Assembly (NCBI GenBank): GCA_021432605.1
Contig: MU271143.1
Location: forward strand, 4,039,277 to 4,103,276
Direction: 5' to 3'
Length of the DNA: 64,000 nt
Source of the DNA: Coniochaeta sp. PMI_546
Lineage: Eukaryota > Ascomycota > Sordariomycetes > Coniochaetales > Coniochaetaceae
Under the pieces are notes generated by a model. That model ran no database searches, was not told where the DNA came from, and saw only the letters and a list, made by a program, of their open reading frames with translations. Shown here one piece after another: positions 1 to 64,000 of the stretch. A program made the position numbers and the translations under genes. How positions within the stretch are numbered: the first letter of the stretch is position 1; the number at the start of each line of letters is the position of its first letter.

Positions 1-543
1 GAGCACGCCCGCCCAGGGGCCCAATTCCTTGGGCAAATCATTGGCTCCATCTCTGGCGCTCTCGTGTCATGCGGCATTTACAGACTTTACGCATCTCAGT
101 ATGAGTTTCCAGGAACTCTGTTCAGAGTTCCCTCGGCGTATCTCATCTTGAGAACGGCGAGGATCATACTGGGGCGGGGTCTACCCGAGGGCGTTTGGCC
201 TTTTGTACTGGGAGCCGCGCTTCTGTCCGCCTTCTCTTCGATTGTCAGAGCACGATACGAGGACAAGTGGTGACAGAAGCTGTTCCCTAGTGGGGTATCA
301 TTTGCGATAGGTAGGCTCAATCTCCACAAACCCACGCACTGTACTGATTGTGTTTCTGTCCAGGGATATATCTATTGCCATCCTTCAGCATATCTCGTGC
401 GCTTGGCGGACTCGTCTACCGGGGTTACACAAATCACACCCGAAGACAGAGTAATATCATGATTTTTGCGAGCGGCCTGGTTTTGGGCGAGTCTTTTGCG
501 GGCCTTGTCAATGTTGGTTTACAGCGCTCGACGCTGCGGTGCT
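1..543 (+). pseudogene. OPT-family oligopeptide transporter, 3' end, disrupted
   Basis: The reading frame is open from base 1 and resembles the C-terminal membrane part of fungal OPT (oligopeptide/siderophore) transporters: a GQIIGSISGALVSCGIYRLY segment, then SAYLILRTARIILGRGLPEG, then after a 53-nt intron (311-363) PSFSISRALGGLV and IMIFASGLVLGES. These segments fall in the order expected for the last membrane helices of the family, so a plasma-membrane proton-coupled peptide importer is the likely ancestor. An in-frame TGA lies at 271-273, where the family normally has a second Trp. A conserved Trp after GGLVY reads Arg. The last residues before the stop at 541-543 do not match the family end. 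The 5' part lies outside the window. I infer a recently damaged gene; a sequencing error at the TGA cannot be excluded. Confidence 0.7.
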
Positions 544-987
544 GAGGCCGAACCAGAGTCTGCGTTGAGTGTCCGACTAATTCCAAGAAGAGTCAAGGCA
601 CCACGCCAATTTGGTGATAAAGGAAACATAATTAGCCTCAGCCATGATAACAGGCCTTAGGTCGGAGGAGGTTGACAAGCCAAGTCCGCACGATTCAAGA
701 AGCACAAGAGGAATGAAAGTGTGACTCTTCGCAAATATGAACGAAGAGTCAATTTAGCCTCGTCGAGATGCCCGAAGGGGCCCTGCACGCAATCTTATTG
801 CCTATCTCCCGATAATCACCCTACAAGTAGGGCTTTTGGCTTCTCATACTACCTACCACCTTAAGAGGGTCGCGTTATTTCGGTCTTATAGCCACAACCC
901 GGATTTCTACGCTCTGTCTCAGCGGAGACTGCGACAGTGGATTTTCGACGGCACAATGAAAGGCTCCTGTACCTCATGAAATCGTTC
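544..987. other. Spacer between OPT remnant and CmcJ-like remnant
   Basis: About 440 bases with no convincing coding pattern on either strand and no repeat or RNA gene that I can recognise. It separates two damaged genes that point toward each other. Confidence 0.5.
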
Positions 988-1561
988 TTAGCATAGCCTC
1001 CAAGTGATTGTCTCTAAGATGGGTGCGAAAAGTGAGGTTCTCGTTATTAACTTACGTGCCCGACGATCGTTCGAATCTGAGTTTCGCAAGACAATCAAAT
1101 CCTCCGGCATCTGTCCTGGGATGTAGTAGCATCGATGCACGTCATTCGGATGCAGCAACATGTTCTCATATACTCGGTCGAAGTGTATGTCATCATTTTT
1201 CACTTTGTCGTCATCCGCGACGAAGACATGGTCACATAGCACAAGCGGCCAGTCGTCGTTTGGTCCGACCAGAGGGCGCCAACATCTGTTCCAGAAGTGT
1301 AAGAAGCCTATGGTAGACGCCCCGACTTTTGACAATCGAGGTGGATCGCGCTCGATACTCACGTTAAAACATCATAAGGTAGTCCCTGCCCTTGAAGTGC
1401 TTCAACTGCCCCGGGCAAGACAGTCCTATCTGAGTGTCGATCCCTACCGACGAGGAATCCACGTGCGGCACGGTGGCAGGCTGCTCATGCTTCACAACCG
1501 ACGGCTGGAGGTGCTCGCCAAGAGGCAATCGATGATCGCGAGGTCGAACCTTCTTAAATAG
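988..1561 (-). pseudogene. CmcJ/NvfI-like (GA4-desaturase-type) protein, C-terminal half
   Basis: On the minus strand, residues from about 1561 down to 1371 (VRPRDHRLPLGEHLQP, then ATVPHVDSSSVGIDTQ) followed by 1285 down to 988 (CWRPLVGPNDDWPLVLCD, PDRV-like FDRVYENM, HRCYYIPGQMPEDLIVLRNS) match the C-terminal core of the fungal CmcJ/NvfI superfamily. These are Fe(II)/2-oxoglutarate-type proteins often tied to secondary metabolism; the HVDSS segment corresponds to the conserved His-x-Asp. The two parts are separated by about 85 nt that could be an intron (1286-1370), but the donor is non-standard (a GTGAGT lies a few bases further, after an in-frame TAA). No N-terminal half is visible upstream. 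I read this as a remnant; a gene with an unusual intron is the alternative. Confidence 0.5.
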
Positions 1562-1945
1562 TTAATGCACGGTGAAACTCTTGGGATGTAGAGTGGAGAT
1601 GAGGAAGGAAAGCAGGTTCGCCCAATTGCCTGCAATTACCAGGTAGGTAGCTTTGTATGCCGTCTTCACCTGCGCATTGGATCACTCTCTTGTAACGCAC
1701 TTTCCTGATAGAACACGGAGTTGCTTTCCAGTTAATGGGATCATAACACCTCGGCATTGCGTCTGACATACTACTTTATCCTACACAAATCTAGATCCCA
1801 TTAGACCAGTTGATTTGACCTGCACTCGCTTAACAGTGTCTGCGTCGTCAGAGATCGAATTTCCATGGCTTTGACAGAGTATCCCCATACCTCCGACACA
1901 GCTGTGGAAACAGCATCTAGCTACAGATAATAACAGACTTAACCA
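1562..1945. other. Spacer upstream of the NLR-type gene
   Basis: No supported gene. The N-terminal half of the CmcJ-like remnant should lie here on the minus strand but no family-like residues are visible. The start of the NB-ARC gene on the plus strand probably lies near the right end. Confidence 0.4.
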
Positions 1946-4900
1946 GTGAAGAATTCTTCGTCAGCCAGTGGGCTGCCACAGCCGAACTATGTGTCGAGTT
2001 GATGGAGCCGTACGATCGCCGAACAGTGAGAAGTTTCCGATCTTTGGATGACATTCAGAAAAACATCATCGATAAGCCGGAAGAGTCGACCTCGATTGTA
2101 ATCTCCAGGAAGTGGCCATGGTCAGACCGCGTTGATTGACCTGGAATACTTCAGCGACTTCTGTGCGAACCAACTTGGCCCGGTGCTAGATCTCGGCGTT
2201 TTTTGGGGGCTTCTAGGCTTGTTGCTGACGGTGAGTGACTGTCTAGGGTAGAAAGGAGGCAACCAGGGTGATACTGATATCGCTTAAACCTACCTCGTCC
2301 AGATTTCGCTGCTGTACGATGAGGCAATGCCGAGAGTGACACAGATGATCAAAAAGCTCAGTGGAAAATGTCAACTGGTCCAGCTCTATTGTAGAGTATC
2401 AGTGTCTGAATCACTTACAAGGGTGGAGAAGGAGACACACTTCGAAATGCTGGTCTTGCTGACGAAGTTCTTCGCGAATGCGGTTCATTTTCTTCGCAAA
2501 GCAGGAGACATATCGCAAATCTCTCGTACCCGTCGTGAGTGCCAATCAACGTCTCATAACCTGACACAAAATTTGACGTATGCTTACTTGGAGATCTTCC
2601 AGAAGCTGGACGCGAGAACAGCTCGTGGCAGAAGCTACTCGATATCTTCAATGATGTGGAGAAGGATATGGAGGACTCACTGAGCCACTCGGAGAAAGTA
2701 GCAGCTCTGAAAAAGAGTCACGGCCCAGCGCCACGGCTATCCAAGTTCATCTCACCCCGCTCGTTCCGCGATGTCGCTCAGCTTCCCTGCTTCGTCCTAC
2801 CCCTTGCACGAGGATCCCATTTCTTCGACCGAGACGATGTGATTGACGAGATCGAGCGGCGGATCGAGGTCGAGAACTCGGAGGCCTGGCACTCTCTTGC
2901 CTTGTATGGCATGGGCGGTGTCGGCAAGAGCCACGTTACGCTCAAGTATATCGAGCGAAAGAAGGCCGGCAGGGAGATGGACGCCATTTTCTGGGTAGAT
3001 GGCGAGACAGCGGTCTCGATGGATGATAGTTTCACTGATATCGCCCTGAGGCTCAAGCTGCCCGAGGCACGACAGAATACCCGGATTGAGAATCGCATGA
3101 TCGTCAAAGAATGGCTGCAGCAGACGGGTATGTCCACCTACCACCCAGCTACTACTTAGCGCGATATGTACTAACACCTGTTAGAGTGCAAGTGGCTAAT
3201 CGTATATGACAATGTCGAGAGGGCGAAGCTCTTGCGAGACTACTGGCCGTTTCCTGGCAGTAAGGGCAGGGCACTGATCACGACACGGAACTATTCTCTA
3301 GCCTTTGACCCGGCAGACAGCGGCGTCGAAGTAGCTCCTTGAACCGCTGAGACTGTATCTAAATTTCTACTTACATTCTTTCCAGATACATCAGTGCCGA
3401 GATCCTGGAGAAAGAGTCCAGATCAGCCTACGATCTCTCACAGAGGCTTAGCGGTCATGCATTTGCCCTCTCCAACATGTGTGGCCTAATCCACCGGCAA
3501 TCGTGGACAATGTCCGAGCTTGTTGAATTCTACGACCGCTCAAGCAACTTTAATAAAGACGGGCTTGATGCAGTTTGGAAGCTGTCCTTTGAGAATCTTG
3601 GTTCCGACAGTGCTGCTCTACTCTCATTTTTTGCGTTCTGCTCGCCCGACAGCATCCCACAGGCAGTTTTCGACTTGAGGGGCAAAACGAGTCTCCCCGA
3701 AAGCGTGCAATGCTATCAGAATGAGGAGCGGTACGTAATCAAGATACCTCTTCAATCCAACAGCTGACATGTTTTCAGATTTTCCGAGGCCGCCGAAGAG
3801 CTGTTGATGCTAGTATTGGTCAAGCGGGACAGAACTACTAAGGCATTTTCAATCCATCGCCTCATCCAGACTCATTACTGCCGTTTCATGAGTAATGAAG
3901 ACCGACAGAAGAATTTCTGCGATGCCTCGATCATGCTGTATAATGTCTTTCCCGAGAAGTCCGCCACGCTCTACGATACATGGGAGGAGTGTCGGCGTTG
4001 GCTGCCGCACGTTCTCATTCTCAAGAACACTTTTCGACGAGAGCGCCAGCAGGATCGCAACTTTCATGCATGCACCGAAACTTGCATGCTGTGGACGTCA
4101 TGCCAACGGTTCGTCACAGACTCACATAGAGACGCTCCTCATAACTGGAGTTCTGCTGGCACCTCGCCGCTAACCCTATTTCTCTAGTTTTCATCTCGAA
4201 CAAGCTAACTGGTCCGAGCTTGAGAACCTCACCACGGTTAACAAGATCGCTTTGGGCACCCTACCCACTCAAAATCCTGAGCTGTGGATGCTCTCGGCAA
4301 CCGAATCGCATATCGGGCTGATGTACAGCTGGCAAGGTCGTTACCAAATTGCACTCAGCAGTCTACTGACGACCTACAATATCAAGCTATCGGCGTCGCA
4401 TGTTGACCTAAAAACGCTTGCCTATGCACAGGATAACGTCGGAACCAACTACGATTGTATGCTTGACTTCAGCTCGGCACTTGAGTGGCACGGGCAAGCG
4501 CAGTCTTCGTGGAAACGTTGGGCTGAAGAGGAGGGAGTTGAGGTCCAGTACCCTCCCATTGTTCTACTTCCCCATGCGCGCACGCTGTCATACATGGGGA
4601 GGTCCGACGAGGCAAGAACGGAAATGAACAAGACTCTGGATGACTGCTTCAAGGAGACGCCAATGAACTGGGGGGTGACCGCATGGTGAGAACCCTTTCA
4701 GTAATCGAGTTCTTCGTAATTAAGCGACGAAGCTAATACATTTGCCCTTTGTCTCTTATACAGGTGCAAGTTCTCCATAGGCAGGTTGCTCATGTTCGAG
4801 AGAAATTATGACGCAGCTGAAAACACTTTTATGGAAGCGCAGAGCCTCTGGCTCCAGGGCGGAAATTCTCGCGGTTCGGATTTCAACGGCGCCACTATGT

Positions 4901-5304
4901 ATCGAATCGGATGTTGCGTTCTACTGCAAGGCAACGTGGATGCTGCGCTGTGAGTAACTCGTGGCCGCATGTAGGCGAGGTGTCATTGCCTATGTTGCTA
5001 ACCTTGTCCCAGGAAACATGTGCAGGATGCTATGGTTGTGACATCCGTACGCAAAGAGGTCATGATTGGCGAACACGCTTGGTGCCTCTACAAAATGTCT
5101 GAAATACTACAACAGATACCCGGCAGAGAACTGGAAGCCGACAAGTACTTGAAGGAAGCCGAGGAGCTATATTGGCAGAGGAAGGGTAGGCCGGAGGTCA
5201 TGAGCACCGGAGAAGTTGATCTGGCGGAACAAGTTTCGAGACTATCGACTAGAGACCTCACGGAGGATGACTATGATGCTCTAGTATTTTTGAACTGGCG
5301 GTAA
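1946..5304 (+). pseudogene. NB-ARC-TPR (NLR-type) receptor with damaged ARC region
   Basis: Exons fit ..-2230, 2303-2534, 2603-3127, 3185-3730, 3779-4108, 4188-4685, 4764-4949 and 5013-5304, with GT-AG introns of 48-79 nt. Order: an N-terminal domain (LIDLEYFSDF, then LLYDEAMPRVTQMIKKL and RVSVSESLTRVEKETHFEML) as in fungal NB-ARC/TPR proteins; Walker A GMGGVGKSH; kinase-2 KWLIVYDNV; GRALITTRN; an ARC-like stretch (LSGHAFALSNMCGLI, WKLSFENL); then TPR-like helices (WLPHVLILKN, HARTLSYMGRSDEARTEM, YDAAENTFMEAQSLW) to the stop at 5302-5304. Such proteins are STAND ATPases acting in allorecognition or immunity-like cell death. Near 3340-3400 the frame is interrupted by a TGA and then must change phase to continue the conserved ARC sequence; no donor/acceptor pair I tried fixes the phase. 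All other splice junctions look intact, so damage seems recent. The exact start codon and first exon (about 1946-2120) are unresolved. Confidence 0.7.
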
Positions 5305-5832
5305 GCTTCAGCATTACTGTTCAGCCCAGGTAGTGTTGGCCTGCATTGAGCTTAAACGTGGGTAGGTAGCGCCGGACTTACCACCTTCCGGGAAATGGCC
5401 AAGACTCAGAGTCTTGGTGGAAGAGAAGACTGTTCAAGAAGGCATGGAAAAAGCTACTAGTGATCATGATAAAGTAGCTGCAATTGTTCTGAATGAAGGC
5501 AAGCAGGGAGTAAGACAGCAATCAGCCGATGACCTTCTCAGGCACACTCACATCAACTTAGTGACTTGAGTCGAAATCCTCGAATGAGAGGCCCACAGAG
5601 CAAGCCGTGAACATCACCTGGCGACAGGCAACAGTACTTTGGGGTCTATCTCTATCCTGTAAAGTGAGACTTTCTGACTTTCATCTGCTTCGTCGCGAAG
5701 GCAGCATAGCTGGGCGACATCCCGACGTCCTTTCCCGGGTTGTACTTCTCCAAGGTTTCCAACGGGGCGTATTTCTCACAGAGATACAGAATGTCATTGA
5801 AAGCCCTACGTTATTTGGGTCAGCCTTTGCAC
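5305..5832. other. Spacer after the NLR-type gene
   Basis: No gene supported. It separates the 3' end of the NB-ARC gene from the 3' end of the convergent fructosamine-kinase-like remnant. Confidence 0.5.
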
Positions 5833-6560
5833 TCAACTACTCGGGTAGGTCATGCGGGCGGACACGAACAATTCTCTGGTAATATTGCCCGCATGACCCG
5901 CGGAAACGTTCAGGTGTGTGTAGATGCAGTACAGTCGCTGGCGGTCATCCCACTCCTCGGCCGGATCCGAGGGTTTGATATGGCGTTGATACAGCCGCAT
6001 GTACTCGGGTGAGCTGAAATAGGACGCCAAGATGCATCTCCAGTTGCGGAATTCGAACTCATTGTGTGCATAAGTGCTGCCGGCGTCAAAGACAAGGCTT
6101 TTGCCGGTTTCCCTGTCAATACCCACGTTTGCCTCCCACACATCGCCATGAATCAGCGTTGGAATAATCTCGCGCCCATTGGACTGCAGCACCCCTAGGA
6201 GCCGCGGGATCACAGCGTCGACGAGCCGCCGATAAGCAGCTTCCAACTCGGGCCACGACCTGTTTGTCTCGGTGTCATAGCAGAGAACGTCCTGGAGCTG
6301 CGCTGTGAAGGACTCTGCCCAGCTCGGGGCCCAGGTTACTGTATGCTCCATAATGCCGGAGACCACCGGCGCATGGAAACCGAACATGCCGTTAGGATAC
6401 AGCGTTTTGATGGAGCACTAGCAGCTTGGATATAATCTCCTCTGCATCTGGTACCGAAGAAAAGTCCATGTCGTGAAAATCGCCAATGAAGAAATAATGT
6501 TGGTTTGAGCTGTGGTAGTCGATCTTCACGAGCGTTCTGATTTGAGACAATCCGCAACCA
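5833..6560 (-). pseudogene. Fructosamine kinase / APH-like protein remnant
   Basis: The long frame 6387-5833 reads FGFHAPVVSG, SWPELEAAYRRLVDAVIPRL, then the kinase signature LIHGDVWEANVGID and SLVFDAGSTYAHNEFEFR, PSDPAEEWDDRQRLYCIYTH, as in fungal fructosamine (protein-ribulosamine) kinase-like proteins of the aminoglycoside phosphotransferase fold. HGD supplies the catalytic Asp and FDAG the metal-binding Asp. Upstream, in a different frame (about 6560-6392), NQHYFFIGDFHDMDF and LLVLHQNAVS match the hinge region and the segment just before FGFH, so a frame change is needed near 6390. The nucleotide-binding N-lobe is not visible, and the C-terminal end lacks the usual final helix. I infer a decayed gene. 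A separate open frame at 6824-6540 (TESYVRLNDHGMQLSQEL) may be residual N-terminal sequence but matches nothing I know. Confidence 0.6.
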
Positions 6561-6824
6561 CGCAAATACGTCCTCCAGGGAGCCCTTACTCTCCACAAAG
6601 TCAGCTTGCCAAAGTTCCTGGGAGAGCTGCATACCGTGATCGTTGAGGCGCACATAGCTCTCCGTGAGGAGATTCAACGTTTCGCGACGCTGACTATGCA
6701 TGACAAGGTTGTTTATAATCATGTACTGGAAGCGTGGCGGTGATAGATTTCTGGTATAAACCATCTCTATCAATAGGCCTATCGGAAAAGCGAACAGGTT
6801 GTATCGTTGGTGTCGTTCGATCAT

Positions 6825-8277
6825 TATAAAGCCTTACCGCAAGTCTACTGCATCACTGACGTTGTGTAATGGCTTGAGCACAGCAACACTGACTAGCGCC
6901 TATGGTTGTTCATCGATGATCGAGACAGAAGAACCTGAGTGTTCTCTTTATTACTACCGGAACCTTCTCGGGTTCTGAGAGATGTAATATCCAAGGAAGA
7001 GTACTGGCCGACGAGGGGTGAGGTGTAAGAAGGCAAGGGGAGGCTCTACAAAGACAGGGCCGAACGTTCTGCGAAGAGTAATGAAGCTTGTACCAACGCC
7101 TGGACAGCTAAGGAAGACTTCATGTGCTAGAAGGTTTCATGTGGCGATTGACGAAAAAGCCGGTTTCGCGTTCGTAGGCTGAGAGTGCTGTTAGCGTCAC
7201 TGACGCCCGTATTACATCGCATTAGGGACATCGCCCGTCAGTCAATAGCTTCTCCGGCATGGAACAAAAGGACTGAAAGTCTAGCCTCTTTCTAAGACTA
7301 ACAACGGCAATCGTATGGTCTTCCAACTCATCTGAATGGGAAGCAGTCAAGATCAACGAGCCGGTGATTTGCATTAGTCAAACCAGACGCCACCAGTTGC
7401 TAACAACACAGGTTTAACCTTCTATCAAAGCCAAGAGAGACCCAAAAGAGAGAGTCTAGTCTCCTTGTGCTGCTTCGAAAAAGTCAATGGGCAGCGACGC
7501 CGGTCGCAACAAGCAATATCTGGCCAATATCGTTCAAAGAAGCTCGTCATCAACGGAAAGTAAGTAAAAATGATTCCCTTACTAACGGCAAACCTGGCGA
7601 ATAAGGCGACAAGGCCAACATATTTACCTAGTCAAGGTAAGAGAGTATGTGACCGCAGGAAGGCGTATCGGCAGATGTAACCGACGAGTTGAACCCGGCC
7701 GATCGTTGTCGTCGGCACAGAGTCAAAGTATCATGGTTCCGATAAGCATGCTTGCGGTGGATCATTGCGTGCTCTGTAGACCTCTTAAGGCTGACTTGTC
7801 GAAACCGCCTATGGTCGCGCGTGGGGATTGCGTGATCGTCTCCGCGCATTCCAACATCCACCCCGCGACAACGACTGGGAGACCGGCAGTAAGGCGCCAC
7901 GCAGGCCCAACAGACGCAAGAAACCAGGTAGCGTCGACGTAGATTAAGAATCGGATCGGATAATTATATCGCGGCTCTCTGTCGAATTACCCTTTTGGGA
8001 GTGGCTACCGATGCCCGATGCACGATGACTCCCATCGGGTGTCGGTTCGTGCTGCGATAGCTTGGACCGAAACCCGTTGATTGGTGATGGTGTAGCTAAC
8101 GCAATCGATCTTCTGGATGTGTGCAATAGGTGTACCCCGCAAAAGATCGTATCATGTGTGAAGGAGTCGAAGATATAGAGGCGTTGCATCCTGGTTGATG
8201 TTTCCTTCTTTGCTGACAACCATCTTCAACTTGAAACCCCGTTCAGACAGGCCTACCGTACTCGATCTCTCGAAATC
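6825..8277. other. Long spacer with no supported gene
   Basis: About 1.45 kb without codon-like structure or recognisable RNA gene or repeat. It marks the boundary between the block of damaged genes to the left and intact genes to the right. The right end is the promoter of the dioxygenase gene. Confidence 0.5.
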
Positions 8278-9532
8278 ATGGCTCCATCCGCACTAGAGAC
8301 CATCACGGTCCCCGTGGTCAACCCGACCAAGCGCACCAACTTCGGCGCATACAAGGAGCTGGCTCCTACGCAGTTCGACCCGGAGGCGGAGGCCGGAAAG
8401 AAGGGCTTCCAGGGAGCGAAGGTACAGTACAACTTCATCTGCTTCGCAAAGTTGCCTGAGACGAATATATGCTCACTCATTGCACTCTGTAGTACGCCAA
8501 TTACCTCCCAACCTGGAACCCAGAGCAGAAATACCCACCCCTGCAGCCATTCGAGCACTACGAGCACGGCAAAGACGCCGACACCACATTTCCCAACCTC
8601 CTCCCCAAGGACTCCGTCAGAGTGACACACCTGACCCCCACCATCGGCACGGAGGTCACCGGCATCCAACTCAGCTCTCTCAGCAACGCAGGCAAGGACG
8701 AGCTCGCGCGGTTCGTAGCCGAGCGCAAGGTCGTCGCCTTCCGGGGCCAGGACTTCGCCGACTTGCCCATCGAGAAGGCCCTCGAGTTCGGCAGCTACTT
8801 CGGCCGCCACCACATCCACCCCACGTCCGGCTCGCCCGAGGGCTTCCCGGAGATCCACCTCGTGCACCGCGGCGCCGGCGACCGGAGTGCCGAGGAGTTC
8901 TTTGCCTCGCGCACGAGCTCGGTTGCCTGGCACTCGGATGTGTCGTACGAGCAGCAGCCTCCTGGCACTACCTTCTTGTACATCCTTGACAAGCCCGAGA
9001 CTGGAGGCGACACACTCTTCGTCGATGCTGTCGAGGCGTACAACCGTCTCAGCCCGCTGTTCCAGGAGAGACTGCATGGCCTGAAGGCTACGCACTCCGG
9101 CATCGAGCAAGTCAATGCTGCTGCTGCGCGGGGCAGCATCAAGAGGCGCGATCCGGTTGTTAACGAGCACCCCATTGTTCGGACGCACCCTGCCACTGGA
9201 GAGAAGGCGCTGTACATCAACCCGCAGTGTAAGTTTCACCTTCTGGCACGTATTCAGCCCCATAGCTGACATGAGATACAGTTACACGTGACATTGTCGG
9301 CCTCAAGAAGGAGGAGTCCGATGCTCTGCTCAAGTTCTTGTACGACCATCTCGCCTACGGCGCTGATTTCCAGGCCCGTGTGAAGTGGGAGGAGGGCACC
9401 GTTGTCGTCTGGGACAACCGTGTGACGCAGCACTCGGCCTTGGTAGACTGGAAGAGCGGCCAGCGGAGGCATCTGGCTCGCATTACGCCCCAAGCTGAGA
9501 GGCCGTTCGAGACGCCCTTCGAGTCGAAGTAA
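8278..9532 (+). CDS. TauD/TfdA-type 2-oxoglutarate-dependent dioxygenase
   Basis: Exons 8278-8421, 8493-9228 and 9282-9532 give 376 residues, the usual size of fungal TauD-like sulfonate/taurine dioxygenases. The Fe(II) facial triad is visible: H195 and D197 in VAWHSDVSY and H344 in NRVTQHSALVD. R360 in HLARITPQAERP is placed to bind 2-oxoglutarate. Other family marks are RKVVAFRGQDF, EFGSYFGRHHIHPTSG and PETGGDTLFVDAVEAYNRLS. The enzyme should be cytosolic and hydroxylate a sulfonate or similar acid so that sulfite or aldehyde is released; the substrate cannot be told from sequence. Both introns have canonical GTACAG/GTAAGT donors and AG acceptors. The gene ends about 100 bases from the convergent gene on the minus strand. 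Intact, with GC-rich codons unlike the damaged genes to its left. Confidence 0.92.
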
Positions 9533-9634
9533 GCTGTTGGGGTTGTGTTTAATTGAAGTGTTCATGTAAATGAGTTTTCGAGAATGATAATGCAAGCACA
9601 TACCAGTTCGAGATAGTCTCGCCTAAGGGCCTTC

Positions 9635-10888
9635 TCAAATCAGCGGAATGGCATCCACTGCGCTGTTGTGCCTGGCTCTCTTGTTGTCTTCAGTACCAGA
9701 TCCCCGAAGCCGGGTCTTTTGTTGAGCCCGACGACTCTGTACACGGGATTTGAAACCCTCATCGTCTTCATCCAAATCACTGAGCGAGCCTCCACTAGGT
9801 TGTGCGACTGGCTTCTCGGCGACTTTGACCGCAGGCATGTTTCTCGGCAGCTCACTCCTCGTCGTTGAATAGGCTGGCTCACGGCGCCTCGACATCGCCT
9901 CGATGCTAGCTGCTTTCTGGTTGAGGGACAGAGTGCTGCTCTCGGATCGCTTTATTTTGTCCCTTAGGCCTGGAAACCTGGGTTGCGTGTCCAGATCATC
10001 ATCGTCCTCGTCCGTCGTGGTTTCCATATGGGAACTTGAAGGCCTTGTTACAATGCGACTAGCAGAGCCAGAGATGCCCAAGTTGGTAGTCTCTGCCAAT
10101 TTTGGACGCGTCGTGGGTACCCTCTCTCCATGGCCCAAGGAAGATGAACCAACCGGCAACGGCGCAGCAGTCTTGCGCGGACTCTCCATGAGTCCTTGGA
10201 GCGAAGTCCCAGCCCAAGGAAGCTCGTCATCGTCGTCATCACTGTCGGAATCGTCCTGACGACCCTTCCGCTTCCCGAGGGCATTCCTAAGACCCTTCCG
10301 TTGTGCCGTGGCAAGCTCAAGTGCGTTCCGTCGTTTCTTGACCAGGTCAGTCATACGTCCCGTGACCGGCCGGGAGATGGTGCGAATCATATCCGCGTTC
10401 CGGGTGCTTGCCAATGCCTTGAGCCGGTGGTACTCGGCGGCGTGCAGATGCTTGGTGAAGTCATTGGCCATGGCGAGGAACTCGTCCTCGACCATACGAT
10501 ACCTGTCATCGTGGTCGAAACCTTCGATCATAAATCTGCCTCCTTGTTAGATGAAGCTCATCCATGCATCTGATTTTGACACTTACTCTTCAGAGATAGG
10601 CTCCGGGGGCGGCGATGTTGACGGTGATCGATCTGGACTATCAGTGCATGTACTAGATCAGAGATTTCCACGACGTAAGGACTCACCAGGCCTAGCAGTC
10701 AGACTCCTCCGGGATTTCCCTCCGATCGGTGTAGAGGTTCCGGATTTGGGCCTGCTGGCAGACCGAGTCTCAGCTTGGTCGACGGCAGCCGGGCCGACCG
10801 CTGGCAAGGAAGGACTCGCTGTCGTCCGATTGCGCGGTGTTGGCGGTCTCGACCCGCCGTTCACCTTCCAGGGCAGCTGTCGCGGCAT
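9635..10888 (-). CDS. Conserved fungal hypothetical protein (382 aa)
   Basis: Exons 10888-10687, 10632-10587 and 10535-9635 join in phase (introns 10633-10686 and 10536-10586). The protein begins MPRQLPWKVNGGSRPPTPRN, a low-complexity Ser/Thr/Pro-rich N-terminus. A short conserved block follows, STSPPPEPISEEFMIEG, DHDDRYRMVEDEFLAMA, FTKHLHAAEYHRLKAL and ISRPVTGRMTDLVKKRRNAL. The remainder is an acidic, Ser-rich and basic tail with PWAGTSLQGLMESPRK and a basic stretch near the end. I recall this architecture as a widespread Pezizomycotina protein of unknown function; the helical block plus charged tail suggests a nuclear role, which is only inference. No catalytic motif, signal peptide or membrane segment is visible. 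The phase agreement across all three exons supports the model. Confidence 0.75.
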
Positions 10889-11759
10889 GTTGTGCGCTCA
10901 GCGCGATGCTGGGACCATGATCAGACTATACATTCCCCAAGATAGAAAGTGGACTTTTGTCTTGTTCCTTGCCAGAACTAGTAGGTTGCATTGACAGAGC
11001 GGTTCAGTTATGGGTAGTCGCGTTCGTGCATGGTTCGAGACTTCGAGACTTGGTGAATTGAAGCGAGCTTGCTTGGAGTGGAGCCATTGGATGAGGTCAC
11101 TGAGGTTGGGCCGATGACTAAGGAGCTCAGTGGAGGCCAACGCGCTTAATCTGAACATTTGACTGCCCACCTGCCAAATCCATCGCGCCGGAGCTGGATG
11201 CGGGCCTCCTCAACACCAATCGCCATGCCTTTCTTGAAAGTGTATGACAAAGTGAGTTGCAGTCGGAAGTTCTAAACTCAGAAACATCGTCTTCAAATCA
11301 TCCAATTCGCCAAGCGTGCAGTCGGCCTGGGTGTGAGGGAGAAAGCTATTTACTTTAGGCGTCACGTCGTTGATACCTTGGCATAGCACGCGCGCTACTA
11401 TGGTACACTGACTACAGGAAATGGAACTACTGGCTCCCTGCTAAACCGACTGATTAGACCGTGCAGTCTTGCTCGTATGTCAGGGCCTTGCGCAACCGTC
11501 GCTCGCCAGAAACGGACCGTGAAATCAGTACATGACACATGTACACTAATAACCCCGGGCGAGGATGACTCTTCAGTGCATCGTCCTTATCCTCATTTGG
11601 CAAATTGCCGATAAAGCACGGAGATGTAACAACCACATACAAATAGTATATAGTCCGGCGTCTCCCACGTAACGTAGAGTGCGCATGTATAAGCCACATC
11701 GTCATCCTCCAAGCACTGCTCAAGGTCCTCGGACTCAATTCTTGGATTGCGCATTAAAC
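10889..11759. other. Divergent promoter region
   Basis: About 870 bases between the minus-strand hypothetical gene and the plus-strand GNAT gene, so it should carry both promoters. I see only short chance frames and no repeat or RNA gene. Confidence 0.5.
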
Positions 11760-12508
11760 ATGGCAGAAAGAATCTTTATCCGCCATATGCGACCGTCCGA
11801 TGAGGAGGTGAAGGCAATGGTCCAGCTCCAACTCGAAACATTTGTCGACACAGGTCTGCACCAAGCGTACTTTCCAAAAGGCAGAGAAACCTGGGACGAG
11901 GAGCGCGTGTTTCGTGAAGGCCAAATATTCCGGCGCATGGATAGTCCGACCATGCACTGGGTTGTTGCCTTCCTCGAGACATCGTTGTCCGATGGAACGA
12001 CACGAGAAGAGATTATTGGCTATAGTCTCTGGGAATCTCCTGCTTCTCCCGGAATTGAGAGAACCGAAGAAGAGAAGGCGTCTGCCAGGGTGCAGGACCT
12101 CAGTTATAGGCCGGACAGTATGGACAAGGAGGCTCATGATAAGATCTCTGCAGAAATGTCTGTAGTTTTCAAGCACTTGCTAGGGGAAGATCCTGATAAT
12201 TACTGGTGTAAGTTGCCCCTAACCCATTCCTCGTCTTTCTGTCATCTAACCATTATGAGTTACCAGTCCTACAGAATCTTGCTGTTCACCCAAAATACCA
12301 GCGAAAAGGGGCGGCAACCAAGATGGTTAGATGGGGGCTCGACGAAGCTTCGAAAGATGCCAAGGGCGTCGTGCTCCTTTCCAGCCCATTCGCGAGACCA
12401 TTTTATTCCGCTATGGGATTCGAAACGGAAGTGGAGATGTTCATTCGCAATGAAGCGTATGCTGGCATGAAAATCCCGCCTCCAAAGATCTCGATGACAG
12501 CTTCTTGA
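11760..12508 (+). CDS. GNAT-family N-acetyltransferase
   Basis: Exons 11760-12207 and 12267-12508 give 229 residues. The start MAERIFIRHMRPSDEEVKAM is typical of fungal GNAT proteins, where an opening beta-strand is followed by a helix. After the intron the acetyl-CoA-binding motif A is clear: NLAVHPKYQRKGAATKMVRW (Q/R-x-x-G-x-G/A loop). It is followed by motif B, with SSPFARPFYSAMGFE. The central region IIGYSLWE is the beta-strand facing the substrate. It should transfer acetyl from acetyl-CoA to an amine in the cytosol; the substrate is unknown. An upstream in-frame extension to 11679 exists, but the ATG at 11760 begins the recognisable domain and follows a short leader. No truncation is seen. 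Confidence 0.85.
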
Positions 12509-13997
12509 CACTCATGCTGCGCTCTTCGACATGCAGACGCGCGCAGTTAGGTGTGGTCGCAGTGGTGAATTCTCATGCAGTCGGCACGAGTCGGCATGGG
12601 AACCCCGGATGGAAGCGTAAAGAGGAATGAGACCATTATCTAAACACATATCATACATGAACCTGGATAGTACCAAAGCGATGTTCCAGCCCGGCGTTGC
12701 GGTCGACCTGATTGAGCAGCACGTCTATAGATGCTTGCCGCTGGCCACTCCCAACTCAAGCGAGATCGATCTCGGCAGGGTAACCGTGTTCTGTGACCTC
12801 AGCGGCAGCACCAATACTCCCTCGGCGTTTGTCCGCTGGTCGTCTTTTCATATCGCGTCGCCGGATTTGGTCTCTATCGCTCGTGATCTCGACAAGCCAA
12901 TCGGTCCAAGATGATGTGTCAGCTAAGAACCGATCTAGCATGGATATAGAAGCGCCTCCTAGTATCGGGCTGGAACACGTATGAGCAGCTGTGGCATGGC
13001 GGGTTCTAGCTAGTCTAATTTGTCACGTACCGGCTGGTTATCAGAGAAGTCTCGTAGTGTTGGCTTTCAGAGCTAGTACAAGAGCTTAAGCTGTTTGGCA
13101 TGATGTCTTCAAGTTGCATGTCGATAGGCTGACTATATATCAATAGATTGAGCGTCACAGGTGTCAACTTATCTGCTCCATCCCTTCATTTATTATACAA
13201 GAGGTGCCGTGAAATGCAATCTTAAGCAGCACATGAGGCTGGATGCTGGTACTACTCATGATGTTGAATTGCGATCTTACGGATGCTGGATCAGCATAAA
13301 ATGGGATGATGATTTCCCTCCATTTTTTCCTACGTCAATCAGACCTTACAAATAAATGGTCGGTTGAGAAGGGGTGAAGCTGTGGATTTCAGCTGAGATG
13401 CTTGAGGAACTTCTAATAGTGGTTTCTATGGTCGTTTCACTTGTTTCTGGATCTTCCCATGGCAACACAGAATATGGTACGGCTAGATATTTCGCCATCT
13501 CCTGTCATGTCGAGATCCAGATGTTGTTCCTGAGAAGTTCCAGGAACTCGAAAATGTCCGTGCAGATAGGGGGCTGTGCCGCAGAAGTGACGACATTAGC
13601 GCTGCATTAACCCCGAGTGCACTGCAGTGAGCTGCCCCCAGGCTGCATTCCAAACTGGCAAGCAGCCAATGAGCGCTACTGAGTAACTGGTTCATGCTGT
13701 CGACAAGGCACTTTCCTCCGCGCGCGAACCATGGTGAGGCAACCGGGAGGTAAAAGTTCACCCATCCCAGATTCGACTCCCGTGTGGTCTGGTCTGCGAT
13801 TCTGTGCCTGATTCTCCGTCGTCCCCATTTCCTTCAGTTCAAAACTTTGTCGCCGATTGATGAATTGTCTCAACTTCGGCGATTGTTCCTTTTGATCGCG
13901 TCAATTGACTCACAAAGCTGCCTGGTCGTCATTGTCCCAACTTCCTCCCGAACATCGGGATCTCCACCTTCATCTTACCCACTTCCTGCTGGCAGTC
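12509..13997. other. Long spacer between GNAT and C2H2 genes
   Basis: About 1.5 kb. Short open frames exist on both strands (for example 12627-12914) but none shows a known domain or conserved exon structure. The right 300 bases, pyrimidine-rich, are probably promoter and 5' leader of the following gene. Confidence 0.5.
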
Positions 13998-16433
13998 ATG
14001 TCAACTGATCAGGAACAAGGCGCTCACCGCATGATGACTGGCCACAAGGTGCCACCTGTCGTGCCCGCAAATATTGACACCGCTAAGGCCAAGTATTTGT
14101 CTGTTCAGTCAGATCAAGAGCCCCAATCTGCCGCGTCATCCATCAGGTCAGGCAGAACAAACGCTTCGAGCTCGACATGCTCATGCCCTGAAGAGCCATA
14201 TATGGGCCCTCATGGCTGGATCCTCCCTCATCAGCTCCGTCAACGGTCTGCCTCCAGGAGCTCTGCGGCGTCTGCCACCTCGTGTCGTACTGATGAGACT
14301 CCCCTGACGCCCATGAGCACAGCCGATGATGCTTTAGCCTTGGATTTGTCGCAACTGGACGTCAAGTTGGAACAGCCACCGCAAATGTTTCCAATGCCCT
14401 TCCGGCCCAAGCACAAGACAAATCGGGAGTCATGGGACTCTGCTCTGGGATCCGACTTTAGTGGCAGACGTCGTCGCCATGCGGCATCTGCATCATTGTC
14501 TGGGACGTACGTGTCGGTCTCATATCAACCACGCCTAAGTGTAGCACTAACACATGTATAGGTCCGACTACAGTTCAATACGATCTCTTAGCCTTGACGA
14601 GCGGAGTCCAGCACCAGTAGCTGAGTCAATCCTGGATGCTGAACCAGTGAAGAGTCATATTGCCCTTGCTACTAAAGAAGAGGGCACTCCCGTTGCCGAG
14701 AAGTCACATCTTATTGTTGAAGAAAGTGACTCGGACGAGACAGTGTCGGATGAAACAGTGTCCAACGAAACTATTCCGCCCAAAGACGCATCAAGAAGGG
14801 TCCTCAACTACACCCTAGACGTCGTCTTTGGATTGGCTATCGACAATGTCTCACAGGTACCAACGACATGCCGCTCGGTTGTCGACAACTTCATCAGCGA
14901 TATGGCATGGGCCGTCGATCAAGAATCAGGACAGAAACAAGTGCCGCGGTACAATTGCGCCGCGGATCTCAGTCGTCTTCCAACCAATGCTTCTACTGGG
15001 TCATCTACCACTACCTCAAGCCAGCGTTCATCGAAGAGAAGTGACAAGGGTAAACGAAAATCACGAGATAGTGGCGACGATGATCAGGATGGGGACGATG
15101 AGTGTGACGACGAGCCCAACAAGCGAAGAGAAGCCGGGCCGTCTAAGCGCCCAAAGCTTGATCCTGTCAGAATGAGCTGTCCGTTCCGGAAGAAGAACCC
15201 GTTGCGGTTCAATGTTCGCGATCACCGTCTTTGTGCGCTCACTGTCTTTACAGACACAGCTGAGTTAAGGTAAGATAACATAACATACAATCCACCTTTG
15301 GTTCTGTCACTGACCGTAGGTCAGGCGCCATATACAAGACCTTCACAGGAGACCGGCACTTCCCTACCAGTGTCTGCGTTGCCAGAGCCAGTTCTCGACC
15401 CAGGATGAGTTTGGAGACCATCTGCGGTCCACAGAGAGATGTCCCCTCATCGAGACACCACTAAGTTCGAATGACCCGGAGGATGGCATCGATGAGTCGA
15501 TCGTCAGGATTCTTCGAAGCAAGAAAGGGCGCGTTTCAGATCCCGTGGAGGTGCAGTGGCAGAAGATATGGGAACTGCTATTTCCAGGGACACCAGTACA
15601 GCCGTATGGTAAGATCACCTTGGGCTTTACAAATTGGTCTAAGGGAGCAGCACTGACCTCCAACACCAGACTATTGCGCCGTGATGGAGCACTTCGAACT
15701 CTATGAGAAGTACCGCTCAAGCCTCCCGCACCTCCGAACTTCGTTGAGCCTCATAGGCCTGGGAGAGAGGGGTCTCGAAAGCTTGAGCAGCATTCTCAAC
15801 AACCACTTTATCGGACTGTTCGAGCAGTGCAATGAGGAAGGTCGACAGAAGGACTACCGCAATAGGCAGCCAAAGCCGCAGCAGTCTCAGCTCAGACCTA
15901 AGCGGAGATCCTTCAGAGAGCGTGTGGAAAACAAGGCGCATCGAGACTCGGGCGTCGACGTCGGCATGGAGGATGAAGCTGCGGACGAGGACCTTGCAGC
16001 CAAACCGGACGGCCCGGAGGACAATACACCATCTTTCGGCACGGAGGCTGGTGATGTGCTGATCGGGCAGCTGCAACCTTCTGACGAGCACGTCGATTAC
16101 TCCGGCTTCGATAGCTTCAATCCCTTGGACACAGGCATGTTTGTGGACAACTATCGTGGCATTACGTTTCCGGGGGATGCCGATTTACCCGCCCCCGATC
16201 AAGGGTACAATCACGGATACACGACACAACCAAGCCACGACACTGACCTTCGGACGAAAAACGACGTAGGCAGCGGAACCCTTCCTGAACATTCCTTCGA
16301 ATACCACGCCTCGCATGACAACCCGAGTCAATTTGAAGGGGATTGGTCCCTAGGTCCAACGGGTTTTGGTTTTGGCGAAACGACGACTGACTTGAATGCG
16401 TGGGTTTACGCGCAGCATGATCAGCGACGGTAG
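13998..16433 (+). CDS. C2H2-type zinc-finger-like nuclear protein
   Basis: Exons 13998-14506, 14562-15269, 15325-15608 and 15670-16433 splice in phase to 754 residues. The long N-terminal half is Ser/Thr- and acid-rich, with SDSDETVSDETVSNET and a basic patch (KRSDKGKRKSRDS, then DDEPNKRREAGPSKRPKL, which looks like a nuclear localisation signal). The core MSCPFRKKNPLRFNVRDHRL, RHIQDLHRRP, YQCLRCQSQFSTQDEFGDHL and CPL is the arrangement of a large fungal C2H2-type family (often named C2H2-type domain-containing protein) in which one degenerate and one fuller zinc finger sit together. A helical segment, WQKIWELLFPG and YEKYRSSLPHLRTSLSLIGL, follows as in relatives. The C-terminus is low complexity. 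A DNA- or protein-binding nuclear role is inferred from the family; no target is known. Confidence 0.75.
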
Positions 16434-17078
16434 CAGTGCCACACTGGTGCGATTGAACTTGTCGTACGCAAGGTAGATAGTTATCTGTTTGTCAAATAGC
16501 AGGCATTTTCATGAATCATTTACGCCTGTTATTTGGACATAAGGGTGAGTCTAGATTACAATACGTGTGTTGAAGCCTCGTCAATTCAGGTCCCGAGTTC
16601 AATTTGAAACTGAGTCTACTACATCGTCAACAACTGTCGATTTGCTTCGGAATTATGAAGAAACAAACAAGAATCTGGTTCAGGACATCCTATATTAGAA
16701 GAAGTCCCTAGCACATTCCTCTTCTCCATTCGCGCGCTCTAAAAATGCTGGGCTATTGACGCCACTACAAGACAAATCATCCACCTAACGCGGTCTGATT
16801 CAAAACATTGGGCGTACTTCATGATTGGCCGGGATACAAGCCGAAATCTTAGGGGCTGATAGCGCAGACAGGCACCGCCTGAGCCTCCGCCACGTCGCAT
16901 ATGCGACTGCGCATTATTTGTTCCAGCTCGTGCCTCTTCTTCCAGATGCATTTTTTGCTCTTCGAAGTTCCATATGCATCGCAACTCTCCGTTTCCGGTT
17001 ATCAGAACACCAATTTCACTAAACACACGTTCATTCTTTACCACACGTCCCTGTATCTTGGCTGTCAGCAGCATTGCC
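16434..17078. other. Spacer upstream of the HET gene
   Basis: About 645 bases; AT-richer than the flanking genes. It ends in the promoter and leader of the HET gene. No repeat or RNA gene seen. Confidence 0.5.
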
Positions 17079-19478
17079 ATGCCGTTATGTAGTGTCTGCT
17101 CCGAGATCGCATTTCACCCAGTCGACAAATTCAAGCCACGTAAAAATGATGGCCAAAGGGACAACTGTTCGGTCAGCGATAAGTTGCTTTTAAGGTTGGG
17201 ACAGATTCTCAGATATCGCTTTGCAGACGAGGAAGACAAACGATGTTTCGTTGCCTTCCTGCATCCAAGCTTTGATGAACTGAGCTCAAGCGTCAGGGAT
17301 CGCCGGCGAGACAACACAGTTTGCAAGTTTTGTGAGGTCTTGCATGAGATACTCATTCAGATTGAGACGAGGAGGCGACTGAGGGCGCAGAGCCGGAAGG
17401 GTTTGTTGACGAGTTCCGGATTTCTCTCTTACATCGAAGAATCTGTTAGGGCGATTCTTGTGGAAGAGGAACCCATACCCTTGACGGCCGAAGCTCCTCG
17501 TATCTACAAGAGGACACAGCTGAATGCTCATATGAGAAAAAGCCAGGCGGTTTGGTTGAGATACAGTGCTCCTAATCCGCTGATTGGATCTTGGGCCATG
17601 CCGACTCTCATCAGCGTCGGCAGGCAAGGCATGGAGGAGAGAGGCTCGCTGTTCCTTCTCCCGCCTCACTGGCCTGATCAACTTCTCGAGATAGCAGAAC
17701 CTGATGCTCTTCTTCCGTCCGGCATGAGTGTATCCGAGAGAGAGACAGACGAGTCAAGATTATCACAATCTGACACATCCACTGGTAGCGTCAGAGCTAT
17801 GTCGCTTACAGGCCGTTGGATCGATGAGTGTGCAGAAAATCATCCCTTTTGCAGCCTACAAGGAGGAGAAGGTCCGCTGCCTACGCGGCTTCTTAATCTT
17901 TACCCGGATGGGGGTGATGACCATGTCGCTCTCGTCGACGGAAAGTCAATCGCATCTCAACCTTACGCTCCCTTCTACGCCACTCTCTCTCACCGGTGGG
18001 GAAAGCACCCTCCAATGCAGACCACCAAAGCAAATGAAGAGTCCCATAGAGTGGGTATTCGTATATCAAGCTTACCGCAAACATTCCAGGACGCTGTCCG
18101 AGTCGCCAAGGCTCAGTTCATACAGTACTTATGGATCGATACTCTGTGTGTCGTACAGGACTCGGAAGTCGATCAGGCCACGGAGTTCCCCGCGATGGGA
18201 ACGTACTACTACAATGCTCACTTCAATATCTCTGCAGACTCGGCGGCGGACTGTCGCGTCGGTCTCTTCTCCGCTCGAAATGGCGCCACTCTTGAACCAC
18301 AGTCTTTAAGACTCCAGCATCATAGCGCTAGCGGACCATTACCAACCCAAACATGGACTGTCACTCCGAGGCTGGATGGCGGGAACAACATGCGATCAGC
18401 CGTGTCGATCTTGAATGACAGAGGATGGATATTTCAGGAACAAGTACTTGCGAGGAGGACTCTGCACTACAGACGAAACTCGGTCTCTTTCTCTTGCTAT
18501 ACTCACTTCGCTTCGGAGACCTTGCCCAGAGGTGTACCATACCGCATGCTCAACTCCCCGTACGTCAATCTCAATACAGCATCCGAGAGCATGAGTCTTT
18601 ATAATGACGTCCACAACTTGGGACTCGAGATGCAGGTCCTGAGAAAGCACGGACCGAACTATGACGGCGCACCCTCAAGCTCCAAGCGTGGACGGCTCTG
18701 GTACCGAGCAGTACAGCGGTATGCCCACCGATTATTGACCAGGGAAGAGGATAGACTGGAGGCAATCTCCGGGCTGGCGGAGGTACTGGGTGCCTCAGGC
18801 GACGACTACGTTGCTGGCTTGTGGATATCCGATCTCCTTGCTGGTTTATGCTGGTACACCTTCTGTCCACGTGGACAACGGTCTTTATCACAAACAGTGG
18901 TGTCTCGACAGGATGTAAACCAAGGACATTCCCAGGATATCTATATCTCCCCTAGCTGGTCCTGGGCTAGTGCATGTCCTGCAGAGATATGGTTTATGGA
19001 CTTGGACATCAATCGCGACAACGACGTGTCAGTGGTGCCGATGGCTCTCATCACGGACGTGTACTCGCTTCCCAGCACGCCTAATCCATATGGCAAGGTG
19101 AGCGACGCTCGAGTCACCATAACAGGGCGACTGATGAAGACAGTCATCCGTGCTGGGCGCAAAAAAGGGACAAGCGCACAACTGAGTTGGAGACTGCCGT
19201 CTGGTATACCGACGGAGCCAAAGAAGTCGGAGTTTTGGTGGGACGTCTCACAGGAATACGCACGGCAGGAGGGAGTTGCGTACATTCTTCCTCTGCGAAG
19301 AAGCTCGAAACCTTTATCAACTGGATCGAAGGGATCGGACCACTACCCATATTATTTCCAGGGGTTGATCTTGGAACAACAATCTGACGGCCGTTATAAA
19401 AGGGAAGGATATGCCAAGTTCATATGGACTTGTGCCGCGGTCAAGGGTATAGAAGAACAAACGGTGGTCATTGTGTAA
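17079..19478 (+). CDS. HET-domain (heterokaryon incompatibility) protein
   Basis: One exon, 799 residues from the ATG at 17079. I prefer this start to an in-frame ATG 35 codons upstream because MPLCSVCSEIAFHPVDKF is the usual opening (a Cys-x2-Cys pair) of this HET subfamily. A second Cys pair is in VCKFCEVLHE near residue 82. The HET domain (PF06985) spans about residues 299-450: FYATLSHRWG at 300, SLPQTFQDAVRVAK at 331, LWIDTLCVVQDS at 351, MGTYYYNAHFNISADSA at 373 and the WIFQEQVLARRTLHY block further on. The tail holds RDIYISPSWSWASAC-like sequence (DIYISPSWSWASA), a common end module. HET proteins trigger programmed cell death when non-self hyphae fuse. The domain is complete with no stop inside. 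Partner genes cannot be identified from the neighbours. Confidence 0.92.
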   Translation: MPLCSVCSEIAFHPVDKFKPRKNDGQRDNCSVSDKLLLRLGQILRYRFADEEDKRCFVAFLHPSFDELSSSVRDRRRDNTVCKFCEVLHEILIQIETRRRLRAQSRKGLLTSSGFLSYIEESVRAILVEEEPIPLTAEAPRIYKRTQLNAHMRKSQAVWLRYSAPNPLIGSWAMPTLISVGRQGMEERGSLFLLPPHWPDQLLEIAEPDALLPSGMSVSERETDESRLSQSDTSTGSVRAMSLTGRWIDECAENHPFCSLQGGEGPLPTRLLNLYPDGGDDHVALVDGKSIASQPYAPFYATLSHRWGKHPPMQTTKANEESHRVGIRISSLPQTFQDAVRVAKAQFIQYLWIDTLCVVQDSEVDQATEFPAMGTYYYNAHFNISADSAADCRVGLFSARNGATLEPQSLRLQHHSASGPLPTQTWTVTPRLDGGNNMRSAVSILNDRGWIFQEQVLARRTLHYRRNSVSFSCYTHFASETLPRGVPYRMLNSPYVNLNTASESMSLYNDVHNLGLEMQVLRKHGPNYDGAPSSSKRGRLWYRAVQRYAHRLLTREEDRLEAISGLAEVLGASGDDYVAGLWISDLLAGLCWYTFCPRGQRSLSQTVVSRQDVNQGHSQDIYISPSWSWASACPAEIWFMDLDINRDNDVSVVPMALITDVYSLPSTPNPYGKVSDARVTITGRLMKTVIRAGRKKGTSAQLSWRLPSGIPTEPKKSEFWWDVSQEYARQEGVAYILPLRRSSKPLSTGSKGSDHYPYYFQGLILEQQSDGRYKREGYAKFIWTCAAVKGIEEQTVVIV

Positions 19479-19593
19479 GGCTCATGGATATTAGCATATT
19501 GCTTCAAGGTCCTCGACGGACGGCCCCGGAATACGAGATTCCAGAACCATGATTGTCTCTAGCAGATGAAGAGTTCATTCTTTCTGACGCCCC

Positions 19594-19630
19594 TTTTTTT
19601 TTCTTTTTTTTTCTTTTTTTTTTTTTTTTT
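19594..19630. repeat. Poly(T)/pyrimidine tract
   Basis: Almost unbroken T run with a few C interruptions, between the 3' ends of the HET gene and the Ada-like gene. It could be a 3' UTR element of the HET transcript or a slippage-prone tract. Confidence 0.8.
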
Positions 19631-19683
19631 CTGTTTCTATTTGCGACGAATTTAGAGCTCCCGAATCGGCAGTTAGGGCGACA

Positions 19684-20559
19684 CTACGGTACACGAGATA
19701 TGGGCCATGTGTTACCGCCTATATCCAGACACAAATTCGTATCCCATCCCATATCCCAGGAAGAGAGCTTCACGTCGCCGGTAGGGCGGTCCTGCAACCC
19801 AGTCAGAGTCCCAGGGTGCTCATACTCATCGGGTATACGTGACAGCTTCTCGAAGAGGTTGTCGTCCGGATCCGCCAGGAAGTCGGCAAAATCAAAGCTC
19901 AGATCGTCCAGTACCCATTCGATGGGCTGGTTCTCCAGGCAGGACGTGGGTAGTGGTATCGCTAGTGATAGATCAAGTTGTGTCTCCGTTGAGGCCACCG
20001 TCGCACTGCCCAATTCTGGTCTCGCCGTCATGTCCCCTAGCACTCCAAAGCTTAGTGACTTGGAGCTTTGACGGTCGAAGCTGCTCGTGAGGTCGGTAGT
20101 TGAATCCCCGGCCTGTTGCCGCACGTACTCTGTCGGCGTCAAGCTCGTCACCTCCTTGAAGACGCGGTGAAAGTGCCACTTGGACAGCCCAGCCTGCCTG
20201 GCCATCTGGGCCAACCCCCCTAATGCGGGCAACGGTATCGGACCCTCAACGCCGGCACCAGCTAGGGGCAAATCCCGCTCAACCATTGCCCGCACTCGCT
20301 GTGCGGCCTTCCCTTCCGGCATCGGCCCTGCCAGGTCAGGCTTGCACCGTTTACAGGGACGATATTGCGCCCGCTCGGCCTCGGCGGCCGTGTCAAAGAA
20401 GAGCACGTTGGCTTGGCGCGCGAGTCGTGCCTTGCACACAGGCCGGCAGTAAATCTTGGTCGTGCGCACCGCGTAGACGAAGACACCGTCGGCCGACGCG
20501 GTTCTCTGCTTGACGGCATTCCAGCGCGCCTTTTGGCTGAGGAAGGCCGGACTCAACAT
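19684..20559 (-). CDS. Ada-like Cys4 methylphosphotriester-repair/AraC-HTH protein
   Basis: One exon, 291 residues. The N-terminal domain matches the metal-binding half of bacterial Ada: GVFVYAVRTTKIYCRPVCKA, VLFFDTAAEAERAQYRPCKR. The four Cys ligands fall at residues 38, 42, 69 and 72, the same numbering as in E. coli Ada; Cys38 is the residue that takes a methyl group from DNA phosphotriesters. An AraC-type helix-turn-helix follows at about 107-150 (LAQMARQAGLSKWHFHRVFK, SLTPTEYVRQQ). No second Cys-containing methylguanine-transferase domain is present; the C-terminal 140 residues are acidic and low complexity, resembling an activation region. Role: methyl-damage sensing regulator in the nucleus, inferred from Ada. 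It is divergent from a flavin-reductase-like gene across a 669-base spacer that holds a duplicated segment. Confidence 0.88.
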   Translation of the reverse strand: MLSPAFLSQKARWNAVKQRTASADGVFVYAVRTTKIYCRPVCKARLARQANVLFFDTAAEAERAQYRPCKRCKPDLAGPMPEGKAAQRVRAMVERDLPLAGAGVEGPIPLPALGGLAQMARQAGLSKWHFHRVFKEVTSLTPTEYVRQQAGDSTTDLTSSFDRQSSKSLSFGVLGDMTARPELGSATVASTETQLDLSLAIPLPTSCLENQPIEWVLDDLSFDFADFLADPDDNLFEKLSRIPDEYEHPGTLTGLQDRPTGDVKLSSWDMGWDTNLCLDIGGNTWPISRVP

Positions 20560-20746
20560 GCTCTCTAGCGTCTTTGTGATGCTGTGAAGGACCCGACAGA
20601 GGATGATTTACGGTGATGGTGAGAGTAGTGGATGAGGTTTCGTTGATTCAGTTGCCGATATGAAGTCGCACAAGCTAAGGGAGTAAGACTAGACTGAATC
20701 CCAATAGAAACGAGTGACGGAGACGTCTGGACTGAGAAAGCTGAAA

Positions 20747-20840
20747 TTTGCTATAGAAGTGACCTATCAGATGCAAGCTATGGCGTGGCCCGCCAGCGTT
20801 GCTGTAAATGCCGCCATTAAGAACGGATGGAGGATGACTC
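20747..20840 (+). repeat. Promoter direct repeat, copy A
   Basis: Shares with copy B the string TTTGCTA followed by AAGTGACC-(t/a)-ATCAGA, then GTTGCT, ATGCC-(g/a)-CC and a closing GATGACTC, in the same order. The copies start about 167 bases apart and differ by small gaps, so the duplication looks old. Confidence 0.65.
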
Positions 20841-20913
20841 AACGCTGGTAGGAAATATGGGGATGAGCTCGAACACCAAAAGCTGCAGAACTTCTGGCAA
20901 GGTAGGCTGTGCT

Positions 20914-20992
20914 TTTGCTAAATAAGTGACCAATCAGACACACCTTCCACTAAAGTTGCTCTGGATGCCACCAGTGAGAAACCTGATGACTC
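20914..20992 (+). repeat. Promoter direct repeat, copy B
   Basis: Second copy of the duplicated segment, about 15 bases shorter than copy A through gaps in the middle. The retained blocks (AAGTGACC, ATCAGA, GTTGCT, GATGACTC) may be conserved because they bind a regulator. Confidence 0.65.
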
Positions 20993-21228
20993 GGGGTACA
21001 AGCAGTCATGAGGAAAACGCAGTACAATTCACCGCTATCTCTACTGCTTAGGACAAGGATAGGAGGAGGGAGGTCTGCAGCGCGGCAGCTGGTTCAGTCG
21101 AGCATGACTGTCTATATAAAGGTCGATCGAGTCAGGGCTTCGAAGTCTGTAGTAGCTCAAGGCAAGATCACAGTTCAAGAGGACGACATTCTCGACTGCC
21201 CAGGATCACAAACCTGAGCTTTATCACC

Positions 21229-21996
21229 ATGGTGTCTCAGACCGGCGCCACGGCCCCCTCCCACTCTATCATCTCCCCAGCCATCCTCTATGTCGGCACA
21301 CCCGTCGTAGTCATTTCCTCTGAGAACGAAGACGGGACTTCTAACCTGGCACCAATGTCCTCAGCCTGGTGGCTCGGTCACTCGTGCGTGCTGGGACTCA
21401 GTGCCGAGTCGAAAACCACTCGCAACATTTTGCGCACCCGCCAATGCGTGCTGAACCTGCCCGACGATAGCCAAACAGCCCCCGTGAACGCCCTGGCCCT
21501 CACCACGGGCTCCGACCCCATGTCGGCTTGGAAACAGGCTCGAAACTACGTCTTCGTCTACAACAAGTGGGCTCGTGCCGGCCTGACCCCGCAGACCTCC
21601 GACTTCGTGCGTCCGGCGCGCGTCGCACAGTTCCCGCTGCAGATGGAGTGCGAAGTGGTCGACGTGAACCCCCTGCGCAAGGATCTGCCGGACCGCATGG
21701 GTCTCGTCCTGGCCATCGAGGTGCGCGTGCTGCGCGTGCACGTCGTCGACCATCTGCGTATGCCGGGCCACACGAACCGCATCGATCCGGCGCGTTGGCG
21801 GCCCCTAATCATGGCCTTTCAGGAATTCTTTGGTCTGCGCGAAGGCAAGGTGGCAGAGAGCGTGCTAGCCCGCATCTCGGAGGAGAATTACCGCGCTTTA
21901 ACCCGAAGTGACATCAAGAAGCTACCAGGGGACGATGACGACGAGGCGCATAGCTCGCCGCTGGCAGTGGTCGAGACGGTGGCAGACAAGATGTGA
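21229..21996 (+). CDS. Flavin reductase-like, FMN-binding split-barrel protein
   Basis: One exon, 255 residues. The fold is suggested by AILYVGTPVVVISSENEDGT, NLAPMSSAWWLGHSCVLGLS, KTTRNILRTRQCVLNLP and PARVAQFPLQMECEVVDVNP, all typical of the flavin-reductase/pyridoxamine-oxidase-like split barrel (DIM6/NTAB type). The S-N-L-A-P-x-S-S segment and the K-T-T-R-N stretch usually contact FMN phosphate. It probably reduces or binds FMN in the cytosol; the partner oxygenase or substrate is unknown. The N-terminus has no targeting signal. It is divergent from the Ada-like regulator, so control by that protein is a reasonable guess. The start ATG at 21229 is preceded by CACC, a good fungal start context. 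Confidence 0.85.
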   Translation: MVSQTGATAPSHSIISPAILYVGTPVVVISSENEDGTSNLAPMSSAWWLGHSCVLGLSAESKTTRNILRTRQCVLNLPDDSQTAPVNALALTTGSDPMSAWKQARNYVFVYNKWARAGLTPQTSDFVRPARVAQFPLQMECEVVDVNPLRKDLPDRMGLVLAIEVRVLRVHVVDHLRMPGHTNRIDPARWRPLIMAFQEFFGLREGKVAESVLARISEENYRALTRSDIKKLPGDDDDEAHSSPLAVVETVADKM

Positions 21997-22790
21997 AAGT
22001 ATTCGTCTTGAACGGAAGAGACACGGAGTGTGCTGGGAGCGAGGACTTTTTCAGCGACTATCAGACGGGTAGACGGCTGGATTCTAAGACTTCTTCAGAA
22101 ACTATAGACATAGTCTAAAGCCTAGGTAATTAGTGCAGATAGTGGACATATGTTAGACTACTCAATACTACCTATTTGAACAGGGAACTTAGATCGGGAA
22201 TTTACAACATATCTTGTTGCCTTTCTTACATTTACTGCCTTAACCGCCTTTACTACATTTACTACGTTGATTTCTTTTATCTCCCTGATCTTGGCAAGGC
22301 TACAGACAGTTAGTGTCTAGAGTGGCTTGTTCTCAAGTAGCTTATAGGCCGTTCGCTCATCGTCAACGGCAGTCTCTGGCACGGAAACTGTACGATTAAT
22401 TCTCTAATGACAACAAGCATCTTATTCAACTTCGGGAGGCAAGTGAATCCCTGCTGAGCATCTTCTTGCGAAGTAGCCAAGTGCAAATTGGTACTTCAGA
22501 GCGTAATGTGAGAGACCGAAGGTAAAATCTTAAGAAGAGGAAAATAAACTGGATGATGAAGGTCAGAGCAAGATATGCAACTACGCTCTACAAGTACATA
22601 CACCATGATACGGCCAATGAAGCTTTCCCTTCTGAAGGCCATGATGCTGAAGTTGTCTAGAATTCTGGTTATACGTGATGGTCGACCTTACATTTCCATT
22701 AAATCCCCCTCGACTTAAAGTAAAAGACGATATAAGTCTAGTTCCTTGTCCCACATGATGACATTGACGAGCCATAATGGCAAGCCCGTG
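21997..22790. other. Spacer between convergent genes
   Basis: About 800 bases between the 3' ends of the flavin-reductase-like and RTA1-like genes. A low-complexity stretch near 22218-22273 repeats TTTAC/CTTAC-type units. No gene supported. Confidence 0.5.
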
Positions 22791-23720
22791 TCAAATTGAT
22801 CCCAGCTCTACGGATCCTGCCAGCGAACCAACTCCTTTGGCACGGTTTACTGAAGAGAAGAACAAAGAGGGCGAGAAAACAACGAAAGTCCCAATTGCAA
22901 CAGCCATCGGTACCATGTCCAAGCCAATGAGATAGCCCTCCGTACGCATCACATGGCCGTTCCATCCTTCGGAGAGTTCGACAATCCGATACGCGTTTCG
23001 AAGCAGCAGCATGAGCGTCGATATGCACATGGCCACCATCATCGGCCATCCGGCTACGTCTAGCAGCGTCAAAGTCTTCCTCCGCAGCCGAAGCGTCGCT
23101 GCGAGGACAAGCAATGCGAAGACAACGGTGTTACTGAACTGGAAGATGATGCCGGCACGCATTACGCTACCGCCGTGATGAATTTCCTGGAGATCCTCTG
23201 CGGATGACACTTCAACACCTCCAACTGTCTGGATGGCCAAGGCGATCATGTCACAGACCACGAAGCCAGCCCAATAGCACCAGTTCGGGATGTAGAACAG
23301 CCGGGTACCGAGCTTCTCGATACTACTACTGTCAGCTTATGCTCCACGTCATGGAAGGTATGCACCCACATTCTGCAGAAGAGGACATAGTCGGCGGCAG
23401 AGATCAAAACAGGAGTAACAATAAGGCTGCAAAGCTGGATCATGTAGGGCATCCAGTCGCCGGGCTAAGAACCATCAGTTGGACTCATCTTTGAACTTCA
23501 CATTGGTTTGGCTCACTGATGAATGGGCCCAAAACCTCGCGCCCCATCCTATTGTTTCTCCTACAGCAGCTAATGCCAGCGTGAGCATCCAGTAGTGCGA
23601 CCACCGCCCAAGGAGGATTTGCAAAACGCATGTAATGGCTGCGCTACCGAAGTATGCAATGCCAAACAAAGCTGCTGCTTTGCTGGGCAGGTACCCGTAA
23701 AAGTCGACGTTCTCCGACAT
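22791..23720 (-). CDS. RTA1-like lipid-translocating exporter family membrane protein
   Basis: Exons 23720-23517, 23464-23370 and 23322-22791 splice in phase to 276 residues (introns 23465-23516 and 23323-23369). The start MSENVDFYGYLPSKAAALFG matches the usual F-Y-x-Y-x-P-S opening; an in-frame extension to 23819 is less family-like. Seven hydrophobic segments are visible, for example GIAYFGSAAITCVLQILLG, MLTLALAAVGETIGWGARFW, CSLIVTPVLISAADYVLF and MVPMAVAIGTFVVF. Family motifs include IQTVGGVEVSS, GIIFQF and LLRNAYRIVELSEGWNG followed by TEGYLIGLDMVPM. RTA1 proteins are plasma- or internal-membrane proteins linked to resistance to lipid-like toxins and sterol stress; the transported compound here is unknown. 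A Zn2Cys6 regulator is transcribed away from it across 397 bases. Confidence 0.88.
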
Positions 23721-24117
23721 GGCGTTGGCTGCTTGGTTTGGTGTGCGGCTCAAGACTGGGAGCAATGGAGAGCGTAGGGATCTAAGCGCTCGAAGCCATG
23801 AGTGTGAACGACCAAACATCTGGAACGAACACTTTGATCATTTAAGAGGCAACCGTTTGGCTGCTCTTCCCGCACAGAGGCCGCTTCCCTCCGCTGTCCG
23901 TGGAATCGCCGCCCCGTTTGTCCCGGCTTGTGACCATCAGTCACTCAGGGGTTAGGGTTATCTGTAGAAAACGGAGGTTACACAATAGGGATGCCACAAT
24001 TGAGCCCCGCTTTATGCCCGTCATACAGTCCCCAACGGTCCGCGAAATCTCCGCCGAAGCTTGAAGAACGACAAGAGTTTCACACAGGTGACCTTTCTTT
24101 CACGAGAACTCGTCGAT
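23721..24117. promoter_or_regulatory. Divergent promoter, RTA1-like / Zn2Cys6 regulator
   Basis: 397 bases separating two outward-facing start codons. It should contain both promoters; I see no clear CGG-N-CCG triplet pair that would prove control by the adjacent regulator. Confidence 0.45.
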
Positions 24118-26043
24118 ATGCCGCTGAAGCGGGGTCTGGAGCGGAGTTCGTGTGACTTCTGTTTCCGCCGGAAGATCAAGTGCGACCGGCCAGTACGCAC
24201 CACCCAAGGCTTTGAAAAGTGCTCGCAATGCGACGTCCGAGGAGAAGATTGTCGCCTGGACGACTCCAGCGACATGCGTGTCCAGCGGCGCCGAACAATG
24301 GCTCCTCGCGGCGATGATGCGGACATTTCGGGCAGGGACCAACAGGCACTCTCCCGCGAGGCTCGTACTGACCGTGGCAATCAAGACCACCGCCCCGAGT
24401 CTTTCGCCTCGACACCGCTTCCCGGAAATGCCGTGCCCGTTGAACATGATCACGCGGCGTCATTACAGTATCCTAACGGGCTCTTTTTTGATGACGACTT
24501 TGTCTTAAGCAATGACAGTGTCCTCTTCCTTGATCAGATTTTCATGAGTGAGAGCTTTCTGGCGGAAAGGACTGATGGCATGTCGATGACAAATGCAGGA
24601 GACCCTACTCCGAACAGCGCTACCAGCAACATCGAGAATGAGGAGGCTGGTGGTGCACAGCTCGATGGAATCAAAGCCCTCTTTCCCGGTGATGACGCCG
24701 AGATCGTCACCACGGCATTGCATACTTACTTCGACTACGCAGCCTCGTACCTTCCAATCCTGATCGCGGACGCCTTCTGGGCCGATTTTCACGCCAATCG
24801 CTGCAGTCAGTCTCTGCTATATGCCGTGGCCTGTCGTGGGATGCCTTTCACGGGGGCGGCAAATAAATGGCAACTTGAGCAGCAGCTAGCGCGAACATTC
24901 CGAGAAAAATTCCTCGAGGCTCGGGCGGCTGTACTGGATGATGGCGCGGTTGGCCTCGATGATATAGAAGCTCTGGCGCTCATGATCGACTTCGAATATG
25001 ACGATGCCAGTAGTCCACCGCTGCATACAAATCTTGGAAGGCTCTTCCTCACACACGAGTCGCTTGTCGTCATGATGTTGCAGTTCCAGGAGCACGACTA
25101 CGGCAAATCGAATGCGAAGCGATCCGCAACGTTGGCTAGGGCAAGCGAGCGTCGTGTGCTTCTGTACTGGCATATCTATGGCCTCGACGCCTTTCATTGC
25201 CTAGATCGCAGACGGCAATCCCTCATCCCCACTATCTACGCCGCCGACAATGGAAGCACTCTCCAGCACGAAGCCAAGGACTACTTCGACGCTATCCTCG
25301 CGCTCGCCATCATCGCTCGAAACAGCACACAGGCGTTGTGCAGCGTAGCAGCCAAACGGAAAGGCGTGAACCCAAACGACGTGAGATCGATGTACGAGCA
25401 ACTCGCCCTCTGGAGGTCGCACAGCTGTCCGCAACACTTGCGGAGATGTAGAGACGACACCGGCAAGCTGGTCGCTTGGGACGACAACAGCACCAATGGC
25501 GTCGTCCCTGCGCAGGCAAGGCATCTGCAACTTCGCCGCGCGGTCTTGTCTGCACTAGAGATCAACTGTACCATGCAGATCGAGGCCTGTGTGTCTGCTA
25601 GCGGTCTACAGGCCGGCAGCGACCTGGAGACAGTGCAGGCTGCGCTGCAGATCGATTTTGAGAGCGTCCGCGCCTTGAACGAGATGAAGGAAGTTTGCAG
25701 ATGGATGCGCAAGTTCGATGGCGAGAATGGCGGCACCGCGCACCAACAGCATTCTCTAGTTGACCTCGCACCAAATATCTTGCGCAATGCCTGTGCTGGA
25801 TTGTGCTATTGGGCGTGCCAGCGTGGGATAGATATTGTTGAGCGTCAGTCCGGCTCGCCCGCCGTTCAGGCATACACGCGCAGGGGAGGCGGTGATGAAG
25901 AGCAGGTCAATGTGTACAAAGAGACGGCGCAGCTCTTGCGGGACTGTGTAGCAACTGCGGTATCGCACAAAGACACGGCCAAGGTTCTTGAGCGTTTAGA
26001 TGGGCAGCTTACATCGCTCGAGGCGTCGCTGGAGCGGCTCTAA
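24118..26043 (+). CDS. Zn(II)2Cys6 transcription factor
   Basis: One exon, 641 residues from the ATG at 24118 (an upstream TTG in frame is not a plausible start). The binuclear zinc cluster is at the N-terminus with Cys at 12, 15, 22, 35, 38 and 45 (spacing 2-6-12-2-6) in SCDFCFRRKIKCDRP and KCSQCDVRGEDC. A basic linker follows, then the fungal-specific middle homology region beginning near FDYAASYLPILIADAFWADF, with SLLYAVACRGMPF and LGRLFLTHESLVVMM, RRVLLYWHIYGLDAFHCLDR. Such proteins bind CGG-containing promoters in the nucleus and regulate metabolism or export. The adjacent divergent RTA1-like gene is the natural candidate target, by position only. The protein looks complete. Confidence 0.9.
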   Translation: MPLKRGLERSSCDFCFRRKIKCDRPVRTTQGFEKCSQCDVRGEDCRLDDSSDMRVQRRRTMAPRGDDADISGRDQQALSREARTDRGNQDHRPESFASTPLPGNAVPVEHDHAASLQYPNGLFFDDDFVLSNDSVLFLDQIFMSESFLAERTDGMSMTNAGDPTPNSATSNIENEEAGGAQLDGIKALFPGDDAEIVTTALHTYFDYAASYLPILIADAFWADFHANRCSQSLLYAVACRGMPFTGAANKWQLEQQLARTFREKFLEARAAVLDDGAVGLDDIEALALMIDFEYDDASSPPLHTNLGRLFLTHESLVVMMLQFQEHDYGKSNAKRSATLARASERRVLLYWHIYGLDAFHCLDRRRQSLIPTIYAADNGSTLQHEAKDYFDAILALAIIARNSTQALCSVAAKRKGVNPNDVRSMYEQLALWRSHSCPQHLRRCRDDTGKLVAWDDNSTNGVVPAQARHLQLRRAVLSALEINCTMQIEACVSASGLQAGSDLETVQAALQIDFESVRALNEMKEVCRWMRKFDGENGGTAHQQHSLVDLAPNILRNACAGLCYWACQRGIDIVERQSGSPAVQAYTRRGGGDEEQVNVYKETAQLLRDCVATAVSHKDTAKVLERLDGQLTSLEASLERL

Positions 26044-26401
26044 ACAGAGGGGCGACGAACTTGTATTTGGCAAGAGTCCCGTCCGATCGGCTCTCCTGTA
26101 TTCTCTCACGCAAGTTGAGTGTGCATCTTGACCGACTCTCTCGAGGAGTGGTGACCGCACGTCGTACCAGTATGGCGGTTGCCGGCATTAGTCCGCATCG
26201 TCACGTCTGCCGATGAAGCCATCAAAGAACAATATGCAACAGAATGGGGGTTGATATGCACCTATCCCGACGGAAGGCTGCAGCATCGATTTTCAGACGG
26301 CCAGCGTGCCCACGAGACGACTCAGCATCTTGGCACATCCTTACGAGTAGTAAGCCCCGACTCCTCGTGTCTAATACTAGCCCCTGCCACCTCAGCCGTT
26401 G
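26044..26401. other. Spacer between convergent genes
   Basis: 358 bases between the stop codons of the Zn2Cys6 regulator and the HeLo-E2 gene. Nothing else is seen. Confidence 0.5.
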
Positions 26402-27937
26402 TCACCATCTCTTGGCACCGTACGCCATCTCGCTCACCGTGTAGAAATCACCCGCTCCCTCGCCGGGAAATATGATATGCCCCGTCGCGTACTTCCGCGT
26501 CCAGTGTAGGGCCCTCCTCTGGAACTCGTCTTGGTCACTGGTCCACTCCGAGGGCAGCGCGCCTTGAATGGGATCTTCCCAGATTGGCTCGTCGAGAATA
26601 GAGGCCACACTCACGAGGACCTTCTCCAGAGTGAAAGAAGGGGCCCATCCAGACCCAAATAGGTCTGTGCATATGGCTCCATGCGAATCGATGTTTGGAT
26701 GGAGAATCCTGGTCACGAACCAGACCCGCGGCGGACGGAAGGGATAGTAACCATTGAGGTTGAATCGCACGTGGAAGATGCCACCCTCGTATGGTGTGCC
26801 GGTCGGGCCACGGATGGTGCCGAGAAACTTGTCCAGGTTGCATTCGTTGAGCGGCGCGATGGTGAACCACCCGTTGGGCTTTGCCTGTCTCGCCCAGTCC
26901 TTCATCTCCGTAAGCACGCGGCGAGTGAACACGGGCCCCAACTCCTCAGATATGCTTTCATCCGCTTCGTTCGACGGCATGGGAACATCTGCCAAAAGCT
27001 TGGTGCATGCACGGCGATTCTGCGCTTCTAGGGTGCCGAAGTCGATGTGCCCACCGTCGGCCTGCTCTTGATCATGGGAAGCCTCGCGAATGCTCGTGAT
27101 GTGTCCGTCCGAGCTCAGGTGCGATGCAACGTTAGTCTGGGCCGTTACAAAGGTACCGTCAGCGCTGAACGCCGTGTCGATGGTACGGGCCTCGATGGAC
27201 CTGAGGCGAATACTAGCTGCGCTGGACACGACAGTCGCATTGTCGCGCGAGCTCTCCTCGATCTCAATGAGCGCCGCCTCGCTGACTTCTTGGACTGTTT
27301 CAGCCGCTAGTTCTTCTGCTGTCCTGACAACCCTGATATCGCGGCTCAGTTTCTCCAAGTCATCGACCAGGGCCGTGACTTGGGCCAAGAGCGTGGCGGC
27401 TTTCTTCTCATCTCGGATCGACCACTTCGCCTTCTTCCACACGCCCACGCCCTTCTCCCGCGGCTGAACAAAAGCCTGGAATATGGTGACGCGAACACTC
27501 CTCTCACGCTTGCCGCGGAAAACGGCTCGCAAGCGGGTGTACCTGGTGCGAAAAATGGCCGATGAAAAGCCATCAGACGTTAGGCCATCGGCTTCCCCGT
27601 CAGAGTTAGCCTCTCCTGCATGCACATTGAGACCGTATTTCTGGACTAGCTCGTCGGTGTTCGAGAAGAGGCGATAGATGTGGCCCAGCGTCTCGCCGAT
27701 CTGACGGGCCCGGACCTGGGGCGAGTCAAGTGCCTTGTTGTACCCTGCGGGTGAGAAGAAACCCAGCTTCTCAGCCCAGATGAGGAAGACGGCACGTTGG
27801 TTGTCAATCCTCGTCCGGAAGTAGCCAAAGTTCTGGGCCTGGGTCCGAGCGGCATCAACAAACTCCCATGCCTCCAGGGCCGTCTTAAACAGACCTGCCA
27901 GGCCAGCAATCCCGATTGCTAGGCCGGCCACTTCCAT
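26402..27937 (-). CDS. HeLo domain-E2 ubiquitin-conjugating enzyme fusion
   Basis: One uninterrupted exon, 511 residues. Residues 1-220 resemble the HeLo domain of Podospora HET-S: MEVAGLAIGIAGLAGLFKTA, AWEFVDAARTQAQNFGYFRT, then KKAKWSIRDEKKAATLLAQV and VDDLEKL match the same positions of HET-S (VAGLFNN, EYVQLGR, KKTAWALYDGK, VDELEKA). HeLo forms membrane-damaging assemblies in cell death. Residues about 220-335 are a polar linker. Residues 338-485 are a UBC fold: FLGTIRGPTGTPYEGGIFHV, YYPFRPPRVWFVTRILHPNI, then GAICTDLFGSGWAPSFTLEK and WTRKYATG. The HPN triad is 413-415 and the catalytic Cys is C423, the spacing of UBE2D. The E2 lies where HET-S carries its prion-forming tail; no amyloid repeat is visible. 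Divergent from an F-box-like gene. E2 activity and ubiquitin control of HeLo are inference. Confidence 0.9.
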   Translation of the reverse strand: MEVAGLAIGIAGLAGLFKTALEAWEFVDAARTQAQNFGYFRTRIDNQRAVFLIWAEKLGFFSPAGYNKALDSPQVRARQIGETLGHIYRLFSNTDELVQKYGLNVHAGEANSDGEADGLTSDGFSSAIFRTRYTRLRAVFRGKRERSVRVTIFQAFVQPREKGVGVWKKAKWSIRDEKKAATLLAQVTALVDDLEKLSRDIRVVRTAEELAAETVQEVSEAALIEIEESSRDNATVVSSAASIRLRSIEARTIDTAFSADGTFVTAQTNVASHLSSDGHITSIREASHDQEQADGGHIDFGTLEAQNRRACTKLLADVPMPSNEADESISEELGPVFTRRVLTEMKDWARQAKPNGWFTIAPLNECNLDKFLGTIRGPTGTPYEGGIFHVRFNLNGYYPFRPPRVWFVTRILHPNIDSHGAICTDLFGSGWAPSFTLEKVLVSVASILDEPIWEDPIQGALPSEWTSDQDEFQRRALHWTRKYATGHIIFPGEGAGDFYTVSEMAYGAKRW

Positions 27938-28880
27938 TCCGATGGCAACGCGGAACAGGCAGATGCCGGTGTGTCAGAGGCGCTCGAAAACGTGTCAAGG
28001 TCGTAAATCATGAGCGCGATATCATTGCTCTGAGGGGAACCAGGAGCATGGAGGATTTGGTTATAGTGGCCGAGGACCTTCTATGGGATCCTGGCCTGTT
28101 CTTCGTACGATGGGCTGCATATTGTGGCGGAGTGAGCGGGGCTGAGCGGTTGTGTCTCGTTGATCACTTGCGGTTATCACGTGGCTAGAGGTCATGTAAG
28201 TGTGTATGGAAGACCTTCCGCCAATAAACCCATTCTGTAAATTGAGCTCTCTGACTTGGAGTGTATCCGCGAGGATGACTGAATGTCACAAATAATAGGA
28301 TGTATGCTTCTAAGTGCGATTCAAGTCACCGCCTTGCGATGAGAACATAAACGTTGTAACACATCGCACACCTCAGGTAAGTTGATCGGGCTATTCTACG
28401 ATTACAACAGCCATCGAATGAACGGAGTTGGGAGTCACGGATAGCAGATGGAGGAGCGACAAATCGGCATACTCGACATTGACAAGGATGTTTCACTTAT
28501 CTAGACGTCTATTCTTACCTTCATTAACCTAATTTGTCATGTGAACAGGTACTCATAAAGCCTCATAGTTCCTGTCAATGTCAAGTATAGGTAGATATTA
28601 CAATATGCTTAGTCCCAAGAGAATTCTAAGCTAGTATAAACAACTTCATAGACAAGTGCTAATTACAGACAATGGCCTTGCTCTTCTCGAAAGAATGAAA
28701 GGGCTTTGTTGAGAATCTTTGTTGCATATCTTTCTTTCACACGGCCCGAAGACGTACTTGAGTATAAATTGCAAAGATTATCTCCTGCAGAGTAGGCCCT
28801 TTTTGCAGATATTTTTCAACCATACTTGAATCAGTCATCAGCCACTATCCCACCACCCATCTACCAAAACATTAGTCACC
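27938..28880. promoter_or_regulatory. Divergent promoter, HeLo-E2 / F-box-like gene
   Basis: 943 bases between two outward-facing start codons, AT-richer than the genes. The last 100 bases before the F-box-like gene are pyrimidine- and A-rich with TATAAA-like GAGTATAAATTGC near 28759. No repeat was recognised. Confidence 0.5.
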
Positions 28881-29756
28881 ATGTCCGCCGGCATCGCGGA
28901 GCAAGCTGCCATGTCACAGCCCCGGGCCGTTGGCATGAACGACATGCCCCCGGAGATCGTCCTTCAGATATTCTACCAGCTGTTATATGTCATCAACAAT
29001 GGAAGGGGGCACCAATGGCTGACCGAGGACTTCGAGCGCATTACTTCCATGGCGGAGCTGAACAGAATCGCCACGGTTTCCAAGCACGTCTATCGGTGCT
29101 TCAAAGACAGTGAGTTTGCCATCTTCCGCCGCCTCGTCCACTGGACCCTTGTCGACCACTCTGACATCCCCGGCTTCGCTGACCTTGTGATCAAAATCGG
29201 CAGCCTGAAGTTCATGAAAGACCGGCCGACGGATCCTGATGAGATCGAGGGAATTCTGAAGGGGGTCCAGAGAGACGAGTGGCGGAGACGGAGTCGTCGA
29301 CACTTCACGCCTGAAGTGAGCGTCAAGCTCGAACCCAAGCATTATGATGGTGTGTTGGACTGGCTTGCGAGTTACTTTAGAGCCGGCACGATACTGAACA
29401 ACTACTACCGCAGGCTGAATAAGACTGAGAGCCGAGGGATCGGGGTACCGTGTCAGACTTTTGTGATCCATCCGTTTGACGTACTCTACCCACAGAGTGT
29501 GTATGACGTGCCGATGCTACCCAAGAGCGAGCGGGTTGAGTTCTATATCAGTCAACTCCTCGAGGAGGTGGAGAAGTGGAGGAAGCATGTCAAGACGCCG
29601 TGGACGAAGGAGGAGACTGAGTACTTGGATAGTGCCAAAGAGGAGGACAACCCTCTGGCTGAGCCATGCTGTTTGGCGATCGATTGCCCACGCGGGCCAT
29701 GCGATGGTGCAGAGCAGTCATATGCTCTGCAGTGGCTCAATGGCTGGCGGGGGTGA
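28881..29756 (+). CDS. F-box-like protein
   Basis: One exon, 291 residues. Near the N-terminus MNDMPPEIVLQIFYQLLYV has the F-box opening L/M-P-x-E-I-x-x-x-I-F; after an insertion the second half is AELNRIATVSKHVYRCFKDS followed by FAIFRRLV, as in many fungal F-box proteins. The rest (DWLASYFRAGTILNNYYRRL, FYISQLLEEVEKWRKHV) shows no known repeat. F-box proteins bind Skp1 and recruit substrates to SCF ubiquitin ligases in the cytosol or nucleus. The insertion of about 20 residues makes the F-box match moderate, so it may be a degenerate one. It is divergent from the HeLo-E2 gene, which suggests a possible functional link, unproven. A CACC precedes the ATG at 28881. Confidence 0.65.
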   Translation: MSAGIAEQAAMSQPRAVGMNDMPPEIVLQIFYQLLYVINNGRGHQWLTEDFERITSMAELNRIATVSKHVYRCFKDSEFAIFRRLVHWTLVDHSDIPGFADLVIKIGSLKFMKDRPTDPDEIEGILKGVQRDEWRRRSRRHFTPEVSVKLEPKHYDGVLDWLASYFRAGTILNNYYRRLNKTESRGIGVPCQTFVIHPFDVLYPQSVYDVPMLPKSERVEFYISQLLEEVEKWRKHVKTPWTKEETEYLDSAKEEDNPLAEPCCLAIDCPRGPCDGAEQSYALQWLNGWRG

Positions 29757-30597
29757 TTGTGCAAGACTTCTCCTCTGGCAGCGAGATATACCATTCTTGG
29801 TCAAGTAATAGACCATTCGGTTAGTAAGGACAGACTTCTTGAGTAGTCAATAACACAGAGATAATACACGAGTTCCTGTCACTTTTTTAGAGATGAGTGT
29901 GCCTTTTTGTAGACCAGTCTATAATCACATGTGAGATATATGCTGTTATACAATAAAAACATGTCATGAAGTATGCCGTCATTCCGTGTCTCATGATGAT
30001 CGATAAAGCTTTTATGACAAACTCTCCCACGAGAGCTTCACTACCCCTGACGGCAGTAGGTTGATCTGTCCTCAGATATAACCACGAGTGACAATTGAGG
30101 TCCCATAACCCAATGCGTAAGCTAGAGGATGCGACTCAGCAGGAGTTGAAAAAGAAAATAAAACAAAAACGACTGAATTAAGACTAGATAGCAATGCGCC
30201 ACATAGTGTATCTTCCCACTGCCATAATCCAGTCAACTCCCGGGGTAGCTTGGACGGCTCGGCCCTTCGTCCCAACACCCGCACAGGCAAAGGATGACCT
30301 GGAAACAGCTTGGGAATGGGAACGACCGAACGTACCAGTACGAGCTTCCTTTCCCGGCGTTGGGATTCCTCAGACAAATCCACTTCCTCACTGATGATGC
30401 CCACTACGACTGAGCCACGTCAGCACTAAGAACGCTCAAGGCTCCAGACCATGCGTTATACGGACACTCGATGGTGCTTAAATAGGCGTTGTGGTCAAGC
30501 CAATAAGTTTGGAACGATGTGCAGTCTTTTCCCTTATTTCAAGTGAGATCCGTAGTAGACAGCTGATATTCTCTAAGCTCGAGTACAACGAAACAAA
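29757..30597. other. Spacer between F-box-like and NTF2-like genes
   Basis: About 840 bases, 3' UTR of one gene and promoter of the next. Small chance frames only. Confidence 0.5.
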
Positions 30598-31419
30598 ATG
30601 GCGGACGAAAAGGCTACCATATTGGACACAGTCCAGAACTTCATGACTTCGATTTCGTTGAGGCGCCCTCCATTCTCCGAAGCATACAAGTATGTGCTTC
30701 CAGACGCGTGGTGTGTCCTTTCTCACCCGGACGAGGCATGGGTCGCCCGCATCGGGGAAACGATCACCAGAGTCGAGGGGAAGGTTGCAAAAGTTCTGGA
30801 AGGCGGTGCAAAGGAGTTCCGGGAACGAGTCACCGAGCCCGGGCCGGAGGTGTGGGTTCACGAAGACCTTGGGGCTGTTTGGGCGGGTTACCAGGTCTCT
30901 GTCGACGGTAAGGAAGTCAGCCGTGGCATCAACCTTTTCGGCTTACACCGTACCCCGGATGGGTGGAAGATTTCTGGCATCGCGGATACCCAGGCTGAAC
31001 CCGGTTCAGAACTTGAGCCAATTTCCAAGGTTGCGGGCTCCGAGCTGATGAGGCCTATCGACCACTTCCTTCAATGTCTCACAGATCACGAATGGGACAA
31101 GATATGGTCGAATTTGTCGAGCGAGGGCGGCATAACCAACTCCAGACGGAGCATGGGCTTGCTGCAATCCTCGACGTGGCCGGAATTGATTGAGAAGCTC
31201 ACATCGTTGCTGGAGTCGGGCCCTCCAGGGGTGATGCAGGAGGTCCTTTTTGATGTCGAGGCTCGAGTATGTGGGGATTTTGCATTCGTGTGGGCACCGT
31301 TCGTGATCAATATCAACGGCCAGACGACGGACAAGGGTGTCAATATTTTCACTATGCTACGGAAGGACGACAAGTGGACCATTTCTGGCTGCCAAGATAC
31401 AAGCATGCCGACACAATGA
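30598..31419 (+). CDS. Tandem NTF2/SnoaL-like protein
   Basis: One exon, 273 residues, consisting of two similar halves. The first holds WVHEDLGAVWAGYQVSVDGK, GINLFGLHRTPDGWKISGIA and ends with an Asp-Thr-Gln. The second holds RVCGDFAFVWAPFVININGQ, GVNIFTMLRKDDKWTISGCQ and ends with Asp-Thr-Ser. Each half is the cone-shaped alpha+beta barrel of the NTF2/SnoaL (lumazine-binding-like) group. These folds bind small ligands or act as polyketide cyclases, isomerases or scaffold modules; no catalytic residue set can be assigned. No signal peptide, so likely cytosolic. The internal duplication is directly visible: G-x-N-x-F, the W-K/T-I-S-G tetrads and the C-terminal Asp-Thr recur at the same spacing. 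Confidence 0.7.
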   Translation: MADEKATILDTVQNFMTSISLRRPPFSEAYKYVLPDAWCVLSHPDEAWVARIGETITRVEGKVAKVLEGGAKEFRERVTEPGPEVWVHEDLGAVWAGYQVSVDGKEVSRGINLFGLHRTPDGWKISGIADTQAEPGSELEPISKVAGSELMRPIDHFLQCLTDHEWDKIWSNLSSEGGITNSRRSMGLLQSSTWPELIEKLTSLLESGPPGVMQEVLFDVEARVCGDFAFVWAPFVININGQTTDKGVNIFTMLRKDDKWTISGCQDTSMPTQ

Positions 31420-32187
31420 TACATACAGCTAAGCAGGTATACTTAGGGCTGTCTGCTGTGTGCAAGGTCATGCGCACCGCCTTCGTCGCCAACTTGTGAC
31501 CTTCCATTATCTGTCGGGTGGTCCTTCTTGGGTCTCTCTTTACCCAGCCTGTGGCGTCATCGAACATAATCCTGCAGTGATTTACCATGAGTTTTCATCT
31601 TGGCGCCGATGTCACGGTTTGCGTGCTCACTGCCATATGCGTCGCTTCCTTCGACAACGTTCCTGCGTTGTATGTACTTAGTGAAGAATGACCTTCGGGT
31701 CAATGTGATAGGGTTGCTCACTGCGATGCACCGTGATGGTCGTCGAGAGACGACTGCTCGATGGTGCTCGATTGCCCAGCGTTAGCGTTGCCAGCAGCGT
31801 TGACGTCTGCGCACACCTGCATTCTACGTGTCTCTGATGGGGAACGTGTTCGAGGTCGGAACAGGATCTAACCGTTTAGGATAACCAGATACAATGAAAC
31901 AGCACAATTGTCTTCTGTACATGGTCATGGTGAAATCATATAAGGTGAGGCTGCTCGACTATGTCGATACCTATATTGGAGCACATGTGACGTAGTTCGT
32001 TGATCATACATTCGATATAGTGTAACGTAGACATCATCGAGACCTAACCACTTCAACTTGGTCTCATCCAAGCCTTGAGGTACATGGAGATACCAAAAGA
32101 CACCACACTAACCATCTAATGCAGTGCAAGAGTTCAGGAACACCGTTGGGTCACGTCCCTTTGGACGACTTTCCGGGTCCGCAACGC
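31420..32187. other. Spacer between convergent genes
   Basis: About 770 bases. One perfect hairpin (GTCGTC-gaga-GACGAC at 31739-31754) is present and might help 3'-end formation of either gene, but it is short. No gene supported. Confidence 0.5.
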
Positions 32188-33383
32188 TCATATCAACAGG
32201 TCCCATATTATCAGGAAGGCACACAGTCCACTCGCTGCAAAGAAGGTGTACCTGGCAGGACTGGGTCTCTGGGCGGCCTTCTTGAGCTGCTGGTTTCCCC
32301 CTCCGACGTTCTCGGTCGTCTTGAAGGAGTCCGCCACCAGCTGGTCGATGTGGGCCGACTGCGTGGTGAGGTTGTTCACCAGCAGCGTCTGCAGCTCCGA
32401 GATCTCAACCAGTGACTTCTCCGCCGTTCTGCGTAGGGAATCAGCTTTCATGCCTGATTAGGGGCGTGGGCGGTTACATACCTGACTTTGTCCAAGGTGC
32501 TCTCGAAATGCTTGAGCATATCCTGGTTGCCCTTCTCAAACATCTGCCGCTGATCCTCAGTAAGGTCATATTGCGGCTGCGAACTGTGTTTCTCCTCCTC
32601 ACCGGGAGGCAACCCCTTGACGCTTTGCCGGCGGCCGGCGGCAGAGGACTCTCCGGCATCCACCCCCATGCTGGGAAAGTCGTTCAGCCCGACCATGCCA
32701 CCCCTAGCCTTGGCAAGAACACTCCTGTTCTTCTCCATCTCCCTCGTCAACCTCGTCTCCATCATGCCGGCCTGCGTGCGTCCGACCTCGCCCAACCTCT
32801 GCCGCAGGAACCAGAGCACCGCCTCCCGGTGGGCGGCCGTCTGGCCGGCGGCATCCTCCGCCGCTATCTGCGCTGGGCTCTTTGCGGCGGCCGCCAGCCC
32901 ACCGCCAGACGCCCAGTTTACGCCGAAGCGGGAGGCATATTTCTTCTTCAGCAGGGCCGAGGCGGTCTCGCGGCGGAGTTGCTCGGCGTCCGAGAGGGCG
33001 CGGATGGAGGCGTTTAGGTCGCGCAGGGTGGATTTGGCGTTGGCGTCTATCTCTTCGCGGTCGCGGTCTGTAAGGTACTGGGGGACTGAGTGCGAGTTTT
33101 GGGATCTGCTGCGGAGGTGAGTCTTGCGGGGTTGCGCGGTTGAGAGGTACGCTTGACGAATTGATAACAGGTCGGTATGGAGGCGGGTTATGAGGGTTGA
33201 CTATGTGCAACAGATGTCAGTACTTTCCTTGACGAAACTGAATCAGGAAAAAAAGCGGAAGCATACTATTCGGTAGGCTTCTTTGAGAAATTCGTTGATG
33301 TTATTGATGTCGTAGCTTCGTCTTGTCGGACGGGCCTCGCGCTCCTTTAGGAGCTCATTGAAGGCTGGGGTAAGGTCGGTCAT
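32188..33383 (-). CDS. ufe1: Syntaxin-18/Ufe1-type ER t-SNARE
   Basis: Exons 33383-33267, 33200-32482 and 32428-32188 join in phase to 358 residues (introns 33201-33266 and 32429-32481). The N-terminus MTDLTPAFNELLKEREA and NINEFLKEAYRI is the syntaxin-18 N-terminal domain, continuing with LHTDLLSIRQAYLS. After a charged middle (REAVLWFLRQRLGEVGRTQA, QYDLTEDQRQMFEKGNQDML), the SNARE helix runs RTAEKSLVEISELQTLLVNN, HIDQLVADSFKTTENV. A C-terminal membrane anchor, YTFFAASGLCAFLIIWDLLI, ends the protein. Ufe1 is the Qa-SNARE on the ER that receives retrograde COPI vesicles from the Golgi and supports homotypic ER fusion. The assignment rests on the N-terminal domain plus overall order, both clear. 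Confidence 0.9.
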
Positions 33384-34327
33384 TTTCGAGATGCAAGTCC
33401 AGTACTCGGAGTACCAGACGCTATGGATTTACTGACTACAATCTCATAATAGCTGCAGATGCTGCGGGACAGTGGCCAGTTGTTGTTCAGGACACCTCAT
33501 GGTAGATTGGCTTGGGTTCATGACAGCTCTGACGTTGGAGGTGTGGCTGGAGCTGGAGTGGCCCTGTGGCTGAACCAGCAGGGGTCCCGCCGAATGGGTA
33601 TGTGGCGCGTTTTAAGTGGCTTCGAGGATTACATCATTGGCAGCCGACGACACTGATTTGAGTGCAGTATAACTTCAACTTCTTGCCGTGTACACGAACA
33701 TCTTGCTCTCTTGAATACTCCAACTGACATTGTAATTGAAGGAATAGCGAGTCTTCCATGTCGAACATTCATTCTCTCATCTCTGGTCAGCCCTACGGCA
33801 CTCATCGGCCAGAGTGCCGTTATTGCCGTCGCCATTAGCTGTGTTTCGTGCTTTCTCCGCATCCCAAGCAGCCGATATCGCTCGTCGGGCCTGTCGCGTG
33901 CCAGTATAAGCCCCTCTACTCTCTAGCAATGGTCGCGTCCGTGTTGAAGCCGGGGCATGGTGTATCAGTCTGTAGGATTGCGTCAAGGGAACTGCATGCT
34001 TGATAGGCTTTGACTAGTCCGAAAAAAGTCTGCTTGAACGGCATCTTCATACGGGAATAACAGGTCGGCAGCAACCCTATTTTCACCCTTCGCTTTCTGC
34101 ACAACGTCGTTTAGGTCTGGCCCACATGGGATACATATACCTACCTACCGACCGTGAGTCAAGGGTCTCTCTTCTTTCTCTGCAAGTGCAGAGGCGATCT
34201 TGGTTGATAAGGTTATACTTGACATGGAAATGCAAACTCTGCTACTTAAATATATGCTTGTGCCGCCTCATCACTTTCATTTTTCTCCTATGCTCTCCTT
34301 TCCTCCTATTTGAGAGAAGCGAACGCG
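33384..34327. promoter_or_regulatory. Divergent promoter, Ufe1 / MFS transporter
   Basis: 944 bases between outward-facing starts. The final 100 bases before the MFS gene are strongly pyrimidine-rich, a usual feature of filamentous fungal promoters just before the start. Confidence 0.5.
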
Positions 34328-36043
34328 ATGACAGATGATAAGTCTACATTATCCAGGCTAGATGATCAATCTGCATCCACCCTAACCCCGACGTCATCGG
34401 CGACCCCTACCCCTTCACAGCTGGCTCTCAACGAGAAGAGCCATGAAGGTGTCCTCGGTAACAATGAGCCGCCAAATCTAGAAGAGGATAGTCCAGACGA
34501 GGACGATGTGTCCTCTGACGTCGGAGATGCCGACCTGGAGCGGGAGCGGGACCCGGAGTCCATCCAGCGCGTCCCCAGCGGTCCCGCGTACAGCAGCTTC
34601 TCCAGGCCCATGAAGAGGTGGATCATCGCTATGGTGACCATCTCCAGCTTCGTGTCGCCCATGACGGCCAACATATACTTCCCGGCTCTCAACCCGATCG
34701 CCAATGATCTAGGGGTATCCATCAACCTCATCAACCTGACCCTGACGACGTATATGATCCTACAGGGGATAGCACCCACCTTGTTCGGCGACTTTGGCGA
34801 CATGGCCGGAAGGAGGCCGGCCTTCATCGTAGCGTTCACCATCTACTTCTTCGCGAACTTGGGCCTGGCGCTGCAAAACAAGTACGCCGCGCTTTTGGTC
34901 TTGCGGATGATGCAGAGCGCAGGAAGCAGCGGGACCCTCGCTCTGGGGTACGCCGTGGTGGCCGACGTCGCTGTCAGTGCGGAGAGGGGAAAGTACATGG
35001 GGATCGTGGGCGCCGGTATCAACGTCGGACCTGCCATCAGCCCTGTGCTCGGAGGTATCCTCTCACAGTACCTCGGGTGGAGGGCCATATTCTGGTTCTG
35101 CCTGATATTCACCGCGGTATGGATCATACCATATGTGCTGTTCGTCCCGGAGACATGTCGAAAGGTGGTCGGAAACGGATCGATACCCCCACAACGATGG
35201 AATCGCACGGTCCTCGAGTATGTCCGCCTCCGCCGCCACCCGCCCGTAGTCAAGGAGGAATTACCGGTGCGGAAGCTCCGGTTTCCTAACCCTCTGCGGG
35301 CGCTTGGCGTGGTGTTCGAGAAGGACCTCAGCATCATCCTCTTCTACAACACCATGCTCTACCTCTGCTTTATCCTCATCACGGCCACGCTCTCGACGCA
35401 GTTCAAGGAGATCTACGGCCTCAACGACCTGCAGATCGGCCTGTGCTACCTGCCGTACGGGCTCGGCTGCTGCGTGGCCGCCGTGGTGCAGGGGTACATC
35501 CTCGACTGGAACTACCGCCGCATCGCGCGCGGCATCGGCTTCACCATCAACCTCCGCCGGGGCGACGACCTGGCGAAATACCCGATCGAGAAGGCGCGCC
35601 TGCAGCCCGTGATGCCCATGACGGCCCTGGGCGTGGTGGCGCTGATCTGCTACGGCTGGGTGCTGAATGCCGAGACCAGCCTGCCGGGACCGCTGGTGCT
35701 GCTGTTCGTGATAGGGCTGTGCGTCACGGGGTCGTTCTCCATCCTGAGCACGCTGGTGGTCGACCTCTACCCGGAGGCTCCGGCCACGGCGGTGGCGGCG
35801 AATAACCTGTTTCGGTGCATGTTCGGTGCCGGCGGCACGGCTGTCATAGAAACGGTGCTGAAGGCTATGGGGAGGGGGTGGACTTTTACGTTCCTTGCTT
35901 TGGTGCTCGTGGTCTTCTCGCCTATCCTGTGGGTGTCTATGAGATGGGGACCCAAGTGGCGGGAGCAGAGGAGGGTACGGAAGCTGAAGGAGAAGGAGCA
36001 GAAGGAGGCTAGGAAAGAGGAGAGGGCTCAAGCGGCATTGTGA
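34328..36043 (+). CDS. MFS transporter, DHA1-type multidrug/polyol efflux
   Basis: One exon, 571 residues from the ATG at 34328. A polar N-terminal tail of about 93 residues (Ser/Thr/Asp-rich) precedes 12 hydrophobic segments. Segment one is RWIIAMVTISSFVSPMTANI with YFPALNPIANDLGVS, as in the DHA1 drug:H+ antiporters (Qdr/Tpo-like). Motif A is GDFGDMAGRRPA at 154-165; motif C-like glycines lie in GIVGAGINVGPAISPVLGGI. A long cytosolic loop with PPQRWNRTVLEYVRLRR separates the two halves; the last residues are a basic Lys/Glu/Arg tail. It is expected in the plasma membrane, exporting drugs, polyamines or secondary metabolites with protons. Substrate unknown; no neighbouring biosynthetic genes are seen. 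Confidence 0.93.
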   Translation: MTDDKSTLSRLDDQSASTLTPTSSATPTPSQLALNEKSHEGVLGNNEPPNLEEDSPDEDDVSSDVGDADLERERDPESIQRVPSGPAYSSFSRPMKRWIIAMVTISSFVSPMTANIYFPALNPIANDLGVSINLINLTLTTYMILQGIAPTLFGDFGDMAGRRPAFIVAFTIYFFANLGLALQNKYAALLVLRMMQSAGSSGTLALGYAVVADVAVSAERGKYMGIVGAGINVGPAISPVLGGILSQYLGWRAIFWFCLIFTAVWIIPYVLFVPETCRKVVGNGSIPPQRWNRTVLEYVRLRRHPPVVKEELPVRKLRFPNPLRALGVVFEKDLSIILFYNTMLYLCFILITATLSTQFKEIYGLNDLQIGLCYLPYGLGCCVAAVVQGYILDWNYRRIARGIGFTINLRRGDDLAKYPIEKARLQPVMPMTALGVVALICYGWVLNAETSLPGPLVLLFVIGLCVTGSFSILSTLVVDLYPEAPATAVAANNLFRCMFGAGGTAVIETVLKAMGRGWTFTFLALVLVVFSPILWVSMRWGPKWREQRRVRKLKEKEQKEARKEERAQAAL

Positions 36044-37141
36044 TGGCGTTTTGCAGGGCTGCATTTTGTTTTGTTAGGACCAGGGACAATGATACCTCTT
36101 TTCGTAGGGAGTAATGCTAATGATGGAAGAACATGATTGTATTTTCGTAAGTGGTTAGTTCATTGGTAGCCGCTTGAGGAGCGTGCCGTGCTTGTTGTGA
36201 TGGATGGCAATGCCTCGCCTGTCCTCTTGCCGTTGGTCACCCCGTCACCAAGGCAATGCAACTTCCATTACACATGCTACTAGCCACTAGCAACGGCCGT
36301 GGGCATGCGACTGCACGTAGCTACCCGCTATCATCTGTTGGAGAGCAATCTTTGGTGTTGCCTCGCCACTTGGGCATCAAGATAGGTTAATCGACTCCAG
36401 AACTTCAGCACCCCCGTGAGCACTTCTACCGGCGGGGCAGCTCTTGGAACAGGGTACCTTGCTGTAAGTGGTTGAAGACAGGTCGTCCGATGTGCCCGTC
36501 CCGGTGTCGTAAGCATCAGCAGCAGAGATGCGATCGGCAAAGGTCTTACCTCCCCCGATGGTGATCTTGGGATGAGCACAGGTGATAGTCCACATGCGCT
36601 GGCTGGGCGATGGTCCTAGCTAGTATTAGTCCGACGAACGACAAGAATACACTGACTAGCGAGTCTCCAGGCGAAATAGATGATGGAGATATAGCCGACG
36701 TGGAGATCGCCGTGGTCGAGCCAGAATCAGTGGTAGATATGGATGAGGCGAATAGCGAGTGGGTATCCAATGAGATGGCATTCCGCCCTGCAGAAACGTT
36801 TGGGGAAATTGGCTCCTGACAGCAACAAGATGCAACGAAACGCACGTCCAGCTAAGCGGGTGCTACCATTGAAGCGGAGAGTCGCGCACTTCCTGCACCA
36901 GAAACGGCATGCTTCCTCTTTATTGTGCTTGGCTGGCTGATGGAAGTAATATATCTGCCGGCTACCGGAGTAGGTGCATATCGCATGTCGCTCCACAGAT
37001 TGATAGTCGAAGATTGGCGAGATGCACAAAGTCAACGTGAGCTTCAGGACGAGTTGGAAGTCGTTGGATCATACGCTGAGACAGATGGACCGACTCTCAT
37101 GGTATTTTGGTGCAAGTTACAGCCCTGCTTCTGTGCAACTC
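36044..37141. other. Spacer after MFS gene
   Basis: About 1.1 kb. It includes one weak minus-strand candidate (listed separately). The rest holds no domain-like sequence. Confidence 0.5.
36377..36845 (-). CDS. Possible small two-exon gene
   Basis: A tentative model: exon one from the ATG at 36845, Ser/Thr-rich (SSISTTDSGSTTAISTSAIS), ending before a GTCAGT donor; a short intron with ACTAATAC-like branch sequence ending in CAG; then RMWTITCAHPKITIGGGKTF and KVPCSKSCPAGRSAHGG to a stop at 36377. It would encode about 135 residues with several Cys. There is no good signal peptide and no known family. The reading rests only on phase agreement and a plausible branch site, so it may be chance. Confidence 0.2.
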
Positions 37142-38124
37142 CTACTTCTTCTCCGCATCCCCTCCGCCTCCAAAGTTCATGCTGTAACCGCCCGTCTTCT
37201 CATCCTTGACCATCTTGAAGTTGTCCGTGCTCAAGCCGAAAGGCTTCAGGATGCCGTTGCCGAGATCTTTCAGCTTTGCCCACATCTCGGCAGTCTCCTT
37301 TTCCTGGGCCGCCTTCACACGCGGCGGAAGCAGACGCAGCTGTGCTTGGACAATCTTCTTGTCCGCGGGTGAGAGGTTGGTCATGGTCGACAACGTCTTG
37401 TAGTCCGCCAGGGCGCCTTCCAGGTTTGACCACCCGCCGTGCTCACTGCGAGCTCTGGCTCGGCGCATCAGGGCCTTTGCGCGGATGCGGACGATGTCCT
37501 CTCTCCTCTTGCGCCTGATTGCGTCGGCAGCATCGTCGTCAGAGAGAGGGGCAGGTGCTGCTTTTGCGGCTCCCGCGCTGACAATTACCTCGTCGACGTC
37601 GTCTTCCGCGTCTTTGGCCTCTGCGCTCGCCTTCTCTTCTTCTGCGATTGCACGCTCTACACGGTCAAGTCCATCCAGCGCAGCGGTTGCGTGGCTGATG
37701 GCGTCCTTCCACTCGTCGAGCTTCAGGTGGCAGGCAGAGATGTTGGAGCGTAGCACGGCCAGCTCATAGTCCAGGTAGGTGGGCAGGAGGGCGACAGCCT
37801 CGTCATACTTGTTGATGGCGGCATTGTGGTTTCCGGCCGAGAAGAGGGCGTTTGCCTCGGCTTTGAGCGTGTTTGACTCGTCGAGGAGGCTCTGTGGGTT
37901 TTGCAAAGAAGGACATTTGGTCAGCTCAGGGGGGTTGGGGTGGTGGGCAGTCCGGTTGATTCCGAAGATGCAGCTAATCGCTCCGAAGAAGGGGGTGACT
38001 GCATTCTGCTTACCGCTTCTTGGTCGGGCGGCAGCTTCTCTTGCTGTGTTGTGTCCGGGGCACATTCCGCTGCATCTTTGTCTTTCGTTACGGGTAATTT
38101 TCCATTGGGCGATAAGCTCGCCAT
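37142..38124 (-). CDS. TTC1-like tetratricopeptide protein
   Basis: Exons 38124-38014 and 37891-37142 give 286 residues (intron 37892-38013). The first exon is a polar lead (MASLSPNGKLPVTKDKDAAE). Three TPR-like units follow: NTLKAEANALFSAGNHNAAI with NKYDEAVALLP; ELAVLRSNISACHLKLDEWK with DAISHATAALDGL; then VRIRAKALMRRARARSE with LEGALADYKTLSTM. The end, AEMWAKLKDLGNGILKPFGL, STDNFKMVKDEKTGGYSMNF, is the diagnostic tail of TTC1 (TPR1) homologues. TTC1 is a cytosolic Hsp70/Hsp90-binding or GTPase-linked adaptor. A charged insertion between TPR 2 and 3 (AEDDVDEVIVSAG) is longer than in animals. Complete and well supported. Confidence 0.88.
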
Positions 38125-39423
38125 ATTTGCGGTGTATCACTCGAGGTTCGCGGTGGCCTGAATGTGCCTGGATGGCAGTGAGGGAATGTTGAGGAAAAAG
38201 AATGATGTCAAAGCACAGATAAGCAGCCGGTTGGATCTCGTCCAAGGCTACCTACCTTAAACTTTCACATGCCACCACGATTGGCTGTCGATTGATTGTC
38301 TGGCGGGCAGCTATTTCGTGCTCCCAGTGCAGTGTGCAATGCAAGGGAGCCTACATACATGTATGTACGTGTGTATGTATACAGGAACCAAAGAAAAGTA
38401 ACCGGGTTAAGGTAGGTTGTTTCCCAGGATAATATGCTGCCCGGCATTGTATATGAGCTCTCCAAAAGGGAATATGGAGCTTCCTGGTCGCTTATCTCGA
38501 AAAGCTCCAGGTTACTTGAGCTACCCCGCTATCGTTGTCAGATTGTGTCACCCAAGTTTTTATTATTTTCTTCCACCCACAAGTCACCGCGATACATACG
38601 TACCACACCGAGGTACCTAGGGTACAGTACCTTACTATATGGTAGGACAGGTAAAGTACTGTACTCCCCCGAACCTGGGTACCCCCGGCCAAAGGTGGGG
38701 CAGCTTGCCGGGCGAAGGATGCCCACCTGCAGTCATGGACATGCAGGGACAGCGAGAAAAGCTCCAAATTTTTTATATTTTATCTCTGCATCCCGGGCAG
38801 GTAAAGAAACCTACACACCTCTACCGGGCGTAGCCAAGGTAAAAGAAACGGTATTTTAGTCTGCAGCAATAATAACCTTGATGTCCGTTGCATCCATCGT
38901 GCCTTCCCTCTCTCTTTCCTCTCTCTCTATTCGGCCCATTTCAAGGTTTCAAAGGGTTTAGCTGCTTCACTAAAACCCTCGCTACCGTCTCCATCTTGGA
39001 TCCTATCAAGAGTCTAGTTCTCTACTTCGCCAGTCTTCTCTGCCACGTTGTTTCGTTGTTTCGTTCGATAGAGTCTTTTGCATCTTGGCTGTCCGCGTCT
39101 ATTTAAAACCTTCTCGGGCCGACCCTTCCAAACTGCTGCGGCCATTCACCAACCTTGCACTTAAAAGGCCTGGTTGGACCCGATTCACGGCTTTGCGAGT
39201 TGGGGATTATAGACTAGAAGATCATCATTCCCTCTCTTCCCTTCGCCCTATCTCTCTGGTCCACAACTCTTCCTCGCACTCGGCCACCCACTCCGCAGTC
39301 TCGCACTCTTGCCCTCTATATCTCTCACCTACTCTCTCTTACATTGTGCCCTGTCGGCCTATATCTGGCGTATATCTTCGACCAAATATACCACTTGAGA
39401 ATCATCATCACCTGGCAATCAAG
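38125..39423. promoter_or_regulatory. Divergent region, TTC1-like / HAD hydrolase
   Basis: 1.3 kb. 38590-38700 is dense in GTACC, GGTACC and AGTAC units, related to a motif found elsewhere in the window. From about 38895 the strand is rich in CT runs (CTCTCTCTTTCC), likely the leader and promoter of the HAD gene. No gene supported. Confidence 0.5.
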
Positions 39424-40568
39424 ATGTCTCCCCGTACTGAGTATGTGAAAAACACCTTCCAATCCTCTCTTTTCTTACCCTCTCTCTCTCCCCCTCCAAG
39501 CGAACACTCAAAAATGACTAACTGCCCTTCTCCACACCCAGCTTCCCGCCTGTCCGGGCCTGCCTCTTCGACATGGACGGTCTACTGCTCGACACCGAGG
39601 ACCTGTACACCCTCTGCATCAACCTGATCCTCGAGAAGTACCAGAAGCCCAAGCTGCCCTGGTCCATCAAGGCCAAGCTGCAGGGCCGCCCCGGCCCCGT
39701 CGCCAACAAGCTCTTCCACAACTGGGCCAAGCTGCCCATCGAGCACGACGAGTACACCAAGCAGCTGTACGACCTGCAGGCCCAGCACTTCCCGGGTACC
39801 CAGCCCCTGCCCGGCATCCCCAAGCTGCTCGGCGACCTCGGCCGCACCCGCTACTGGGACGCCAGGAAGCAGCAGCAGCAGGCCAATAAGCCCACCATCG
39901 GCGACAAGGAGAACGTCGACCCCACCAACGGCCACCCCGCCGCCACCCCCGCGAACGGCAGCAACAGCAGCAGCTCCCCCCACCGCGTGCACATCGCCCT
40001 CGCCACCTCGTCGCACGAGGCCAACTTCCGCCTCAAGACCTCGCACCTGACCGACCTCTTCTCCGTCTTCGACACCCAGCGCCGCGTCCTAGGCGACGAC
40101 AGGCGCCTCCAGCCGGGCCGCGGCAAGCCCCTCCCGGACATCTTCCTCCTGGCCCTGCAGACCATCAACCAGACCCTCCCCGCCGGCGAGGCCCCGATCA
40201 GGCCCGAAGAGTGCCTGGTCTTCGAGGACTCTGTCCCGGGCGTCGAGGCGGGCCGCCGCGCCGGCATGCGCGTCGTCTGGTGTCCCCACCCGATGCTGAA
40301 GAAGGAGTACGCGGGCCGCGAGGCAGAGGTCCTGGCCGGCCGCACGGGGGAGGCGGGCCAGGTCGACCTCCACCAGCTCGGGGAGGTGGGCGACGGCTGG
40401 GCGGAGTACTACGAGACACTCGTCGATTTTCCCTATCGCAGGTACGGAATCAGCGTCCCGCCTCCGCAGGTCGAGGAGGAGGAGTGCATGGCTGCCGGGA
40501 GGGAGGATATCGCTACCGAGACGGTGCAGCTGGTCGAGGGCGGCGCGAATGGTCGGCTGACTGCCTAG
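39424..40568 (+). CDS. HAD-like hydrolase (GS1/HDHD1-type phosphatase)
   Basis: A tiny first exon (39424-39440, MSPRT plus two bases) joins 39542-40568 to give 347 residues; the splice restores VRACLFDMDGLLLDTEDLYT. Motif I is FDMDGLLLDTED with the nucleophile Asp and acid/base Asp. The cap includes KLPWSIKAKLQGRPG. Motif II is HIALATSSHEANF (Ser), motif III the Lys in RGKPLPDIF and motif IV ECLVFEDSVPGVEAGRRAGM. This is the DL-glycerol-3-phosphatase/pseudouridine-phosphatase-like branch. A low-complexity insert between cap and core (KQQQQANKPTIGDKENVDPT and an Asn/Ser run) includes a KEN-box-like KENVDP. The protein should be a cytosolic Mg2+-dependent phosphatase; its substrate is not given by sequence. 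Confidence 0.9.
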
Positions 40569-41528
40569 GGTAGGCAGTGGTTACTACTCTCTGTCTGTCG
40601 TGGTGTGACTGACACCGCATGATTCTTTGCTTTTCTGGTTTGGGGAGAAAAAGGAGTATACCTGCCCGGCGTTCGTGTTGGTGCGTGTGATTTGGAACGG
40701 ATCGCGACGTGCTACCGACGAAGAAGAAGAATGGGAAAAGAAGAAAAGAAAAATGCGCAAAACAATCGGCTCTCGGTGCGGTTCTTTCGTTTTCTGGGGA
40801 AATGGCGTACAAATTTCTTCTTCTTTTTGGCACGAGGCTTGGTCAAGTGGCTCGGTGATAGACTAGACCTAGAACTGCGCAGGACTGGGGTGGTGTTTGC
40901 GGGCTGTCGTTTCGGGATTCCCCCTCTATAGATCTTCTTCGCTCGGCGTTTAGAGGTAGACTTGGTGGTGCTCTAGAGGTGCTTTAGAAAATTGCAAGCC
41001 TTTATACAGAAACATCATGTGTAGTTTGTATGTGACGTGACTTCGCTGATGCTTGGATGAGCACCTGTAGTAGGTTTGCTCACAAGGTCTATGTCTAGTG
41101 ATCCCGCCAAAGGTATGTAGTTCTAGTGGTGTAGCCGTCTCGTTGGATTCATCATTGTATGTTCACATCTGTCTTGACTGTCTACTTCAATATCAGGGCT
41201 TCTCTGCCCCATATATCACTGAGCTGTGGGAACACGCCATGTTGACGTGATACCCCGACATCAAAGTTCAGCAGAGGACTATGTCACAGCTGCTGTAGAA
41301 GAAACAACCTCATATCGCTCTCATTAAATAAATCCTCTAGATATGACTAAAGCCCTGAGAATCTATAGGGTATCTCTGAAAGCAGAACACATACCGCCCC
41401 CCTCTCAAGACGCTTGCTGTCTAAATCTCTTGCTTGTCAAGCACGGCTTCTACCCCATGCGATATTAAACCCCTCTCATGCGCTGAATCTTCTTCCTCAC
41501 TCTTCCATTATAGTCTCGCGTTTGTCCA
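40569..41528. other. Spacer between convergent genes
   Basis: 960 bases between the HAD hydrolase and the large Zn2Cys6 regulator, both ending here. A-rich and G-rich low-complexity stretches near 40720-40760 are probably 3' UTR. Confidence 0.5.
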
Positions 41529-42542
41529 TCACGGACACCACAGCCCCTGCATGGTAGCCGCGTTCGGCCCGTTGGGCGGCCTGTACCACGTCCGGTACGG
41601 ATGGTCCTCGTTCTTGAAATCCGCCTTGGCGAGCAGCGGGTGGACAGGGCGAGGCATCAACCCACCACCACCACCAGCTCCTCCCTGCTGCTGCTGTCCT
41701 CCCTGTCCAGCAGCAGGAGGAGGACCGGGCCCCAACGGCGCGAGCCCCACCGCCCCTCCACCGCCGCCGGGGCCCCCTGGCTCGCGCCACTTCCACGCCT
41801 TCTTCAGCTCGGCGAAGACGGTGCCCAGCTTCCAGCCCGTGTCCCGGTGGATGCGGTCCAGGATGGCCAGGACCTCCTCCTGCTCGCCGGCGTCCGTCAG
41901 CACGGAGCTCGCGATGGTCAGGCTGCGGATCGCCACGGACGCCACCCCGTGGTCCTGCGTGTGGGCCACTATCCCACACACCTGGTGGGCGTGGTGGATC
42001 GCCGCCGCCCGGTTCTCCTCGCTGTCGCGCGGGTTCAGCGGGTTGATCTGCGCGAGGAGGCACATGGCTGTGTGGTAGAAGAGGCGGCCTACTACGGCCG
42101 CGCGGCGGATGAGCCTTGTCGGTGTCAGCTATTACTTTTCTTTTTCCTTTCTTTCCTCTTCTATTTTTTTTCGGAATGAACTGCATGATGTGGGAGTGTA
42201 CTAACCAGACATTCGGAAACAGCGACGTCCTCGACCTCCCGTTCGCATACCCAAACGGCCGCATGGGCCGGGGGCAGTTGTCGTTCCACCTGTCGCTCAT
42301 GGCCTTGAGGCGCTTCCACTCGGCGAACCGGCTCTGCAGCCGGACCTGCTCGTCGTGCGGCGACGGCTCCTGGAACCGCGGGATGTTGGCCCGGAAGTTG
42401 GCGATCTTGGCCACGATGTAGAAGATGCGGTGCACCCAGGCCTCGTCCTCGCCGCCCCCGCCCACGCTGTCCCGCATGTGGCTCTCGCCCGGCGCCGCGT
42501 TGTTTTGTCCCTCGACGGCCCGCCCCATCCCCGCCGCCGCGG

Positions 42543-42573
<31 letters not shown>

Positions 42574-44448
42574 TCCTCCGCGCTGGTCTCCGTCGGCGGT
42601 GATGAAGCTCACGTCCAGGCCCCACTGGTCCGGGTCCCAGGCCGTCTTCCAGTTGAAGGCCAGGCAGCTCAGCACCTCCATCCCGATGTTCAGCCAGAAG
42701 CACGCCGCGCCGATCCCCGTGCTGGTGGCGTTCCAGCCGCACTCTCGTATCAGCGCCCTCGCCCCGGCGATGTGGCTCATCCTCGCCTGCGGGCTCTCGG
42801 ACATGATCTCGTAGACGTTCAGCACCGCCGCCGTGGTCGCGCACTCTGCCATGTTCCGGTCCGGGTTCTGGAGGCTGCGCAGCAGCTGGGTCGTGGCGGT
42901 GTCGTAGTATATCAGCACCTTGTTCTCGTCGTACTTCTGGTTCGTCAGCATCAGGTGTTTGATGCCGCAGGCCAACAGCGCGTTGAGCAGCATGGGCGAC
43001 TTGAGCGCAAGGAAGGGCACTATGCGGCTGAAGTGCTTCTGGTGGTCGAAGCTGTCCATCCAGATAGCAACCTCGCTGATGAAGACCTGCATGTAGTAGA
43101 TCTCCTCTTCGTCGTTCAAGTAGTCCCTCTCGCCCGTCGCCTTCTCGCTGGGCGGCGTGACCCCACCGTCTTGGAAACCCGGTGGTTGCCCGGACGGCAT
43201 AGCTGGGTTGAAGGACTGGGACGCATGGCCGGCGCCTATGGGTACCAGGGAGGACGTGACGCTGGAGACGTCGCTTGATCGATATGAGTGGCTGGCTCTG
43301 AGCGCGTCGTCCCGTGGCTGGAACCGTTCCTCCAGGGCCGAGGACAGGGAATAGTTGTTTCCGAACCCGCCACCGTGCAGTACCTGAGAGGTTATCATTT
43401 GAGGTTGCTGCCCGCCAGGGAGATATGTTTCGCTGGTCTGGCGTGTCGGCGTGATATCCTGCGGTTGCCCGTAAGACTGGTCGTAGCTCATTTGCTCAGG
43501 CTGTGAAGGTCTCCTGCTATCAGAGAAATACATGGCCTGTGTCTGAAGCTGGTGCCCAAAATCTCTGCTGGCGTTGTTGAAGGCTGGTACAGTCTCCTGG
43601 ATGTCCGACATTTGACGATGGTGCTGGGCGGTTGAGACGACTGCAGCAGGTCCTGGTGGCGTAACGGCTGGTTGATCGTAAGGAACATAGCGTTCCCACC
43701 CGCCCATGTACTCGGATGCTATGGCTTGGGACTCATCCTTGAAGTTGACTATACTCAACTGCCTGGTTAGTTTTACCCCTCCTTGGAACCCTTACCTTAG
43801 GTAGCAGGGCCTCGAGAATGTAGCTGAAAGGGGAAAGGCAAGGAAAGCGGATAACGCACCTGACCAACCCGGACTCCTTGGAAGTAGGTATGGCGGAGCG
43901 TGGACTTCGATCTGGTGGAAATTGAGACGGGTACCACGGATGCAGGCACGGTTGCTCTTGCGGCAGTTGCCACAGTCCGGGACGAAATCCTCATCGCAGC
44001 TGATGTGGCGGTCCCTACATGTCAGACAGCCGCTCCGCTTCCTCTGGGCCTTTTTCGCAGGGGGCGGAGCAGTTTGCCCCTTTGCGGCCTTGGATCCTTT
44101 TCCGGAGTTGTCGGCCATGAACGGAGCATCTGGCAGGTTGGGGAGAGCAGTTCTCGGGTGAGTATCCCGGCCCGTTCCGGCGAGGCTCGGGGCCGACAAC
44201 CTCTGTCGCTTAGCAGGAGGAATCTCGAACTGGTCCGTCGTGTAGTTGGAACTTCCGATGGTGTCCGGTGGTGACGGCTCTGCATACTGGACGTAGACGT
44301 TGCCCGATAACGGTGCGCCGGGCCCGTGTGACTCGGAGGCGGAGTGTTGGGTGTGAGAGATCCGTGGAGGCGCATCCATCGTCCCGGCTCCGAAGCCCGG
44401 GACGATGAAGCCGGCAGAGGCCTGATAGCCCGCCACAGCCACGGCCAC
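41529..44448 (-). CDS. Zn(II)2Cys6 regulator with Fungal_trans_2-type region
   Basis: Exons 44448-43860, 43748-42206 and 42114-41529 join to 905 residues. The first junction is decided by the acceptor GTATAG at 43749, giving [20 protein letters not shown]; other acceptors shift the frame. The zinc cluster is not at the N-terminus but at Cys 141, 144, 151, 159, 162 and 169 in [17 protein letters not shown] and [16 protein letters not shown], after a Pro/Ser-rich lead with KKAQRKRSG. The large region ([60 protein letters not shown]) is the Fungal_trans_2/ARCA-like type. A run of 12 Gly then 4 Ala (42543-42577 on the plus strand) and Pro/Gly/Gln tracts near the C-terminus are low complexity. Nuclear regulator; target unknown. 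A 3.9-kb spacer lies upstream. Confidence 0.88.
42543..42577. repeat. (CCT)n trinucleotide tract inside a gene
   Basis: CCT-CCT-type repeat on the plus strand, encoding the poly-glycine of the Zn2Cys6 regulator on the minus strand. Length change would keep the frame. Confidence 0.85.
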
Positions 44449-47400
44449 GTTCGCACCGGGACTACCTTACGTAACGTAAAGCGGGAAAGAACACGTAGAA
44501 GATGCTTGTCAAAGGGTCCGGCAAAGCAGTAGCCGAGAACGGAAACGGGATTCTTGACGGTTTAATCCAGGCGGTACTCTGTCGGGGAGTAAGGCCGTGC
44601 TGTGTGTATTTTTGTGCGGGAGCTTGCTTGGGGGCTCACTAAGATCCGACGATGATATGCCTTGGGATCATGGGTCAATGTTGGCCGTGCGAGAAGGTGT
44701 TTTGGTGAGAGGTGCAGTCTCATAGTCCATAGTTCAAAAAGAGAAAGAATTGTCGAGCTCGAGACACGTCGTGGGCGGGTGTGTAGTACTACTAGTTGTT
44801 GGTGGTCCCGGCGACGACGTAATTTTGGATGCCAGGGGGTGTGAGGAGGCCAGGATGGTAGGGTGTGCGGCCGGCAAGATCCCGGGTCAGGATCGCTATG
44901 GGAATATGGGTGCGGCTAGTTCAGCCAACAAGCCAAGGCGTCGCGGCTTGTTTCCTGGTCCCGGGACGTGTACAGTGTAATGCGAGTCTGCGACTGGAGT
45001 CTGGAGACAAGTGCAGTGTGGCCTCTTGTGGTCAGCGACAAGGTGGCGTCCAGTGGTGTGCGCCACGCATCTGCCCAACGGGATCGCTGCACAGCGACGT
45101 ATGTGGTATGTAACCGCGTCTGATAACTCGTACCCAAAATGCGCCCTGTACGCCGGTTCGAAAGATGCTCAAGTTATGCAGAGAGAGTATCGCGAACTTG
45201 TGGGGGAGTTCCTAGTCCTCCTCCACCGAGATTGATGCAGAGTATCCTCGTCAGGCAGGATGGTTGCGGAAGACTGACGATCTCTCCCCGCGGTAGCACA
45301 CAAGGGCCTATTATAATGGTTGTCCAAGCATAAGGTAAAGGTAGATAGCACTGCAACAACGTTTGTGTGCTGCAGGTGAGGTACACGTAGTTCTGTAGCA
45401 ACAACAAGATTGCGCTGTCGCAGTTCTGTCGATCGAAGATTGAATTGGGGGGGAGATAACGCAGACAGGATACCAGACCTGTACCTATACGTACCCGTCT
45501 GATTGACGACGAGGGCACATGCACATATGCAAGTGCTCTCTCAAATGGTGAAGATGGGTTGGGTGTGTGTGTGTGTGTGTCTTGACGTTCTTGACGGACG
45601 AAAAGCTTTTTGAGGGGCATTTACGAGCATTACAGGCATTACGCAGTAATATTTACCTTATTACCTTATTACTCCAGCAATTGGCGTTGCATGCCCCAAA
45701 TGGCCCCCCTCCTCTCCTCACCGACCCTGTTACTTTTAGTTCCTGTTAGTGTAGTTCCTGCTCAAGGGTTGATGAGACAGAGAGTGGTGTAGGCGCAGAT
45801 CGTGTGTACCTGCCACCGCGTGTACCCCACACCTACACTACACCCAACTGTCTAGGGCAATCTCGAGGTATCTACCGTGTTACTAAGGTAGGAGATGACA
45901 GGTGTATCTGATTATTGTAGACCTGGACTCGGCGCTGGATTTGCAGTTGTGATGGCCACAGTGCCGCCGTGGTTGTATGTGTAGGTACTCTTAGTTACTG
46001 TAGTAGTGGCACTGGTCTAGTGAAAACTTAGGGCCATTCTTAGTGCTGCAGCAAAGGCTTGGATGCCAAGCAGAACAGTGGTCGTCGTTGGCTGCCCAGA
46101 GGGCATTCATTCGCCTCTCTGAGATGTGTTACTTGCGCCATTGTGCTTTTGGTTCATAATGCTTTCTTTGACTTCCGCCTCTGCCCACCGGACCGGTTGA
46201 GAATGCCCCGAATGCAACTGTGTGGAGCACGATTTGCTTTGTTTCCTGCGACATCCTACGAGTACGCCGTTTGATCATCGAACATCTTGCCATCTTGTGT
46301 ACCTATCTGCGCATGTCCTGTAGAGACATGAAATCGCTGTAGTTTGCAGTTTGGTCCGTAGGTCCAGCACGTGTGCTTAAGGTAGCTACCGAAACCGTTG
46401 ATCTCCCGGCAGCAGCTCGAATTATGGGCAGATGTCCAAAGGCCATCGAGACAGACAGTCCTCAGGCAAGAAGCGAGCCTCACTGCTATGCTCGGTCCAG
46501 CTTCGATATTCAACCCGCAGGATGGATCGGCGATGCCATGCTCACTCACTGTGAGATAGATGTGCACAGTAAGCTCCAGGAGGCTTGAAGCTGTGCAGTC
46601 GATCACGGCCGCTTCCTCGGCACGTCAGCCTCCCGAAAAAAGAGGGTTGGGGGTGGAGATCCGGGTGCTCTTCCCCTGCCGAGCTGGCACATTTGAACGC
46701 TAAACAATTGCTCGCGAATCAAGTTGCTGCGTACGCTGGATGCGAGACTCAACTAAGATACCTTCCTTACCTCTACCATAGTAAGCTCTACTCTAGTCAT
46801 TTGTGCGTGAGACAAAACAATAGGTTTCCTGCGTGTGTTGCGTACAGTAGCAAATCTAGTGTAGAGAGCCTTTGATGCCGACAGACGAGACTCGGTCAGA
46901 ACTGAGGAGAGTGACTTTGGTGTCTCTTGTCAGGATGCGATGTCGTCAGCGAAGGAGTCGTAGTTGCGCCCACCCAATTCGGATAGTGCCAGATTTGACC
47001 TGCAGCCCTGACAAGGGCCCAAGAGCCACAGGCAGCTATTGATTTCTATTTCAGATGCGATCTTGCAGATCCCAGCCAGGCTCAGCTCCCCGACCAACGA
47101 ATGGGCAGCTGAGATCGAGTGTCGATGGCGTTGGACATGAGATTGAGGTCGGCGATGAGGCTGGGTACTCCGGCACACCCATCCCGCTTGTTGTTCGCGA
47201 GCTGTCTACACTAGTGTATCAAGGTCAAGTCAATCATCATGATCATTGATAAGGTGCATCCATGATGAACTGTGCGTGAACCAAAGACATGCTGGTCTGG
47301 GCGAGTGATGACGAAATTGTGCTCCCCAGTTGACCGTGTGTGTACGAAACAAAAAAGTAATGGTAATGGCTTAACTGACCGGCTTGGCTTCCAAGAATGC

Positions 47401-48373
47401 AGAGGTAACCAGGTGAAACCTGTGGCTGCCGGAACACGGCTCCAGCGAGATGCCGTGAAACACTTGTGGTCGAAGCGGCCCAACGCTCCCGTCGGTTCCT
47501 TTGGGGGGGTTCATGTAATCCCAGCAGCGATCTCTCGACTGTACCTATTGTCTGTTTGTGTTTTTGGGGCATCTGACTTTTTTTTTGAATAGTGGCTCAA
47601 ACGTCTTCTAGATCGAGACAAAACGTAGATCGCTCTGCAGCCACGATATGCGCAGCAACGTAGGTACCTTAAAAGGACGATCAAGGAATTTGCATTTCAT
47701 GACGTTTGCATTTGCCTATGTCTTTACACGTGTATACTTGCAATGGAGCAAAATCGATGTAGTAGTACCAGGACTGATTCTCGAGAGTCGATTGAGATGC
47801 TGTCGTTCTAAACCCACATCACCATACATATGATCTGTGAAATATCATGATGGAAATATAGATGCATGACTAAAGTATCTCATGAAAGCTGCTTCCTTTT
47901 TGGTGTTTTGGAGCAGTTCAAGTTCGCTTGCTGCCTCTTTTACGGCCAATTCGTGATATGGGTGGTCATAAGGGCTCATGAGCCTCAGTGGAAGGAATGT
48001 TTTGCCATCGGAGGATTTCTCCACCTCAGATCCATCGCATGTTGATCAGATCTGGACCCTGATATGCAGCATCCTGGTGCAAATCATCGACGACAGGAAC
48101 AGCCACTGCTTCATCCGTGCGGGAACTTTTTGTTTGATATGGTTAGTTCCGAGCAACGATCTGCGTCGAACAAACACCTTCATTCCATGCGCCTCCAAGT
48201 CCAAGCGAAAGCCCTCTCACTCTCTGTCTACCTCCGGACCAACGGAAGGGGCTGTTGATCAAACCCGCATCCTCCGTGTTGAACACTGCCAATTCTACCC
48301 GGCTAGCCACCGGAAGCCATACCCGGCTCCGTGCTCGGCACCGTAACCGGCCCCGCGCCGGCCGTAACGGACG
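44449..48373. other. 3.9-kb gene-poor region
   Basis: The longest gene-free stretch in the window. Only short frames without domains occur on both strands. It contains a (GT)9 microsatellite at 45563-45580 and several GTAC/TACC-rich patches (45850-45900, 46379, 47661-47671). It is the upstream region of the Zn2Cys6 gene on the left and of Asa1 on the right. A non-coding transcript or long regulatory region is possible, but nothing in the sequence proves it. Confidence 0.5.
45563..45580. repeat. (GT)9 microsatellite
   Basis: Nine perfect GT units in the gene-poor region; a likely length-variable site. Confidence 0.9.
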
Positions 48374-49811
48374 ATGGCCGATAACGTGCCTCTGCAACCA
48401 AAGTCCGTCCTAAGAGGACACAAGGCTCAGGTCCATGCAGCCGCCTTCATCCGGCACAATGAACGCCTCGTAACAGGAGATGCCGAGGGCTTCGTCGTCG
48501 TCTGGGATCTGACCATTATGAGGCCTCGTGCCGTCTGGCGGGCACATACGAACGCGATACTTGGAATATCTGGTTGGGGTGACGACAAGATCATCACGTA
48601 GGTTCCCAAAGGGCCCTTTCCCTGTAGATTCGATGCTAAGCTGTCCCATTAGACATGGACGAGATAATCGCCTGGTCGTTTGGAAGCTCGGAGTTGAGGA
48701 TGAACAAACCATGAGCACGGTGCTGCCATTGGGCGCATCACCAGACGAAAGACCCCAGCCGTGGCTGTTGCATCTCCTAGAGGTCAACACGATGAACTTC
48801 TGTCCATTCTCATCCTGTCCTCCGGCGACAACTGTAGCGGATTCAGCATCGGAGCTACTCATCGCTGTTCCGAATACCCTTGCTTCCGAAGCGGTAAGTA
48901 GACTTCAAGTGTCGAAGCTTGCGACGACCAAGAACTGACATGATATGCAATTGCAGATAGACATCTTCCACCTCCCCTCCCAGCGCCGACTCCACACGGT
49001 GAAACTAGGGGACAAAAATGGCATGGTGATGGCCTTGTCTCTTTTCTGCCGAGCAGGCAAGCTTGTTCTGATAGCGGCTTATGAGAACGGTCTTGTCGTT
49101 GTCGCCGAACTAAACAACCATGACACTTGGGTAGCGACCTACGGAGCAAAAGTTCATTCGCAGCCCGTCCTCTCACTCGACGTCTCGCCAGATAGAGACT
49201 ACTTCTTCACCTCTTCAGCAGACGCAATGATAGTCAAGCAACCCATACCTCAAGGTCCGGGACCGGCAGCGCAGCAACCGAGAGAAGCACCAGTCTCCTC
49301 TGATGCCAGGATTGTATCCGAGAAGTCCGCAGAAGGCACATCTCTGCTATCGGCAGCCCTAGCTTCACAGCCTCAGCCGACGCAACCTAGACCCAAAGGC
49401 ACGGCTCAGATCGAAACCGAGCCCCTGAAAGTAGTCAACACCAAGCACTCGGGCCAGCAGAGCCTGAAGATCCGGTCCGACGGCCGCATATTCGCTACCG
49501 CGGGCTGGGACTCCAAGATCCGCGTCTACTCCGTCAAGACGATGAAGGAGGTGGCAGTGCTGAAATGGCACCAGGTCGGATGCTACACCGTCGCCTTTTC
49601 GGCCATCGACCAGAACAACGATGTCCAGGGCACAGCATTAAACGAAGTCGCCACTACACAAGCAGACAACTCAAGCAGCACGTCAAGTACCATGGTTCCA
49701 AAACTAGTTGATATATCAGTCAGGGACAAACGCATCAGGCAAGCAAAGACAGCACATTGGCTCGCCGCAGGCAGCAAAGATGGAAAGGTCAGCTTGTGGG
49801 ATGTCTTTTGA
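48374..49811 (+). CDS. asa1: ASTRA-associated protein 1 (WD40)
   Basis: Exons 48374-48597, 48653-48893 and 48957-49811 join in phase to 439 residues. WD40 blades are visible: [20 protein letters not shown] with [33 protein letters not shown] with [69 protein letters not shown]; and [17 protein letters not shown] at the end. The order, size and the short blade after [15 protein letters not shown] match Asa1/Gblp-like WD proteins. Asa1 belongs to the ASTRA/TTT-linked chaperone complex that stabilises PIKK kinases (Tor, Mec1, Tra1). A low-complexity loop ([14 protein letters not shown] and a Thr/Pro/Gln stretch) is inserted between blades, common in filamentous fungi. Ends 91 bases before the convergent acyltransferase gene. 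Confidence 0.85.
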
Positions 49812-49902
49812 CAATATCGCTATTATATACCCTGCCATGTAACCATATACAGCCCAAACAACGCTTTGGAAAGATGACCCTCACGCACCCCCTTCCCTCG
49901 CC

Positions 49903-52486
49903 TCATAAATGTGCCCGCCCCTCCAACTTCCGCCGCCTCCGCCGCTCCTTGACCTCCCTCCGGAGACTCCTCGCCTCCTCGTGACTCAGCGTCGGCGGCG
50001 CGCCACTCTTCCCATCCGCCCTCATGGCCTCCTCAAACAGCTTCCGGCCCACCGTGTCTGCGAGCGCGACCACGCGCGTACTGACCGTGGCCCCGTCGCG
50101 GCGGTTCTTCCCCTCCCGCCTGCTCGACGCGATCTTCTCGGTGAACTCCCACAGCCGCCCGGAGGCAATCAGGCGGCCCGTGCTCCGATCGCGGGACGGC
50201 TTCCACTCCGGCGCCAGCCGTAGCCTGGGCGGGACCTTGGGGTCCTTCGACTTGACCACCTGGATCATGCCCTCTTCCTCAAACCGCTGGTACGAGTTCT
50301 TCAGCGTCTCCTTGTTGACGGCCTCGAAGTAGCTGAGGTCGCCTTGGTGGTAGAGCGTCTTGCCCAGCAGCTGGGCGCTGTTCTGCGCCTTGGACACCTG
50401 GATCCAGATGTCCTCCTTGTACTCGAGCGGCGGCGTCAGGCCGAGGAGCGAGACGGCGGCGAGCCAAGTCGCCTCGATGAACGGCCATATCAGGAAGCAG
50501 TAGAAGTCGTAGTTTTCCCGCCCGGCCGCTCGTTCTGCGTCCGTCAGCCCAATGGCTGCAATCTTGCCCTCGGCGTCTTTCTTGATGTAAATGACGCTGT
50601 CGGCCGCGAGCCCGGCCAAGGTCTTGTCCAAGTTCGCCACCAGACCTTCGCTGGGGAAGATGAACTCGCCGCGGAACAGCGACGACAAGAATAAGACCTG
50701 GTTGAGGAGGTCTTGGTATGGTATTTCTTGGTTCGCCGGTCCTCCCCCTTGCTTGACCTTGGTGTAGAGCGAAGCGGCGACGATAGCCTCGGATATGAAG
50801 AGGTGGATCGTCATGTTGCGGTAGAACGAGAGCTGGAAGCGATCGACGGCATAGTACGTCGGCTCCGCGAGGCCGTCGACCGTCCCAACAAGATCCTTGC
50901 CTAGAACTTCCAGACCGCGCGCGATGACATCCGACAGGGGCGCGCTGCCGAAATGCGCAACACGTCCGCCTTTTGCGCGGACGCGGGCTATCAACCACTC
51001 TACTCTCCTCATCAGCTCGGCCCGCCCCACTCCTCGGCCACGCAGCGTGAGCAGGACTGTCCCTATGAGTGCTGTGGGCATCACCACCGAGACGTCGTTG
51101 ATGTCCGAGAGAACCTTGTAGCCCAAGGTCCGCAGCACCTTCTGCCTCACCGCCGGGTCGTCGGTATTCTTCCAGTCCAGATTCGAGGGGATCTTGGACA
51201 TCCTCGATATCTGCTCGGTCACGAAGCCGCGCAGGCTCCACGGCTCGTGGAACCGGACATCTACCCTGCCGAGTTTCAGCGACAGCACCGACGAGCCGCC
51301 CGACAGGAAGTCGGCCAGATTCTCCTTCTTCTTGGGCACGCCGAGCAACTCGTTCACGTAGCCTTCTGTCTCGATCACCTTGTCGTACTGCGTGCTGACG
51401 GGGCATATTATGGCATCCTTGACCCTGCCGGACAGTATGCTGTCGAGGATGAAGCTGAGGATGCCGAACTTGGGCGGCAACAGCTTGCCCGTCCGCGACC
51501 GGCCGCCTTCGATGAAGCACTCGAGGTTGAACCCTCCCTGAAGCATCGTGTCGATGTACGCCTGGACCAGCGTGCCGTAGAGCACGTCGTCGCCGAACTG
51601 CCGTCGGATCCACATGGCCCCGGCATGTTGCAAGAAGCTCCCCACGACGGGAAAGTTCAGGTTGTCCCCCGCCACCACAACCGGCAGCGCGAGCCCCAAG
51701 CGGTAGCAGATCAGCTGCAGCGAGACGTAGTCGACATGGCTCCGGTGGCAGGGCAGGAAGACGATACTCTGCTTCTCCCTCTCCGCCCGCTCGGCCACCT
51801 TCCTCAACCGCAGCACCTCCTCGCTCGACACGTGGATGCCCTGGTGATACGCCCGCGTCAACAGCTGGGTGACGAGGTAATACGCGCCGCGGATGAACGT
51901 CTTGCTCTCGAACTTGCAGATCATGTTGTCCGTCAGCTTGTCGGCCACCTCCTGCAAGCCGGTCACGAGCTCGCCGCGCCGGCGCGACTTCTTCGCCGCC
52001 AGGTCCTCCGGGGTGGAGCCGAGGAGACCCTCTCGCTCCTCGACGGCCAGCCGCTGGTCGGCCAGCTGGGCGATGCGGGATTGGAGCAGGGGCGAGGATA
52101 AGACTGCGTTCTTCATGTTCTCGGAGAAGCCCGAGTAGAAGATGGGCTGGCCGATGACATTGTCGTAGGCGCGCCAGCCGGTGCCGGAGACGTAGAGGGA
52201 TACTTCGCGGAGGAATCTGGGGGGTTTGGGGGCCGTATCAGTGATTCATTCTCGTGGCTAATCCGAGGCAAGGCATGGGGGGAGAGAGAGGGGGCGGGGA
52301 AAGTGGTAAGCTGCTGTCTTACTGGAGTGGCTCGGAGCGGAAACGGGACATCTGCTTCATCAGCGCCTCTTCCTTCTCGTCTTCGCGGGGTGCTTCGACG
52401 AACCCGCTCGGCTGGAGGGTGATCTTGTCGCCGAGGATCTGGAGATCGGGCGCCGAGTCGCGCGCTGGGTCATCCTTGTCCGTCAT
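49903..52486 (-). CDS. GNPAT/PlsB-type glycerolphosphate or DHAP acyltransferase
   Basis: Exons 52486-52323 and 52216-49903 give 825 residues (intron 52217-52322, spliced to FRSEPLQFLREVSLYVSGTG). Acyltransferase block I is FLPCHRSHVDYVSLQLICYR (H-x4-D), block II contains AGAMWIRRQFGDD, block III is NLECFIEGGRSRTGKLLPPK and block IV IICPVSTQYDKVIE. The whole chain resembles the PlsB/GNPAT group rather than yeast Gat1/2. It should acylate the sn-1 position of glycerol-3-phosphate or dihydroxyacetone phosphate for glycerolipid or ether-lipid synthesis. The C-terminal tripeptide is Ala-His-Leu, which fits the PTS1 consensus ([S/A/C]-[K/R/H]-[L/M]), and is preceded by a basic stretch (RRRRRKLEG), so peroxisomal import is likely. 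No transmembrane anchor at the N-terminus. Confidence 0.9.
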
Positions 52487-53117
52487 CGTCTGGTCGATAA
52501 CACGGCAAGGCAGGTAGGCAGGCAAGAAGGAAGCAGTTTACTCGTGATTGCGGTACAGGTGGTGGTCCAGAATAAGCTACTTCGCCTCGCTGATTGGTTA
52601 GTCGCGCCTACACGTACATGTGTCGTTTCTGTAGTGTACTATGTAGCGAGAAGAGACCATCTCAATGGCATGATGGCTGCTGGCGTTTGTTTGAGAACAG
52701 CAGATGCGCTTGTTTCCCCCGGCCAGACTGTCTTGCTTCTGACTTGAGAGTCCGGGGATGGTCTGGTGCCATCATTGTGGGGTAGCCGTCCACTAAGCTG
52801 TTAGCGCCAAATGCCGAGCTTAAGCGTCGCTGGCGTCTCGGCGGCATGTGATGGAGCTTGGATTTGATGTCTGTACTACCTGTACACTACCTTATCTACC
52901 TTAGGTATTTGCCAGTGCGTGTGGGGTGTTTTTCAAGGCTTGCGGTAGCCTCGAGCTGACAGCTGACAGCTGGTAGCCTCACTATTCAGCTCTCTGTTAC
53001 AGACATTATTAAGATACTCGAACAAACAAACTTCAACATCATCTCAATTTCCCAGTCTTGCTTTCTCGTTGCCCTGAATAACGCTCGACTACCTGGACAG
53101 GTAGCATCTTTGTGAAG
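52487..53117. promoter_or_regulatory. Divergent promoter, acyltransferase / Pop4
   Basis: 631 bases between outward-facing starts. It contains one exact TACCTTAGGTA (52897-52907) and repeated GCTGACA units near 52955-52970. No gene supported. Confidence 0.5.
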
Positions 53118-53867
53118 ATGGCTTCCAAACAGCAGTCTGTCACCCAGGCACTCCTGGCGCGAGCGCATTCGCCAGACTCGGCCAACAGACTTTTCGCAGA
53201 CAAGATCCAGCACCGAACCCTTCACCTCCGCCCCTCCTCGCCTCCACCATCCAACGGCCGCGATGCGCGTCGAAGAGCCCGCCAGAAGCAGGCCGAGCAA
53301 CGGAAGAAAGCACTCAAACCAAAGCCCCTCTCATCACGACAGAGGCGGAAGCTGGGTCTCTACGATGTCCCCAAGGAAGGACAGAAATACGCCATCTACG
53401 AGCCACTGCACCGTCTGTGGCTGGGGTACATACGAGAGATACTAGGCAACGAGATCAACACGGGCGGACAGGGCGCCGCTGCCAAGCTGGCCAGTGCAGA
53501 TTTCCACGGCGCCGAGGTCGAAGTCGTCCGCAGCGGCTGCGTGAGCCGCGTGGGCATAAGGGGCATCGTCATCAAGGATTCCAGATTCGCCTTTGAGATC
53601 ATCACGGGGAAGAACCGTATCAAGACCGTGCCGAAGGAGGGGACCATATTCCGCGTCGAGGTTCCGGCCAAAGATAACGAGCAGGAGCAGGAGAAGGATG
53701 CGGCTGGACAGGTCGCGCAACCGGGAGGGCAGCAGAACTCGAAGGGTGCACAGAGTGCTGCCAGTACCGGAAAGTTCGTCTTTGAGCTCCATGGCGAGCA
53801 GTTCAGATATCGCCCGGCGGACAGGGCGACGAAGAAGTTCAAGACGCATTTCTTGAAGAAGCTTTGA
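53118..53867 (+). CDS. pop4: Ribonuclease P/MRP protein subunit Pop4
   Basis: One exon, 249 residues from the ATG at 53118. The N-terminal third is basic (DARRRARQKQAEQRKKALKP, SSRQRRKLGLYDVP). The core YAIYEPLHRLWLGYIREILG, FHGAEVEVVRSGCVSRVGIR and GIVIKDSRFAFEIITGKNRI with TVPKEGTIFRVEV is the Rpp29/Pop4 Sm-like barrel. The end FVFELHGEQFRYRPADRATK completes the family signature. Pop4 is a nucleolar subunit of RNase P and RNase MRP, needed for tRNA 5' processing and rRNA maturation. A Glu/Gln-rich insert (DNEQEQEKDAAGQVAQPGGQ) splits the last two strands, a fungal variation. Complete and normal in size. Confidence 0.93.
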   Translation: MASKQQSVTQALLARAHSPDSANRLFADKIQHRTLHLRPSSPPPSNGRDARRRARQKQAEQRKKALKPKPLSSRQRRKLGLYDVPKEGQKYAIYEPLHRLWLGYIREILGNEINTGGQGAAAKLASADFHGAEVEVVRSGCVSRVGIRGIVIKDSRFAFEIITGKNRIKTVPKEGTIFRVEVPAKDNEQEQEKDAAGQVAQPGGQQNSKGAQSAASTGKFVFELHGEQFRYRPADRATKKFKTHFLKKL

Positions 53868-54731
53868 TTTGGCGGCCTCGGAGCATTGTCTGCTTGAAGC
53901 AACTACTACCAACTACCAATATGCCTCCATCGCCACAGATGGAGGAGGTTTCCATTATAAAGTTACAGCGTCGATGTTGCGACGAAGACACCATGCGAGT
54001 CGGCACACCGCTTGCGACTCCCTGACAACCTAGCGAAGCAATTGGGCCGCGGTTCGCACACGCTGCCGCGAGTATCAGCCTTTCGAGGTCAACGCGATTG
54101 TACGCCACAACCAGTGGATTCTGTGGCACGGTACTCGTTCGTGTCTTTGCCCATGGTCATTGCAATTGCCGGGACTGCTGCGAGATCAAGGAGTGGCCTG
54201 GGCTTTAGCCGCAAGATCTGGTCGGCGATCTTCAATGCGTTGAAGAGTAGACCTCGATCAATCCGTGATCCGTTGAGAATGGTTGGCCAAATGGGTTTTG
54301 TACCATTCATCTGCGCTATCTACGTTCGGAATCCGGATGATGCAGAGGAGGTGCTTGTCCTTGGTGGCGATCCTCAAACAGTGAGCGCCTCAAAGTGCAG
54401 GGGTCCTTTCAATTCAACCCGCCCGGCCCCGACTCACAGCGTTTCAGAGCACGACGCGCATTGAGAGATTTTCCTCAGTGCCATTCTCCGACTGTCAGTT
54501 CTGGCTGGCTCCCCAGAGATGACAAGAGACGTGTTCGTGGAAAATCCCCCGAACAAGCTCGCCCAGAAAAATATGATCGCCATAAAGGTCGACTTGGCCC
54601 CGTCCCAAGTCTTCCAACGCTAGGGTTCTCTCGTCGTCTCCTTTGCGTTTTTCTACGTACTTTTTGTAATACGCTGCTTAGTGCCGGTCACTCGTTTATT
54701 CTTCTTCTTTTCGGCGACGTTACCTTGGAAA
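53868..54731. other. Spacer between Pop4 and LPMO genes
   Basis: 864 bases. An open frame on the plus strand from about 54150 to 54380 (SRKIWSAIFNALKSR, VGQMGFVPFICAIYVRNPDD) looks partly gene-like but has no usual start, known domain or supporting exon, so I do not call it. The right end is the promoter of the LPMO-like gene. Confidence 0.4.

Positions 54732-64000: not shown

What the first reader, a model, noticed from the sequence alone, without database searches (positions are those of the whole stretch)
26402..27937. HeLo cell-death domain fused to a catalytically complete E2 ubiquitin-conjugating enzyme
Seen: one uninterrupted 511-codon exon with a HET-S-like HeLo domain (1-220), a polar linker and a UBC fold with HPN at 413-415 and Cys at 423, the spacing of UBE2D. 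Known: HeLo domains are membrane-active death effectors, normally triggered by a C-terminal prion-forming amyloid; E2 enzymes carry thioester ubiquitin. Here the E2 occupies the amyloid position and no amyloid repeat is visible. Inference: a death effector under ubiquitin control, self-ubiquitinating, or an E2 targeted by HeLo oligomers to membranes. I do not recall this architecture as a characterised system.
Basis: partly seen in the sequence, partly recalled or inferred. Interest (0 to 1): 0.92.

Follow-up and report, generated by a model that had tools for sequence, protein, structure and literature searches.

The report
Fungal death domain fused to ubiquitin-enzyme
A fungal gene joins a domain known for membrane-attacking cell death to what looks like a working ubiquitin-transferring enzyme, and more than a hundred related proteins share this pairing, which points to a ubiquitin-linked branch of fungal self-defence that I did not find described.

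Summary
Window 26402-27937 (-) is one uninterrupted 511-codon frame: HeLo (PF14479, E=5e-35, residues 5-220), a linker, then an E2 (PF00179, E=1.6e-34, residues 341-477; best PDB match UBE2D2) with HPN 413-415 and Cys423.

It is not an assembly error. Of 143 proteins collected by homology, 135 (this one included) carry HeLo then E2, with named species in three fungal classes. The Cys is kept in 136 of 138 sequences with a letter there. Of ten relatives scanned for extra domains, four have ankyrin, two TPR and one a kinase after the E2: the outline of a fungal NLR with an E2 where its ATPase would be.

The two members that lost the Cys sit apart on the tree, each beside a Cys-intact sister. They also rank among the lowest five of 84 for hydrophobicity of the HeLo membrane helix under six measures, and lowest two under three of them. 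On n=2 this hints that the two activities are used together.

Not shown: ubiquitin transfer, toxicity, or which module controls the other. Structure prediction never ran (queue full, 21 attempts). Seven searches on this pairing found no paper describing it. Verdict: a real, conserved, apparently undescribed variant of HeLo effectors.

The parts
26402..27937 (-). whole gene, single open frame, 511 aa: HeLo - linker - E2 (UBC) - short tail
27878..27937 (-). HeLo N-terminal hydrophobic segment, residues 1-20 (by homology the membrane-acting first helix)
   Evidence: best 19-residue Kyte-Doolittle mean 1.79; role of this helix in HET-S from passages of PMC12881547
27278..27925 (-). HeLo domain PF14479, residues 5-220
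   Evidence: 121.6 bits
27128..27271 (-). conserved post-HeLo element, about residues 223-270
   Evidence: weakly in HeLo proteins P0022 and P0026; one match in the genome
27002..27349 (-). lysine-free stretch, residues 197-312, covering most of the linker
26507..26917 (-). E2 / UBC domain PF00179, residues 341-477
   Evidence: 118.9 bits
26693..26701 (-). HPN motif, residues 413-415
   Evidence: in the family H and P in 139 of 139, N in 137 of 139
26669..26671 (-). catalytic cysteine codon, Cys423
   Evidence: Cys in 136 of 138

Best explanation
The gene encodes a member of a widespread family of HeLo proteins of filamentous ascomycetes in which a catalytically complete UBE2D-like E2 follows the HeLo domain. 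SHOWN by sequence: the fusion, its presence in three fungal classes, near-invariance of the E2 catalytic residues, a hydrophobic HeLo N-terminus in this member, and no recognisable amyloid switch. INFERRED: the HeLo part is a membrane-active death effector, as in HET-S, and the E2 is its built-in regulator. An E2 charged with ubiquitin, with a RING E3 partner, modifies the HeLo module or its partners in cis and keeps the protein restrained or short-lived until a trigger frees the HeLo bundle to oligomerise and insert its first helix. In the ankyrin and TPR members the C-terminal repeats would be the sensor. The protein would thus be an E2-gated, necroptosis-like effector: MLKL with an E2 in place of the pseudokinase.
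For: Both domains far over cut-off in one exon. 135 of 143 collected proteins have HeLo then E2. Cys in 136 of 138, H and P of HPN in 139 of 139, N in 137 of 139, against a mean majority fraction of 0.69 over the 149 E2 columns with at least 100 letters. Positions equivalent to UBE2D R5, F62 and W93 (names recalled) are near-invariant: 133 of 138, 137 of 139, 134 of 136. The two Cys-lost members, P0002 (Tyr) and P0015 (Ser), are the two least hydrophobic at helix 1 of 84 members scored under three of six measures, and within the lowest five under all six. Each has a Cys-intact sister (P0001, 100/98; P0013, 100/93), so the losses are separate. A weakened helix with the Cys kept does occur (P0097, P0016, P0091), while Cys loss with an intact helix was not seen: the asymmetry expected if the E2 restrains the HeLo. 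HeLo is followed by kinase-like sequence in three other frames of this genome (DUF7580 over cut-off in two of them, protein-kinase models below cut-off in all three), so HeLo plus a following enzyme-like domain is not unique to this gene.
Against: The direction of control is not shown. The same asymmetry arises if the E2 is the output and is lost once the HeLo can no longer deliver it, or if both decay together. The coupling rests on two events, was noticed after looking, and its exact rank depends on the measure: under the plain mean of the first 18 aligned positions the two rank 3rd and 5th of 84, behind Cys-intact P0097 and P0091. P0002's missing first residues could be a late start in the gene model. 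The lysine-poor linker of this clade is mild evidence against linker self-ubiquitination, though the HeLo part keeps 12 lysines; the second clade shows no such bias (60 of 118 lower). Some equivalents of UBE2D residues that contact E3s or E1 (K8, R90, Q92; recalled) are not kept in this protein. No E3, substrate, expression or toxicity data. No structure model.
Confidence: 0.35

Rival explanations
1. The E2 is the effector and the HeLo is its address. HeLo oligomerisation at membranes concentrates charged E2 and, with a RING partner, ubiquitinates membrane or immune proteins, much as NLR N-terminal enzymes act by proximity.
For: E2 active site kept in 136 of 138; several E3-facing positions kept; Cys lost only in members with a weak membrane helix, as expected if delivery is needed; ankyrin or TPR tails in six of ten scanned relatives as possible sensors; lysine-poor linker in this clade, as reported for other ubiquitin-pathway proteins (abstract of PMC10169902).
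Against: The HET-S HeLo domain is itself cytotoxic in bacteria and yeast (passages of PMC12881547), so a HeLo is more than an address; no substrate or E3 known.
Confidence: 0.3
2. Integrated decoy: the E2 is bait for a parasite factor (mycovirus, bacterium, mycoparasite) that attacks the host ubiquitin system, and tampering with it releases the HeLo.
For: The E2 is UBE2D-like, a general-purpose kind (recalled); it stands where a switching module would; the same genome seems to hold an unrelated E2 fused to a HET domain; the locus has HET and NACHT genes nearby.
Against: A decoy need not keep the catalytic Cys, yet 136 of 138 do; no parasite factor known; E2-dead members with an intact helix, which a decoy model allows, were not seen.
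Confidence: 0.15
3. Not a death protein: the HeLo serves as a scaffold or localisation domain of an E2 with another role.
For: A HeLo match alone does not prove toxicity; some members have a weakened helix 1 (P0016, P0097, P0091); HeLo-less relatives with a similar E2 exist (P0023-P0025; P0128 and P0135), though these may be truncated models.
Against: Helix 1 is strongly hydrophobic in most members read (median 2.03 of 89). This genome has one such protein and its relatives are diverged (35-75% identity to it across P0002-P0017), unlike what I would expect of a housekeeping E2.
Confidence: 0.12

Closest known systems
HET-S of Podospora anserina (HeLo + amyloid prion domain)
   Same: N-terminal HeLo with hydrophobic first segment; residues 1-213 match the solved HET-s HeLo chains
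   Different: no amyloid family reported; the C-terminal half is an E2 enzyme; no second copy of the linker element found in the genome
HeLo/HELL-kinase proteins and MLKL
   Same: membrane bundle followed by an enzyme fold; three HeLo frames with kinase-like sequence in this same genome (kinase models below cut-off); HELL-kinase proteins are mentioned in passages of PMC12881547
   Different: the enzyme is a ubiquitin E2, not a kinase or pseudokinase
Fungal NLRs with an N-terminal HeLo
   Same: HeLo first; ankyrin or TPR repeats last in six of the ten relatives scanned, which were picked for unusual extra domains
   Different: no NACHT or NB-ARC; the E2 occupies the middle. This window's protein has no repeats
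UBE2D / yeast Ubc4 E2 enzymes
   Same: HPN, active-site Cys, and equivalents of UBE2D R5, F62, D87, W93 and D117 in this protein (names recalled)
   Different: fused to HeLo; equivalents of K8, R90 and Q92 not kept in this protein (K8 is K in 8 of 17 of its clade); the D117 equivalent varies in its clade but is D in 117 of 118 of the other

Membership tests
HeLo domain proteins (PF14479) | profile match over the curated cut-off | tested here: met
   121.6 bits against 23.2
HeLo domain proteins (PF14479) | N-terminal hydrophobic membrane helix | tested here: met
   best 19-residue hydrophobicity 1.79; a sequence measure only
HeLo domain proteins (PF14479) | membrane permeabilisation and cell death | not testable with these tools
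   needs expression assays
HET-S type amyloid-controlled effector | C-terminal HET-s-related amyloid motif | tested here: not met
   no amyloid family at E<=1 in Pfam (the HET-s model PF11558 is named in a passage of PMC4986451); filters may miss very short motifs
HET-S type amyloid-controlled effector | same motif at the N-terminus of an NLR of the genome | tested here: inconclusive
   linker piece matched only itself; six-frame search with one first-look candidate
Ubiquitin E2 (PF00179) | UBC fold match over the cut-off | tested here: met
   118.9 bits against 27; UBE2D2 E=2.5e-33
Ubiquitin E2 (PF00179) | HPN motif and active-site Cys | tested here: met
   HPN 413-415, Cys423; Cys 136 of 138 in the family
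Ubiquitin E2 (PF00179) | forms a ubiquitin thioester from E1 | not testable with these tools
   needs a charging assay
NOD-like receptor (NLR) | NACHT or NB-ARC domain | tested here: not met
   none in this protein at E<=1 nor in the ten relatives scanned at E<=1e-4
NOD-like receptor (NLR) | C-terminal ankyrin, TPR or WD40 repeats | tested here: not met
   absent here; present in P0051, P0066, P0114, P0115 (ankyrin) and P0129, P0131 (TPR)
MLKL / HeLo-kinase | kinase or pseudokinase domain after the bundle | tested here: not met
   one relative, P0060, has a kinase after the E2

The most novel reading that the evidence does not exclude
Filamentous ascomycetes have a class of immune receptors built like NLRs (membrane-attacking HeLo at the N-terminus, ankyrin or TPR sensor at the C-terminus) in which the switch in the middle is not an ATPase but a ubiquitin-charged E2, so that the state of the ubiquitin thioester decides between life and death. 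The window's protein is the short, repeat-less form of this class, as HET-S is the short partner of an NLR.
Probability: 0.2. Interest if true: 0.93.

Novelty: new variant of a known kind. Interest (0 to 1): 0.74.

Why it matters
Two reviews of fungal cell death and immunity in which I searched for the word (PMC12881547, 2025; PMC10197012, 2023) show no occurrence of 'ubiquitin' in the main text. A large, conserved family joining a HeLo to an active-looking E2 puts ubiquitin transfer inside a putative death effector and makes a direct test possible: mutate one cysteine and ask whether the cell dies more, less or the same. If the E2 gates the HeLo, fungi have a necroptosis-like effector controlled by a thioester instead of a pseudokinase or an amyloid. 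If the E2 is the output, HeLo proteins are not only pore formers.

Tried and rejected
Amyloid in the linker: considered because the conserved element lies where HET-s has its prion domain. Not supported: no Pfam amyloid family at E<=1, no second match in the genome (limited search), and the element is weakly shared with two HeLo proteins without an E2.

Assembly or gene-model artefact: rejected for this gene; one uninterrupted exon and the same order in proteins from many contigs. Not excluded for individual relatives with repeats.

Dead E2: rejected for this protein; applies to P0002 and P0015.

Lysine desert as proof of E2 activity: weakened. Linker K/(K+R) is 0.20 in clade 1 and 0.41 in clade 2. 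Seven other frames of the window give 0.31, so the bias is moderate. In clade 1, 14 of 17 are lower than their own HeLo and 3 higher (one of the 17, P0014, has only a HeLo fragment); in clade 2, 60 of 118 are lower. P0010 has 8 linker lysines. The Cys-lost P0002 has no more linker lysines than P0001 (1 and 1); P0015 has 4.

Single origin of the fusion: the tree puts the 56 family rows on one side (96/88), but only seven other E2s were included, three of them on long branches, so this is not claimed.

Sharpness of the helix result: my first text called the two Cys-lost members simply the lowest two of 84. A recheck with six measures shows lowest two under three of them, and ranks 2/3, 1/3 and 3/5 under the others.

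Rows dropped or limits: of 138 HeLo-bearing proteins, 91 have helix 1 aligned; 2 of these (P0124, P0125) were dropped for lacking the Phe used as anchor (with them n=86; the two keep the same ranks), then 3 without E2 and 2 without a letter at the Cys column, leaving 84. The other 47 could not be scored, many because the gene model starts after helix 1. P0043 (active-site region missing) and P0089 (truncated) have no letter at the Cys column. Searches scored only about 8,000 candidates each; one search listed 120 of 169. Twelve of those 120 had extra precomputed domains; ten were scanned, P0117 and P0136 were not. Loci L039, L040 and L041 were fetched and not analysed. Codon-level selection was not tested: I fetched no relatives' DNA, the genome collections on offer being prokaryotic or viral.

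Papers: nine of ten searches used. Seven concern this pairing: searches returned no paper, one, eleven; I saw 20 of 81 and 15 of 182 titles. One search asked about HET with E2 (none), about lysine deserts. I looked inside 8 papers: PMC9815663, PMC12258605, PMC3689799, PMC12881547, PMC10197012, PMC6525431 and PMC4986451 as passages around search terms, PMC10169902 as abstract and outline. Of the eleven papers I looked inside three.

Full report
WHAT IS THERE. The frame at 26402-27937 (-) is real and uninterrupted. Pfam gives HeLo at residues 5-220 (E=5.1e-35) and UQ_con at 341-477 (E=1.6e-34), both far over the curated cut-offs. The E2 is closest to UBE2D2 among solved structures (E=2.5e-33). 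Residues 1-213 match only the HET-s HeLo chains in the PDB (best E=5.4e-7). HPN is at 413-415 and Cys at 423. The window belongs to a 33.5-Mb assembly of 24 contigs; the gene content is fungal. There, 7 HeLo matches and 33 UBC matches were found (some of the latter evidently exons of one gene), and only at this locus do both lie in one frame.

HOW WIDE IT IS. A search with the protein found 21 relatives; 19 carry both domains by the database's own Pfam assignment, among them proteins of Cylindrodendrum, Fusarium and Stylonectria. A profile of a second clade found 169, of which 120 were listed and 116 of those carry both. Named sources include Hypoxylon, Apiospora, Podospora didyma, Glarea, Mollisia, Botrytis aclada and Cladophialophora; many others are unnamed. 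I checked the class of three species: Cylindrodendrum hubeiense, Sordariomycetes; Glarea lozoyensis, Leotiomycetes; Cladophialophora psammophila, Eurotiomycetes. With HMMs built here, 135 of the 143 collected proteins, the window's own included, have HeLo and E2, in that order in all 135. In one of them, P0043, the E2 match is split and its active-site region is missing. The set was collected by similarity and is no census.

IS THE E2 ALIVE. Across 140 aligned E2 domains, H and P of HPN are kept in 139 of 139 with a letter, N in 137 of 139, the active-site Cys in 136 of 138, and the equivalents of UBE2D F62 and W93 (names recalled) in 137 of 139 and 134 of 136. The mean majority fraction over 149 columns is 0.69. 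This is what selection for catalysis looks like. Against a simple UBE2D copy: the equivalents of K8, R90 and Q92 are not kept in this protein, and the D117 equivalent varies in its clade while it is D in 117 of 118 of the other clade.

A NATURAL EXPERIMENT, SMALL. Two members lost the Cys: P0002 (Tyr; the closest relative, 75% identical) and P0015 (Ser). On the tree each has a Cys-intact sister (P0001 with P0002, 100/98; P0013 with P0015, 100/93), so these are two separate losses. P0002 also lacks the first seven aligned residues, which is either a deletion in helix 1 or a late start in the gene model; P0015 has three acidic residues in that stretch where this protein has one. Of the 84 members in which helix 1 and the Cys column can both be read, these two have the lowest helix hydrophobicity in the measure first used (0.51 and 0.55; median of the 89 scored 2.03). 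If placed at random they would take the lowest two places once in 3,486. Five other measures give the lowest two places twice more, and ranks 2 and 3, 1 and 3, and 3 and 5 otherwise. Cys-intact P0097, and under the last measure P0091 and P0016, lie among or below them. The pattern was noticed after looking and this clade is prone to helix change, so I treat it as a lead. Members with a weakened helix and an intact Cys exist (P0097, P0016, P0091). The reverse was not seen. That asymmetry fits an E2 that restrains the HeLo, and equally an E2 that is useless once the HeLo cannot deliver it. P0002 and P0001 are equally similar in HeLo (77%), linker (74%) and E2 (75%); the E2 branch of P0002 is longer than that of P0001 (0.42 against 0.17), as relaxed constraint would give.

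THE LINKER. Residues 223-266 hold an element conserved in the family. A profile of it, built from 21 of these sequences, finds 118 of the 135 HeLo-E2 proteins at E<=10 and, weakly, two HeLo proteins without E2, but none of the six other HeLo frames of this genome. It is not a visible amyloid. In the window's clade the linker is poor in lysine (K/(K+R) 0.20 against 0.42 in the HeLo part; 14 of 17 lower); this protein has a lysine-free run from 197 to 312. Lysine deserts are described for ubiquitin-pathway proteins (PMC10169902, abstract). Other genes of the window stand at 0.31 and the second clade has no such bias, so the point is weak.

A THIRD MODULE. Twelve of the 120 listed relatives had extra precomputed domains; I scanned ten. 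Four have ankyrin repeats and two TPR repeats after the E2, one a kinase, one a PPIP5K2 N-terminal domain, one a zinc finger, and one (P0043) has no Pfam-detectable E2 but a SAM domain. The ankyrin members sit in different parts of the tree. [quoted passage not shown] A HeLo-E2-repeat protein therefore has the outline of an NLR with the ATPase replaced. Merged gene models cannot be excluded for single cases. Most listed members have no such third domain.

SURROUNDINGS. The start codon lies 943 bp head-to-head from that of a frame with a weak F-box-like match below cut-off (15.2 bits against 24.3). A HET gene lies 7 kb away (16863-19475), another at the window's end, and a NACHT match 6 kb outside the window. 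The genome has 87 HET matches, so such neighbours are not rare. In the same genome the last exon of an E2 runs on in one open frame into a HET domain, and the exon with HPN and Cys stands directly before it in another frame, an intron apart by inspection (C13:226509-227727). If that gene model holds, E2s have been joined to two unrelated fungal incompatibility domains.

WHAT IS KNOWN. Seven library searches on this pairing showed no paper on a HeLo-E2 protein; two of them returned more titles than I saw. The one paper holding both Pfam numbers lists them in separate categories (passage). Public annotations name such proteins 'prion-inhibition and propagation' or 'ubiquitin-conjugating enzyme', so the domain pair is visible in databases but, as far as I could search, undiscussed. 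A Podospora study lists HeLo proteins with kinase-like, Rho and P-loop partners and found 7 of 9 HeLo genes induced in incompatibility (PMC3689799, passages).

JUDGEMENT (opinions). Existence and conservation of the architecture: about 0.97. Active E2: about 0.85. HeLo active in death: about 0.7 by homology. E2 restrains HeLo: 0.35. E2 as output: 0.3. Decoy: 0.15. No death role: 0.12.

Noticed in passing
G000 C13:226509-227727 (-), loci L032 and L038: The last exon of an E2 (Ubc13-like by recollection) continues in one open frame into a HET domain (E=4.5e-33); the exon with HPN and Cys stands directly before it, an intron apart by inspection. A second, unrelated E2 fusion to a fungal incompatibility domain. 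No paper found for 'HET domain' with 'ubiquitin-conjugating'.
   Followed up: partly
G000 C13:529791-530108, locus L028: UBC domain followed by an F-box-like match below cut-off in one 645-aa open frame.
   Followed up: no
G000 C17:393170-393752 (-) and C17:398220-398840 (-): An E2 match lies about 4.5 kb downstream of a HeLo match on the same strand, not in one frame; L041 was fetched but not analysed.
   Followed up: no
window 16863-19475 (+) and about 63803-64000 (-): Two HET-domain genes in the window; a NACHT match lies 6 kb outside it.
   Followed up: partly
window 28881-29756 (+): Head-to-head neighbour with an F-box-like match below cut-off.
   Followed up: no
window 19687-20607 (-): Ada metal-binding domain with an AraC-type HTH, a bacterial-type regulator plan, in a fungal genome.
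   Followed up: no
P0023, P0024, P0025: HeLo-less relatives that keep a similar E2, the end of the linker and the tail; gene fission or truncated models.
   Followed up: no
P0018-P0021: About 20 extra residues between the Cys and the conserved Trp, at the place where Cdc34-type E2s carry an active-site loop insertion (comparison recalled).
   Followed up: no
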